DNA of 44,359 nucleotides from IMG/VR virus record IMGVR_UViG_3300048066_000048, positions 1-44,359 of that record; one strand, given 5' to 3'. The translations under genes and the position numbers were made by a program. This stretch comes from a virus. The notes beneath the pieces were generated by a model, which did not search any database, had not been told where the DNA came from, and saw nothing but the letters and a program-made list of their open reading frames with translations. Positions 1 through 44,359 of the stretch are shown in pieces (the stretch's first letter is position 1; the number at the start of each line of letters is the position of its first letter).

Positions 1-1015
1 AGTCACCAGAAGAAACTACTCCGTTATTGGCACCTAGTTTGGTAATAGTATCTGTGTCTATACTTGCAACAGAGATAGTGTTACCAGCTTGTGATACTGT
101 AACATTTGTACCACCAGTAATTGTTGTATCACCAGTTACGAATGATCCTGCGCCGCCACCCTTGAGTCTAGTGATAGTATCAGTAGAACTATATGTAATA
201 GTAGGATCACCATTACCATCAACACCTTGAGTTACTGTGGTTGCACCACCATCCAAGAAAGTAAAATCTGCGTCAGCAAATACCTGACCAGTAGTTGCTC
301 TCAGTCTAGTAATAGTATCAACATAACTAGACGTAATTGTAATTGTTTTTGTTGCTGCGTCCTGAGAAATAATAGAGGATCCTGCAGCTGCAATAGTAAT
401 ATCACCACTCTGTGCTGTACCACCAGTAGCAGATTGTAGTGTAGTTACAGTATTGTCATCTTCTTGATAACCAGAAATTGTGATAGCCTCACCACTTCTA
501 TCAAGGAATAAACTAAGTGCTTTGTTACCAGCGGGAACAGATGAAGGAACTCCAACTGCAAGAATAACATCATCATCAACACCTGCACCAGCGTTACCAC
601 CAGATGTTAATCTAAGAATTTTTTGAGAAGCACCAGAACCATCTTGAGCAGAGATAGCGTAGGTAGTATTGTTGTCTGGAGTAGTTACTGTTCCGCCTAG
701 AGCAATAGCGGTTCCGTTTACAGTAATCTGTGAGTTGATTAATGAGTTGTTTGGTATGTTGGTTAATGTGTTGAGCGTACCAACAATAGTACAACCTTCA
801 AATGATTTATTTGTGAGAGTTTGTGTTTGTGTGAGGTATACATTACCTGGCGTTCCCCAGAAAACTGACGTTCCATCACTCGTCAGATATTTACCGTTAC
901 CAGTGTCTCCACTGATAACAAAATTGTTACCTGTAAGGTCTAAATTATCTCCAGAAATCAGTTCTTCAATCTTTTGTGAAACTGGATTTACAATTAACGG
1001 AAAGCGGTCAGCCAT
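1..1015 (-). CDS. Tail-fibre-like structural protein, 3' end beyond window
   Basis: The frame is open from an ATG at 1015 to the window edge (about 338 residues), so the C-terminus is missing. The product begins MADRFPLIVNPVSQKIEEL and then becomes a Gly/Thr/Ser-rich, beta-rich chain. It carries repeated short units such as DTITRL, VTTLQS and ILRLTS at about 25-35 residue spacing. A GKYLTSDGTSVFW segment near residue 45 resembles the GQVLTSDG..W motif of the two other fibre-like genes at 3255-6301. This low-complexity repeat style is typical of cyanophage virion fibre or structural proteins. The exact role is inferred. A late-type promoter lies about 35 nt upstream. Confidence 0.75.
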   Translation of the reverse strand, partial: MADRFPLIVNPVSQKIEELISGDNLDLTGNNFVISGDTGNGKYLTSDGTSVFWGTPGNVYLTQTQTLTNKSFEGCTIVGTLNTLTNIPNNSLINSQITVNGTAIALGGTVTTPDNNTTYAISAQDGSGASQKILRLTSGGNAGAGVDDDVILAVGVPSSVPAGNKALSLFLDRSGEAITISGYQEDDNTVTTLQSATGGTAQSGDITIAAAGSSIISQDAATKTITITSSYVDTITRLRATTGQVFADADFTFLDGGATTVTQGVDGNGDPTITYSSTDTITRLKGGGAGSFVTGDTTITGGTNVTVSQAGNTISVASIDTDTITKLGANNGVVSSGD

Positions 1016-1046
1016 TTAACTACCAACAAATACTAGTGCTCAGGTT

Positions 1047-1054
1047 TATTTATG
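1047..1054 (-). promoter_or_regulatory. T4-type late promoter candidate
   Basis: On the minus strand this reads CATAAATA, 7 of 8 matches to the T4 late consensus TATAAATA. It lies in the 48-nt gap upstream of the ATG at 1015, with a leader of about 30 nt. The position fits late expression of a tail gene. Confidence 0.55.
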
Positions 1055-1063
1055 TCTTATCCT

Positions 1064-3253
1064 TTAAGGTCCAACTGCAGGTTGGAATAAAGTGTTCCTA
1101 CGTGGGTATGCTAATGAGTTTTGATTTAGTTTTCTTCTACCCTTAAAATCATCAGCTACTCCAGCGATACCACCACCTGACCAGTCACCTGTGCCCTGCC
1201 ACCTAGTAAATTTATACTCAATAGTATTATTTAATGTGCCTGCTGCACATGAATCATCAACAAATGATCCTGGCGGTGGAGTGGAGAAATCATCTACCTG
1301 AATAATACCAAGCATACTAGCATGAACACTACATTGATAGTAGTAAGTTCCTGCTGCTGCAGGAGTCCAAGCAACAGTTGTTGTTCCCGTAGCTCCATTG
1401 TTAGGAATAGTAGGATTATTTACATCCGCTCCTCCAGGAGACTGTCTCACTTTGAATGGGTGAATACTACCAACTCCACTCAAATTAAAGTTAATTGTAT
1501 CACCTACAAAAATCCTAACAGTAATATCGTTACCACTAATAGTTCCATCTCTAGTTTGACCGTTAAGAGTATAGTAAGCAGAACTTGGTGATGTAACTGT
1601 TACATCATATGTAAGAGCAATAGATCCACCACCAATACCCGTGTCAAAAGTCATTAAGTTTTCTTGATGACCTCTTTCAATAACACCAAAAGCATCTTCT
1701 TGAGTAAATCTATTCTTTCCTGTAGCAGCACACGCTATGATACCAGCAACTTGTGGACTTGCCATACTAGTACCACTGATAGGATACATCCAGTCACCAG
1801 TTCCTTGACTATATTTTACATCAACTAATCCAATACCTGCATAGTCACCAGTAATTGTAGCAGGGTTTGGCCAGCAAGAAAGAATATTCTGTCCAGCAGC
1901 GAAGATATCTACACCAGTTCCATAGTTAGAAAAACTAGCTCTCCTCTGATTTGCATACTTACTTACTGCACCAACAGAAATAGCGTTGGGAGATGATGCT
2001 GGAGATGAACCTCTATTGTAATATAATTGACTACCACCATTCACTCCACTAATTCTGACATAGTTATTCCAATCTGCTTCACCATCACGAACAACATTAA
2101 AATTATCATTACCTGCAGCTGAAATAATGACAACTCCATCTTTAATAGCATCCTCAACGTCTGCATTGATTGAGGTGTAGTGTACAGGAAATTTTGTTTT
2201 ATATTGTCCAATACCAAAATCAACTTCAATACCGTATATGTTCCAACCAGATGGTCCTGGATTAGATGAGTTATAAATCGCACCTTGGTATTGGATTTCA
2301 ATGATGTCAGCAATACTAAAACCGTTTGGGAATGTTTCACTATTAGCAGCGATTCCATATCCCCAACTATGATTAGTGATAGTAGGTCTTCTAATTCCTA
2401 GGTTATCATCAATTGCTTTACCACTATGAAATGCTCTGAGGTAATCAAAAATTAATAATCCTGGTACAGATTGACCCGAAGGCATTGTTCCAAGAACTTG
2501 TAGACCATATATGTTTGCTGCTGACGCCCACCCATAGTTACCACCAGCTACTGTTCCAGCAACGTGTGTACCATGTTCAACAGTATTTGTTCCATTAGTA
2601 TAGTAAGTTACAGATCCAGTAGGTAGTGTCTGTCCGTCATCATCAATAGATCCTACTGCAGCATTAAGATTATTAAACCATTGGTATTCTACAAATCTAT
2701 TTGTAGTTCCTGCTCCTTGTAGTGGTTGTCTATTAACTCTATTCAACCACTCACCACAATCACTAGACACGGGATCATCACAGATAACTACATCAACTTC
2801 AGAACCATCATTGTGCCAGATAATATCATCTCCAATTTTTTCTGTCGCACCTGCTCCAAAATTATTCTTATCTCTAGTAGGAAATCCAATACCATATACG
2901 CCAGCATGATGATATAGTCCCCAGTTGGTATCTACAGATGGATCAATTGTAACAGGTGCAATAGTATCATCTTTCCAATATTGACCTGTTAATTGAATAG
3001 TAGAATGATTTAAACTAGTGGGATACGAATGACGAACCATCTCATATCCAGCATCATCAGGATTCAATTCTACATCCCAGACTCTAGGATCTTTTTTTAA
3101 TTCTTCTGCTTGTTCGGAAGTCATCCAATAATGAGTGCATCTACTCATTGGACGCTTCATGTTTAGACGAAAACCATTCTCTACCATCTCTGAATAGAAA
3201 CCTTCTAAGTCTTCTCTCTTATGAAGAGTGACGATGTAGATTTTTTCCGACAT
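1064..3253 (-). CDS. Subtilisin-like (S8) protease fused to a cupredoxin-like domain
   Basis: The 729-aa product has a complete subtilase triad signature: Asp in DVVICDD (about residue 155), His in HGTHVAGT (about 228) and Ser in GTSMASPQVAG (about 495). There is also an oxyanion-region Asn motif (NHSWG) and an SAAGND block. Residues 1-90 look like an inhibitor/pro-segment-type alpha-beta domain (IYIVTLHKREDLEGF). After the protease comes a domain of about 100 residues with IHPFKV and TYYYQCSVHASMLG, giving His...Cys-x2-His-x2-Met, the ligand order of a type-1 copper site. The gene lies 1 nt downstream of a fibre-like gene, so a virion location is likely. Maturation or host-surface digestion are possible roles; both are inference. 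Confidence 0.85.
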   Translation of the reverse strand: MSEKIYIVTLHKREDLEGFYSEMVENGFRLNMKRPMSRCTHYWMTSEQAEELKKDPRVWDVELNPDDAGYEMVRHSYPTSLNHSTIQLTGQYWKDDTIAPVTIDPSVDTNWGLYHHAGVYGIGFPTRDKNNFGAGATEKIGDDIIWHNDGSEVDVVICDDPVSSDCGEWLNRVNRQPLQGAGTTNRFVEYQWFNNLNAAVGSIDDDGQTLPTGSVTYYTNGTNTVEHGTHVAGTVAGGNYGWASAANIYGLQVLGTMPSGQSVPGLLIFDYLRAFHSGKAIDDNLGIRRPTITNHSWGYGIAANSETFPNGFSIADIIEIQYQGAIYNSSNPGPSGWNIYGIEVDFGIGQYKTKFPVHYTSINADVEDAIKDGVVIISAAGNDNFNVVRDGEADWNNYVRISGVNGGSQLYYNRGSSPASSPNAISVGAVSKYANQRRASFSNYGTGVDIFAAGQNILSCWPNPATITGDYAGIGLVDVKYSQGTGDWMYPISGTSMASPQVAGIIACAATGKNRFTQEDAFGVIERGHQENLMTFDTGIGGGSIALTYDVTVTSPSSAYYTLNGQTRDGTISGNDITVRIFVGDTINFNLSGVGSIHPFKVRQSPGGADVNNPTIPNNGATGTTTVAWTPAAAGTYYYQCSVHASMLGIIQVDDFSTPPPGSFVDDSCAAGTLNNTIEYKFTRWQGTGDWSGGGIAGVADDFKGRRKLNQNSLAYPRRNTLFQPAVGP

Positions 3254-3254
3254 A

Positions 3255-4310
3255 TCAAGCCTCGATTGTGATGTACGTAAGGGTTACCTGTATGTTATTA
3301 GTAGAACCACTTCGGTTTACAATCTTTGCGTAAGTAGTATTCTGACCAGCACCACCAGAGTTAAAACAAATAACTCCTGGTGTAATCAATTGAGTAGTAT
3401 TACCAGTTGTAATTACCTCTGCAAGAACTCCTGATCCTGGTAAAGGATCATTAGTAATAGCTCTAGTAGAATCATTTGTTCTGCTAGTAGTATCACTATA
3501 AAGAGTTACCCATGCAGCATGTGATGTTGCGATAGAAAGTAATGCATAACCCGAAGGTGTTGTAATAGAAACATCAGAAGAACCTGCATTAGCAATCGAT
3601 TGTGTTACAGATGCTGTAGTTCTTGATTGCAATCCACCAGCAGTCCATGTTACGCCACCCGCTCCATCACTCGTCAAGACTTGTCCATTAGTTCCATTGC
3701 TAGTTGGATAAGTGAGACCACCAGCAGTAAGAGCACCAGTAAGTGTTACACCAGATGATGTTGTCTCCAATCTTTGAGTTCCACCAGCCCATAAGCTAAC
3801 ACTTGATGCTGACATTTGTGCCAGAGGATTCCCACTCTTGAGGAAGTTGAAAGCAGTAGCATTACCACCAATATTATTTTCAAATCTAAATTCACATCCA
3901 GAAACGTCTTCAAAAGTAAGTCTAGTGTTTGTTGAATCAAAATATAATTCAACATTGCCACGAGCACCATTAGAACCAAGACCTAGTTTGGTATTATCCC
4001 CTAAGAAAATACTATTTGAAGTAGAAGCACCCCTACCAGTTACCGTATCAATAGTATCTGCCTCTGCTGTTAGGTAACCAGAAAGATCAGGAGGAGTATA
4101 ACTAAAAACACCAGTGCCACTAGTATAAGAAAGAGCTGCAGTTCCAACAGCATTTTGAGTGACACTAAACAAAGTTCTGTCAGTTGCACTAGCGCCAGCG
4201 CCAGCTGCTTCCCACGATGATCCATTCCATGCGTATACAATACCCGCTACTGTATAAGTATACGAACCGTCAGTTGCCTGCCCTGCTGTTGAGGGAAAAT
4301 TAATTGCCAT
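3255..4310 (-). CDS. Tail-fibre-like structural protein
   Basis: This 351-aa protein starts MAINFPSTAGQATDGSYTY, followed by a YAWNGSSWE motif seen in phage fibre adhesins. It shares modules with the 652-aa neighbour: an SYTSGTG.F.YTPPDLSGYL block near residue 60, a DTIDTVTGRG block near 85, and a GQVLTSDGAGGVTW block near 208. The C-terminal 100 residues (from about QSRTTASVTQSI) form a predicted beta-rich domain ending TLTYITIEA. No enzyme motifs are visible. A late promoter candidate and a purine-rich SD (GGAAGGAG) precede the start. It was probably made with the downstream subtilase gene as one late message. Confidence 0.75.
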   Translation of the reverse strand: MAINFPSTAGQATDGSYTYTVAGIVYAWNGSSWEAAGAGASATDRTLFSVTQNAVGTAALSYTSGTGVFSYTPPDLSGYLTAEADTIDTVTGRGASTSNSIFLGDNTKLGLGSNGARGNVELYFDSTNTRLTFEDVSGCEFRFENNIGGNATAFNFLKSGNPLAQMSASSVSLWAGGTQRLETTSSGVTLTGALTAGGLTYPTSNGTNGQVLTSDGAGGVTWTAGGLQSRTTASVTQSIANAGSSDVSITTPSGYALLSIATSHAAWVTLYSDTTSRTNDSTRAITNDPLPGSGVLAEVITTGNTTQLITPGVICFNSGGAGQNTTYAKIVNRSGSTNNIQVTLTYITIEA

Positions 4311-4333
4311 TGCTTAGTATGCTCCTTCCGTAT

Positions 4334-4341
4334 TATTTAGA
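4334..4341 (-). promoter_or_regulatory. T4-type late promoter candidate
   Basis: The minus strand reads TCTAAATA, 7 of 8 to TATAAATA, in the 32-nt gap between the 652-aa and 351-aa fibre-like genes. It lies about 24 nt before the ATG at 4310, with a GGAAGGAG ribosome binding site between. Confidence 0.55.
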
Positions 4342-4342
4342 A

Positions 4343-6301
4343 TTACCATGTTGTAAGTGCTGCTCTCTTCCAAGTATTATTAGAGATGCAGATGTAAACA
4401 TAACCAGAATCATATCTAATGTCACCAGGAGTTCCAGTATCTGTAGCAGAAGATGGAGCAGATGAAGATGCAATTCTATCTTGAGTTAGTGGTGGATTAG
4501 TGTCAACCCATTGCGTCGTATCAGTATCCTGATAATAAATCTTGAGGCGACCAGTATCACTTTCCCACCATAGATCACCAGCAGATGCAGCAGGTGGTGT
4601 GTCTGAGATAGTTACACTAGCTCCACTTCCTCCACCACCAGTAGTGACAGATCCATCTGCCATCAAATACTCAGATGATGTACCACCAGACTTGATGAAT
4701 GAAGTTGCAGTAACAGTACCACCAATAGTAACACCAGCAGCGGTAGTTGTTAATCTATCAGATCCAAGATACTTAAGAGTACAAACTCCACTACCAGTCA
4801 AACTCAGACAATTATTACCACCAGCAGTACCACCACTATAGAAATGATGTCCTGATCTACTAGCATAGTAAATATCTCCACCAGCACCAGTGTTATTAAT
4901 ATTTCTAACATACATTGTGTTAGAAGCTAACCAGATCTGACCATAACCACCAGAGACAACAGATCCAAGTCTTAGTTCTCCACCTTCAGTTAAATGCAAG
5001 TCCCTTACACTGTCACTTCCTCTTGCAAGAACACTATCAAGTGTGTCAGTTTCAGTGAAAGAAGTTAGATAGTTTGGTGTGGTGTTTACCCAGTTACTAC
5101 CATTATATTGTAGTAGTTGACCATTAGATGCTCCAGTGATAGCAACATCACTGTGATTAGAAACTGCACCATATCCAACTAGGTAACCTTGTGATCCATG
5201 ATTACCCCATGAATATGCAGAGTTCCAATTAGCAATTTGTGCAGAAGTTACTGCTGCTGCATCTGATGCAGAGAATACAGGATCAGTTTCTGTTGTTAGA
5301 TAGCTAGAGAGATCAGGTGGTGTGAAAGTAAATGCACCACTACCAGAGTTATAAGAAAGAGATCCACCACCAGATGCAGTTGCATTTGAAGCAGAAAGAT
5401 CTGTTAGTGCTAGACCACCTCCACCTCCACCAGTAAGATCATTAGCTGCTTTCCATGAACCAGAAGATTGTTCCCACTTAAGAACCTGACCATCAGTAGG
5501 TGCAACGGTAAGGTCAACATCTCCAAGATCTGCCATGGAAGAATTGATATCTAGCAATTCAGTCCAAGCACCAGCATGTGCAAAGTATCCTTTACCTGTA
5601 CCGTGTACATGTGCAAACATACCATGATAAGTAGATGCACCAGGAAGATCTCCTAGGTTATCATAGTTGTTAGCGTATAGTATTTTACCAGTAGTAGTAA
5701 TATTTCTGGTAGTTGTTGAACCTCTTTCAAGAACACTATCAAGTGTGTCACTCTCAAGATAAGATGTTAAGTATCCCGCAGATGCATGATTACCCCAACT
5801 ATATGCTGCGTCCCAATTGGTAATCTTAGATGTAGTAACACCAGCAGCATCACCAAGTGAAGTTAGATATCCTGCTGACGCATGATTTCCCCAACCATAT
5901 GCTGTGTCATAGTTAGAAAGATCTGGTGGTGTAAATGTAAACTGTCCATTGCCAGAGTTATAAGCAAGAGCACCACCACTAGAAGCAGCTGCTGTAATTA
6001 CACTAGGTAGTGGAGGAACAGAGGGTTTGTTAAGAATAACTGCAACACCACCACTAGCATTCCAATCTGAGTTTACCTGTGCTGCAGGAATACTAGGTCT
6101 GTTAGTTAGACTATTATAACTTCCATCAAAAGGTGTTACCCAAGCGATAGAAGATCCAGTTGTGCTGAGGATTTGTCCCGAACTTCCTGCACTACCTGCT
6201 GCTTGGATGGGTTTACCAGCAGGAATATTAAGACCTTCCTTAAGATCTATAGGCGCATTATCACCATAATTGGCGATTTCATTTGCAAGAATTTTTGACA
6301 T
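4343..6301 (-). CDS. Modular tail-fibre-like protein
   Basis: This 652-aa Gly/Ser/Thr-rich protein is built from repeated modules. YGWGNHASAGYLTS-type units occur near residues 135-148 and 167-180, with a variant (YSWGNHGSQGYLV) near 365. TPPDLS.Y blocks lie near 124 and 330. DTLDSVL.RG blocks lie near 185 and 425. A GQVLKW segment lies near 271. The C-terminal part has the common phage pattern DLWWESDTGRLKIYYQD followed by QWVD. The N-terminus MSKILANEIANYG resembles cyanophage fibre-type proteins. The gene has its own late promoter candidate. Receptor binding or a whisker/fibre role is inferred from composition and context only. Confidence 0.8.
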   Translation of the reverse strand: MSKILANEIANYGDNAPIDLKEGLNIPAGKPIQAAGSAGSSGQILSTTGSSIAWVTPFDGSYNSLTNRPSIPAAQVNSDWNASGGVAVILNKPSVPPLPSVITAAASSGGALAYNSGNGQFTFTPPDLSNYDTAYGWGNHASAGYLTSLGDAAGVTTSKITNWDAAYSWGNHASAGYLTSYLESDTLDSVLERGSTTTRNITTTGKILYANNYDNLGDLPGASTYHGMFAHVHGTGKGYFAHAGAWTELLDINSSMADLGDVDLTVAPTDGQVLKWEQSSGSWKAANDLTGGGGGGLALTDLSASNATASGGGSLSYNSGSGAFTFTPPDLSSYLTTETDPVFSASDAAAVTSAQIANWNSAYSWGNHGSQGYLVGYGAVSNHSDVAITGASNGQLLQYNGSNWVNTTPNYLTSFTETDTLDSVLARGSDSVRDLHLTEGGELRLGSVVSGGYGQIWLASNTMYVRNINNTGAGGDIYYASRSGHHFYSGGTAGGNNCLSLTGSGVCTLKYLGSDRLTTTAAGVTIGGTVTATSFIKSGGTSSEYLMADGSVTTGGGGSGASVTISDTPPAASAGDLWWESDTGRLKIYYQDTDTTQWVDTNPPLTQDRIASSSAPSSATDTGTPGDIRYDSGYVYICISNNTWKRAALTTW

Positions 6302-6338
6302 ACTTCCAGTCCTGAAGACAGTTACACTAAGCTAGAAG

Positions 6339-6346
6339 TATTTATC
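6339..6346 (-). promoter_or_regulatory. T4-type late promoter candidate
   Basis: The minus strand reads GATAAATA, 7 of 8 to the late consensus, overlapping the stop codon of the upstream oxygenase gene and about 38 nt before the ATG of the 652-aa fibre-like gene. Confidence 0.6.
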
Positions 6347-6926
6347 TAAATGGAGGACCGCCGTACCACCCAACTAATGATTTTCTACTGCCAGAGTTAA
6401 TTCGTCTAACTCTATGCATACAATCTGAGGGAAATATAATGGCATCACCACGATCCATTTTAAAACTAAACATTTTTCTACCAACATACAGTTGGAATTC
6501 ACCACCATCATAATCATTCTTAGATGATAGACACATACTAATACTTAATTTTCGTATATGATTTTTTGGTTCTGTGTACAGTGCAGAAGCAAGGTCAGTG
6601 TGCCAATCATAATGCGATCCTTTTTTATTATATACACATAGGTGAATAAAGCTCGCCCAGTTATACAAATCAAAATGAAACAGATTAGTATTGGCACAAT
6701 TGACAAAGTGTGAGAGCATTCCTGATACCCAATGATCTGCAGGGATGCCTTGGGTCAGGCAGTCCCTAATTTTTTTATCACTTTTACCATCTGAATTAAC
6801 TTTTGTAGGAGATAGTCGAAGTTCTGCTTCTTCTAACTTTAGTTTAGATAATTGTTTAACAATTACCTCACTAACAGAAGTATCTACTGCAGTAGGTAAG
6901 TAATAATAATTAAGAACTTTGCTCAT
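6342..6926 (-). CDS. 2OG-Fe(II) oxygenase, prolyl-4-hydroxylase-like
   Basis: The 194-aa protein shows the double-stranded beta-helix oxygenase signature: iron ligands His109 and Asp111 (DWHTD) and His171 (CMHRV), and a 2-oxoglutarate-binding Arg about ten residues later (GSRKSLVGW). GGEFQLY and GDAIIFPS are typical core strands of the family. It ends GGPPFR. I chose the ATG at 6926 (MSKVLNYYYLP). An in-frame GTG at 6941 would add five residues, but its AGGTGG is only 3 nt away. Such enzymes are frequent in cyanophages, often next to tail genes; a protein-hydroxylating role on virion proteins is speculation. Confidence 0.85.
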   Translation of the reverse strand: MSKVLNYYYLPTAVDTSVSEVIVKQLSKLKLEEAELRLSPTKVNSDGKSDKKIRDCLTQGIPADHWVSGMLSHFVNCANTNLFHFDLYNWASFIHLCVYNKKGSHYDWHTDLASALYTEPKNHIRKLSISMCLSSKNDYDGGEFQLYVGRKMFSFKMDRGDAIIFPSDCMHRVRRINSGSRKSLVGWYGGPPFR

Positions 6927-7030
6927 AGGTCTACCATGCACGCCACCTGTTTTAGTTTAGATGCAAAACAGGAAATCATCCACACGGAAGGGGTCAATTT
7001 GGATCCACCATTTATTCTTTAACTGGAAAT

Positions 7031-7064
7031 AAAAAACCAGGCAGGAGAGTTTCCCATCCGCACC
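7031..7064 (-). terminator. Weak terminator-like structure in a 147-nt gap
   Basis: The gap 6927-7073 holds no credible gene. On the minus strand, GGTGCGGA (7064-7057) can pair with TCCTGCC (7046-7040), with two wobble pairs and a bulge, and is followed by TGG and T6 (7036-7031). This could end the tRNA/talC unit. The stem is imperfect, so the call is tentative. Confidence 0.35.
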
Positions 7065-7073
7065 AGAGCGAGT

Positions 7074-7442
7074 TTATGAGTCATCTCGGGACTTGTAATC
7101 TTCAAAAGAAATTACGTCTTCGCTTGCAGAACCATAGACTGGACCTGCTGCTGCACCAAAGTCAAGATTATCCAAAGCATCCAAATCTTTTCCAATCTTC
7201 AGACTGCTCAAATAAGGAGATGACAAGTTGAAAGAATAATTAGGATCATTCAATCGGTCATAAAAGTCGTCAGTATTATCACTGAAACGAATGGTGTTGT
7301 TGATCTTTGTCCTCAGGTCTCGAACTGAATTAAGTGAATCAAACAGTTCAGAAAGGTATTCATCTTCGCCCTCTGCAAGAGCGTTGATCAATGCCTGACG
7401 GATAGCTTCTTCTGCTTTCTCTAGTTGTGATGTAACGCTCAT
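7074..7442 (-). CDS. Conserved-type hypothetical protein
   Basis: The 122-aa acidic protein (MSVTSQLEKAEEAIRQALIN...) has a helical first half with possible coiled-coil character (LEKAEEAIRQAL, LFDSLNSVRDLRTKIN) and a Gly/Ala-rich then acidic tail (EDVISFEDYKSRDD). I recognise no enzyme motif. I prefer the ATG at 7442 because it has an AAGG SD at 6-nt spacing; a GTG at 7472 would overlap the upstream gene by 23 nt. It is the last gene of the unit that includes talC. Confidence 0.65.
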   Translation of the reverse strand: MSVTSQLEKAEEAIRQALINALAEGEDEYLSELFDSLNSVRDLRTKINNTIRFSDNTDDFYDRLNDPNYSFNLSSPYLSSLKIGKDLDALDNLDFGAAAGPVYGSASEDVISFEDYKSRDDS

Positions 7443-7449
7443 AATAACC

Positions 7450-7686
7450 TTAGTTGTATTTACGATAGGCACCCACTTCAGGGTCGGGGTCTAACCACTT
7501 GGTGTATTCAAAGTCCTCGATGACATAATCTAGTTGAATAGCATTGTCAATGAGGTACATATCAGCATAACGCTTAGTCCAGTCGTTGTACTTCTGGATG
7601 CGATAGTCTGGCATACCGTTGATCTCTAGCGTACCGCACTGGACGTAACGGTAAGGATAGCGTTCAAGGATGACTTCGGGTTTCAT
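7450..7686 (-). CDS. Hypothetical protein, translationally coupled
   Basis: The 78-aa product (MKPEVILERYPYRYVQCGTL...) is rich in Tyr, Asp and Glu and lacks membrane segments. It contains a Trp-Leu-Asp-Pro-Asp-Pro-Glu stretch near the C-terminus. The ATG at 7686 overlaps the stop of the upstream membrane-protein gene as ATGA, which strongly supports this start over a longer frame reaching 7800. No family is recognised. Confidence 0.65.
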   Translation of the reverse strand: MKPEVILERYPYRYVQCGTLEINGMPDYRIQKYNDWTKRYADMYLIDNAIQLDYVIEDFEYTKWLDPDPEVGAYRKYN

Positions 7687-8726
7687 AGGATGAAGGTGGT
7701 GATTGCTGCGTATGCAATAAGTATAGCACACAATCGAGAAAGGACAACGTAGTATTTCCGAATTGGTGTACCGAAATACTGCTGTCCAATCATGAGACAC
7801 TTGTGTGCAGGTGAGATCAGATAACCAGAATACTCAGTGCAGAGGAACCACACGAGATACTGAGGACCGAAGATCGATACTAGCACAGAAGTCATGCCAG
7901 CGTACTTGCCAGATGAACCCATGATGTAAGCAGCAACCATAGCTACTAGAGAAGCAGGAATAAGCATTTCAGGCGTTGCTGCCTTTAGATATTCCATAAC
8001 AGGTCCTTTGACCAGTCCAACCACACCACCAAGAGCAAGGACAACAGTTGCAATAATAGCAAACTTACCATCCAACCATCTGCCCCACTTCCAATCCTTA
8101 TATACAATCGAGTAATAGATTGACATACCAAGGAACCAAGGGAAGAAGAATGGTGCTCCTGCCTTACCCGTATTCAATAGAAGAATAACAGTGGCAATAA
8201 GTGGTGCCCATCCAGTAAGAGCACGACGCCAGTTAAAATCTCTTACGTGTTCTAAATTAGGAACAACAGATCTTGCAGGAACCTTAGTGAAAATATACCA
8301 CCATGTATATGTCAAGGTGATAATCAAAGGAATAATAGTATATCCTAGGAAAGTTCCATAAGATACACCCATCACTGCCATAGGCAGGACAACTGTCTTC
8401 TCTAGTGGGGACCACCAATAGTAATGGTGGACTGATAGGTAATCAATCACACCAAAAGCAGAACGCCTCTCCTTATCAGGTGGTGCGATGGCATCAAGGA
8501 GTGGTGCTGAGAGAGCAACACGACCAGGAATAGGAAGAATACCACCCAACAAAGAGGTAATAATAACAAGAATACGATGATCCTTTACATACTTTTTAGC
8601 TAAAGAATATACATCTTCTAATGCACTATGTTCACGGATGAATCCACCCAAGATCATAATACCAAAAATGTAACCCATGTAGAGTTCATTCGTAGCAATA
8701 GATTTTAATGTTTCAACTAGCATCAT
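7683..8726 (-). CDS. DUF401-like integral membrane permease
   Basis: The 347-aa, very hydrophobic protein has roughly eight to nine predicted membrane helices. Two segments recall the DUF401 family of putative permeases: GGILPIPGRVALSAPLLDAI near residues 61-80, and YLISPAHKCLMIGQQYFG near 302-320. DUF401 proteins have no firmly assigned substrate, and such transporters are unusual phage cargo. The gene overlaps the upstream Phd-type antitoxin by 14 nt (or 11 if the second ATG at 8723 is used) and the downstream gene by 4 nt, so it is co-translated with metabolic accessory genes. The family call is by motif memory and should be treated as moderate. Confidence 0.7.
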   Translation of the reverse strand: MMLVETLKSIATNELYMGYIFGIMILGGFIREHSALEDVYSLAKKYVKDHRILVIITSLLGGILPIPGRVALSAPLLDAIAPPDKERRSAFGVIDYLSVHHYYWWSPLEKTVVLPMAVMGVSYGTFLGYTIIPLIITLTYTWWYIFTKVPARSVVPNLEHVRDFNWRRALTGWAPLIATVILLLNTGKAGAPFFFPWFLGMSIYYSIVYKDWKWGRWLDGKFAIIATVVLALGGVVGLVKGPVMEYLKAATPEMLIPASLVAMVAAYIMGSSGKYAGMTSVLVSIFGPQYLVWFLCTEYSGYLISPAHKCLMIGQQYFGTPIRKYYVVLSRLCAILIAYAAITTFIL

Positions 8727-8925
8727 CGTGATTCGTCATCATATTTTCCCAATCTAAATCAGTAACCTGATCTGTTAGTTCTTTGTATTCTTCAGCAGGG
8801 ACTGCCATGACAGCAGTTCCATCTGGTTTGCGAACAATAAATGTTTCGCCTGCTTCAATGCGATCCATGTAAGCATCAAAGTCTTTTTCAAATTCAGCAA
8901 ACGGAACTTCGATTATAGCTGACAA
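8713..8925 (-). CDS. Phd/YefM-type antitoxin
   Basis: The 70-aa protein has the Phd/YefM N-terminal fold pattern: a beta-alpha start (IIEVPFAEFEKDFDAYMDRI), then GETFIVRKPDGTAVMAVPAEEYKEL, the family's DNA-binding and dimer region. The short acidic C-terminal tail is where Phd proteins bind toxin. No toxin gene is adjacent; the neighbours are glutaredoxin and a permease. It may neutralise a host toxin or act as a repressor, which is inference. The start is a TTG at 8925 preceded by AAAGGAG at 8-nt spacing, overlapping grx by 13 nt. Confidence 0.8.
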   Translation of the reverse strand: MSAIIEVPFAEFEKDFDAYMDRIEAGETFIVRKPDGTAVMAVPAEEYKELTDQVTDLDWENMMTNHDDAS

Positions 8926-9155
8926 CAGATTTTCTCCTTTTGCATATGTTTAATAGATTCCTGACACCCACCTAGATGAAGATCATCTAGAGTGACTTGT
9001 GGAAAGGTTGATCCCTCACCAAATTTAGCATAGAATTCTTCTTTTGTAAAGTCACGATTAAGTTCATATGATATGTGTTGGAGTTCTTCAATCTCCATCA
9101 CTTTTTTTATCTTTACACAATATGGACAACCAGATTTTGAATAGATTATAATCAT
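8913..9155 (-). CDS. grx: Glutaredoxin
   Basis: The 80-aa dithiol glutaredoxin has its CPYC active site at residues 10-13, the cis-proline loop TFPQV near 50-54 and the GG glutathione-binding turn near 62-63, all in canonical spacing. It probably re-reduces the class I ribonucleotide reductase encoded at 13258-16735, as NrdC does in T4. An additional CC pair sits near the C-terminus (ICCQL). It overlaps talC by 4 nt (ATGA). Confidence 0.92.
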   Translation of the reverse strand: MIIIYSKSGCPYCVKIKKVMEIEELQHISYELNRDFTKEEFYAKFGEGSTFPQVTLDDLHLGGCQESIKHMQKEKICCQL

Positions 9156-9799
9156 TCTTTTAGTTTTTTAAAGTCTTCTTCAAAGATTGCTAGACCAGAA
9201 TCAGTCAGCACATGGTTATACATTTTATCAAACACAGCTGGTGGCAACGTACATACATTAGCACCATACAAGAAACAACGAGAGACATGGTGAACATCTC
9301 TCAAACTAGCAGCAAGAATCTTAGTATCTACACCCTGAGAACAATACAGACCAGAGATAGCACGAACAAGTTCAACACCACTGAAAGAGTTGTCATTCAA
9401 ACGACCCACAAAGGGTGAGATATACGTGGCACCTGCCTTCGCTGCCATGATTGCTTGAGCAACACTGAAGCACAAGGTAACATTAGTTTCAATACCATCA
9501 TCAGTGAGAACTTTACATGCAGATAACCCATCTTTAGTGAGGGGCAGTTTGATCGTAACGTTTTCTCCAACCTCAATATATTGTTGGGCATTACGAATCA
9601 TTTCTACATCAGTATCACCTTCAACTTCAGCAGAAATACTTTCAAACTGAAATTCAGAAGCAAGTGTCCTGATAAAGTCAAGGTAGTTTACACCTGACTT
9701 ACGAACTAATGTAGGATTTGTAGTAATACCATCGACTAGACCAGTCTCATAGCGTTCAGCAATTGCTTCGTAGTCAGCAGTGTCTAGAAAAATTCGCAT
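9152..9799 (-). CDS. talC: Transaldolase-like protein TalC
   Basis: The 215-aa protein is of the short TalC/fructose-6-phosphate-aldolase-like type carried by many cyanophages. It has the LDTAD motif (residues 6-10), TTNPT (26-30), the Schiff-base Lys in TIKLPLT (Lys84), AGATYISPFVGR and a TLPP loop. In phage infection TalC is thought to push host carbon through the pentose phosphate route toward NADPH and ribose for dNTPs. The ATG at 9799 is chosen; a TTG at 9808 would add three residues. It is coupled to glutaredoxin by an ATGA overlap. Confidence 0.93.
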   Translation of the reverse strand: MRIFLDTADYEAIAERYETGLVDGITTNPTLVRKSGVNYLDFIRTLASEFQFESISAEVEGDTDVEMIRNAQQYIEVGENVTIKLPLTKDGLSACKVLTDDGIETNVTLCFSVAQAIMAAKAGATYISPFVGRLNDNSFSGVELVRAISGLYCSQGVDTKILAASLRDVHHVSRCFLYGANVCTLPPAVFDKMYNHVLTDSGLAIFEEDFKKLKE

Positions 9800-9817
9800 A
9801 ATAATCAAAAATGTTTT

Positions 9818-10030
9818 TTATATAGTAACCGTAGGAAGAAGCTCTTTACGAAGAAATTTTTCCTCAAGATTGTAGAATAATTTATGTTTTGTAGTGAGTA
9901 CGTAGTAACCAATAATGTCGGTATTGTCACAGTTATAACCATAACCTTTAACTTTCTCACAAACACCATCAATATAGAAGCATTTGTTTGTCATTAGGTA
10001 TGAATGATACCGTTCATCAAGATTGATCAT
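9818..10030 (-). CDS. Hypothetical protein
   Basis: The 70-aa protein (MINLDERYHSYLMTNKCFYI...) is rich in Tyr, Asn and Cys. It starts 1 nt inside the stop of the upstream zinc-ribbon gene (TAATG), which supports coupled translation. No domain is recognised. Confidence 0.6.
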   Translation of the reverse strand: MINLDERYHSYLMTNKCFYIDGVCEKVKGYGYNCDNTDIIGYYVLTTKHKLFYNLEEKFLRKELLPTVTI

Positions 10031-10278
10031 TAACGTTCCTCGAATTTAATACGACGCACTTTTCTTTTGCGTCGTTCCTCTTGGTATTTTAGGTCATCAG
10101 ATGTAAGAATCCCGTTATATTTAATACTTTCTTTATGTTTTGTAAGAACTACTTGACTTAAGTCAATAGCTCCAACATGATCATCCAAAACTCTCATCTG
10201 ATTTGGACAACCACAGAACTGAACTTTGCTAGTGCTTGTCAGTTCTTTGTTGCATAGTTTGCATCGTGCCGTTAACAT
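10030..10278 (-). CDS. Small zinc-ribbon-like protein
   Basis: The 82-aa protein has CKLC near residues 6-9 and CGC near 23-25, a plausible single zinc site. A middle segment GAIDLSQVVL is followed by a basic tail (RRKRKVRRIKFEER). I recognise it as a recurrent small cyanophage protein family, but no function is known to me. It lies 31 nt downstream of the tRNA cluster and may be transcribed from the same promoter. Confidence 0.75.
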   Translation of the reverse strand: MLTARCKLCNKELTSTSKVQFCGCPNQMRVLDDHVGAIDLSQVVLTKHKESIKYNGILTSDDLKYQEERRKRKVRRIKFEER

Positions 10279-10309
10279 TGTTAAGCATTTAACCTCTCTG
10301 TGAAGTGAT

Positions 10310-10380
10310 GGGTGAAGAGGGGATCGAACCCCCGACCGCCTCCGTGTAAAGGAGATGCTCTACCGCTGAGCTATTCACCC
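10310..10380 (-). tRNA. tRNA-Val (anticodon UAC)
   Basis: The 71-nt cloverleaf reads GGGTGAA acceptor, GCTC/GAGC D-stem, TCTCC-TTTACAC-GGAGG anticodon arm (anticodon TAC), GGGGG/CCCTC T-stem with TTCGATC loop, and TTCACCC 3' acceptor. CCA is not encoded. Confidence 0.93.
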
Positions 10381-10384
10381 GAAT

Positions 10385-10466
10385 GTCGGTAAGAGGACTT
10401 GAACCTCCACGCCATAAAGACAATAGAACCTAAATCTATCGCGTCTACCAATTCCGCCATACCGAC
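10385..10466 (-). tRNA. tRNA-Leu (anticodon UAG)
   Basis: The 82-nt tRNA has a long variable arm, as expected for Leu. The acceptor is GTCGGTA/TACCGAC, the D-arm includes GCG...CGC, the anticodon arm is ATAGA-TTTAGGT-TCTAT (anticodon TAG) and the T-arm is GGAGG-TTCAAGT-CCTCT. CCA is not encoded. It is separated by 4 nt from each neighbour. Confidence 0.93.
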
Positions 10467-10470
10467 TAAC

Positions 10471-10542
10471 GACTCAGGTTGGGGTCGAACCAACGACCGA
10501 CTGCTTAGAAGGCAGTTGCTCTGTCCACTGAGCTACTGAGTC
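10471..10542 (-). tRNA. tRNA-Arg (anticodon UCU)
   Basis: The 72-nt cloverleaf has a GACTCAG/CTGAGTC acceptor, GCTC/GAGC D-stem, ACTGC-CTTCTAA-GCAGT anticodon arm (anticodon TCT) and GTTGG/CCAAC T-stem. It is the first gene of the three-tRNA cluster. Its 5' GA is the last two bases of the TGA stop of the upstream oxygenase gene. CCA is not encoded. Confidence 0.94.
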
Positions 10543-11083
10543 ATTTGATTATTATATCACATGAAAACGTTTTTCTCAACGTATCACTCTTATGTTTAGA
10601 AACTCCATGAAGAACATTAGAAGGAAAAAATAATATATCTCCTGCTTTAATTTGTGGAGTCCATAGATCTGTAAAACCTAATGTTTGTCTCAATCTAAAT
10701 GAGACATCTGAACTGTACCTATCCCTAAAATAAAATTCCGAAAAGTTTTTTCCATGATTCAAGAATAATACACATGATATATCTGAAGGGACATGATCAT
10801 GAATCTCTTGATAAGAACCTTTTTGATAACTATTTAACCATGCTTCATCAATTGCAAAATTTAATTTTCTTTGAAGAGTATCTGCAAATTTATTGATGCT
10901 TGGTTGTAGTAATTCAGTGTACTTACCTGTATCTAATCTTTTTGTAGATACATCACACTTAGCAGACCATGCATAATCATTAACACCAAGTACAACTTCT
11001 CTATTCAATTCTGCTATTAATTTTTCATGATTAACTGCTTGAAATTGAGCGAAGAAGTTGTAATTAAATATCGAGTATATCAC
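10541..11083 (-). CDS. 2OG-Fe(II) oxygenase superfamily protein
   Basis: The 180-aa protein resembles phage oxygenases of the 2OG-FeII_Oxy_5 type. There is a YQEIHDHVPSD segment (first iron ligands) near residue 91, a KAGDILFFPSNVLHGV strand pair carrying the distal His, and an Arg a few residues on (TLRKTFS) for 2-oxoglutarate. The start is probably the GTG at 11083, which overlaps the stop of the upstream hydrolase as GTGA; a TTG at 11092 would add three residues. The stop codon TGA runs into tRNA-Arg. It is a second oxygenase, not closely similar to the one at 6342. Confidence 0.8.
   Translation of the reverse strand: MIYSIFNYNFFAQFQAVNHEKLIAELNREVVLGVNDYAWSAKCDVSTKRLDTGKYTELLQPSINKFADTLQRKLNFAIDEAWLNSYQKGSYQEIHDHVPSDISCVLFLNHGKNFSEFYFRDRYSSDVSFRLRQTLGFTDLWTPQIKAGDILFFPSNVLHGVSKHKSDTLRKTFSCDIIIK
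10551..10579 (-). promoter_or_regulatory. Sigma70-like promoter for the tRNA cluster
   Basis: On the minus strand TTGAGA (10579-10574), a 17-nt spacer and TATAAT (10556-10551) give 11 of 12 consensus matches. The start would fall about 8 nt downstream, at the first base of tRNA-Arg. The promoter lies inside the 3' end of the upstream oxygenase gene. Confidence 0.7.
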
Positions 11084-11469
11084 GATTGCCAATAATAATG
11101 AAAGAAATTACCTTTAGGATCACACATAGGATCTTCTGCAACTACACGATAAGGCAACATACGTTGTCCTTTAAAATTAGTTCTGTCTCCAATGATATTA
11201 TATGCCGTAAGCATCTTATTTGTATCTAACAGACGAGTGATTGTAGAAGTCTTGGCAGCTGGACGACGGTATAAGAAACCTTCGTATTGACCAGGAGCAT
11301 ACACTACGTCAGCAACAGTGTTAGGATACCTAGGTGACCTGACTCTATTTAGAATGGAGACTGCAACACAGTATTCATCCATTGTATTAGTCGCTGCTTC
11401 AACCTGTACTGCTCGCGCAAGGTGGTCATAGTCAGCAGGCGTCAACGCCAGAATCGTTTCCAAAATCAA
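11080..11469 (-). CDS. SleB-like cell wall hydrolase
   Basis: The 129-aa protein carries the Hydrolase_2 (SleB) core: LARAVQVEAATNTMDEY with the catalytic Glu region near residue 24, AVSILNRVRSPRYP, DVVYAPGQYEGF and the C-terminal FHYYW. It would cleave peptidoglycan during entry or lysis. No signal peptide is seen. The likely start is a TTG at 11469, overlapping the upstream GIY-YIG gene by 38 nt, because the conserved LTPADYDHLAR lies before the first in-frame ATG. A lysis enzyme placed among metabolic genes rather than with tail genes is notable. Confidence 0.82.
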   Translation of the reverse strand: MILETILALTPADYDHLARAVQVEAATNTMDEYCVAVSILNRVRSPRYPNTVADVVYAPGQYEGFLYRRPAAKTSTITRLLDTNKMLTAYNIIGDRTNFKGQRMLPYRVVAEDPMCDPKGNFFHYYWQS

Positions 11470-11911
11470 AATAGTCTTTCCTGTAGTAGCGACCGAGTAT
11501 GTTTGAATTATAGTAGACAGGAGTGCCGTCTGTCAAGGCTTTTGTTAGAACGTCATGGAGGAAGAGCTGTCGAGTCTCTTCGTAGTTGACCCTTCCAGGT
11601 GTCCTGTGTAGGGAGAGGATTTCTCTAGCAAAAGACTCCCGTCCATACTTTTTAACATCTTCTTTAAGCTCTGGACAACTTCCGTAGTATTTTCTCCAGT
11701 CACTTTCACTAGTAACTCTTCGCCGCTTGGTAGTTTGACCCACAGCTCTAGGCTTTCGTTTTTGCCAAAAGTATTTTCTACCGATGTAGGAACGGTTGGT
11801 GGTGCTACAGGTAATTTTGTAAACAAAACCATAGTTGTCCCCAATAAGAGACCCGTCAAAGACGCTGCCATGATAGATCCAGGCATTCTCATATTCTTTA
11901 TATTTTTCCAC
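11432..11911 (-). CDS. GIY-YIG homing-endonuclease-like protein (SegE-like)
   Basis: The 159-aa protein has the GIY-YIG pattern GFVYKI (residues 28-33) and YIGRKYF (42-48) with the catalytic Arg. Next comes a basic patch (KKRK, TTKRRR) and SDWRKYYGS, which matches the T4 SegE-like group. The Glu of the active site is likely in NYEETRQLFLHD. It is free-standing, not inside an intron. The start is a GTG at 11911; no ATG is available in frame upstream of the domain. Homing into related phages is the expected role, but no target site is identified. Confidence 0.82.
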   Translation of the reverse strand: MEKYKEYENAWIYHGSVFDGSLIGDNYGFVYKITCSTTNRSYIGRKYFWQKRKPRAVGQTTKRRRVTSESDWRKYYGSCPELKEDVKKYGRESFAREILSLHRTPGRVNYEETRQLFLHDVLTKALTDGTPVYYNSNILGRYYRKDYFDFGNDSGVDAC

Positions 11912-11936
11912 ATGATCATCATATCATCTCCAATAT

Positions 11937-12626
11937 TTAGGGTTCGTCAAATAATACTTTATTGATGTAATGATCTGCCCAAGGAACACCAAAATAATTT
12001 TCTAAAATTTTTCTAGTTTTGTCATTTTTCTTCTGGTTACTGCAGTAATTTGACTGTGCTACCCATCTTTGTTCTGCTCCACAGCTATCCATAGTTGATT
12101 TCCAAACAGCACCAACAAATGCATCTAGATATTCATCAACTACATGACAAAATGTGTCAATTTCTTGATCATCATCCAGTCTTGCGAACTTACAGTAAGG
12201 TGAAAAGATTGTACCCCATGCAGGAATCTCCCTGTTATGTTTAAAACAATAGTATCTACTAATATCAGCAATGTCTTCATAGATTGGATGACATAGATCA
12301 TCAACAGGAGAAATATCTGTGATAGCAGCAGTAACAATATTTTTGTTAGCTATGATATCAGCACCAAAAATAGGCAAATCGAATTCAGGATCTGGATACC
12401 AAATACAATGTAAGATATCAAGTGGTCCTAGACTAGCAATTTCCATATGTACCTTACGTAATCCAGTACACATGTGCATATCATTTTCGATGGTCAATCT
12501 ACCATCCTGTGTTTCTTTATAGACTTCTTTGAATTCATCATCAACATCTAATTCCTCTATGTTAGGTAAAGTATTTTGATGTTTACGAATGATACTAGCT
12601 AAGTCATTAATTATTTGTCTTCCCAT
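11937..12626 (-). CDS. pcyA: Phycocyanobilin:ferredoxin oxidoreductase PcyA
   Basis: The 229-aa protein belongs to the ferredoxin-dependent bilin reductases, which reduce biliverdin IX-alpha using ferredoxin. PcyA features are visible: GLRKVHMEIASLGPLDILHC and DLPIFGADII, placing Glu62, His73 and Asp90. The His-to-Asp spacing of 17 equals that of His88 and Asp105 in the well-studied cyanobacterial enzyme. The C-terminal KKNDKTRKILENYFG and VLFD are also PcyA-like. The expected product is phycocyanobilin. Ferredoxin and heme oxygenase genes are not in the window, so host or other phage copies would be needed. The gene lies 2 nt after pebS. Confidence 0.92.
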   Translation of the reverse strand: MGRQIINDLASIIRKHQNTLPNIEELDVDDEFKEVYKETQDGRLTIENDMHMCTGLRKVHMEIASLGPLDILHCIWYPDPEFDLPIFGADIIANKNIVTAAITDISPVDDLCHPIYEDIADISRYYCFKHNREIPAWGTIFSPYCKFARLDDDQEIDTFCHVVDEYLDAFVGAVWKSTMDSCGAEQRWVAQSNYCSNQKKNDKTRKILENYFGVPWADHYINKVLFDEP

Positions 12627-12628
12627 TT

Positions 12629-13255
12629 TTAAGCATAACTGAAAAAGAATTCTTTAATCAAGGTTTGAGATTTTTCCTTGCCAAATCTATTGGACAAATA
12701 CCCAGATATAGGATCAAGTCTTATCATGTATCTGTCAAAATCAACATACTGTGTAGTATCAGTACCAATTGGTTGATGCTCATCTAGCATGTTTTTATAG
12801 TATTGAATATATTTTGTAAACAAAGGCAGATGTTCATCTACCTCATCGGGTTTACAATATCTAACAATAAGATTGTCAGAAAAATGATTGCCTGCTTCAA
12901 AAAATCTATACGTTCCTTCTACTTTAGGTAGATCTGATGTATAAAACAAGTATTTTTCTACAGGGTGTTGAAAATCAAACACAATAACAACTCTCTTGTC
13001 ACTCATTCCCATAAGATCCATACCAAAACAGGGTAAGTTTGATCCTGTTCTGGGATACAATATGTTGTTATAAATGCTGCAAGATTTATTGTCCCAAATT
13101 TCAACTTGTCTTGATTTGATTAGATGTTTACCTGAATACAAATCAGCAGTCAAGTTTACATCTTTATCATTAGTCCATTCAGCATGTCGCTGAACAAATT
13201 TCATGTCTGGAAAAACGTTTGCAAGAGATGTTTTGTAATTTTTCCAAAGGTCCAT
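12629..13255 (-). CDS. pebS: Phycoerythrobilin synthase PebS-like bilin reductase
   Basis: The 208-aa protein is a second ferredoxin-dependent bilin reductase. SIYNNILYPRTG, LPCFGMDLM, VIVFDFQHP, EKYLF and YRFFEAGNHFS match phage PebS, which takes biliverdin to phycoerythrobilin in one enzyme. Asp80 and Asp181 are 101 residues apart, the same spacing as the catalytic Asp105/Asp206 pair of PebS from phage P-SSM2. The protein is about 25 residues shorter than that enzyme, all at the N-terminus. It begins 2 nt after nrdB stops. PebA or PebB function cannot be excluded from sequence alone. Confidence 0.9.
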   Translation of the reverse strand: MDLWKNYKTSLANVFPDMKFVQRHAEWTNDKDVNLTADLYSGKHLIKSRQVEIWDNKSCSIYNNILYPRTGSNLPCFGMDLMGMSDKRVVIVFDFQHPVEKYLFYTSDLPKVEGTYRFFEAGNHFSDNLIVRYCKPDEVDEHLPLFTKYIQYYKNMLDEHQPIGTDTTQYVDFDRYMIRLDPISGYLSNRFGKEKSQTLIKEFFFSYA

Positions 13256-13257
13256 AG

Positions 13258-14439
13258 TTATAATTTAAATCCTGCAAAAGTATCTTTCTTTACGTCTTGT
13301 TTAATACTACCAATTAGGTAAGATTCAACCTCTGTCTCCTGTGGAGCTACCTGCATACCCTTAGAGGATAACCAGTGTGCAGTCCAAGGAAGAGGGTTGT
13401 TGGTAATAGGAGTATCAAAGATTGCATTGAGTCCGATAGACTTCAAACGACGATTAGCAGTCCACTCAACGTATTTCTGTAGTAATTTATCATTCAAACC
13501 AATGATAGATCCATCCTTGAACAGATACTCTGCCCACTGCTTCTCTTCTTCTACAGAATCACGGAACATTTGATATACATTCTCTTCTTCTTCCTTAGCA
13601 ATTTCCCTCATTTCAGGGTCATCGTCTTTTTTCCAGTTGTTAAGAATGTTTTGAGTAACAGTCATGTGTTGAGATTCATCTCTCGCAATAAGACCAATGA
13701 TCTTAGCTGATCCTTCAAGGAGTTTAAGTTCACCGAAAGCAAAAGAACAAGCGAAAGATACGTAGAATCTAATGCCTTCAAGGATGTAGACATTAGCGAC
13801 TGCTCTATATAGATTTCTCTTGAGATCGTTGATTTCCCACTTTGCTGTTGGAGAATCTTTCCAAGTATCCTTCCACATGTTACCAGTTCCATATCTCTGA
13901 GCAATATTAATAAACTCATCGTATGCTTTAGTAACTGATTGTGCTCGTGAGAGGATCTTCTCGTCGTCTAGAATGTGGTCAAAGACAACAGAGGGGTCTG
14001 GATATACATTTTTAATAATATGTGTGTATGAACGACTATGAATCATCTCCATAGTCTGCCAGATGTTCATACATCCTTCTAGCTCGGGTAAAGAACAATA
14101 AGGCATGAAAGCCATGCCAGGACCACGACCTTGTACGGAGTCCAAGAGGATTTGATATTTGAGATTGCTAGTAAATATGTGTTTTTGTGCATTGTTTAAT
14201 GTTTGATAATCTGCTCTATCTTTCTGCAGAGATACCTCTTCAGGTCTCCAGAAAAAACCAAGTTGATTTTGTGTCAACTTATCAAAAATGGGATACCTAA
14301 ATTTATCATATCTCTGTACTCCCAGAGGAGGACCAAAGAACATAGTTTGTTTAGTTGTATCTACTTGATCAGTATTGAATACTGTCATGCCTTCTACACT
14401 ACTCATGGGTTCGTTAGTTCTAAATTTTGCAACTGTCAC
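13258..14439 (-). CDS. nrdB: Ribonucleotide reductase class Ia beta subunit NrdB
   Basis: This subunit carries the diiron site and tyrosyl radical. Visible marks are LLDSVQGRG (Asp ligand), PELEGC (Glu), IHSRSYTHII (radical Tyr and His) and RDESQHMT (Glu/His). The longest frame is 393 aa from a GTG at 14439 preceded by the purine run GAGGAAGAAG, overlapping nrdA by 20 nt. ATGs at 14406 and 14388 are alternatives; the last gives MTVFNTDQVD, which looks like the usual phage N-terminus. The alpha subunit is immediately upstream and glutaredoxin lies farther along the same strand. Confidence 0.95.
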   Translation of the reverse strand: MTVAKFRTNEPMSSVEGMTVFNTDQVDTTKQTMFFGPPLGVQRYDKFRYPIFDKLTQNQLGFFWRPEEVSLQKDRADYQTLNNAQKHIFTSNLKYQILLDSVQGRGPGMAFMPYCSLPELEGCMNIWQTMEMIHSRSYTHIIKNVYPDPSVVFDHILDDEKILSRAQSVTKAYDEFINIAQRYGTGNMWKDTWKDSPTAKWEINDLKRNLYRAVANVYILEGIRFYVSFACSFAFGELKLLEGSAKIIGLIARDESQHMTVTQNILNNWKKDDDPEMREIAKEEEENVYQMFRDSVEEEKQWAEYLFKDGSIIGLNDKLLQKYVEWTANRRLKSIGLNAIFDTPITNNPLPWTAHWLSSKGMQVAPQETEVESYLIGSIKQDVKKDTFAGFKL

Positions 14440-16735
14440 AATCTTCTTCCTCTGTTTCCAAAATGTTTGTAAGTAAATCTTCTATACTCTGTTTCTTTTC
14501 TTCTGTAAATTCAGGTTCTTCTCCTTTTTGATCGTATGTATTTTGATAGTAGGAAGTCTTCCATCCATACTTATATGTTTTAAGAAGGTCACCTGCCATA
14601 ACTGATACAGGTACTTCATTATTGTCATAATTTTCTGGATTGTAGCTCCAGTTGCCAGAAATTGCTTGGTCAAAGAATTTTTGCATGGCAGATACAATTT
14701 TAATGTACCCATCATTATCCTTCATATCCCATAGCAATGTATAATTAGTTTTTAATGTGCCATACTGTGGAACAATCTGCTTAAGAGGTCCTTTCTTTGA
14801 TTTTTTAGTGGACAAGAATCCTCTAGGTGGTTCGATTCCATTGGTTGCGTTTGACACAACGGAACTACTCTCTGAAGGCATCTGTGCGGACAGTGTTGAG
14901 TGCCTAAGACCGTGGGTGACGATAGATTCTCTAAGATTTTCCCAATCATGACTTAACTCCGCCCCACAGAACTCATCGATGTCACGCTTGTAAGTGTCGA
15001 TTGGGAGGATACCGTCTGCATACTTTGTTCTATCGAAATAACCACACTTACCTTTTTCTTTGGCAAGGGTGTTACTTGACTTGAGTAGATAGAACTGGAA
15101 AGATTCAGACAAGTCGTGGACTGATTTCCATGCTGCAGGGTCGTCATATTTATATCCATGTTTTGCTAGGTAATGTGCTAGTCCGATGTAACCAATACCA
15201 AGAGAACGACGGTTGATAGTGCTACGCTTTGCAGCTTCTACAGGATAGTTCTGATAATCAATCAATTCCTCTAGACCACGGACTGCTAGGTCACAGAGAT
15301 TTTCCAATTCATCTAACTTGCTGATCTTACCAACGTTGATAGCAGATAGAATGCATAATGCAATCTCTCCTTCACCATCAATATGGTTAAGTGGTACAGT
15401 AGGTAGGGTAATCTCTTGACAGAGGTTACTCATATTAATTTTATCTTTGAAAGAAGAATGCTCATTACAGTGATCAATATTCATGATATAGATACGACCA
15501 GTCTCTGCTCTCTCCTTAAGCAATGAAAGAATTAATTCCTGTGCCCCGATAGTCTTTCTCGGAACAGCATCATTGAGTTCATGCATCCGATATAGAGTGT
15601 CAAAGTCATCAGTACCAAAAGCATCATAGAGACCTGGTACGTCATGCGGTGAGAATAAGCTAACCTCTCCATTCTCAATGAAACGTTCGTAGAAAAGTTT
15701 TGAAATTTGGATTGAGTAGTCAAGTTTCCTCACTCGATTGTCTTCTGTACCCTTATTGTTCTTGAGAACAAGGATGTCTTCTATTTCTTGGTGCCAGATT
15801 GGGAAGTGGACTGTTGCCGATCCTCCTCTGATTCCGTTTTGCGTACAGCATCGTACAGTCGATTCAAATTTTTTAAGGAAAGGAACAACGCCAGTGTGCT
15901 GTACTTCTCCGCCTCGGATTTTAGCGTTGATGCCCCTGATACGACCTGCGTTGATACCAATGCCAGCCCTCTGAGCGACATAGCGACCGATGGCCATATC
16001 ACTACTAAAAATACTATCCAAGGTGTCGTCAGCATCAACCAGAACGCAAGACGCAAACTGCCGAAGAGGCGTTCTAACACCTGCCATGATTGGCGTTGGG
16101 ATGTTGATTTTGTGTTTGCTGATTGCGTTGTAGTATTTTTGGACATATTCAAGACGATTGTCTGTGTAATTTTGGAATAGTGTTACTGCAATCATCATGT
16201 ACATGTACTGGGGTGATTCGTAAACCACACCAGAGCTACGATCCTGAACAAGATATTTATCAACTACCTGACGTAAACCAGCATAGGTGAATATCATATC
16301 ACGTTCATGATCAATCCAAGAATTGATCTTGCTCCACTCTTCCTTTGTATATTTACCTAGGATATCATTATCATAAACTTGTTTATCAGTGCAGTGACAT
16401 GCATGATCATAAACACTAGGGAGACCTTGGACCCATTCGGATCCAAAAACCTGTTTGTAGACAGCATAAAGTAGAAGACGAGCAGCAACAAACTGATAGT
16501 TAGGAGAATCTAAATTAATCAGATCACTTGCAGAACGAATCAAAATTTCTTGAATGTCTTTGGTTTCAATTCCATCAAAGAATTGCAGACCAGAGTTCAT
16601 CTCCACCTGAGAGGCGCTCACACCGCTCCCTAACCCTTCGCAAGCTTCTTCTACTACCTTATGAATCTTATCTAGGTTGAGGGCGGTCTCAGACCCATCA
16701 CGCTTGCGAACGTTAATTCCATGCCCGTTTGTCAT
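14420..16735 (-). CDS. nrdA: Ribonucleotide reductase class Ia alpha subunit NrdA
   Basis: This 771-aa catalytic subunit reduces ribonucleoside diphosphates. An ATP-cone-type N-terminus (INVRKRDGSETALNLDKIHK) is followed by the barrel. ASCVLVDADD carries one redox Cys, NLCQEITLP the thiyl Cys and Glu, and ALCILSAINVG the second redox Cys. The C-terminal tail ends CDSCKI with the shuttle cysteines. The start overlaps gp61 as ATGA. Length and motifs fit the E. coli/T4-type class Ia enzyme. Confidence 0.97.
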   Translation of the reverse strand: MTNGHGINVRKRDGSETALNLDKIHKVVEEACEGLGSGVSASQVEMNSGLQFFDGIETKDIQEILIRSASDLINLDSPNYQFVAARLLLYAVYKQVFGSEWVQGLPSVYDHACHCTDKQVYDNDILGKYTKEEWSKINSWIDHERDMIFTYAGLRQVVDKYLVQDRSSGVVYESPQYMYMMIAVTLFQNYTDNRLEYVQKYYNAISKHKINIPTPIMAGVRTPLRQFASCVLVDADDTLDSIFSSDMAIGRYVAQRAGIGINAGRIRGINAKIRGGEVQHTGVVPFLKKFESTVRCCTQNGIRGGSATVHFPIWHQEIEDILVLKNNKGTEDNRVRKLDYSIQISKLFYERFIENGEVSLFSPHDVPGLYDAFGTDDFDTLYRMHELNDAVPRKTIGAQELILSLLKERAETGRIYIMNIDHCNEHSSFKDKINMSNLCQEITLPTVPLNHIDGEGEIALCILSAINVGKISKLDELENLCDLAVRGLEELIDYQNYPVEAAKRSTINRRSLGIGYIGLAHYLAKHGYKYDDPAAWKSVHDLSESFQFYLLKSSNTLAKEKGKCGYFDRTKYADGILPIDTYKRDIDEFCGAELSHDWENLRESIVTHGLRHSTLSAQMPSESSSVVSNATNGIEPPRGFLSTKKSKKGPLKQIVPQYGTLKTNYTLLWDMKDNDGYIKIVSAMQKFFDQAISGNWSYNPENYDNNEVPVSVMAGDLLKTYKYGWKTSYYQNTYDQKGEEPEFTEEKKQSIEDLLTNILETEEEDCDSCKI

Positions 16736-17721
16736 ACTTTTTTCCAGTCGTTAAATTTAAGGGTTGCGGTTAATCCCTGATAGACATTTGATTCTACCAA
16801 AGTTTGTACATCATGTCCAGCTAAGTGCATGTCATTGATGTCTTTTTGTTGTATATTTTTTGGCCAGATGATTACTTTATCTCCTCTGTCAATTGACTTG
16901 GAGATTCTGGCGACGATCTCTCGGTTACGTGGTTCGTTATCAAAAACCCAAATATGATTGCTCCAACCAAACGTCCGAATATCAGCATCGGACCCAGCCA
17001 TAGCAACCGAGTTTTTAATGAAGATCGAGTCGAAGGGTCCTTCGACGATATAAATGGGTTCATCTGTTTTTACTCTGTCCAAACCAAAGATCTTAGGTTG
17101 ATCTTCGTCAAGCATGATCGTAATGTATCTTAGTTTTGCCTTGGGGGCGAGCGATCTGCCTTGGTAACCGAAGAGGTTTCCGTCTTTATCTTTGAATGGA
17201 ATAATAATACGTGGTGAATCTTGTCTTAAGGTATCGAATGTCCTCTTTCTATTATTTGTCCACTCTTTAAATTTTGGACAATAGTAAAAATAATCTAGGT
17301 CTTTGATACCACGTTGCTCAAGATAAACTCGTGCTGGGTGAGAATTATTTAGCTCTGAAATCTTCTCAAGATCTATATCTTTTTTAACAAATTTTGGTTT
17401 GGAAAAAATAAGTTTTGGATTTGGAGTTGCAGTACCCTTGCCAGTGCTGCCTTCTTTAAATTTCTCCATGATATATTGATCATAGAGATGTGTATCTTGA
17501 TCTTTTAAAAAATTAGCAAGAGATCTACCTACGCCACAATTGTGACATTTATAAGTAAAATTGTTTTTAATCTTAAACAAATACCCCCTCGCTTTGTTGC
17601 GTCTCTTTTGCGAGTCACCACAGTAAGGACACCTGAAATTATACAGGTCTGCCTTCTTACGACTGAAAAGAGTCAAGCGAGGGGATATTAAATTTATGTA
17701 CTTAACGTCAAGATAACTCAA
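16732..17721 (-). CDS. 61: DNA primase gp61
   Basis: The 329-aa primase has an N-terminal zinc ribbon (CPYC at 31-34, CHNC at 59-62), a linker, and a Toprim-type core (IYIVEGPFDSIF, WVFDNEPRN). It would make lagging-strand RNA primers with helicase gp41. The start is a TTG at 17721: no ATG occurs before the zinc ribbon, and MSYLDVKYINL looks like the conserved phage N-terminus. It overlaps the upstream gene by 14 nt and nrdA by 4 nt. Confidence 0.93.
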   Translation of the reverse strand: MSYLDVKYINLISPRLTLFSRKKADLYNFRCPYCGDSQKRRNKARGYLFKIKNNFTYKCHNCGVGRSLANFLKDQDTHLYDQYIMEKFKEGSTGKGTATPNPKLIFSKPKFVKKDIDLEKISELNNSHPARVYLEQRGIKDLDYFYYCPKFKEWTNNRKRTFDTLRQDSPRIIIPFKDKDGNLFGYQGRSLAPKAKLRYITIMLDEDQPKIFGLDRVKTDEPIYIVEGPFDSIFIKNSVAMAGSDADIRTFGWSNHIWVFDNEPRNREIVARISKSIDRGDKVIIWPKNIQQKDINDMHLAGHDVQTLVESNVYQGLTATLKFNDWKKV

Positions 17722-18106
17722 TGAGAGAGGTTTGCACTGCGCTCATATTAGCAGAAGGTTGAGCAGGTGTCAATGTCCTAAGCAAAGATTGACCTGGCAC
17801 ACTGACCAAGAATGAGATCACAGCGAGACCACCAAAGATAGTCCACATCTTTTTCTCCATCATCCTGAGTCTGTCATCTACAAGACGGATGTCTCTCTCA
17901 CATCCCTTTTTTATACTATCAGTCTCCTTATTAAGATCTGAATGAATTCTATCTATCTTTTCAAATAGAATTCCATCGACTTCACCTTGTTTAGCTAGTT
18001 TTTCATTATGTACAGCAAGCAATTGACCCATCTTTACAGAATTTTCCTGTAATGAGTCTACTACTTTTTCTAGTCTTTCTAAAATTGCTGAATTAATGTC
18101 CGACAT
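17708..18106 (-). CDS. Coiled-coil protein with one C-terminal membrane segment
   Basis: The 132-aa protein has a long heptad-rich region (residues about 5-85, SAILERLEKVVDSLQEN... to LRMMEKKM), a hydrophobic helix (WTIFGGLAVISFLVSV, about 88-103) and a short polar tail. The layout resembles XhlA-like small membrane proteins associated with phage lysis or membrane anchoring. The family assignment is not secure. It sits upstream of primase with a 14-nt overlap. Confidence 0.7.
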   Translation of the reverse strand: MSDINSAILERLEKVVDSLQENSVKMGQLLAVHNEKLAKQGEVDGILFEKIDRIHSDLNKETDSIKKGCERDIRLVDDRLRMMEKKMWTIFGGLAVISFLVSVPGQSLLRTLTPAQPSANMSAVQTSLIELS

Positions 18107-18112
18107 TTTCCT

Positions 18113-18817
18113 TTAGACGTTGCGAACAGCAAAATCTAGAGCAGATTGATAAGAAGCAGCATTTTTATTCAGCATGTACTGAAACTGTGGCTTATGTGTG
18201 TCGTCTAGTTGTGCATAACAAGCAGCAATTCTCTTAGCAGAGAAATTATCTAGGTTTTGTACTCCACCATCAGAGAACTGGATCTTAGCAAATGAACCTT
18301 CACCTGCAGGGTTAAGTTCAGATGTTGCAACATCAAGTGCAACTTGGATTACATCTTGGTTTTCATTCATAGTATTAGTAGTCACTTCAGTTTCTTCTTT
18401 CTTAAGTTTTTTTGTTTGATCAGACGCTTTCTTTTTAAAATCAGAAAGACGTGCTTTCATAAGCGTATCCATTTCTTTAGATTTACGCATCATTTTTTCT
18501 TTTGCTTCTCCACGTTTTTTCTGGAGATCTTTTTGACGACCCAGTTTCTTACCCTGAGTAATCTGTTTTTGAGCTCTCTCAGTATCTGTAGACAGAGCTT
18601 CGGTTACGTTTGTGTCTTCTTTCATTTTTCTTTTTTGGATACGGTCGAAGAGAGAGCGAGCACCTTTAGAGCGCCCGTCAATATTTTCATTACCTTTTTT
18701 ATATGCACGATGTTGTCTAGGATTTACCATGACAAATGCAGGTGGTAACTGGAGACCAGAACCATCCCCTGCGGAATTAATCATTTCTTCTATATTAGGT
18801 TTAGTTCCTTTAGACAT
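18113..18817 (-). CDS. Lys-rich charged protein, possible scaffold or virion protein
   Basis: The 234-aa protein has an N-terminal motif PPAFVMVNPRQHRAYKKGNE, a strongly charged helical middle (residues about 50-145, many Lys, Arg, Glu) and a more globular C-terminal part (IQVALDVATSELNPAGEGSF...YMLNKNAASYQSALDFAV). No enzymatic motif is visible. It resembles other charged, late-operon proteins of cyanophages. A late promoter candidate lies about 38 nt upstream. Function unknown. Confidence 0.7.
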   Translation of the reverse strand: MSKGTKPNIEEMINSAGDGSGLQLPPAFVMVNPRQHRAYKKGNENIDGRSKGARSLFDRIQKRKMKEDTNVTEALSTDTERAQKQITQGKKLGRQKDLQKKRGEAKEKMMRKSKEMDTLMKARLSDFKKKASDQTKKLKKEETEVTTNTMNENQDVIQVALDVATSELNPAGEGSFAKIQFSDGGVQNLDNFSAKRIAACYAQLDDTHKPQFQYMLNKNAASYQSALDFAVRNV

Positions 18818-19146
18818 TCCTGGTCAACATCCTCATTAAGTTTGGGTGGTAATCTATTTAGAAACAACATGAACGCCTTGATTACAGACCAATATGTTGC
18901 TTCTATTCTGTAAAATAGCAGTGGGGTTGCTGCATCATCAAAAACATTATATAAAACTATCACATGATTAAGTAATAGGTGAGTCTTTAACTCTCCCGTT
19001 GTCTCGTATCTCTTCAGTAGTCTTTTAATATACTTAAATCTCTTTAAGTCTTCTTCAAAATCTGAATAAGTTACGGACAACGGGTTGTTATAATTTTGAA
19101 TTGCAAAGAATAACCAGTTTTCATGGTTCAGTTCACTTATATTCAT
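18790..19146 (-). CDS. DUF7207-like conserved phage protein
   Basis: The 118-aa helical protein (MNISELNHENWLFFAIQNYN...) has a dense KYIKRLLKRYETTGELKTHLLLNH core and an aromatic C-terminal half. I recognise the pattern as the small DUF7207 family widespread in T4-like phages; function unknown. It follows the Ig-like virion protein gene by 3 nt and overlaps the next gene by 28 nt. Confidence 0.78.
   Translation of the reverse strand: MNISELNHENWLFFAIQNYNNPLSVTYSDFEEDLKRFKYIKRLLKRYETTGELKTHLLLNHVIVLYNVFDDAATPLLFYRIEATYWSVIKAFMLFLNRLPPKLNEDVDQECLKELNLI
18855..18862 (-). promoter_or_regulatory. Late promoter candidate inside the DUF7207 gene
   Basis: The minus strand reads TCTAAATA, 7 of 8 to the late motif, about 38 nt before the ATG at 18817. 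It is inside a coding region, so chance occurrence is possible. Confidence 0.35.
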
Positions 19147-19149
19147 TCA

Positions 19150-19767
19150 TTAGCTACCGAATGTTAGTGTTGCTGCGCCGTTAGAAATTACTTCTTCAGT
19201 ACCACCCGCAGAGGTGATCTTGACTCTAAACTTGTTACCGTCCAGAGTAGCGCCAGCGAGGCCACTGTAAGCAAGAGTTGCTGTCGTGAAGTCTGCATAG
19301 GTGATACCAGTGTCAAGAGAAGCAGTGATGTTAGTCCAACGCTTACCGCCTGCAGTTTGACGCTGCCACTGATACGCAAGTGTTCCAGGTGTTCCTGTTG
19401 TAGATGTGCTAAGAGTATATGTACCAGCACCAGAAGAAGATGTGGAGTTAGCAGGTTGTGCAGTAATTGTTACTGCCGATGCTACATCTGCTGCGATAGT
19501 GTCATCTGTTTGAGTCTCGTTGGAGTTGAGATCAGGGTTAGCGATGTTCACAAGTTGCTCTGCTTTATGGCGAGTGTTGCCATCCGCATCAGTATATGTG
19601 AAATAGGACCACCAACCAGGAGCGGTGATACCACGAGATCTAGTTTCTGCTAGTTGCGCCTCAGTTTTATCAACAAAGACAGTTGTTTTTGCTTGACTTG
19701 ACGCTGCAATGCCCACACCAGCTTTGGTTTTGTTTGCATTGCTGTCAGTTCTTCCGTAAAGGGACAT
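19150..19767 (-). CDS. Virion structural protein with C-terminal Ig-like domain
   Basis: The 205-aa protein begins MSLYGRTDSNANKTKAGVGI, a start seen in cyanophage structural proteins, with a conserved GITAPGWWSYFTYTDADGNTR middle. Residues about 95-205 form an Ig-like beta domain (TAQPANSTSSSGAGTYTLS, LAYQWQRQTAGGKRWTNI, GNKFRVKITSAGG). Ig-like domains commonly decorate phage virions and aid surface adhesion. The gene has an exact late promoter motif about 37 nt upstream, just after a terminator. Confidence 0.8.
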   Translation of the reverse strand: MSLYGRTDSNANKTKAGVGIAASSQAKTTVFVDKTEAQLAETRSRGITAPGWWSYFTYTDADGNTRHKAEQLVNIANPDLNSNETQTDDTIAADVASAVTITAQPANSTSSSGAGTYTLSTSTTGTPGTLAYQWQRQTAGGKRWTNITASLDTGITYADFTTATLAYSGLAGATLDGNKFRVKITSAGGTEEVISNGAATLTFGS

Positions 19768-19803
19768 TGACGTGTGCTCCGAATATTACTATTATCTAAT
19801 GTT

Positions 19804-19811
19804 TATTTATA
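19804..19811 (-). promoter_or_regulatory. T4-type late promoter, exact match
   Basis: The minus strand reads TATAAATA, identical to the T4 late consensus, starting at the end of the upstream terminator's T-tract and about 37 nt before the ATG at 19767. Confidence 0.75.
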
Positions 19812-19832
19812 AAAAAGGGGGATTGCTCCCCC
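19811..19832 (-). terminator. Rho-independent terminator
   Basis: The minus strand has a GGGGGA-GCAA-TCCCCC hairpin (6-bp stem, GNRA tetraloop, 19832-19817) followed by T6 (19816-19811). It ends the 24.4-19.8 kb late cassette just after the 66-aa gene, and the T-tract runs directly into the late promoter of the next unit. Confidence 0.88.
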
Positions 19833-19838
19833 AGAGTA

Positions 19839-20039
19839 TCACTCTTCTCTTGCTTTAATAGCAGCAGTAACAGTTTCAAGTAGTTTGTCATCCATATCGG
19901 TCTTAGTCAATTTGACTGCCTTGCCGAGAATAACTAAACAGATGTCAATCAGTTTTTCTCCAAGTTCCTCATTTTCAGGGATCTTGGCAACTGCGTCTGA
20001 AATTACTTTTGTTGCGAGTGGTAATAGAAAGGATAGCAT
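19839..20039 (-). CDS. Small conserved-type helical protein
   Basis: The 66-aa protein (MLSFLLPLATKVISDAVAKI...) is predicted to be wholly helical, with an amphipathic or weakly hydrophobic N-terminus and an acidic/Lys C-terminus. The N-terminal segment is short for a membrane helix, so a holin role is not supported. It is the last gene before the terminator at 19811-19832 and has its own late promoter candidate. I recall such a protein as common in cyanophages, with no known function. Confidence 0.7.
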   Translation of the reverse strand: MLSFLLPLATKVISDAVAKIPENEELGEKLIDICLVILGKAVKLTKTDMDDKLLETVTAAIKAREE

Positions 20040-20063
20040 AATCTTAAATCATATTGCATAGCC

Positions 20064-20071
20064 TATTTATT
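20064..20071 (-). promoter_or_regulatory. Late promoter candidate
   Basis: The minus strand reads AATAAATA, 7 of 8 to the late motif, overlapping the TAA stop of the 120-aa gene and about 25 nt before the ATG at 20039. Confidence 0.45.
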
Positions 20072-20429
20072 TCTCCCACTCATCTAAGATATCAGTAATC
20101 TTTGACATGAATTGTTTGAAAGTTAATAACGTACCAGAACGATAGTCACGGCGTGCTTTTTGAACACCACCCTCAAATGATTCTTTTACTTTTCTTTCTT
20201 CAATAGGATCAAATCCTCTTCCTTTTACAACAGAAGACCACGGTGCATACAAAGGACCTTGATAGTTCTTTGCTTCATTAGTTGCGCGGGTGGTCATCCC
20301 TTTCTTACCATCAGGAATATTAGGCATCACTTCTACATTACCAGACTTTTTATTCTTTAGTTTAGATTTTACCTTCTTTTCCTTTTCATCGCAACCGCAC
20401 TCTTCACGGAACTTATCAAAGGATTTCAT
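20067..20429 (-). CDS. Charged hypothetical protein of the late cassette
   Basis: The 120-aa basic protein (MKSFDKFREECGCDEKEKKV...) has a Lys-rich N-terminal half, a MTTRATNEAKNYQGPLYAPW centre, and a C-terminal YRSGTLLTFKQFMSKI helix. It overlaps the 263-aa gene by 4 nt (ATGA). The context with other charged late proteins suggests a head-core or scaffold-type role; this is inference. Confidence 0.7.
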   Translation of the reverse strand: MKSFDKFREECGCDEKEKKVKSKLKNKKSGNVEVMPNIPDGKKGMTTRATNEAKNYQGPLYAPWSSVVKGRGFDPIEERKVKESFEGGVQKARRDYRSGTLLTFKQFMSKITDILDEWEK

Positions 20430-21217
20430 TTTTTCTTCTTCGTCATTGAGATGATCTTAGTAACCTTCTTACGACGTGCATGTAAATACTTGTCAGACTT
20501 ATCTACATCACCATCGTTATCGATGTCAGCATCTGCCTTACCAACTGGATCGAGTTTCTTCTCAGTTAGTTCAACCTCTTCTTTCTTAGCAGTCTTTGCT
20601 GCTTTCTTGAATGCATCCTTGGCAGGATAGTCTTCACTACCTGCTTTTGCAGGTGCTTCCCCACGCTTTCTCTTAGCATGGATATTAGCATAAAGTCCTT
20701 TCTTTGCTTCTTCTAGCTCTTCACCATCATGCTCAATGACCTTACCGTCAGCATCTTTTTGATGATGCTCTGCTACTTCCTCTTCCTTTACACAGTTAGG
20801 AACTTCTTTACCACCTTTATTCTTAGTTCCCTTTGCCTTATATCCTTTCCAGCATGTAGAAGCACCAACGTTATCACGAGCTGCTGCCATACCTTCAGTA
20901 GCATATCTCCTCTTCTCTAGAACATAAAGTTCGCCATCAATTTCAACCTCCTCTCTTTCTAAAACTTCATACTCTTCCTTAGTATCAAGTTGTGCTTTAG
21001 GAGACTCTTTCTTAGCACTCTTCTTTTTCTTAGTAGTGTCCTCAATCTCAGCACCATTGGATTGCGGATCCATGCCATCGAAAGGTGCTTCATGGAGGTC
21101 GGGCATGTCAGTATTCTGGAAGCAATCGCCACCCATCCACTTACCATACTGTTCCATCAGTCCAGATGAAAACTCATCACTGTGTCTTACTTTATTAATA
21201 GGATCTGGCTTCTTCAT
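20426..21217 (-). CDS. Highly charged scaffold-like protein with EF-hand-type loop
   Basis: The 263-aa protein is very rich in Lys, Glu and Asp with little hydrophobic core. Blocks include EVEIDGELYVLEKRRYATEG (residues 90-109), GLYANIHAKRKRGEAPAKAG (174-193) and a DIDNDGDVDKSD loop (231-242) that fits the DxDxDGxVDxxD calcium-binding pattern of EF-hand or dockerin repeats. The C-terminus is basic. The composition suits a prohead-core or internal protein. It has an exact late promoter motif about 26 nt upstream. Confidence 0.75.
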   Translation of the reverse strand: MKKPDPINKVRHSDEFSSGLMEQYGKWMGGDCFQNTDMPDLHEAPFDGMDPQSNGAEIEDTTKKKKSAKKESPKAQLDTKEEYEVLEREEVEIDGELYVLEKRRYATEGMAAARDNVGASTCWKGYKAKGTKNKGGKEVPNCVKEEEVAEHHQKDADGKVIEHDGEELEEAKKGLYANIHAKRKRGEAPAKAGSEDYPAKDAFKKAAKTAKKEEVELTEKKLDPVGKADADIDNDGDVDKSDKYLHARRKKVTKIISMTKKKK

Positions 21218-21220
21218 TTC

Positions 21221-21448
21221 TTAAAGGGAGGTTCTTCTCGTATTATTTATAGATCTAATGTTCTTTATCCATTCACGGAACATATTTCCTTCTTCAGAAA
21301 TAATGATGGCATAGTTACCACCTGCTCTATGAATGTGTCCTTTGTCTCCTGTACGTGATGACATAACAATGTCACCTTCTTTGAAAACTTCATCCTGTCG
21401 TTGTTGTTGACGGAGTGCTTCTTCACGCAGCTTCTTAAAATCTTTCAT
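21221..21448 (-). CDS. Small KOW-like hypothetical protein
   Basis: The 75-aa protein starts with a charged helix (MKDFKKLREEALRQQQRQDE). It then has a small beta-barrel-like segment (KEGDIVMSSRTGDKGHIHRA, YAIIISEEG) that recalls KOW/SH3-type motifs. The ATG overlaps the nucleotidyltransferase stop by 4 nt. Function unknown. Confidence 0.7.
   Translation of the reverse strand: MKDFKKLREEALRQQQRQDEVFKEGDIVMSSRTGDKGHIHRAGGNYAIIISEEGNMFREWIKNIRSINNTRRTSL
21244..21251 (-). promoter_or_regulatory. T4-type late promoter, exact match
   Basis: The minus strand reads TATAAATA, inside the 3' end of the 75-aa gene and about 26 nt before the ATG at 21217, with a CCTCCC-containing leader between. Confidence 0.65.
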
Positions 21449-22008
21449 TTAAAATTCTTAGGTAGTGCCATTGCAATCTCTGCCATAAGAGCACGACAAT
21501 CACGATCATTTAATGCTCTAGGAATACCCTTTCTGAATGTATCAAAGTCACCAGCATGTGCTGCACGTCTCATCTTAGTTCCAGAAATGGCAAAGGTATC
21601 ACCATCAGCGTCTCTACTTCCAGAAGATTGGATATCAATTTTACGGAATGAGAAATCTTTACCATTATATTTATGGAGGAACTGCATGGCAGCAACTCTG
21701 TCAGAACCTACAAGGAATATAACTTCATTGTATCCTGCAAGCATAATGTCCTGTAAAATTTTAACTGGATCTCTAGGACCACTATAAATTTTACCTTTAT
21801 GTTCAGGAAACATCTTATCCATATAAAACTTTTTACGATCTGGCGGCAATGGATTGCTACCTTTTGTATCTACAGTCTGTGAAATGTAGATACGATAATC
21901 GTGTAACCCTGCAGCTGCTTTTACGCCAGCAAAGTTTTCTTTGTGTCCTGTAGTAGGTGGTTGAAACCTACCAAATGTAAAATAGCACTTGTTACAATTT
22001 AACGCCAT
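21445..22008 (-). CDS. Nucleotidyltransferase of the NMN/cytidylyltransferase superfamily
   Basis: The 187-aa protein carries the HxGH-type signature in the form GRFQPPTTGH (residues 13-22), a VIFLVGSDR strand (96-104) and the second signature ISGTKMR (141-147). These are the ATP-binding motifs of NMN adenylyltransferase and related enzymes. Substrate cannot be told from sequence: NMN, a pantetheine precursor or another phosphate ester are possible. It overlaps the ligase-like gene by 10 nt and the 75-aa gene by 4 nt, so it is co-expressed late. Confidence 0.85.
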   Translation of the reverse strand: MALNCNKCYFTFGRFQPPTTGHKENFAGVKAAAGLHDYRIYISQTVDTKGSNPLPPDRKKFYMDKMFPEHKGKIYSGPRDPVKILQDIMLAGYNEVIFLVGSDRVAAMQFLHKYNGKDFSFRKIDIQSSGSRDADGDTFAISGTKMRRAAHAGDFDTFRKGIPRALNDRDCRALMAEIAMALPKNFK

Positions 22009-23192
22009 TGCTTCTGAAGAGTAAAGTTGTTGTATGCAAACTCCATACGGTTAACAAACTTAATCATACTGCCATCCTTATGCAGAACATATCCTTCAGG
22101 AGTTGTGACCTTATATCCTTTCTCTGTCTGGACAAAAGTCCTGAACTCTTCTAGGTGGTCAAGTTTATCTATAACCATTTGCTTCACTGCTTGCAATTCT
22201 TTGTACAGTGTTAGCATTGCTTTGAACTTGTATACATTATCCACAACATAATTCTGACTACCATATACAAGAGCTCTCTTCTTAGTCAGGTTTGCAACTG
22301 TCTTGATCTTGGCAAGTTCTTTACTTGTTTTCTCTTCGTAGAAGTTCAACATGTCATACATCGCCTCATCAATTTTGCCGATACTACGAGCATTCTTAAT
22401 CTCATTGTTAAAGAACTGCTTTAGATAAGATGCGATGTGGAATTTAGCATCACCAGTAGTACCTGTCTTGGTAACTAATTCATCAAGGAAAGGACCACAG
22501 ATACCACACATGCGTTCGATCTTTGAAATATAACGATCAAACTCACTCATTTCTGCACGAGAAAAACCAACTCTATGCATTGGTGTATCATTTTGAACTA
22601 CTAAAGCTTCGGCAGATCCTTTTACTTTTGCACCAGCTCTTGCTTGCATGTCAGCAACTACGTCTCCAGTATAATGAGTATGAAATACTACACCAACTTT
22701 TGCAATACCTGCTGCCTTACCAATAGGATGATCTACTGGAATACCATAGGTAATAGTATTTGGTCTGAATGTATATAAATCCTCCCCATCAATTCGTTCC
22801 CTTTTAATATCAGAAGTAAATAAAAGATCACCTTGTACCACACCTTCAATACCCAAAGTAGAAAAATAACGAAGAGAGAATTTTAATTTTTCTGCTAGGT
22901 CACCCTCATACCACCCATCAATCTGTTCTTCACTATAGCAAAGTTTAGGAGCAGTCTTTGCAAATACAGATTTAGTGCCAACAAAAAACATTCCTGTCTG
23001 AGGATCTGTGCCACAAATAACTGAAGGAGCACCATCCCATTTTGTTTGCATAAAACCACCACTCTCTTGATGACCCAACATTTTCTTAAGTTCTTTTAAA
23101 AAAGACACAGCAGCTTTACAACCCTCAACTCCATAGTTGAGCATTTCATCTTCTAGATGTTCTAAATGTTTTAGCTGTTTAATGTTTGACAT
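21999..23192 (-). CDS. DUF6267-like protein with DNA/RNA-ligase-type motifs
   Basis: The 397-aa protein fits the phage DUF6267 family as I recall it. Its sequence also shows covalent nucleotidyltransferase (ligase/capping) motifs in order: motif I TKWDGAP (Lys51-x-Asp-Gly), a motif III-like VVQGDLLF (118-125), motif IV EGYVL (366-370) and motif V IKFV (377-380). A helical region (about 200-340) lies between III and IV and may be an insertion. The predicted activity is transfer of AMP through Lys51, with nucleic acid or another acceptor unknown. It overlaps the 413-aa gene by 1 nt and the nucleotidyltransferase by 10 nt. Confidence 0.75.
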   Translation of the reverse strand: MSNIKQLKHLEHLEDEMLNYGVEGCKAAVSFLKELKKMLGHQESGGFMQTKWDGAPSVICGTDPQTGMFFVGTKSVFAKTAPKLCYSEEQIDGWYEGDLAEKLKFSLRYFSTLGIEGVVQGDLLFTSDIKRERIDGEDLYTFRPNTITYGIPVDHPIGKAAGIAKVGVVFHTHYTGDVVADMQARAGAKVKGSAEALVVQNDTPMHRVGFSRAEMSEFDRYISKIERMCGICGPFLDELVTKTGTTGDAKFHIASYLKQFFNNEIKNARSIGKIDEAMYDMLNFYEEKTSKELAKIKTVANLTKKRALVYGSQNYVVDNVYKFKAMLTLYKELQAVKQMVIDKLDHLEEFRTFVQTEKGYKVTTPEGYVLHKDGSMIKFVNRMEFAYNNFTLQKQWR

Positions 23193-24433
23193 TACTTCTT
23201 ATAATAATCTCCATTGGTATGTGTAGGATAAACTCCACCTTGTTTGTTTCTAATATTAAATTTGAAATTATATGATTTAGTTTCAAATAACATATCAATA
23301 CGTTTACCTTTACCAGTAGCACCACCATAATTAATTTCAACGGTATTACTAACAAGAGAAGCAGCTTTGTTCATATAGTCTTCATCGATCTCATAAAATT
23401 CTAAATGAGATCCTGTATAGTGCGCCATCCAATATCCATAACCAACCCCACTCTTAATCATATCCTGTAATGCTGCCTTACCAGAAACTGATAGTTTAGT
23501 ATCATCAACATGATTTTCTACTGTAGGACCACTTTTAGTTCCGTAGTTAGCAAATACATCTAAAAATTTTTGTTGATCTATACCAAACATTTCTAGAAAT
23601 TCTTGACCATCATCAGGTACTTCACCCAGTTTTAATTTTGCTTCTGGAAATAATGCTAGATTATCTTTACCACTACTACGTACACCACAGTTAAAGAAAG
23701 ATAATGTGCTTCCAAACTTTACTGAAATGTATACTGGTTTGTCAGCAACTGTCAGTGTAATATCTGTGATTGTCTTTCCGATATCATTTGTAGTTGCACC
23801 ACCAGCAGAGATAACAATATTACTTCCTTTCTTTTTAAGAGGACGTTTTTGATTCTTTTCACCCTCACCTTTTGCGAAGGTAGGTCCTTCTCCAAATTTT
23901 TTGACCATGGCATCAATAATCATATTGACATGATCTGGATATTTTTTAGGTTTTTTACCAGAACAATAATCAATTAAGGATTGAGTAAGATCATCTTCAT
24001 AAACATTACCCATATTAATTTTTTTACCACCTTTGATTTGTCCACCAAACTCACCAGTTTTTGTAAAGTCTTCTAAGTCTAAGTAAATATCAACACTACT
24101 TACAGCACGAGACACATTTTTTCCTGTAGGAAAATTGCATGTAAATTCAATATTATTTTTACCACGAAGACCTTCTCTACACACAGCATCAAAAAGCATC
24201 TTTGCAGAATTTTCTTTACCAGCATTTCCTTTGATACTATGAAAATCTTGAAAGGGTGAAGTTACATACTTACCTGCATTTTTACGAGTGACTGTAAATC
24301 CTGCTACCTCAACAACACCAATGTCTGTTGAGAAAAGATTTTCTTTTCCATTACGTCTTAAAGCTTTATCAAATAAGGTATCCATACGATCAAGATACCT
24401 TCCACCATTTCTGAAAAAATCTCCTGCTTTCAT
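23192..24433 (-). CDS. Large conserved-type protein of unknown function, possible nuclease
   Basis: This 413-aa protein has no family I recognise with confidence. Around residues 221-240, TDITLTVADKPVYISVKFG gives Asp224 and Lys239 on adjacent predicted strands, a spacing like PD-(D/E)xK nucleases, but the position two before Lys is Ser rather than Asp/Glu. Other notable blocks are SSVDIYLDLEDF (112-123) and YGYWMAHYTGSHLEFYEID in the C-terminal third. It leads the late cassette with the ligase-like protein. Its RBS GGGAGG lies in the 3' arm of a terminator hairpin. Confidence 0.7.
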   Translation of the reverse strand: MKAGDFFRNGGRYLDRMDTLFDKALRRNGKENLFSTDIGVVEVAGFTVTRKNAGKYVTSPFQDFHSIKGNAGKENSAKMLFDAVCREGLRGKNNIEFTCNFPTGKNVSRAVSSVDIYLDLEDFTKTGEFGGQIKGGKKINMGNVYEDDLTQSLIDYCSGKKPKKYPDHVNMIIDAMVKKFGEGPTFAKGEGEKNQKRPLKKKGSNIVISAGGATTNDIGKTITDITLTVADKPVYISVKFGSTLSFFNCGVRSSGKDNLALFPEAKLKLGEVPDDGQEFLEMFGIDQQKFLDVFANYGTKSGPTVENHVDDTKLSVSGKAALQDMIKSGVGYGYWMAHYTGSHLEFYEIDEDYMNKAASLVSNTVEINYGGATGKGKRIDMLFETKSYNFKFNIRNKQGGVYPTHTNGDYYKK

Positions 24434-24436
24434 ATG

Positions 24437-24470
24437 AAAAAACCTCCCGTCTAACTATTTAGATGAGAGG
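24437..24470 (-). terminator. Terminator hairpin containing a late promoter and an RBS
   Basis: On the minus strand a 12-position stem (24470-24459 with 24454-24443; one mismatch, one wobble) closes an ATAG loop and is followed by T6 (24442-24437). The loop contains the TAG stop of the 66-aa gene. The 3' arm contains GGGAGG, the ribosome binding site of the ATG at 24433. This ends the unit carrying gp41 and mazG. Confidence 0.75.
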
Positions 24471-24655
24471 TCTTTGAGATATTCTTTTTCATTTTGGTAA
24501 GGGTGTGATTCACCTGTCCATATTTTATATCCTTCATGGAGTTCTGGTAACAACCACTGGTCAACACGATAGCAGTATTGCCAGTTAACTGGTTGGATAC
24601 AATTCATCACAACCACTTGAAAGAATGCTACCGTATGGATCCAAAGTGTTAGCAT
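24455..24655 (-). CDS. Small protein with hydrophobic N-terminus
   Basis: The 66-aa protein (MLTLWIHTVAFFQVVVMNCI...) has an N-terminal hydrophobic stretch (residues 2-17), a Trp/Tyr/Cys-rich centre (VNWQYCYRVDQWLLPEL) and a charged tail. A weak membrane anchor is possible. It starts 1 nt inside the MazG stop (TAATG) and its own stop lies in the terminator loop. It looks like a recurrent cyanophage small protein; function unknown. Confidence 0.7.
   Translation of the reverse strand: MLTLWIHTVAFFQVVVMNCIQPVNWQYCYRVDQWLLPELHEGYKIWTGESHPYQNEKEYLKDLSSK
24456..24463 (-). promoter_or_regulatory. Late promoter candidate inside the terminator
   Basis: The minus strand reads TCTAAATA, 7 of 8 to TATAAATA. 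Transcripts starting a few bases downstream would lack the 5' arm of the hairpin and leave the GGGAGG ribosome binding site free. Confidence 0.6.
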
Positions 24656-25059
24656 TACCTATCGCCAGCGGCACGAACTTCTGAGTTGTGAACATTGAAC
24701 TCACCACCAGGATAACGCTTCTTCAGTTTATTGACATTGGTTTCGATTACTTCATCGAAGGATATATCAAGTGCCATTGTAGCTTGAGCAACATACCACA
24801 TAACGTCACCCAACTCAATAATGAGATGCTCACGATTATCTTCGTTCCACGGTTTTCCTTGGAAGACCATTTTTTTAATGATCTCAAGGAACTCACCACC
24901 CTCAGCATTAATTCCAACCCCAGCAGTAAGAAGTCTCTCAATATTGGCACCTTGTCGATCCAGATCACCAATACGGTCAGCGAAATCAACAAAGTTTGTA
25001 GAAGCTTCTGAAGTAACTGCTGATACAAACTCTTCATAGCGTTCAAAATTAATAGTCAT
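24655..25059 (-). CDS. mazG: MazG-like nucleotide pyrophosphohydrolase
   Basis: The 134-aa protein has the MazG helical metal-binding pattern: NAEGGEFLEIIKKMVFQGKP (ExxE type) and LIIELGDVMWYVAQA (ExxD type), then an ETNVNKLKKRYPGGEF tail typical of phage MazG. It hydrolyses (d)NTPs and may lower alarmone or non-canonical nucleotide levels; the in vivo role in cyanophages is debated. The ATG at 25059 overlaps the gp41 stop as ATGA; a GTG at 25068 is possible but less likely. Confidence 0.9.
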   Translation of the reverse strand: MTINFERYEEFVSAVTSEASTNFVDFADRIGDLDRQGANIERLLTAGVGINAEGGEFLEIIKKMVFQGKPWNEDNREHLIIELGDVMWYVAQATMALDISFDEVIETNVNKLKKRYPGGEFNVHNSEVRAAGDR

Positions 25060-26441
25060 ACGTTCCACTCGGCAAATTTAGATAGTCTAGATTGTGTGTC
25101 AGCAAATTGCTGGAAGTCCTCACCAGGAGCTTCTTCACTGATGCCAATAGCTGAGGCATCATCAGCAACATCATACAGCCTCATCTTCGATCTGTCAATT
25201 CCCACCATGAATTTTCGTGAGGTAACGATGTCTGAGTATCTGTTTTTAAGTTGTTTGACCATGATGCGACCTTGTTGTTCCAACTCCTCAGTAGAGATAA
25301 GGGCAAACATAAAATCAGCAGTGGCAGGAAGACCAAAAGACTCAGAAGTATCGGTAAGATCTGGATCGCTATTGCCAAAACCAGAACGAGTGGTCTGAGT
25401 AGCACTAACAATAGGGACGTTAGCTTCCACAGCAAGACCCCGAAGCTCCTCAGCAATCGCCTTAACATAGGTATACGAGTTAACAACGGCACCTTTGTAC
25501 CTCACGCTTGCACATATATTTAAATAATCAATGAATATAAGATCTGGTTTAAAATCTTTTTTTAATCTGAGATCGCTTAGAAGTCCTTTAAAATGTCCGA
25601 CATGTGCAGACGCTGTTGGGTACTCCTTAATAATAAGTTTGCCCTGAGTTTTCCTAGCAATCTCATTTACCTTACTAGTAAAAAGAACCTCAGGTAATTC
25701 TGTAATATCTTTTACAGCAACGTTTAAAAGGTTTGCGTCAATTCGTTCAGCAATTTTTTCCTCTGCCATTTCACATGTAATGTAGAGAACGTTGTACCCC
25801 TGTGAGAGAGCGGCACCAGCTGCATGGCACATGAATAGAGACTTCCCGACACCTGTACCAGCAAGAGCGACATTGAGAGTCTTGTTAGAGATACCACCTT
25901 TCGTGATAAAGTTAAACTTTTCAAGATCAAAGGGAACCTTCTCTTCTTTGCGATGGTAGAATTCATATCTGTCTGTTGCTTGTTCAATATAGTCGTGTCC
26001 TATGTGTTCGTCGAACGATACCGCCAAGGCTTCTTGGAGTATGGAGGGTATCGCATCTCTCGAAAGTTTTTTATCGCCTCCATCTGCGATCTTGATCGAG
26101 GACATAAGGGCGAGATAGATTGCTCTGTCTTGACACCACTTTTCGGTTGCGTCAAGGAGCCAGTCGTAGTCAACCCAGTCGTCTGATAGGGAGGATACCG
26201 TCTGTACCGAACTTTGAAACGATTCGTCAGTAAGGTCATTACGATTCTGGAGATTAATCGTAAGGATTTCTTTAGTAGGAACTTTGTCGTACTTAGAAGA
26301 AAACTCGGCAATCTCCTCAAAGATAATCTTCTCATGATAGTTCTCGTAGTATTCTGCTTTGAGAAATGGGACTACCTTTCGATAATACTCCTCGTTATGT
26401 AGGAGGTTTCTTAGGATAGTTTCTTCAATCCGTTCAATCAT
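25056..26441 (-). CDS. 41: Replicative DNA helicase gp41
   Basis: The 461-aa DnaB/RecA-fold helicase has an N-terminal helical domain (1-150), then Walker A GTGVGKS (195-201), Walker B DLIFIDYLNI (near 300), and an SATQTTRSGFG DnaB-motif region (near 345). It unwinds DNA at the fork and recruits primase gp61. It overlaps the methyltransferase gene by 8 nt and mazG by 4 nt. Confidence 0.95.
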   Translation of the reverse strand: MIERIEETILRNLLHNEEYYRKVVPFLKAEYYENYHEKIIFEEIAEFSSKYDKVPTKEILTINLQNRNDLTDESFQSSVQTVSSLSDDWVDYDWLLDATEKWCQDRAIYLALMSSIKIADGGDKKLSRDAIPSILQEALAVSFDEHIGHDYIEQATDRYEFYHRKEEKVPFDLEKFNFITKGGISNKTLNVALAGTGVGKSLFMCHAAGAALSQGYNVLYITCEMAEEKIAERIDANLLNVAVKDITELPEVLFTSKVNEIARKTQGKLIIKEYPTASAHVGHFKGLLSDLRLKKDFKPDLIFIDYLNICASVRYKGAVVNSYTYVKAIAEELRGLAVEANVPIVSATQTTRSGFGNSDPDLTDTSESFGLPATADFMFALISTEELEQQGRIMVKQLKNRYSDIVTSRKFMVGIDRSKMRLYDVADDASAIGISEEAPGEDFQQFADTQSRLSKFAEWNV

Positions 26442-27291
26442 TAAAATTTAACCTAGCAAAGGATTTTTCACTTAACCTTGTTTGAATTAGTTTACCATAG
26501 TCTTCATGTAATTCGCAACCCAAATAATGTCTTTGTAATGATTTGGCAACTAAGGCAGTAGTACCAGATCCCATAAATGGATCCAATACAAGATCACCTT
26601 CTTCACTACCAGCTTTAATACATGGTTCAATTAACTCTGGTGGATACACAGCAAAGTGTGCTCCCTTGTATGGTTTAGTTTTAATTTCCCATACAGTTTT
26701 CTTACGCTTCAACCCCTTACCATCCACAGTTGATTCTTTGATAGCATTAACATCAAAATAATAATTTTGACTTTTACTAAACAAGAAAATATACTCGTGA
26801 GATTTAGTGCATCTATCTCTCACACTCTCTGGCATTGGATTAGGTTTATTCCAAATAATATCTTGTCTTAGATACCATCCGTCTGCTCTCATGGCAAAAG
26901 CAAACATCCAAGGAATACCAATAAGATCTTTTTCTTTAAGACCTTCTAGTTTGTTACCTCGTCTGGCACATGTGCTAGGTAAATCTTGGTTAGTTTTAGA
27001 TACTGATTGTTTATGAATAGCTTGACCTTTACCTGGTCTATAGTTGTAATAACTATCACCAAGATTAACCCAGCATGTTCCATCATCAGTAAGACAATTT
27101 CTTACCTCACGAAAAACCTTTACAAGATTGTCAACATATTCTTCTGGTGTTTGTTCCAGACCAATCTGATCTTCTTCACCACCATAGTTACGTAGACCAT
27201 AGTAAGGTGGTGAGGTAACACACATTCTAGCTTTACTATCAAACTCTTTAAGAGTTTCGCGACAGTCACCGTAGAGAATAGTATCCTTCAA
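26434..27291 (-). CDS. DNA methyltransferase, beta-class N4-cytosine/N6-adenine type
   Basis: The 285-aa enzyme has catalytic motif TSPPY (residues 26-30) ahead of the AdoMet motif DPFMGSGTT (237-245), the beta-class order. The Ser before PPY favours N4-cytosine methylation, as in the MvaI group, but N6-adenine is not excluded. DIIWNKPNPMP and HEYIFLFSK are further family blocks. It starts with TTG at 27291, overlapping the endonuclease stop as TTGA with an AAGGAG SD 8 nt away, so both proteins are translationally coupled. Confidence 0.9.
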   Translation of the reverse strand: MKDTILYGDCRETLKEFDSKARMCVTSPPYYGLRNYGGEEDQIGLEQTPEEYVDNLVKVFREVRNCLTDDGTCWVNLGDSYYNYRPGKGQAIHKQSVSKTNQDLPSTCARRGNKLEGLKEKDLIGIPWMFAFAMRADGWYLRQDIIWNKPNPMPESVRDRCTKSHEYIFLFSKSQNYYFDVNAIKESTVDGKGLKRKKTVWEIKTKPYKGAHFAVYPPELIEPCIKAGSEEGDLVLDPFMGSGTTALVAKSLQRHYLGCELHEDYGKLIQTRLSEKSFARLNFND

Positions 27292-27977
27292 TTGATGATC
27301 TCCTTAACAAATAGTTCTTCCATTTTACCATGATTCATACGGAATGCAGTACCACGATTACGAAGAGATTTACCAATCATCTTCTGTGTACGCATACGAA
27401 TATCAATAGCAATCATATCATTCTCGATTGCAGTGCGAAACAAGTTCTTGTCAGTACCAATGAAACGATATGCTTCATTGTAGTGGAAGTATTCTACACC
27501 GTCACGTTTCTCAACGTCAGCAAATACTTTCACACATGCAGGAAACTTCTTAGCAAACTGATCAATCAATGTGTCCCAATCCCACATAACAATAATAACA
27601 TTGTCATGACAGATAGCACAGTAGTCATCAGTAGTCACGATCTGAAGACCACGCTTATTAACGTTTTTAGTTACAGTAGATTGTCCACTCAACTCACCAA
27701 TTTTTGTGGTGTGAGGGAAACCATATGTTTCAATATAATCTCTCTGGGGTACAACCCAATCACCCTCTTTAGTAAACAATGTCTGTTTACCACCAGCGCC
27801 TTTACGTGCTGCTTTAAGTTCATTACCCTCAAGGTCAGGACCAGAAATACAGTTCTCAGTCAGTCCTAGTTCTTGTTCAAGAGTGTGTCCCACACCTGTG
27901 TTACCTTTGCGATGGGATTTGATGTAACCACGTTCTTTGATCGCATCAAATTTTTGCTTGAATGTTGTGAGATCCAT
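27288..27977 (-). CDS. MvaI/BcnI-like type II restriction endonuclease
   Basis: The 229-aa protein matches the MvaI/BcnI pattern: TFKQKFDAIKERGYIKSHRK, GNTGVGHTLEQELGL, then GPDLEGNELKAARKG. The Asp48-x4-Glu53-x-Lys55 spacing equals the Asp50/Glu55/Lys57 active site I recall for MvaI. The family cuts CC(W or S)GG-type sites; the exact site here is unknown. I chose the ATG at 27977, which has a GAGG SD at 7 nt; a longer frame back to 28055 would cross the upstream terminator. It is the first gene after a promoter and sits directly before its cognate-type methyltransferase. Confidence 0.85.
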   Translation of the reverse strand: MDLTTFKQKFDAIKERGYIKSHRKGNTGVGHTLEQELGLTENCISGPDLEGNELKAARKGAGGKQTLFTKEGDWVVPQRDYIETYGFPHTTKIGELSGQSTVTKNVNKRGLQIVTTDDYCAICHDNVIIVMWDWDTLIDQFAKKFPACVKVFADVEKRDGVEYFHYNEAYRFIGTDKNLFRTAIENDMIAIDIRMRTQKMIGKSLRNRGTAFRMNHGKMEELFVKEIIN

Positions 27978-28004
27978 GGGTAATCCTCGATGGTTGATAG
28001 ACAT

Positions 28005-28033
28005 ACTATACAATGAAAAAGGGGGTCGTGCAA
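28005..28033 (-). promoter_or_regulatory. Sigma70-like promoter overlapping the uvsX terminator
   Basis: The minus strand has TTGCAC (28033-28028), a 17-nt spacer and TATAGT (28010-28005). The -10 matches 5 of 6; the -35 matches only its TTG. The -35 lies in the terminator hairpin. It would drive the restriction endonuclease unit. Confidence 0.5.
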
Positions 28034-28038
28034 CCCCC
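28016..28038 (-). terminator. Rho-independent terminator after uvsX
   Basis: The minus strand has a GGGGGT/ACCCCC-type hairpin (28038-28021, 6-nt loop) followed by T5 (28020-28016). It lies 13 nt past the uvsX stop and separates the polymerase/uvsX unit from the restriction-modification/gp41 unit. Confidence 0.85.
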
Positions 28039-28051
28039 TGTAGACAGCTTG

Positions 28052-29065
28052 TCAATTGCCATAGGTGAATTCTTGTTTAGCTGCCTCTTCTAATTTTGCC
28101 ATCACTTCTTCAGTGAAGTACTTCTCAGGATTCGAGAGAATAGATTTAGGATAAACAGAAGATTCACCAACCTTAATACGATTGCCAACCCGCTGGAAGA
28201 CTCCGTATTGTTCACCCAACTCCAATAACCCGTAATACTTGTCAAGTCCACGGTCGTCAAAAAATAGACGTGTCTCAATCTTACTGCCCTCCTTAGTTAA
28301 ACGTGACTTCTTTGCTTCACACTTGATAATGTTACCTACCAATTCAGTACCATCTTTCTCTTTCTTCTTACCAAGATAGATGATAGTAGATGCAGCGTAC
28401 TTAAGACCTGTGCCGCCACCCATCTCCTTAGTAGGAACATAGGAACCGATCACATCATATGTATGGTTGGTAACGATCATAGGCACCTGTGCTTGACCCA
28501 GTTTAAGTGTCAGCACACGAAAGGCACCCTTGATCAACTGACTCTTTGTCATGTCACGAACTTGCTTATCATTAGCAACGTCTTCCATCTCCTTGTTAGT
28601 TGAAAGCATACCTAAAGAATCTAACACAAACATCATAGGTTCACGTTTGTCTTTAGGTTCTTTCATATACTTGTCAACGATACGACAAGCTTGAGTCCTG
28701 AACTCTTCAATGGTTGAGACAGGAAACAAAACCATACGTTGGGAATCAATACCACGCGACTCAATCATGTCACGGGAAATGGCGGATTCAGTTTCAAAAT
28801 AAATGACGCCGCCTGTAGGATTATCACGAAGGAAATTACGAACGACACTAAGAGCAAAAAAAGTTTTCCCAGTGCTTGATTCTCCTGCAAGAGCGGTGAC
28901 TTTGTTTGAAGGCAAACCTCCAAAAAGCGAACCACTAACCAAGGCGTTAAAAATATAACTGCCAGTATCGACATAATCAGTAATGTCGCCAGCAGCGACT
29001 CCTTCACTAACCAAACCAGCAAATTCATTGCCACTATCTTTAATTACAGAATTTAAGAATCCCAT
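28052..29065 (-). CDS. uvsX: UvsX, RecA-like recombinase
   Basis: The 337-aa protein has Walker A GESSTGKT (61-68), a Walker B-type [11 protein letters not shown] (near 143-153) and the RecA-core [20 protein letters not shown] followed by VTNHTYDV. It forms presynaptic filaments for strand exchange and recombination-dependent replication. The upstream 58-aa gene overlaps its start by 13 nt. A strong hairpin terminator follows. Confidence 0.95.
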
Positions 29066-29229
29066 TGTGTTGCTTCATCCTCGTAAAAGTTTACATAAGT
29101 ATAATTATTGCTCATGAGTTTTGCAAACGCACGAGCAGTATCGTAGTTCTCAAAGCACTTAATGTCCTCTGGTCCTACTTGTCCGACAAGATGGTTAGTC
29201 CATGTCACAACAAAGATTTTCTTACTCAT
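29053..29229 (-). CDS. 58-aa hypothetical protein between gp43 and uvsX
   Basis: An ATG at 29229 overlaps the gp43 stop as ATGA and runs 58 codons ([20 protein letters not shown]... to EDEATQWDS) to a TAA at 29053, 13 nt inside uvsX. The product looks like a small alpha-beta protein with a [10 protein letters not shown] helix. The tight coupling on both sides and protein-like composition support a real gene. Function unknown. Confidence 0.75.
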
Positions 29230-31715
29230 TCAAAGAAACTCCCAATGCTAATAGTCTTTTCATGCTTCCATCCTATGCATTGTAGCACATTCTTCAAAGG
29301 TTCCAAGAAACTCTTTTCAAATTGTGTTTGATAATCCACATACTTCTCAATACCAAACTCCTTCGGCAACTCACCAAAGAAGCTAATAGCATTCTCATGG
29401 AGTGGGTTTGGTGTCTTAAGGTACATGAACTTGATCTTCTCACCTTCCTGTATCAAGGCATGTTTGTTTTCTACCTTATGTTTTTTCACATAATGATTGT
29501 ACAGGAGAGCACCCCTCACATGGATTGGGGTTCCTTTGGAATAGATCTCCGTAGGGTGACGGTACTTGGCAAGGTTGTTAACTCCTCTGGGAAAGGCAAC
29601 TTCTTCGTAGGGACGTTCCCTCGTTTCTGTTCGCACAACATTGATGAAAGTGATAAGTTCATCATTTGTGTTGCCGATAATAATCTTAAACGCTGCATAT
29701 AACTTGTCTCTAAAATACGCTGGTGTCGATGACCTAGCGGTTTCAAGACCCATGATCTTCATCTTGGGTTCTTTATATCTAACCCCCTCACTGTCCCAAA
29801 CGTTGAGAATGTAACGCTTCTTTGCAGTCCAGATACCACGATCAGCGATGTTCTCACGCTTCATACTCATCTTTTGTTCATACGCCGATACATACGACGC
29901 AAGTTCTTGATATGAACGTTCGATAAAAGGTTCCAGTTTTTCTTCGCAGATCTTGTCAAGTAAACCAACAACTGCTGCTTTATCACCAGACTTATGACTA
30001 AGAAATTTAGTAACAAGAGGTCCGAGATTAAGATAGATTGAGTCAGTGTCGGATGCAATGACATAATCCTCCTTTTCAGTGGAGAGTAGTTTATTTAGGT
30101 ATCCGTTCATACGGTTTTCAATCCAACGAATTGATACCTGACCAGATAGAGTAATAGCCTCAGCATTTGCTAGACGATAGTATCGGAAGTGTTCATTACC
30201 GATAGCACCATAAGCAGAGTTCAAAGAAATCTTCTTTGCCATCTGAATATTATTACAGCGAGCAATCTCTTTCATGAGTTCAACAGTGGGAGTTTTCTCA
30301 TACTGTTGCTTTGCCTTGATCATCTTCTTCTTAAAGATAACACGACTATCGTACATCTTCTTCATCATCTGTGGCAAAAACCCGTGCTTATCTTTACTAT
30401 ACTGAGCACCATTTGCACAAACAGCATACTCACCGTCGATGCTTATCTCCTTACGAAGTATTTTATCAACTGTAGCTTCTGGATGTCGTTTATCCTTGAG
30501 GGTTTCAGGTGAGATGTTGTACTGCATAATAAGATGAGGATACAGGCTATTAAGGTCAAAAGAGACCACCCAATCATAGAATCCAGGCTTCGGTTCTTTA
30601 ACATATGCCCCCGCATACTTCTCAGATTTATCGTTTTGTGTCTTAGGAGGGATTGCAATCTTACGCCTAAGAAGTTCACAGTAAATGTAGTTGTCCCACA
30701 TACGAACCTGCGAGAATACATCCTCGTAGTTTACCTTAGCATCATATGCCATGGTATATGCAAGTTCAATCAACTTCATCTTATCATCTAGTTGATCTAC
30801 CAGACGAACGTCATGGATGTTGTAATCAATAAATTTCTGCCAGTCGTTCTCATAGAACTCTTTGAATGTATCAAACTCTGAGTGATCTAGTTTCTTAGAT
30901 CCAAGTTCAACAAAAGCAATATGATCTAGACGATACGATTCTTGGTTAGTATAAGTAAACTTCTTATACAACTCAAGATAGTCTAGAGTAGAAATTCCAA
31001 GAGTGTCAACTGCTAATTGTTTTCTACCTTTAATATAAATCTCACGCTGAGAAACAAGTTTCCAAGGAGACAATAGCTTTACAAACTTATCACCAAGAAT
31101 ACGTTCGATACGATTACATATGTAAGGCATATCAAACAACTGCACGTTCCATCCAGTAATTACATCTGGAAAATTCTCCTGCCAGTATTCAAGGAATGCG
31201 CCCAACATACCTTCTTCTGATCGGAAATGCATGTAGTCCACCATGGGGTCTTTGTTATTGTATGGACGTGCTCCGAACACAATAATTCGACCAGTGAAAC
31301 TATCCTTGATGGATATGGCAAGGATTTCTTGATCGGCAGTTTCGATATTGGGAAATCCGTTTTCTGCAGCGGTTTCAATATCAATGGTAAATACACGGAT
31401 TTTTGTACTATCAAACTTGAGTTCCTCTTCAGGATGCTGCTCAGCTATGTATTGATACAAAAATCTAGAGTTACCATATATTTTAAATTCCTCTACCTCC
31501 TTATACTGTTTTATAAAATCTCTCGCTTCAGTGATAGAACCAAACTTATGTGGTTCTACACAATCTCCTTCTAGTGTACGCCACTCTGAATAATTTTTAC
31601 TAGGCAAATACAGCGTAGGGTTGAAAGGAACCCTCACGCTGTAACGATTGCCATTCTCATAACCACGGACAAGCAGACGATTGCCTGCTTGCTCAACACT
31701 AGTGTAAAAATTCAT
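29226..31715 (-). CDS. 43: DNA polymerase gp43 (family B)
   Basis: The 829-aa polymerase has a 3'-5' exonuclease (FTIDIET with Asp112 and Glu114; Exo II near GWNVQLFDMPY; Exo III near YNIHDVRLVDQL). The polymerase motifs are SFDLNSLYPHLI (motif A, Asp387), KKISLNSAYGAIGN (motif B) and ASDTDSIYLNL (motif C, Asp556/558). It is somewhat shorter than T4 gp43 (898 aa). It overlaps the Sm-like gene upstream and the 58-aa gene downstream by 4 nt each. The C-terminal tail contains the likely clamp-interacting end. Confidence 0.97.
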   Translation of the reverse strand: MNFYTSVEQAGNRLLVRGYENGNRYSVRVPFNPTLYLPSKNYSEWRTLEGDCVEPHKFGSITEARDFIKQYKEVEEFKIYGNSRFLYQYIAEQHPEEELKFDSTKIRVFTIDIETAAENGFPNIETADQEILAISIKDSFTGRIIVFGARPYNNKDPMVDYMHFRSEEGMLGAFLEYWQENFPDVITGWNVQLFDMPYICNRIERILGDKFVKLLSPWKLVSQREIYIKGRKQLAVDTLGISTLDYLELYKKFTYTNQESYRLDHIAFVELGSKKLDHSEFDTFKEFYENDWQKFIDYNIHDVRLVDQLDDKMKLIELAYTMAYDAKVNYEDVFSQVRMWDNYIYCELLRRKIAIPPKTQNDKSEKYAGAYVKEPKPGFYDWVVSFDLNSLYPHLIMQYNISPETLKDKRHPEATVDKILRKEISIDGEYAVCANGAQYSKDKHGFLPQMMKKMYDSRVIFKKKMIKAKQQYEKTPTVELMKEIARCNNIQMAKKISLNSAYGAIGNEHFRYYRLANAEAITLSGQVSIRWIENRMNGYLNKLLSTEKEDYVIASDTDSIYLNLGPLVTKFLSHKSGDKAAVVGLLDKICEEKLEPFIERSYQELASYVSAYEQKMSMKRENIADRGIWTAKKRYILNVWDSEGVRYKEPKMKIMGLETARSSTPAYFRDKLYAAFKIIIGNTNDELITFINVVRTETRERPYEEVAFPRGVNNLAKYRHPTEIYSKGTPIHVRGALLYNHYVKKHKVENKHALIQEGEKIKFMYLKTPNPLHENAISFFGELPKEFGIEKYVDYQTQFEKSFLEPLKNVLQCIGWKHEKTISIGSFFE

Positions 31716-31969
31716 TCAAGACATTCAATATAACGAGCAAGAAGTACCTTGCTTGGATTAGTCACAACAGTAATGTCAGAAGATCTAACATTAAACTCAG
31801 TCTCCGATGAGTGGGTTGCCCAAGGAGTTAGTTGACCTTCACAGTCTACCAGATAAGGTTTGATTAACCACACATCAGGGTCACCTGATAAAGTGTCCCC
31901 CTCAACTGGTTCCACTTGAGCAATGATCCACTCATTCGCTAGCTTCAGCAGGTTCGCTTTCAGTTCCAT
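31712..31969 (-). CDS. Small Sm-like-fold candidate, third of a tandem set
   Basis: The 85-aa protein (MELKANLLKLANEWIIAQVE...) has an N-terminal helix and beta strands WIIAQVEPVEGD, WLIKPYLVD and ITVVTNPSKVLLARYI. Strand spacing and the PY and NPS positions parallel the next two genes, suggesting a shared small-barrel ancestry. The ATG at 31969 is favoured by an AGGAGG SD at 7 nt; it overlaps the 134-aa gene by 38 nt. Function unknown; an RNA-binding Sm-like role is inference. Confidence 0.65.
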   Translation of the reverse strand: MELKANLLKLANEWIIAQVEPVEGDTLSGDPDVWLIKPYLVDCEGQLTPWATHSSETEFNVRSSDITVVTNPSKVLLARYIECLE

Positions 31970-32336
31970 TTGGTGCCTCCTCTGGGAAGAAAATTTGTGC
32001 ATCTGTTAATCCCACTTCACGAAGTCTACCCGCAAAATTGTCAACAATGTTATTGTCAGGGAAAACAACACTAATGATATGTTCTCCTCCAAGACGATGT
32101 TCTTCAATTGGAGAGAAAGGACACCAACGTGCATACGAGATGGGAATAGTACCTTCATCACTCTCTTCCCCAAGAGTCAATTTGTATGGATATAGCATAC
32201 GATATCCAACAACTTTTTTATCTTCATCATCACTACGAACTTCGCCAAACATGCAAAGAATGTGATCTCCGTTTGCTAATGTAACAATACGAATACTGTG
32301 ATTAGTTTTTAGTGGGGGAATTTTTTGCTCAGTCAT
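31932..32336 (-). CDS. Sm-like-fold candidate, second of a tandem set
   Basis: The 134-aa protein begins with a barrel-like segment SIRIVTLANGDHILCMFGEV, then MLYPYKLTL and a YARWCPFSP block, and ends with an acidic tail (PEEAPNGTESEPAEASE). The IVTL..GD.I pattern is shared with the 115-aa upstream protein, as are the W.P segment and the helix after it. It overlaps that gene by 4 nt (ATGA). Role unknown. Confidence 0.7.
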   Translation of the reverse strand: MTEQKIPPLKTNHSIRIVTLANGDHILCMFGEVRSDDEDKKVVGYRMLYPYKLTLGEESDEGTIPISYARWCPFSPIEEHRLGGEHIISVVFPDNNIVDNFAGRLREVGLTDAQIFFPEEAPNGTESEPAEASE

Positions 32337-32680
32337 AATACCTCTGGATTAATAGTTTCACCTTCTTTCTTTTCTTTAATTTTATTTTCATATGCGTTTT
32401 GCAATCCTGGTTCAGGAGTGCTAATTGTCATCACACTATCATATGGAATTTTAAATTGCCAATCTGGAGTGTAAGGATTCCACTTGCTAAACCTGACTTG
32501 GTATTCCATACCATGAGATTCAGTTAGATATTGAGGAGTACCATCATCAAGGTTTAAGATGTAAGGATCTTCCATCAAAAGACAAACACCTTTACGGTCT
32601 TCACCTTCTTCATCAAAGATTTCTTTCAACTCAGTAATGATTCGATCTCCCGTTTTTAATGTAACGATAGATACTGCCAT
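32333..32680 (-). CDS. Sm-like-fold candidate, first of a tandem set
   Basis: The 115-aa protein starts MAVSIVTLKTGDRIITELKE, followed by LLMEDPYILNLDDG, VRFSKWNPYTPDW and YDSVMTISTPEPGLQNAYEN. It is clearly patterned like the next gene, consistent with duplication. It is first in the unit and directly follows the strong promoter at 32701-32729. Such genes sit before gp43 in cyanophages; function unknown. Confidence 0.7.
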   Translation of the reverse strand: MAVSIVTLKTGDRIITELKEIFDEEGEDRKGVCLLMEDPYILNLDDGTPQYLTESHGMEYQVRFSKWNPYTPDWQFKIPYDSVMTISTPEPGLQNAYENKIKEKKEGETINPEVL

Positions 32681-32700
32681 AGCTATAAGAGTTTGATTTT

Positions 32701-32729
32701 ATTATACCACCAAAAAAAGGAGGAGTCAA
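32701..32729 (-). promoter_or_regulatory. Strong sigma70-like promoter overlapping the hsp20 terminator
   Basis: The minus strand has TTGACT (32729-32724), a spacer of exactly 17 nt and TATAAT (32706-32701): 11 of 12 consensus matches. The -35 lies in the hairpin of the preceding terminator, and its T7 tract forms part of the spacer. It would drive the Sm-like genes, gp43 and uvsX. Confidence 0.8.
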
Positions 32730-32753
32730 CCTGTTTGTTGGCAGGTGCTCCTC
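32712..32753 (-). terminator. Terminator after hsp20
   Basis: The minus strand has a two-part hairpin: outer GAGGAG/CTCCTC and inner ACCTG/CAGGT with an 8-nt loop, followed by T7 (32718-32712). It lies 21 nt past the hsp20 stop. Confidence 0.75.
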
Positions 32754-32773
32754 GCGGCGACGATATGATTTAT

Positions 32774-33181
32774 TTAGAAGTGTTTTTTACGTTGCTGTTT
32801 TTCTGGTAGTTCTTTTTTTAATGTGATTATCAATAGACCATTATTAAACTCTACGGTCTCGACTTCTACATCATCTGCCATCTGCCAGTTACGTGAAAAC
32901 GTTCTATATGAAATTCCTTTATGTGCGTAATTTCTTTCTTTATCTGCTGGTGCTTTTTTAGCAGATACTGTTAAGACGTTTCGTTCCGTCTCTACATCTA
33001 GATCCCCTTCTGAAAATCCAGCAAGAGCGACCTCCAATATTGTTCTACCACCAGATCCATTAATGACATTGTAAGGAGGGTAGCTTGTTCCTGCTCCCGC
33101 AAGAGATTCAAGTCTGTGGAATGTTTCATCGAACCCGAGTGAAAATGGGGAAAGTTGTTGCCATGCATAATTGTTTACCAT
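32774..33181 (-). CDS. hsp20: Small heat-shock protein Hsp20
   Basis: The 135-aa alpha-crystallin-domain protein has YPPYNVINGSGG, ILEVALAGFSEGDLDVETER, VLTVSAKK, the IbpA-like RNYAHKGISYRTFSRNWQMAD and the terminal GLLIITLKKELPE. It is found in most T4-like cyanophages and is presumed to protect phage or photosystem proteins during infection. It is preceded by a 108-nt gap with two inverted repeats and followed by a strong terminator. Confidence 0.96.
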   Translation of the reverse strand: MVNNYAWQQLSPFSLGFDETFHRLESLAGAGTSYPPYNVINGSGGRTILEVALAGFSEGDLDVETERNVLTVSAKKAPADKERNYAHKGISYRTFSRNWQMADDVEVETVEFNNGLLIITLKKELPEKQQRKKHF

Positions 33182-33204
33182 TGTCCTTAAATAAGCGACT
33201 GTTT

Positions 33205-33229
33205 ACTGTGACCCGTTAGGCATCACAGT
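33205..33229. repeat. Inverted repeat upstream of hsp20
   Basis: ACTGTGA (33205-33211) and TCACAGT (33223-33229) form a perfect 7-bp stem with an 11-nt loop, 24 nt before the hsp20 start. A further GACTGT copy at 33197-33202 could pair alternatively. It could be a leader hairpin or an operator. Confidence 0.5.
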
Positions 33230-33230
33230 C

Positions 33231-33262
33231 TTATTTAACAATAAACATTTAAAGTTAAATAA
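33231..33262. repeat. AT-rich inverted repeat in the regA-hsp20 gap
   Basis: TTATTTAAC (33231-33239) and GTTAAATAA (33254-33262) are perfect 9-bp inverted repeats around a 14-nt AT-rich loop. The minus strand also holds a weak late-like GTTAAATA (6 of 8). The whole gap 33182-33289 has no gene. Confidence 0.5.
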
Positions 33263-33289
33263 CGGTTTTCCTTATTAAAAGTATACGGT

Positions 33290-33721
33290 TTACTCGCCTT
33301 CTTGCTTCTTACGACCAATATTATATTTGGACTCAAGCGTCCATTCACCTTTCTCCTTAAAGGAGAGAACTTTAATTTGATTTAGAGGAGCTAAGTCAGC
33401 AATTTTTTCCTGACTTTCTGTAGAGATATTAACCAGTCCCCAATCAACTAAAAGTTGTACAATACGATTACGACGTTGCACATCATTCAATGAAAGATTA
33501 GTGTTCTTGCCATCAAGAGCAAACAACTCTTTGAAGTGTACGATGAAATATCTTCCTTGCTTATGAAGAATGTGGCAAGATTGATAAATCTTTTTTTCTT
33601 TTCTTGATGCAACACCAATCCTTGTTAGTGTTTCCCTTACCTTAAGAAAGTCATCTGGTTCACCAAGAACCACTTCGACCATATCAGTTTGCTTCCACTG
33701 AATTTCAATTTCACCGCTCAT
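33290..33721 (-). CDS. regA: RegA translational repressor
   Basis: The 143-aa protein matches RegA: MVEVVLGEPDDFLKVRETLT, GVASRKEKKIYQSCHILHK, YFIVHFKELFALDGK, and RRNRIVQLLVDWGLV. RegA binds start regions of many early phage mRNAs and blocks their translation, including those of the clamp and clamp loader in T4. The ATG at 33721 is chosen; a GTG at 33730 adds three residues. It overlaps gp62 by 11 nt. Confidence 0.95.
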   Translation of the reverse strand: MSGEIEIQWKQTDMVEVVLGEPDDFLKVRETLTRIGVASRKEKKIYQSCHILHKQGRYFIVHFKELFALDGKNTNLSLNDVQRRNRIVQLLVDWGLVNISTESQEKIADLAPLNQIKVLSFKEKGEWTLESKYNIGRKKQEGE

Positions 33722-34103
33722 GTTTACCACCTTTACTCAATGCTTTTGTAATATGATCTAGTTGATCCTTGGTGAGAATTCTGAGTGCCTGTAGAGCTTT
33801 ATCGTCATTATAACCATAATACTCTTTAACTAACTCAATATAATCAATAGAATCTTTACGTGCCCAAGGAGAGAAACGCTTCCTCGGTTTCACACTATTT
33901 AGCAAAAAGTCATACTGTAACTTCTTTGGTAGATGGGGATTCTTATTCAGTTCATTGACATAAAGAATAGTATCAGTAAAAGAAGACAGACATCTGTTAA
34001 CGATATATGGAGGATACTTTCTCTCAGCATCTATATCGTCATCAAGAATATTCTTTTTGGATTGGTTGATTGAGTAGAGATAATCTTTCAGTTGGTACGT
34101 CAT
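33711..34103 (-). CDS. 62: Clamp loader small subunit gp62
   Basis: The 130-aa protein fits the gp62 family of cyanophages: MTYQLKDYLYSINQSKKNIL, YPPYIVNRCLSSFTDTILYV, LNKNPHLPKKLQYDFLL and KPRKRFSPWARK. It is shorter than T4 gp62 (187 aa). With gp44 it loads clamp gp45. It is separated from gp44 here by about 1.7 kb carrying dam and small genes. It lies directly upstream of regA. Confidence 0.9.
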   Translation of the reverse strand: MTYQLKDYLYSINQSKKNILDDDIDAERKYPPYIVNRCLSSFTDTILYVNELNKNPHLPKKLQYDFLLNSVKPRKRFSPWARKDSIDYIELVKEYYGYNDDKALQALRILTKDQLDHITKALSKGGKHER

Positions 34104-34263
34104 TCCAGTGTCTTATGTTTCCAGCAATAATAAAGAAGTTGGTAATTACCAACTGAGCAAAAATAATAGTTCTAATGATGCATACAATATCATCATATCT
34201 TCTAGTTGTACTATCATTGAATGATCCTAAAGCGTACTTCCAGATCTTCCAAAGTTCTTTCAT
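34042..34263 (-). CDS. Small membrane protein overlapping gp62
   Basis: The 73-aa protein (MKELWKIWKYALGSFNDSTT...) has a single hydrophobic helix IIFAQLVITNFFIIAG (about residues 33-48) followed by RHWNDVP and a polar tail. The pattern looks like a known recurrent cyanophage small protein. It overlaps the gp62 start by 62 nt, so its C-terminal tail is dual-coded. Function unknown. Confidence 0.65.
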   Translation of the reverse strand: MKELWKIWKYALGSFNDSTTRRYDDIVCIIRTIIFAQLVITNFFIIAGNIRHWNDVPTERLSLLNQPIQKEYS

Positions 34264-34395
34264 TTAAAAAAGACAAGTAGTGATAAAGAAAAATATAGCA
34301 ATAAATTTCAATGCTGTTTTTTCTTCTTCTACAGATTTAGTTTCTTGCAAAGCATTGTATAATTCTGCTTTGGTATTTTTCATTGTTAGTTTCAT
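34264..34395 (-). CDS. Tiny membrane protein
   Basis: A 43-codon frame (MKLTMKNTKAELYNALQETK...) ends TAA directly followed by the ATG of the next gene. A charged helix is followed by a hydrophobic C-terminus (FIAIFFFITTCLF). A second ATG at 34383 is possible. The abutting stop and start and membrane-protein pattern support it, but no SD is obvious. Confidence 0.5.
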   Translation of the reverse strand: MKLTMKNTKAELYNALQETKSVEEEKTALKFIAIFFFITTCLF

Positions 34396-34402
34396 AATAA
34401 AT

Positions 34403-34546
34403 TTATTTAAAAGTAGCAGTGACACCTATTACGGTAGCACCAGGATTACGAGCAAGAGCTACCTTACGTGCGTCTTGGTAATCACGAGCAATGACTTCTT
34501 CAGTGAAGACAGTGCCTGTTTTAAAAAGTTTGACTTCACACTTCAT
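34403..34546 (-). CDS. 47-aa hypothetical protein
   Basis: The frame from an ATG at 34546 to a TAA at 34403 encodes MKCEVKLFKTGTVFTEEVIA... with an ARDYQDARKVALARNPGAT helix-turn and a final strand TVIGVTATFK. It overlaps the dam stop by 11 nt. Composition and alpha-beta pattern look like a real small conserved protein. Function unknown. Confidence 0.7.
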   Translation of the reverse strand: MKCEVKLFKTGTVFTEEVIARDYQDARKVALARNPGATVIGVTATFK

Positions 34547-35375
34547 AATTAAAAAGGACTAGTTCCTTACGAGCTGCTTGATCTGTATTATAACTCCCCA
34601 CACTCCTCATGGTGTAAGTGTGTGCAAATTCAGCAGCTGTCCACTCAGCGAAACGATCTCTGATTAGTTGTGATGAATTGTAAGACACAAGTTGTGGACC
34701 AACAAATCGGTCACACTTGACAGCAAAGTGGTCGTGATTAAATCCACTATGCATATTACCTCTCTTGCCATAGAGATTAGATCCAATCTCGTATGGTGGG
34801 TCTAAGTAAGTAAAAGCATTCTTACTATCAGTAAGAAGTTGTTCGTAGCTAACGTTAGTGATCTTCCATTTAGAAATCATTCCTGAATATTCAGGGAGTT
34901 TATCAATGCCTCGCATCGAGAAATTGCTATCTGACGCTTGCTTGCTGAAGGAACTGGACTCAGTGAGACCAGAGAAAGAGCACTTATTAACAATATAAAA
35001 ACACACAGCAGCAGATAAGTCGGATGTTGAATCATCGTTTAGTTTCTCCTTAGCGTCTAGAAATAATAGTTTTGCTGATACTGGTTCTGGATGACGATAC
35101 TTAAGTTGAACCAACTGATCACGAAGTTCTCGTCCTTGATCCTGAAGCACTCGCCAGAAGTTATAGAGTGGTCCATACAAATCGTTTACCCAGATATCTA
35201 GGTGTGGATATCGTTTACCAATTTCTAGTGCTACAGATCCACCACCCAAGAATGGTTCACGATACTCAGTGTAATCTTTCAGGTTTGGAATATACTGAAA
35301 GAGTTTACTCAGGGCACGACTCTTCCCGCCTGGATACCTGAGGGGTGTCTTCAATGACTTCAATGTCTGGGGCAT
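34536..35375 (-). CDS. dam: DNA adenine methylase (Dam, D12 class)
   Basis: The 279-aa enzyme shows the alpha-class order: AdoMet motifs RYPGGK (13-18) and EPFLGGGS (40-47), target-recognition region, then catalytic DPPY (192-195). The FYIVNKCSFSGL block is typical of T4 Dam-like enzymes. It likely methylates N6 of adenine in a short site, probably GATC by family; not proven. It could protect phage DNA from host enzymes. Confidence 0.93.
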   Translation of the reverse strand: MPQTLKSLKTPLRYPGGKSRALSKLFQYIPNLKDYTEYREPFLGGGSVALEIGKRYPHLDIWVNDLYGPLYNFWRVLQDQGRELRDQLVQLKYRHPEPVSAKLLFLDAKEKLNDDSTSDLSAAVCFYIVNKCSFSGLTESSSFSKQASDSNFSMRGIDKLPEYSGMISKWKITNVSYEQLLTDSKNAFTYLDPPYEIGSNLYGKRGNMHSGFNHDHFAVKCDRFVGPQLVSYNSSQLIRDRFAEWTAAEFAHTYTMRSVGSYNTDQAARKELVLFNYEV

Positions 35376-35562
35376 GGTATTTAAGGTATTCGCGAAAGAT
35401 CATTTTCATTTCACGCTCTGTCATTCCACAATGAACAGCAGCGTGGGGTAGGTTCATTGTAGCATGAAACAATGCTTCATTTGCTTCCTGAACATTTTCG
35501 GGTGTTGTTTTGACTTTGGATGTATGCCCATTGTCTTGCTGATTCGTTTTCAAGTCTTTCAA
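35305..35562 (-). CDS. Small hypothetical protein overlapping dam
   Basis: The 85-aa protein contains VQEANEALFHATMNLPHAAV and HCGMTEREMKMIFREYLKYH, a helical segment with a possible helix-turn-helix look, then an acidic tail dual-coded with the dam N-terminus (71-nt overlap). The start is a TTG at 35562 with GGAGG at 6-nt spacing; the first ATG is at 35457 and gives 50 residues. It looks like a recurrent cyanophage protein without known function. Confidence 0.65.
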   Translation of the reverse strand: MKDLKTNQQDNGHTSKVKTTPENVQEANEALFHATMNLPHAAVHCGMTEREMKMIFREYLKYHAPDIEVIEDTPQVSRREESCPE

Positions 35563-35620
35563 TCATTTCCTCCATCATTAATTGTTTAGGATCTTTTTCA
35601 ATAAATTTGAGTAGTGTCAT
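35477..35620 (-). CDS. Possible 47-aa protein, overlapping frame
   Basis: An ATG at 35620 overlaps the previous small gene's TGA as ATGA and gives MTLLKFIEKDPKQLMMEEMI..., a charged helix. Its last third runs in the +1 frame over the start of the 85-aa gene (86-nt overlap) and looks less protein-like. It may be a separate small gene or the N-terminal part of a decayed or frameshifted protein. Confidence 0.45.
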   Translation of the reverse strand: MTLLKFIEKDPKQLMMEEMIERLENESARQWAYIQSQNNTRKCSGSK

Positions 35621-35790
35621 AATGGAATTTTCCAATCAACAATAGTAATCTGTTTTGTAGGAATTACCACTCGACTTTCTTTTCGTTCTTCCACAAGTTC
35701 TGTGTCACCAGGACCACAGTTAGTGACTGGACCACTAAACATTCCTGGTGAAGGAATAGCAGGAGAACACGCAATTAAAAATTCGATCAT
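35617..35790 (-). CDS. 57-aa hypothetical protein after gp44
   Basis: An ATG at 35790 overlaps the gp44 stop (ATGA) and the frame ends at a TGA overlapping the next start. The product (MIEFLIACSPAIPSPGMFSG...) has a hydrophobic N-terminus with a Cys like a short lipoprotein-type signal, then a polar region and VVIPTKQITIVDW. Two-sided coupling supports it. Function unknown. Confidence 0.55.
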   Translation of the reverse strand: MIEFLIACSPAIPSPGMFSGPVTNCGPGDTELVEERKESRVVIPTKQITIVDWKIPL

Positions 35791-36731
35791 TTGAATTCAC
35801 ACCCCATCATAATTTCAGTAAGACATGCCAAAAGATTGATCTCTTGATCAGGAACAATAGGAATACTGTTCATGTATTTGGCAATCACAAGAACAGCTTC
35901 TGGAATAGAAGCAGGTTTCAATACAACATACAAACTATCGTAAACTTTACGCATCACCATTGTAGGATCGTTGTCCATATTCTGAACAACCCAGTTCTTA
36001 ACATCAGTAAACTGTTTCTTCTTCAAGGACGAAAGGAGAGTGTCAAGATTGACATCAGCAACATCCACAAGAATAGCAGACGTAATAGCACCAGTAGCGG
36101 CATAGCGTTGGCACTCATTAATAAGACGCCTCCAGTCAGGATAATAACGCTTAGTAATTTTAGCGAGAACTTTATCTTCATACTCAACATTCTCGTTAGT
36201 CAGAATAGTTTGGAGACGAGTAAAGAACTGACCCTGCAAAGCTACTGCTTGTTCAGGTTTGATTCTAAAATCAACAACAGTGCATCGAGAATGCAACGGT
36301 TCAATAATCTTGTTAATGAAGTTACATGTAAAGATGAAACGACAGTTTCCATGAAACTCCTCTACAGCAGTCCTCAAGGACAGTTGCACGTCATTAGTTG
36401 TGTTGTCTGCCTCATCGATGATAACGACCTTGTGAGACGCTCCAGAGGTCAGAGAGACAGTGGTGGCAAACTGACGGACTCTGTTCCTCACAGTGTCTAG
36501 GAAGCGTCCCTCATCAGATCCATTGATCACAATGTAAGAAGCACCAATCTCCTCACACAAAGCTTTAGCGATAGTTGTTTTACCAACACCTGCTGTGCCA
36601 CTCAGTAGCAAGTTAGGTAGTTCTCCTTGGTTAACAAAACCTTGAAAAACTTCCTTGATAGTTTCTGGGAGGATACAATCTTCGACAATGCTTGGACGGT
36701 ATTTCTCCACCCACAAAAATTCTTTACTCAT
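35787..36731 (-). CDS. 44: Clamp loader ATPase gp44
   Basis: The 314-aa AAA+ protein has an N-terminal LWVEKYRPS box, Walker A GTAGVGKT (45-52), Walker B VVIIDEADN (near 105), sensor 1 FIFTCNF and the SRC motif (LHSRC). It drives loading of gp45 with gp62. The ATG at 36731 is chosen over a TTG at 36743 and lies 2 nt after the upstream stop. Confidence 0.96.
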   Translation of the reverse strand: MSKEFLWVEKYRPSIVEDCILPETIKEVFQGFVNQGELPNLLLSGTAGVGKTTIAKALCEEIGASYIVINGSDEGRFLDTVRNRVRQFATTVSLTSGASHKVVIIDEADNTTNDVQLSLRTAVEEFHGNCRFIFTCNFINKIIEPLHSRCTVVDFRIKPEQAVALQGQFFTRLQTILTNENVEYEDKVLAKITKRYYPDWRRLINECQRYAATGAITSAILVDVADVNLDTLLSSLKKKQFTDVKNWVVQNMDNDPTMVMRKVYDSLYVVLKPASIPEAVLVIAKYMNSIPIVPDQEINLLACLTEIMMGCEFK

Positions 36732-36733
36732 AA

Positions 36734-37243
36734 TCAAATCCAATCAGGTTTACGTTCTGGAGCACGAAGATAGTTGGTAGCTACCCAAGGTTTAGATGCA
36801 ATATACATTTTGTACTTGCTGTAGATATCAACAGTATCATACTTGAATTCATCAGGACCTGCAAACACAAAAGGTGTATGCATAGTATTGTCTGCTGATG
36901 GTAAGAGATGTGTTGCCTCTAGTAGTGGTCTAGAACAAGAATGAACCTTACCGTATCTGTGTGTGTACTCAGCACACAGAGAAAGACCATGTGTAAGTAA
37001 CCACCATGCATTTTCTAGAGAATCATTTGCCCAGATAGTGCAAGGGTGATTACGGAATGCACCTTTCTCTGTCTTGTATGGTTGACCATCGTTGCGATGT
37101 ATTCTACCATAACTATGACCCCATTCTTCAGAGCAAACAATAGAGAGCATTTGACATGTCTCTAATGGCATCTTGACAATGTGTTTGTCAGGCAAGCACT
37201 GTGCTGAGATAGTGGGATCAGGGTCTGTTACAAAAATATTCAA
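36734..37243 (-). CDS. Conserved phage protein of unknown function
   Basis: The 169-aa protein starts MNIFVTDPDPTISAQCLPDK and continues HIVKMPLETCQMLS, a pattern I know from T4-like phages without an assigned role. It is rich in His, Cys and Trp (for example EEWGHSYGRIH, WANDSLENAWWLLTHG, YGKVHSCSRP), so a metal site is possible. The start is a TTG overlapping the gp45 stop (TTGA). It is encoded between clamp and clamp loader, suggesting a DNA-metabolism role; inference. Confidence 0.75.
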   Translation of the reverse strand: MNIFVTDPDPTISAQCLPDKHIVKMPLETCQMLSIVCSEEWGHSYGRIHRNDGQPYKTEKGAFRNHPCTIWANDSLENAWWLLTHGLSLCAEYTHRYGKVHSCSRPLLEATHLLPSADNTMHTPFVFAGPDEFKYDTVDIYSKYKMYIASKPWVATNYLRAPERKPDWI

Positions 37244-37914
37244 TTAGGTTCAAGGGCAATATAATATGTAAGATCAACATCGTTATTAATCCATTCGGAA
37301 ATTAGATGCTGAGATACTTTAACAGTATAGTCACCTGGTAGGACACGAATGTTTTCAATCTTGAGATCAAGACTAAAGGTGCCAGTGCTAGAACCAGCAA
37401 CGGTGATATCGTAAGTATTGCTGGTATCATTCTCTTTGTCTCTAAGGATGAGTTTGATTTCATCAGAATCTTTTTCTGAATAGAAAGTAAGATCTGGCAA
37501 ACTATAAACAGCAGATGCTTTTTGCAAAGCTACAAGATCATCAGAGGAAAGATTAAACTCTACATCAGAACCAGGAAACTTTACATTTTTTTCTGGTGCA
37601 GACTTGAGCGTAATCTCAGGGTCAGAGAAATAATACTTAGCAGACTGACGACCGCCACGGATAGAAACAAAATCGCTAGATGTGAATTCCAGTTGAGGAT
37701 CGTTAAACAGAGAAATACCGCTAAGGAACTGACTGAGATCATAAATTGCGAAGTCACTAGGAAATACTTCTTCGCCAGTGAATTTTGCCAGAATGTTTTC
37801 TGCATTGCTAATGGTTCGTACTGTGCTCCCTTGACGAAATACGATTGACGAATTGATCGTAGAAAAATTCTTAAGGACATCTAGAGTTTTTCTGGAAAGG
37901 ATAACTTTGCTCAT
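37240..37914 (-). CDS. 45: Sliding clamp gp45
   Basis: The 224-aa protein fits the gp45 clamp: VILSRKTLDVLKNFSTINSS, a VFPSDFAIYDLSQFLSGISL block and the terminal DLTYYIALEPN. It forms a trimeric ring giving gp43 processivity, and in T4 also activates late transcription. It is placed between a DUF3310-like gene and the 169-aa protein with 4-nt overlaps. Confidence 0.94.
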   Translation of the reverse strand: MSKVILSRKTLDVLKNFSTINSSIVFRQGSTVRTISNAENILAKFTGEEVFPSDFAIYDLSQFLSGISLFNDPQLEFTSSDFVSIRGGRQSAKYYFSDPEITLKSAPEKNVKFPGSDVEFNLSSDDLVALQKASAVYSLPDLTFYSEKDSDEIKLILRDKENDTSNTYDITVAGSSTGTFSLDLKIENIRVLPGDYTVKVSQHLISEWINNDVDLTYYIALEPN

Positions 37915-38198
37915 TGAGGATAGGATTCAGTAATGTTTGATTTGTCAGAGAAGTGAAGAAGGAGTAGACCGTAGTGTAAGATCTTAATGATATCACGACG
38001 GGCAGTGCCTTTCTTGTCATAGCGTGAAGCGTACTTGAGGATGTTGCAACGGCAGAATGCCTCAGCGTCTCCACATGCTTCAATCAAGTCTAACGTTTGA
38101 ATGGCATCGTTGCCAGCAGAATAGTGTTGTCCATAGGTTCCTGTAATGTAATCACGTAGCTCTGCTAACAGAGCTTCTTCATTATATTTTAAACTCAT
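37911..38198 (-). CDS. DUF3310-like small protein
   Basis: The 95-aa helical protein has AIQTLDLIEACGDAEAFCRC, NILKYASRYDKKGTARRDII and KILHYGLLLL. This recalls the DUF3310 pattern (an idyieac..g..f..gn.iKY..R...K....DI.K). The ATG at 38198 overlaps the upstream stop as ATGA; a TTG at 38207 is possible. Biochemical role unknown. Confidence 0.75.
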   Translation of the reverse strand: MSLKYNEEALLAELRDYITGTYGQHYSAGNDAIQTLDLIEACGDAEAFCRCNILKYASRYDKKGTARRDIIKILHYGLLLLHFSDKSNITESYPQ

Positions 38199-38377
38199 CG
38201 TTCCCAAATATATTCAATATTATCATGGTAGCATTTAAATACGCTGCCGTCAATCCCCTGCATATAGAGTTCTATACCTTTGCCACCTACAATTTTAGCG
38301 GTACGGCACTGGGTGCCTCGCAAAATTACGAGACGACCCATGTAACCATGGAATTTATCAGAAAGAGACATCGCCAT
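38195..38377 (-). CDS. Small basic protein, beta-barrel-like
   Basis: The 60-aa protein (MAMSLSDKFHGYMGRLVILR...) is mostly beta by pattern: GRLVILRGTQCRTAKIVGGK, IELYMQGIDGSVFKCYHDNI. It could be an SH3-like small barrel. AGGAGG lies 6 nt before the ATG at 38377, inside the CobS-like gene's 3' end (20-nt overlap). Function unknown. Confidence 0.65.
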   Translation of the reverse strand: MAMSLSDKFHGYMGRLVILRGTQCRTAKIVGGKGIELYMQGIDGSVFKCYHDNIEYIWER

Positions 38378-39461
38378 CTTGTTCCTCCTCAGTAGTGTTT
38401 ACATCAGCATCAATCTTATCATACAATTCGATGAATGACTGCTTAGTCTCATCATCAAAACGGTTTACGCAAACCTTGATAGCTTTCATACGATTCTGCC
38501 AGATAGCAAAAGCACGGATGATGTGAACAAGTCTACGAGTAGAGATCACTTCATCGATACCACCATCCCTAAAAGTCTTACGGATAATGTCTGCCCAGTT
38601 GGCAAGGTTGGTGCAGAACTCTTCATCAAGAACACCTAGGTTACCTGCTGCTTTCTGAAGAATTTTAGTTTCAGTAACAGGAGAAGGATACTCTTGCTCA
38701 AAAGTCAAAGCAAATCTCTCAAGGAATGCTTCATTCAATACGTTAGTACCGATGAACCTACCGTCTTCAGATCCCTTACCCTTAGTATTAGCAGTAGCAA
38801 TGATATTAAATCCTGATGCTGGTTTTACATAACGACCAGTCTTCTTAAGGAATACACCTTTGCCTTCTAGAACAGATTGCAAGCAGAGGATTTTGTTAGA
38901 TGCAAGGTCAACTTCATCTAGAAGCAGCACAGCTCCACGTTCCAAAGCTTCGATGACAGGACCATTATGCCAAGCAGTTTCGCCGTTAACAAGACGGAAC
39001 CCACCAATAAGATCGTCCTCGTCAGTTTCAATGGTAATGTTTACCCGAATCAGTTCTCTATTTAGAGCAGCACATGCTTGCTCAACAGAGAAAGTCTTGC
39101 CGTTTCCTGACAATCCAGTAATGAATGTAGGGTAGAACAATTTAGATTGGATAATTTTCTTTACATCAGTAAAGTTACCAAAAGGAATAAAATTAGGATC
39201 CTTGTCAGGAATAAGGTTTTGCTCTAGAGCAGGAATAGCTGCAGGTGCTTGATAAGTTTGCTCAAGTTTTTCTTGAACAGTCAAGTTCCACTTGCCAATA
39301 CCTTGCTTATAAGTTTTGAGTCTCTTTTTAACAGTAGCAAGAGAACAGTTGAAGTGCTCAGATGCTTCAAACAATTGCTTGGTGTTTACCTCAGTACCAA
39401 CTTTGTCAGAAAGGTAAGTAACGAGGTCTTCAGTTGAAACTGGAACAGGAGCGAAAGGCAT
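38358..39461 (-). CDS. cobS: CobS/MoxR-like AAA+ ATPase
   Basis: The 367-aa protein has an N-terminal helical region (1-90) and an AAA+ core with Walker A GLSGNGKT (116-123), Walker B VLLLDEVD (178-185), sensor region IIATANTKGKG and an arginine-finger-type NEAFLERF. Cyanophage versions are usually named CobS for similarity to a cobaltochelatase subunit, but the sequence only supports a MoxR-type ATPase. It lies just downstream of a CobT-like VWA protein, its expected partner. Confidence 0.9.
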   Translation of the reverse strand: MPFAPVPVSTEDLVTYLSDKVGTEVNTKQLFEASEHFNCSLATVKKRLKTYKQGIGKWNLTVQEKLEQTYQAPAAIPALEQNLIPDKDPNFIPFGNFTDVKKIIQSKLFYPTFITGLSGNGKTFSVEQACAALNRELIRVNITIETDEDDLIGGFRLVNGETAWHNGPVIEALERGAVLLLDEVDLASNKILCLQSVLEGKGVFLKKTGRYVKPASGFNIIATANTKGKGSEDGRFIGTNVLNEAFLERFALTFEQEYPSPVTETKILQKAAGNLGVLDEEFCTNLANWADIIRKTFRDGGIDEVISTRRLVHIIRAFAIWQNRMKAIKVCVNRFDDETKQSFIELYDKIDADVNTTEEEQDGDVSF

Positions 39462-39486
39462 GATGTGTTTTGTTGTCTATGAATAT

Positions 39487-39515
39487 AGTATAGGGTATGA
39501 AGGGGTCACTGACGA
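39487..39515 (-). promoter_or_regulatory. Sigma70-like promoter overlapping a hairpin
   Basis: The minus strand has TCGTCA (39515-39510, 4 of 6), a 17-nt spacer and TATACT (39492-39487, 5 of 6). The -35 overlaps the hairpin arm and loop. It would drive the cobS-gp45-gp44 unit. Confidence 0.45.
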
Positions 39516-39519
39516 CCCC
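39498..39519 (-). terminator. Hairpin after the VWA protein gene
   Basis: The minus strand has GGGGTC-GTCAGT-GACCCC (39519-39502), a perfect 6-bp stem, followed by the weak T-tract TTCAT. It lies 15 nt past the stop at 39535. Termination may be partial because the T-tract is poor. Confidence 0.6.
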
Positions 39520-39534
39520 ATGTGTACCAGTTTG

Positions 39535-41715
39535 TCAACTGACATACTCTACGAAAGAGTTGAGTAGTTTTTTGTTAGTAGACTTACTAGCAAGCATCTT
39601 TTTAAATGCACGAGAGATCTCAGTTTTCTTAGCACCAGACTCAACGTTCAACTCTGTATTTTGGTTTAGAGAATTACTACTAATAGCATACAGAGCAGAG
39701 AAAGCTGCAGGGTTAGGAATGATTGCTGATTTTTCTTTCTTCCACTGCTTTTGAATTTCAGTGTACTTTCTAAAGTCAGCATAGCGTCCAACAAAACTAG
39801 ACAACTGACTGCCCTGCAGAATACGGAAACCAATTACATTTACATCAGGGTTACGATCACGAACCTGCTGGATGAAGATATTAGTGATAGTGTCATATTC
39901 AAACTCAGGATAGACACGACCAGTCTGACGATCACGAAGGCAATTACCCCAGTCAATACGAGAAGGACGAATGATAATCTCATCTTTATGTTCGATGTAC
40001 TGCTCTCTACCATAAGCAGATTGACATCCTTCACCATCAGTTAAGATGCAAACATTGACTTTCTGAAGATCATTCTGTTTTTTGAAATGAGGAATGATGT
40101 AATTAAGCAAAACAATCGCTTCATTTAAAGGAGTTCCTGAAAGAGTAACACCAATTGTATTGTGATAACTATTATAATTTTTATAGTAGTTTGCTTCTCT
40201 ATACAAGTTTCTACACATACGCTCATAGTCACGAGAGTTAGAACGAGAAGAAATAAAGTTCATCAAATGAAAACAATGAGGATCAATAAAGAACTCATTC
40301 TTTTTCAATCCGTCCCAACTACGATAGTAAGAGTCATAGTTATCGTCTGGAGTTTCACCTGCTATATTTGCCATAGCACGTTTTGCTGCAATCCACTCAT
40401 TAGTGAATGCATAAACTTCAAATGGAATCTGTACTTTCTTACAGAATGCAGTGAGGTTAAGAAGTTGCTTGACAGTTGGCAGTAGCTCATGCTGCATAGA
40501 ACCAGACCAGTCAAGGATAAAAATCAAACCGTGATTCTTACCATCAGGAACAACAGTTACTTTTTTGAAAATGTCTTCGTTATAAAGATAAGTATGTAAC
40601 TTTGAAGTATCAAGCACACCAGTCTTAGATTGACCAGCACGAGCATAAGCGTCAGCAGACTTACGACATTCAAATTCCTTAACAAGATAGTTTACCTCTT
40701 TCTGTGATTGCTTACGAAAATTATGATAGTCACTATCAACATCAGAGTAGACATTAGGATCAGATGCTTGACTGTCGATCCAATCATGAAGGACAGTCCA
40801 ATCTACAAGATGGTTTTCTAGGTTAACGTTTTTAGGGATCTCAATATATGTAGTGCTACGACCGTAATTACGAGAGGAAAGATTTTCTGCTTTCTGATCG
40901 AAAGAACGTTGAGTTGAAGAAGTGTCTCCACCTCCAGAACCATCATCTTCGTCATCATCTTCGTCATACTCTTCATCCTCAATAGAATCTGCATTAGATG
41001 TAGATCCTGCACCACCAAAGTTAGGTTGGATATCAGGTTGATCTTTATCTGAAGATTCTCCAGATGCTTCCTCAGCAGATTCTACTCCTTCTGCATTTTC
41101 ATTTTCTTCAGTTTCTTCCTCATCAGATTGTTCAGGAGAAGCTTGAGGAATATTAGCAACCGTTTCTTCAAACTGCTTACTGAACTCATGTACGTCAACC
41201 GCAATCTGTAAAACTTCTTCAAAAGTTTCTGCGAGATCAGTACGAGCAACAAATAATTTTTCTTCAGTAGAGAAAGGAATAAGTGCATTAGCACCAATCT
41301 TAAAGTGTAGATTGATACGGTCAATCAAACTGAGTTTAGTAAGATCTTCTCCCTGAATATTAAAGAAGTCACGGTCATTTAATTCTTTGTAACCACCAGC
41401 GAATGACTTGCGAAGACCTGGATACTTACGCTTCATTAATTTCTCAATGCGAGCGTCTTCAATTACATTGACAAAATCCTTAGGACAGTCAGCAATGTCT
41501 CTCCAGTCTTTGTTGGGAGTGAATAGTGCATGACCCACTTCGTGACCGACAAGCATATCATACACAGTGTCTGATGCTTTGTCCCAGTTAGGGAGAGTCA
41601 AAATACGACGGTCAACGTCGAAGGAAGCTGTGTAGCACTGCTTATGCTCTACAACAAGATTCTCTGTAGCGAGAAGACGGGCGAGGTTACCTTTGATTTC
41701 TTTGTTGTTTGACAT
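39535..41715 (-). CDS. CobT-like protein with HExxH motif and VWA domain
   Basis: The 726-aa protein has an N-terminal GHEVGHALF zinc-peptidase signature (His58, Glu59, His62) with a matching NVIEDARIEK helix near 83-91 that could supply the third ligand. A very acidic linker follows (about 190-265), then a C-terminal von Willebrand A domain with MIDAS DWSGS (402-406) and a CILTDGEG strand. The layout resembles CobT-type partners of MoxR/CobS ATPases. Cyanophages often list it as a peptidase. Whether it cuts protein is unknown. Confidence 0.85.
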   Translation of the reverse strand: MSNNKEIKGNLARLLATENLVVEHKQCYTASFDVDRRILTLPNWDKASDTVYDMLVGHEVGHALFTPNKDWRDIADCPKDFVNVIEDARIEKLMKRKYPGLRKSFAGGYKELNDRDFFNIQGEDLTKLSLIDRINLHFKIGANALIPFSTEEKLFVARTDLAETFEEVLQIAVDVHEFSKQFEETVANIPQASPEQSDEEETEENENAEGVESAEEASGESSDKDQPDIQPNFGGAGSTSNADSIEDEEYDEDDDEDDGSGGGDTSSTQRSFDQKAENLSSRNYGRSTTYIEIPKNVNLENHLVDWTVLHDWIDSQASDPNVYSDVDSDYHNFRKQSQKEVNYLVKEFECRKSADAYARAGQSKTGVLDTSKLHTYLYNEDIFKKVTVVPDGKNHGLIFILDWSGSMQHELLPTVKQLLNLTAFCKKVQIPFEVYAFTNEWIAAKRAMANIAGETPDDNYDSYYRSWDGLKKNEFFIDPHCFHLMNFISSRSNSRDYERMCRNLYREANYYKNYNSYHNTIGVTLSGTPLNEAIVLLNYIIPHFKKQNDLQKVNVCILTDGEGCQSAYGREQYIEHKDEIIIRPSRIDWGNCLRDRQTGRVYPEFEYDTITNIFIQQVRDRNPDVNVIGFRILQGSQLSSFVGRYADFRKYTEIQKQWKKEKSAIIPNPAAFSALYAISSNSLNQNTELNVESGAKKTEISRAFKKMLASKSTNKKLLNSFVEYVS

Positions 41716-41728
41716 GTGTCTCTGTTGC

Positions 41729-41742
41729 TGATGTATACATCA
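41729..41742. repeat. Perfect 14-bp palindrome
   Basis: TGATGTATACATCA reads the same on both strands, in the 42-nt gap between gp46 and the VWA gene, 14 nt before the ATG at 41715. It could bind a dimeric regulator. No terminator T-tract follows. Confidence 0.55.
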
Positions 41743-41757
41743 TAACAAATAAACAAC

Positions 41758-43503
41758 CTAGCCAACCAGTCCGTGTGTCACTTCGTTAACTGTCACGTTG
41801 AGGGTAGAGTAGTTCTTGACCTTCTCCACAGAGATAGTACGGTCGAACTTATCGTCCATACCCTGCTTGTGACTGATTACAAACACCTTGGTGCTGTCAT
41901 CAAAATTTCTTAGGATCCATCCTAGATCAGATGTACCCGATGTGTCAAGTGATCCATCAAAGATCTCATCTAAAATAAGGAGGTTAGTATCCACGCTATT
42001 CTTAAGCTTAGCAATACTACGCCAAGTGAGCAGAAGAGCGATATCAATACGAGCTTTTTCGCCTTCACTGAAACTATCGTAAGAGAACACATCACGGTAT
42101 CTAGATTTGATTTGCTCCTCAAAGTTCTCGTCTAGGGTAAAATTGACATAAAACTCCATACGTTGTAAGAAATCGTTAATCAACTTATTCATAGTAGGAA
42201 GATAGGTTTTGATGATCCTAGTCTTGATACCATTATCTTTAAGGAGTTGACCCGCTGTTGTAAGAACATCACGATCAGATTTCAAACTAGCTTGTTGTTT
42301 ATTCAAACTCTTTTTGTTTTCAACCAAAAGTTCTAGTTTGTTATACTCTGATTTCTTGTCAACATTATCACTGTTTAATTCTACAATTTCTTCTTCAAGT
42401 GATTCCACTTGTTTACGAATTGTCATCAGTTGAAAATTGGTTTGTGAAATTGTAGTGTTGATATCATTTACTGTAGTAGAAAGTTCAGTAAATTTATTAA
42501 ACCTAGTTTCTTCTTCTCCTATAGCAGAGAGGATATCATTATATCCTACAAGCATTTCATCAACTTTACCCCGACCTTCGTCCAGTTTTAGATTACGAAA
42601 ATCCTCATGTAGGTCTTGTGTACACGTAGGACACACATGGTTGTTCTCAAAGAACTCAAGTTCTTTCTTACATGTGTTCAGTTTATGTGTTACCTTGATC
42701 AAGTATGTGTTCAACTTTTGCAATTTCCCGTTTGATTGCTGGTACTCATGCATTTCTTCATTAAGATTACAGATTTGTTGTGTCAAAAGAGAAACATCTT
42801 CCACACCCTGTAGCTCAGTTTTTTTATATACAGATATCTTTTCTTTCTTGCGATCAATCTCTTCTTGATTTCTCTTTTCTAAAGTAAGCATAGTTTGCTT
42901 TTGCAATTCAATCTTATCTTTTAGAAGATCTAGTTGATAGTTGATGTCACGAACTTCATCATTGTTCTCACGCATCTTATCTTTCAAGAGAACATTCATA
43001 GTAGAGAATACTTGGATATCCAAGATGTCCTCAATAATATCACGACGTTGACCACCAGGCAATTTCATGAATGGGATAAACGTAGAGGATCCCAACACAA
43101 CAATTTGCGTAAATGATTTGTAATTCATCTTGAGCACGTTCTGCTCAAAGTTTTTCTGCTGATCGTTTACAGAACTTTCCTGATTCCACAGTTGTCCATT
43201 ACAATAGATCTCAAACTTATTAGGTTTGATACCACGAATAACTTTATAGTCTAGCTTGCCAATACGAAACTCAATTTCAACTACACAATTTTTTTCATTA
43301 ATACTATTGACTAGAGACCCTTTACTAATCTTACGAAATGGTTTTGCAAACAAAGAAAAAGTAAGAGCATCCAAAATGGTGCTCTTTCCTGCTCCGTTGT
43401 CACCAACGATTAGATTTGTTCTACCTTCTTCTAAATTAATTTCACTAAACACATTACCCGTGGACAAAAAGTTCTTCCAACGGATCTTTTCAAAAATAAT
43501 CAT
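41758..43503 (-). CDS. 46: Recombination endonuclease subunit gp46 (Rad50/SbcC-like)
   Basis: The 581-aa SMC-type ATPase has Walker A GDNGAGKS (34-41), a Q-loop region, long coiled coils, a zinc-hook CPTC (291-294), and the signature SFSEGEKARID with Walker B NLLILDEIFDG. With gp47 it resects DNA ends for UvsX-dependent recombination. It overlaps the DUF3110-like gene by 4 nt. Confidence 0.96.
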   Translation of the reverse strand: MIIFEKIRWKNFLSTGNVFSEINLEEGRTNLIVGDNGAGKSTILDALTFSLFAKPFRKISKGSLVNSINEKNCVVEIEFRIGKLDYKVIRGIKPNKFEIYCNGQLWNQESSVNDQQKNFEQNVLKMNYKSFTQIVVLGSSTFIPFMKLPGGQRRDIIEDILDIQVFSTMNVLLKDKMRENNDEVRDINYQLDLLKDKIELQKQTMLTLEKRNQEEIDRKKEKISVYKKTELQGVEDVSLLTQQICNLNEEMHEYQQSNGKLQKLNTYLIKVTHKLNTCKKELEFFENNHVCPTCTQDLHEDFRNLKLDEGRGKVDEMLVGYNDILSAIGEEETRFNKFTELSTTVNDINTTISQTNFQLMTIRKQVESLEEEIVELNSDNVDKKSEYNKLELLVENKKSLNKQQASLKSDRDVLTTAGQLLKDNGIKTRIIKTYLPTMNKLINDFLQRMEFYVNFTLDENFEEQIKSRYRDVFSYDSFSEGEKARIDIALLLTWRSIAKLKNSVDTNLLILDEIFDGSLDTSGTSDLGWILRNFDDSTKVFVISHKQGMDDKFDRTISVEKVKNYSTLNVTVNEVTHGLVG

Positions 43504-43766
43504 TCTGCAGAATCTTCAGGTGGTATCAAAAAATCGTCAGGCGTGATGATGGAAAATTTTTGACCACGGTCTTGACATGCTCCTATTATAACATGATCTT
43601 CCATTTCCACAACCTGCATTGGAGGATATTCAATATCCTCTTCCATCATCATCAAGTATCTTGCTGCATCATCATTGTCCATAAAGATAGGTATAACCCT
43701 ATCCTCTGCCGCATCAAACACAGAGTATACACCATCTGGATGATTTTCTAATGTTAGAACAAACAT
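43500..43766 (-). CDS. DUF3110-like small protein
   Basis: The 88-aa acidic protein (MFVLTLENHPDGVYSVFDAA...) fits the DUF3110 pattern known from cyanobacteria: a strand with GVYS, IPIFMDNDDAARYLMMMEED, PPMQVVEMEDHVIIGAC and a C-terminal PP. It is placed between gp47 and gp46 with 1- and 4-nt overlaps. A host-derived origin is plausible. Function unknown. Confidence 0.72.
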   Translation of the reverse strand: MFVLTLENHPDGVYSVFDAAEDRVIPIFMDNDDAARYLMMMEEDIEYPPMQVVEMEDHVIIGACQDRGQKFSIITPDDFLIPPEDSAE

Positions 43767-44359
43767 TATGCAACATTGCAGCTTTCAATATATAGTGTTC
43801 TCATCAAGGACTTGAGTTCACTTTTGTCTACGGCAATCTCTACTTCATCAATATATTCATTGAGAAGAGTCATTGTGTCTTTAGTTTCAAGATCTGCATC
43901 TTCGATGTTATCTGCATCAACTAAAGTCTCAACAATTTTTACATCATGAGCACCTACGTTGTAAAGGCGATCAACCAATGTTTCAAACATTTGGTAGTCA
44001 CGTTTTTCTTCAACGATGAGTTTGATGAACTTGTCTTTATAATCAGATACATCTGATTTGTTGTAGTCGGTAGCTGCATCATCATAGAAGATCTTTTCAA
44101 AGATTTCATACGGATTTCTGATAAACTTAAGTCTATCACTTTCAGTATCGTAGATATGGAAACCGCGAGAGTCTTTATAATCATTCCAAAACATCTGATA
44201 GGGGTTACCAAGATACTGGACATTCCCATGCTTTGACTTATGATGAAAATGTCCTGACCATACTCGTTTAAAGTTTTTAAAATCAGAAACTCTAAATCCA
44301 CCATCAAATTTCATGCCAGGTGTAACTTCAAATCCATCACACTCTAGATGACCACACAT
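43766..44359 (-). CDS. 47: Recombination endonuclease subunit gp47 (Mre11/SbcD-like), 5' end beyond window
   Basis: Only the C-terminal 197 residues are in the window and the frame is open to the edge, so the ATG at 44359 is probably internal. The segment VWSGHFHHKSKHGNVQYLGN carries the last metal-binding His pair of the calcineurin-like nuclease, followed by NPYQMFWND and the helical capping and gp46-binding region. It is the nuclease partner of gp46. Confidence 0.92.
   Translation of the reverse strand: MCGHLECDGFEVTPGMKFDGGFRVSDFKNFKRVWSGHFHHKSKHGNVQYLGNPYQMFWNDYKDSRGFHIYDTESDRLKFIRNPYEIFEKIFYDDAATDYNKSDVSDYKDKFIKLIVEEKRDYQMFETLVDRLYNVGAHDVKIVETLVDADNIEDADLETKDTMTLLNEYIDEVEIAVDKSELKSLMRTLYIESCNVA

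Follow-up and report, generated by a model that had tools for sequence, protein, structure and literature searches.

A marine T4-like cyanophage carries, between its uvsX and gp41 genes, a predicted restriction endonuclease gene next to a DNA methyltransferase gene, all on the minus strand. The locus raises the question of what such a pair does for a lytic phage and how the two genes came together. It was examined in the window, i.e., the whole stretch of 44,359 nucleotides that was analysed.

The nuclease, the methyltransferase and their junctions

The nuclease gene (27288..27977, minus strand) runs from an ATG at 27977 to a stop codon ending at 27288 and encodes 229 amino acids that match the MvaI_BcnI profile of PD-(D/E)XK endonucleases (PF15515) at 1e-38, scoring 134.1 bits (cut-off 25) over the full length of the profile (2–227 of 227). 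Among PDB sequences, R.MvaI and R.BcnI were the only matches at E up to 1 in a one-sequence search, and a profile search returned them at 4e-33 and 4e-27, followed by three others at 0.016–0.47. In VIA-align comparisons, the predicted structure (pLDDT 91.3) was closest to MvaI (2oaa; Z 17.4, rmsd 7.7, 225 aligned), then to 2oa9 (Z 16.9, rmsd 4.3, 221 aligned) and BcnI (2odi; Z 16.3, rmsd 7.7, 221 aligned). MutH (Z 7.7) and Sau3AI (Z 6.3) were far behind, and a MutH-type mismatch-repair nickase was therefore rejected on fold. A homing endonuclease was likewise rejected, since no LAGLIDADG, HNH or GIY-YIG domain was found and MvaI_BcnI is the only Pfam match above the cut-off. A BFVD search gave no match at E of 0.001 or better. 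The first-pass annotation had proposed an MvaI-like D-x4-E-x-K active site, and had proposed profile searches and structure prediction as checks; both agree with this assignment, and the motif (DLEGNELK) is intact. The loss of catalytic residues in relatives, which would have counted against the assignment, was not seen. E34, D48, E53 and K55 are invariant across 21/21 aligned nuclease rows, and D-x4/5-E-x-K is kept in 25/25 distinct phage-type sequences, including L021 (a shortened near-copy of the window's nuclease) and L115 (from a MAG). The dN/dS of the nuclease is 0.09–0.14. As judged from sequence and predicted fold, the nuclease is an MvaI/BcnI-family enzyme with an intact active site.

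The methyltransferase gene (26434..27291, minus strand) starts with a TTG at 27291, has its stop codon ending at 26434 and encodes 285 amino acids matching PF01555 at 9.4e-57 and, in PADLOC, MTase_II PDLC03387 at 3.3e-110. TSPPY lies near the N end and DPFMGSGT near the C end, i.e., motif IV precedes motif I, the order to which the name beta class refers, and TSPPY is a sign of N4-methylcytosine (m4C). Among distinct sequences of relatives, TSPPY is kept in 81/81 and DPF.GSGT in 80/81, in line with the annotated beta-class TSPPY methyltransferase, and N4-cytosine methylation may be the activity of the predicted enzyme.

To the right, a gp41-like helicase gene (25056..26441, minus strand; PF03796) overlaps the end of the methyltransferase gene, so that the pair does lie just ahead of gp41, as annotated. 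To the left, the RecA-like uvsX (28052..29065, minus strand; PF00154), which matches that of Synechococcus phage ACG-2014h at 90.8%, marks the insertion place; in S-CAM4 and S-RSM4, uvsX and gp41 overlap one another. The annotated coordinates of both genes are correct, as is the overlap of the nuclease stop with the methyltransferase start in TTGA (27288..27291, minus strand), which recurs in relatives. The sequence CAATTGA occurs on the minus strand at the uvsX stop (28052..28058), the left edge of the inserted segment, and as an identical 7 bases at the nuclease stop (27288..27294), the right edge.

The promoter that the pair was annotated to possess is partly supported. A terminator-like hairpin with a T run (28020..28039, minus strand) follows uvsX and a possible −10 box, TATAGT (28005..28010, minus strand), follows the hairpin and aligns with TATAAT or TATAGT of L010, L022, L023 and L024; a sigma-70 scan, on the other hand, listed no promoter there. 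Three terminator-like hairpins were found in the region versus 1.3 expected, the fold z-score of the leader upstream of the nuclease is only −1.04, and a hairpin with a T run, read by eye, likewise precedes the nuclease in L018, L022 and L023. A ribosome-binding-site-like GAGG (27985..27988, minus strand) is invariant in 8/8 aligned leaders, and the leader holding it is common to nuclease genes at other genome places.

Distribution and histories of the two genes

In IMG/VR, 39 contigs carry nuclease relatives; this count and the differing metagenome numbers of most of them make an assembly artefact unlikely. In 35 of these, a TSPPY methyltransferase starts four bases inside the nuclease stop, with TTG (27 pairs) or ATG (8 pairs) as the start codon; of the other four, two end too early to tell and two (L025 and L029) are without a methyltransferase. 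The encoding of a nuclease together with a DNA methyltransferase, by which a Type II restriction–modification (R-M) system is recognized, is thus found in the window and in 35/39 contigs. Since the nuclease-first order and the 4-base overlap are typical of this phage family, the first-pass view of this order as unusual for self-protection is weaker than stated, while the annotated pairing itself is supported by the profile, the predicted structure and the recurring gene pair. Two nuclease matches above 80% in cellular data (L115 and L116) appear to be on phage contigs that ended up in cellular bins; a cellular origin of the close relatives was rejected because L116 agrees with L018's viral contig in both the protein and the length of the contig, and L115 adjoins a phage-type methyltransferase. 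In each of the four cellular loci that were scanned, the methylase next to the nuclease is ordered differently from that of the phage pair.

Methyltransferase relatives occur in 681 of 50,697 phage records and nuclease relatives in 1 of 50,697. Among the best 80 of 596 methyltransferase loci, uvsX is separated from the methyltransferase by the nuclease in 9 and immediately precedes it in 21, and the other 50 are at different positions. Relatives show three arrangements, namely uvsX-gp41, uvsX-methyltransferase-gp41 (the 21 loci) and uvsX-nuclease-methyltransferase-gp41. In addition, two nuclease lineages, approximately 55% identical, occupy one slot with different junctions, ahead of methyltransferases that are 94% alike.

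In AU tests on groups picked after the trees were seen, the nuclease data rejected {window, L005, L010, L042, L163} as a single clade (p 2.9e-93), and the methyltransferase data rejected {window, L005, L010, L011, L115} (p 1.1e-76) and did not reject {L032, L042, L163} (p 0.187); the bootstraps of both trees had not settled. A larger methyltransferase tree places L032 beside the lone methyltransferase L100 (100/97). Mapping the nuclease label onto the methyltransferase tree requires four changes, three of which are forced by starred branches; L043, a lone methyltransferase, falls inside a paired clade, and the lone L046 stands on a long branch beside paired methyltransferases of other sites (81/88). 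In a weakly resolved backbone tree, 12/500 shuffles of the nuclease label gave a value as low as the real one, and the resolution of this tree is too weak for ordering gains and losses. By these gene trees, the two genes are of different histories, and the conflict indicates that the nuclease moves without the methylase. The pair seems to have been assembled in place by the putting of a nuclease before an older lone methyltransferase. Nine empty junctions that were inspected contain no nuclease remnant, and at the empty sites the nuclease was probably never present rather than lost, although L043, being nested among paired loci, may represent a loss.

Recognition site and role of the pair

R.MvaI cuts CCWGG and R.BcnI cuts CCSGG, according to the available text of PMC7337904. 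Counts were made of 24 selected words in 12 sequences, and of all 4–7-base palindromes in the nine longer than 25 kb and also in the window, an S-CAM4 piece and an S-RSM4 piece. The window contains 34 CCWGG, versus 44 or, by the maximal-order model, 61 expected, and no CCSGG. CCWGG is below maximal-order expectation in 14/14 sequences, more strongly in methyltransferase carriers (97 versus 211 in the L089 record) and least in the 50-kb S-RSM4 piece (72 versus 86, with 67 expected at first order) and the L025 record (102 versus 119). The whole S-RSM4 record has no PF01555 methyltransferase, and since PF01555 is matched in another part of the S-CAM4 genome (7.7e-41), S-RSM4 is the sole methyltransferase-free control; because its 50-kb piece does not avoid CCWGG, no footprint of attack by rivals was found at this word. 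The lack of CCSGG in the window follows from that of CCGG itself, and it is not tied to the pair because CCGG is also absent without the nuclease (S-RSM4 piece and L089 record). Inference of the site from word counts was therefore rejected, as CCWGG is present in the lone-nuclease L025 record and is not avoided in S-RSM4; word counts do not name the recognition site.

The pair is probably a small offensive Type II R-M system of a lytic T4-like cyanophage, which marks the phage's own DNA and cuts that of rival phages and/or the host. The nuclease and the methyltransferase are likely to share a recognition site, and it is their linkage that argues for matched specificity. With a shared site, phage DNA would be methylated during replication and would reach the next cell already methylated, the nuclease could cut rival-phage and/or host DNA, and relatives with a lone methyltransferase would be immune to nuclease-carrying rivals. 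No delay of the nuclease would be needed because the cell is doomed. Of the roles suggested in the first-pass annotation, attack on host or rival DNA is thus the likely one, and self-maintenance appears to be a poor fit to a lytic phage. More tentatively, a mobile MvaI-type nuclease may repeatedly land upstream of a matching lone methyltransferase and turn an immunity gene into a weapon, with the lone T4-GC 38 methyltransferases conferring immunity in an arms race among phages. If so, there would be a testable role for the lone methyltransferase that many cyanophages carry, and the view of orphan methylases as leftovers of broken systems would be reversed. The empty site, the lone methylase and the two nuclease types would then form a natural experiment on phage competition in marine Synechococcus.

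The position of the pair among the replication genes gp43, uvsX and gp41 could also point to a nuclease that chiefly degrades host chromosomal DNA to supply replication, with the methyltransferase sparing phage DNA and rivals hit as a side effect. Chloroviruses are credited with such use in the available text of PMC7253447, which also describes a marseillevirus R-M system that left host DNA undegraded. This role is possible but rather unlikely: the nuclease is patchy at the same place (9 with and 21 without, among the best 80 of 596 methyltransferase loci), and such patchiness among close relatives would be more in keeping with an arms race than with a core function. The differing gene histories, the two nuclease lineages at one place and an insert that starts at the uvsX stop and is bounded by CAATTGA on either side would suit a selfish mobile gene, tolerated only beside a disarming methyltransferase and spreading in a homing-like manner through cleavage of unmethylated genomes during mixed infection. 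This is unlikely, as the nuclease lacks a Pfam homing-endonuclease match and folds like a Type II enzyme with a short site, and a short site does not single out one locus. The two CAATTGA copies may simply stem from the two stop/start overlaps.

Acquisition of the pair as a whole, with the lone methyltransferases as remnants after nuclease loss, would account for their far greater abundance and for L043 within a paired clade. It is improbable given the differently ordered methylase beside the nuclease in the four cellular loci, the remnant-free empty junctions, the low dN/dS of the nuclease and gene trees whose conflict is strong against one shared origin. Least probable is that the two genes are unmatched neighbours, the nuclease cutting a site that the methyltransferase leaves unprotected or acting as a MutH-like repair nickase. 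This would suit the L025 and L029 loci, but the same overlap joins both genes in nearly all contigs and the MutH fold is far behind those of MvaI and BcnI. The nuclease of the L025 record (126,920 bases) is 66% identical, and this record has no PF01555 match and, among ORF segments of at least 110 aa, a single DPPY, in a 141-aa segment lacking any other methylase motif. As it yet contains 102 CCWGG and 29 CCSGG, this record counts against a site shared by the two enzymes: its nuclease may have a differing site, its protector may lie outside the contig or pairing may not be essential. In L029, the nuclease is 35% identical and the methyltransferase partner is absent at the locus.

Comparison with known systems

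The window nuclease resembles R.MvaI and R.BcnI in its whole-length profile match, active-site spacing and predicted fold, with 22–26% identity to these solved enzymes, and differs from the MvaI_BcnI cellular relatives scanned in being phage-encoded beside a differently ordered methylase. The methyltransferase is of the same family as the "dam" methyltransferase T4-GC 38 of S-SSM5 and P-SSM4 (72.1% and 67.2% identical), and the whole S-SSM5, S-SSM4 and P-SSM4 records contain no PF15515 nuclease. P-SSM4 possesses an annotated cyanophage pair directly before T4-GC 38, "restriction endonuclease II" PSSM4_046 and methyltransferase PSSM4_047, neither of which has a Pfam match at 0.01 and thus none to MvaI_BcnI. 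The literature listings searched, in which most subscription journals are missing, contain no description of a phage with an MvaI-type nuclease, and Type II nucleases are described as rare on bacteriophages in the available text of PMC4081073.

The R-M systems of marseilleviruses and chloroviruses, as described in the accessible parts of PMC7253447 and PMC4081073, consist of a virus-encoded nuclease and methyltransferase as in the window, and a defensive role has been proposed for orphan methyltransferases of giant viruses. The hosts of these viruses are amoebae or algae, whereas the window virus is a cyanophage. According to the available text of PMC7253447, the marseillevirus system is a viral precedent for offence, with the two genes side by side and the nuclease transcribed first, as in the window. 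Its authors interpret the two marseillevirus genes as having been acquired together, each of 13 genomes having either both or none; in contrast, the window-type methyltransferase also stands alone in its place. Type II R-M systems are thus already known, including those of chloroviruses and marseilleviruses, and the novelty of the present locus is an apparently stepwise phage version, in which marine phage contigs carry the nuclease and the methyltransferase beside relatives that resemble the preceding steps.

Sequence, fold and constraint of the nuclease–methyltransferase pair

The nuclease gene (27288–27977, minus strand; 229 aa) overlaps the methyltransferase (MTase) gene (26434–27291, minus strand; 285 aa) by TTGA, and in this T4-like phage the pair is flanked by uvsX (28052–29065, minus strand) and a gp41-like helicase gene (25056–26441, minus strand), in agreement with the overlap and the proximity to gp41 described in the first-pass annotation. 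The MvaI/BcnI-like character that it had assigned to the nuclease was confirmed by a profile search (Pfam MvaI_BcnI, 1e-38), and the MTase matches Pfam N6_N4_Mtase (9.4e-57); the nuclease has no PHROGs family (best match 0.23). Its solved relatives are R.MvaI and R.BcnI, found at 1.3e-14 and 1.1e-4, respectively, in a single-sequence search and at 4e-33 and 4e-27 in a profile search. The structure predicted from a 20-row alignment (mean pLDDT 91.3), a check suggested at first pass, matches those of MvaI (Z 17.4, rmsd 7.7 over 225; Z 16.9, rmsd 4.3 over 221) and BcnI (Z 16.3, rmsd 7.7 over 221), with MutH (Z 7.7) and Sau3AI (Z 6.3) as the next-best folds. By sequence and predicted fold, the nuclease is a member of the MvaI/BcnI family. 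The cassette is a real, conserved phage-borne nuclease–methyltransferase pair, classed by linkage as a putative restriction-modification (R-M) system.

The catalytic residues, whose loss in close relatives was named at first pass as a refuting result, are retained in the sequences compared: D-x4/5-E-x-K is kept in all 25 distinct phage-type nucleases (a truncated near-copy and a MAG-derived sequence among them), and E34, D48, E53 and K55 are invariant across a 21-row alignment that includes four cellular sequences. Eight computable comparisons gave nuclease dN/dS values of 0.089 to 0.143 (three with dS above 1; dS is saturated between the window nuclease and those of the related loci L042 and L163), versus 0.036 to 0.121 for the MTase and neighboring genes, which indicates that the nuclease is under constraint, albeit somewhat looser. 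TSPPY occurs in 81 of 81 distinct MTases and DPF.GSGT in 80 of 81.

Two further genes were noticed in the window, namely a D12-class N6-adenine methyltransferase near the clamp-loader genes (34536–35375, minus strand; PF02086, 1.2e-30), with an annotated DNA methyltransferase at the corresponding place in S-CAM4 and S-RSM4, and a pyrimidine-dimer DNA glycosylase between the clamp and clamp-loader genes (36734–37243, minus strand; PF03013, 6e-16).

Distribution and methylase partners

Among 50,697 phage records, tblastn found the nuclease only in MH319755, a single-cell marine virus of the Kyanoviridae, which was also the only phage record retrieved by a second-phage-type query and by a cellular query; none was seen in any cultured phage of the collection. 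MTase relatives occur in 681 of these records, the closest among the matches listed being mostly from cyanophages. In IMG/VR, the window protein retrieved 29 nuclease loci and an alignment 39, several being near-copies of one another. In 35 of these 39 loci, the MTase start and the nuclease stop overlap by four bases, the MTase beginning with TTG (27) or ATG (8); two loci (L148 and L164) end too early to judge, and two (L154 and L165, from the L025 and L029 records, respectively) have no such MTase. The uvsX identity to Synechococcus phage ACG-2014h (90.8%) and S-CAM4 (90.2%) suggests that marine Synechococcus is the likely host.

Two peptide patterns found 15 nuclease loci in cellular genomes (84,980 species). 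Two of them, in MAGs named as a euryarchaeon (L115) and a Rhodopirellula (L116), exceed 80% identity and appear to be phage contigs with the nuclease–methyltransferase pair that were binned into cellular genomes; the others show 30–44%. Relatives on plasmids (25 of 72,556 records) are all below 60% identity. In four cellular loci (L117, L118, L121 and L122), the nuclease-adjacent gene is a methylase matching PF01555 with motif I near its N end. The L118 methylase carries TSPPY after motif I, near residue 250, in reverse of the window MTase order, and matches the latter at 0.025 at best in BLASTP. The convergent neighbor is an annotated methyltransferase on Halorubrum and Lactococcus plasmids and a hypothetical gene on a Geobacillus plasmid. 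The phage nuclease thus probably works with a partner different from these. In Prochlorococcus phage P-SSM4 (L034, 3359–5957), an annotated "restriction endonuclease II" and a methyltransferase, both without a Pfam match at 0.01, immediately precede a T4-GC 38 methyltransferase, placing another nuclease type beside the family to which the window MTase belongs.

Proposed stepwise assembly between uvsX and gp41

Three arrangements were found at this place. In S-CAM4 and S-RSM4 (state 0), the last bases of uvsX overlap the first bases of gp41. Of the 80 MTase loci retained (top 80 of 596, with several near-copies among them), 21 have the MTase directly between uvsX and gp41 (state 1), with no nuclease remnant in the nine junctions inspected, and nine have the nuclease between uvsX and the MTase (state 2). 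The remaining 50, at other places, showed no nuclease match in the available flank, which is too short to tell in a few. State 2 comes in two kinds. Inserts of the window clade combine a TATAGT box and a terminator-like hairpin with the leader ATCGAGG..CCCATG, which also precedes nucleases located at other genomic positions (L011, L018 and L022–L024; L015 with one change); a −10-like box with a T run also lies upstream of the L022–L024 nucleases. The L042 and L163 inserts lack this header, their nuclease start codon (ATG) overlaps the uvsX stop by a single base, and their nucleases are of a different lineage (56% and 54% identity to that of the window), while the L042 MTase is 94% identical to the window MTase. 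CAATTGA at both edges of the window insert is perhaps microhomology, or perhaps merely the two gene overlaps.

The two gene trees, whose bootstraps are unsettled, conflict. The nuclease tree unites the window with L005, L010, L011 and L115 (95/93) and places L042, L163 and L032 in another group (99/100). The MTase tree puts the window in a group with L005, L010, L042, L163 and L043, a lone MTase (97/88), with L011 and L115 distant and L032 adjoining the lone L100 (100/97); on it, the nuclease label requires four changes, three forced by starred branches. With groups picked after the trees were seen, {window, L005, L010, L042, L163} was rejected by the nuclease data (p 2.9e-93) and {window, L005, L010, L011, L115} by the MTase data (p 1.1e-76). 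This conflict, together with identities to L011 of 89% for the nuclease and 73% for the MTase, indicates that the two genes recombine apart and that two nuclease lineages probably came to stand before a nearly identical MTase. The backbone tree is poorly resolved, and single tips such as L043 may reflect either gain or loss. What is new here is the support for assembly in steps and for nuclease exchange in front of a resident methyltransferase.

Palindrome avoidance, proposed mechanism and viral parallels

Several observations weigh against the R-M reading, among them the lack of the nuclease in the collection's cultured phages and word counts that named no recognition site. The window holds 34 CCWGG, versus 44 (first-order) or 61 (maximal-order) expected, and no CCSGG. 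The L025 record, possibly incomplete, holds 102 CCWGG and 29 CCSGG; its nuclease (6001–6693) is 66% identical to that of the window, and no PF01555 methyltransferase was found in its 126,920 bases. In S-RSM4, whose complete record contains no PF01555 match, CCWGG is not avoided (72 occurrences over 50 kb versus 67 or 86 expected). S-CAM4, the other intended methyltransferase-free control, carries a PF01555 gene elsewhere in its genome, and confidence in the main reading was therefore slightly lowered.

CCGG avoidance is strong and lineage-dependent. The word is absent from the window (about 33 expected), the L008, L163, L011 and L089 records and pieces of the L032 record, S-RSM4, S-SSM4, S-SSM5 and P-SSM4 (for example, 0 of 81 expected in 95 kb and 0 of 67 in 152 kb), and it occurs in the L025, L161 and L022 records and the S-CAM4 piece. 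TCGA is absent from the L163 record (32 kb; 0 of 94 expected) and the S-SSM4 piece (L033; 0 of 27 expected), and the L089 record has 0 of 43 expected GCGC and 1 of 112 expected GGWCC. Every phage seems to shun its own palindrome set.

The main reading, which we consider fairly probable, is that the pair is a phage Type II R-M system that marks its own DNA and cuts that of rival phages and/or the host; all functions of both proteins are predicted from sequence. The methyltransferase would mark phage DNA, so that incoming DNA would arrive already marked. The nuclease, probably translated from the same message, could then cut unmarked DNA of rival phages without the methyltransferase and perhaps of the host. 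A modification-dependent nuclease has been reported for an archaeal virus (PMC10101028). According to PMC7253447, transcription of the nuclease precedes that of the methyltransferase in marseillevirus R-M, the nuclease reportedly can degrade DNA of marseilleviruses without the system and leaves host DNA undegraded, and orphan methyltransferases are proposed to serve as defense. The marseillevirus system thus parallels the mechanism proposed for the putative phage pair.
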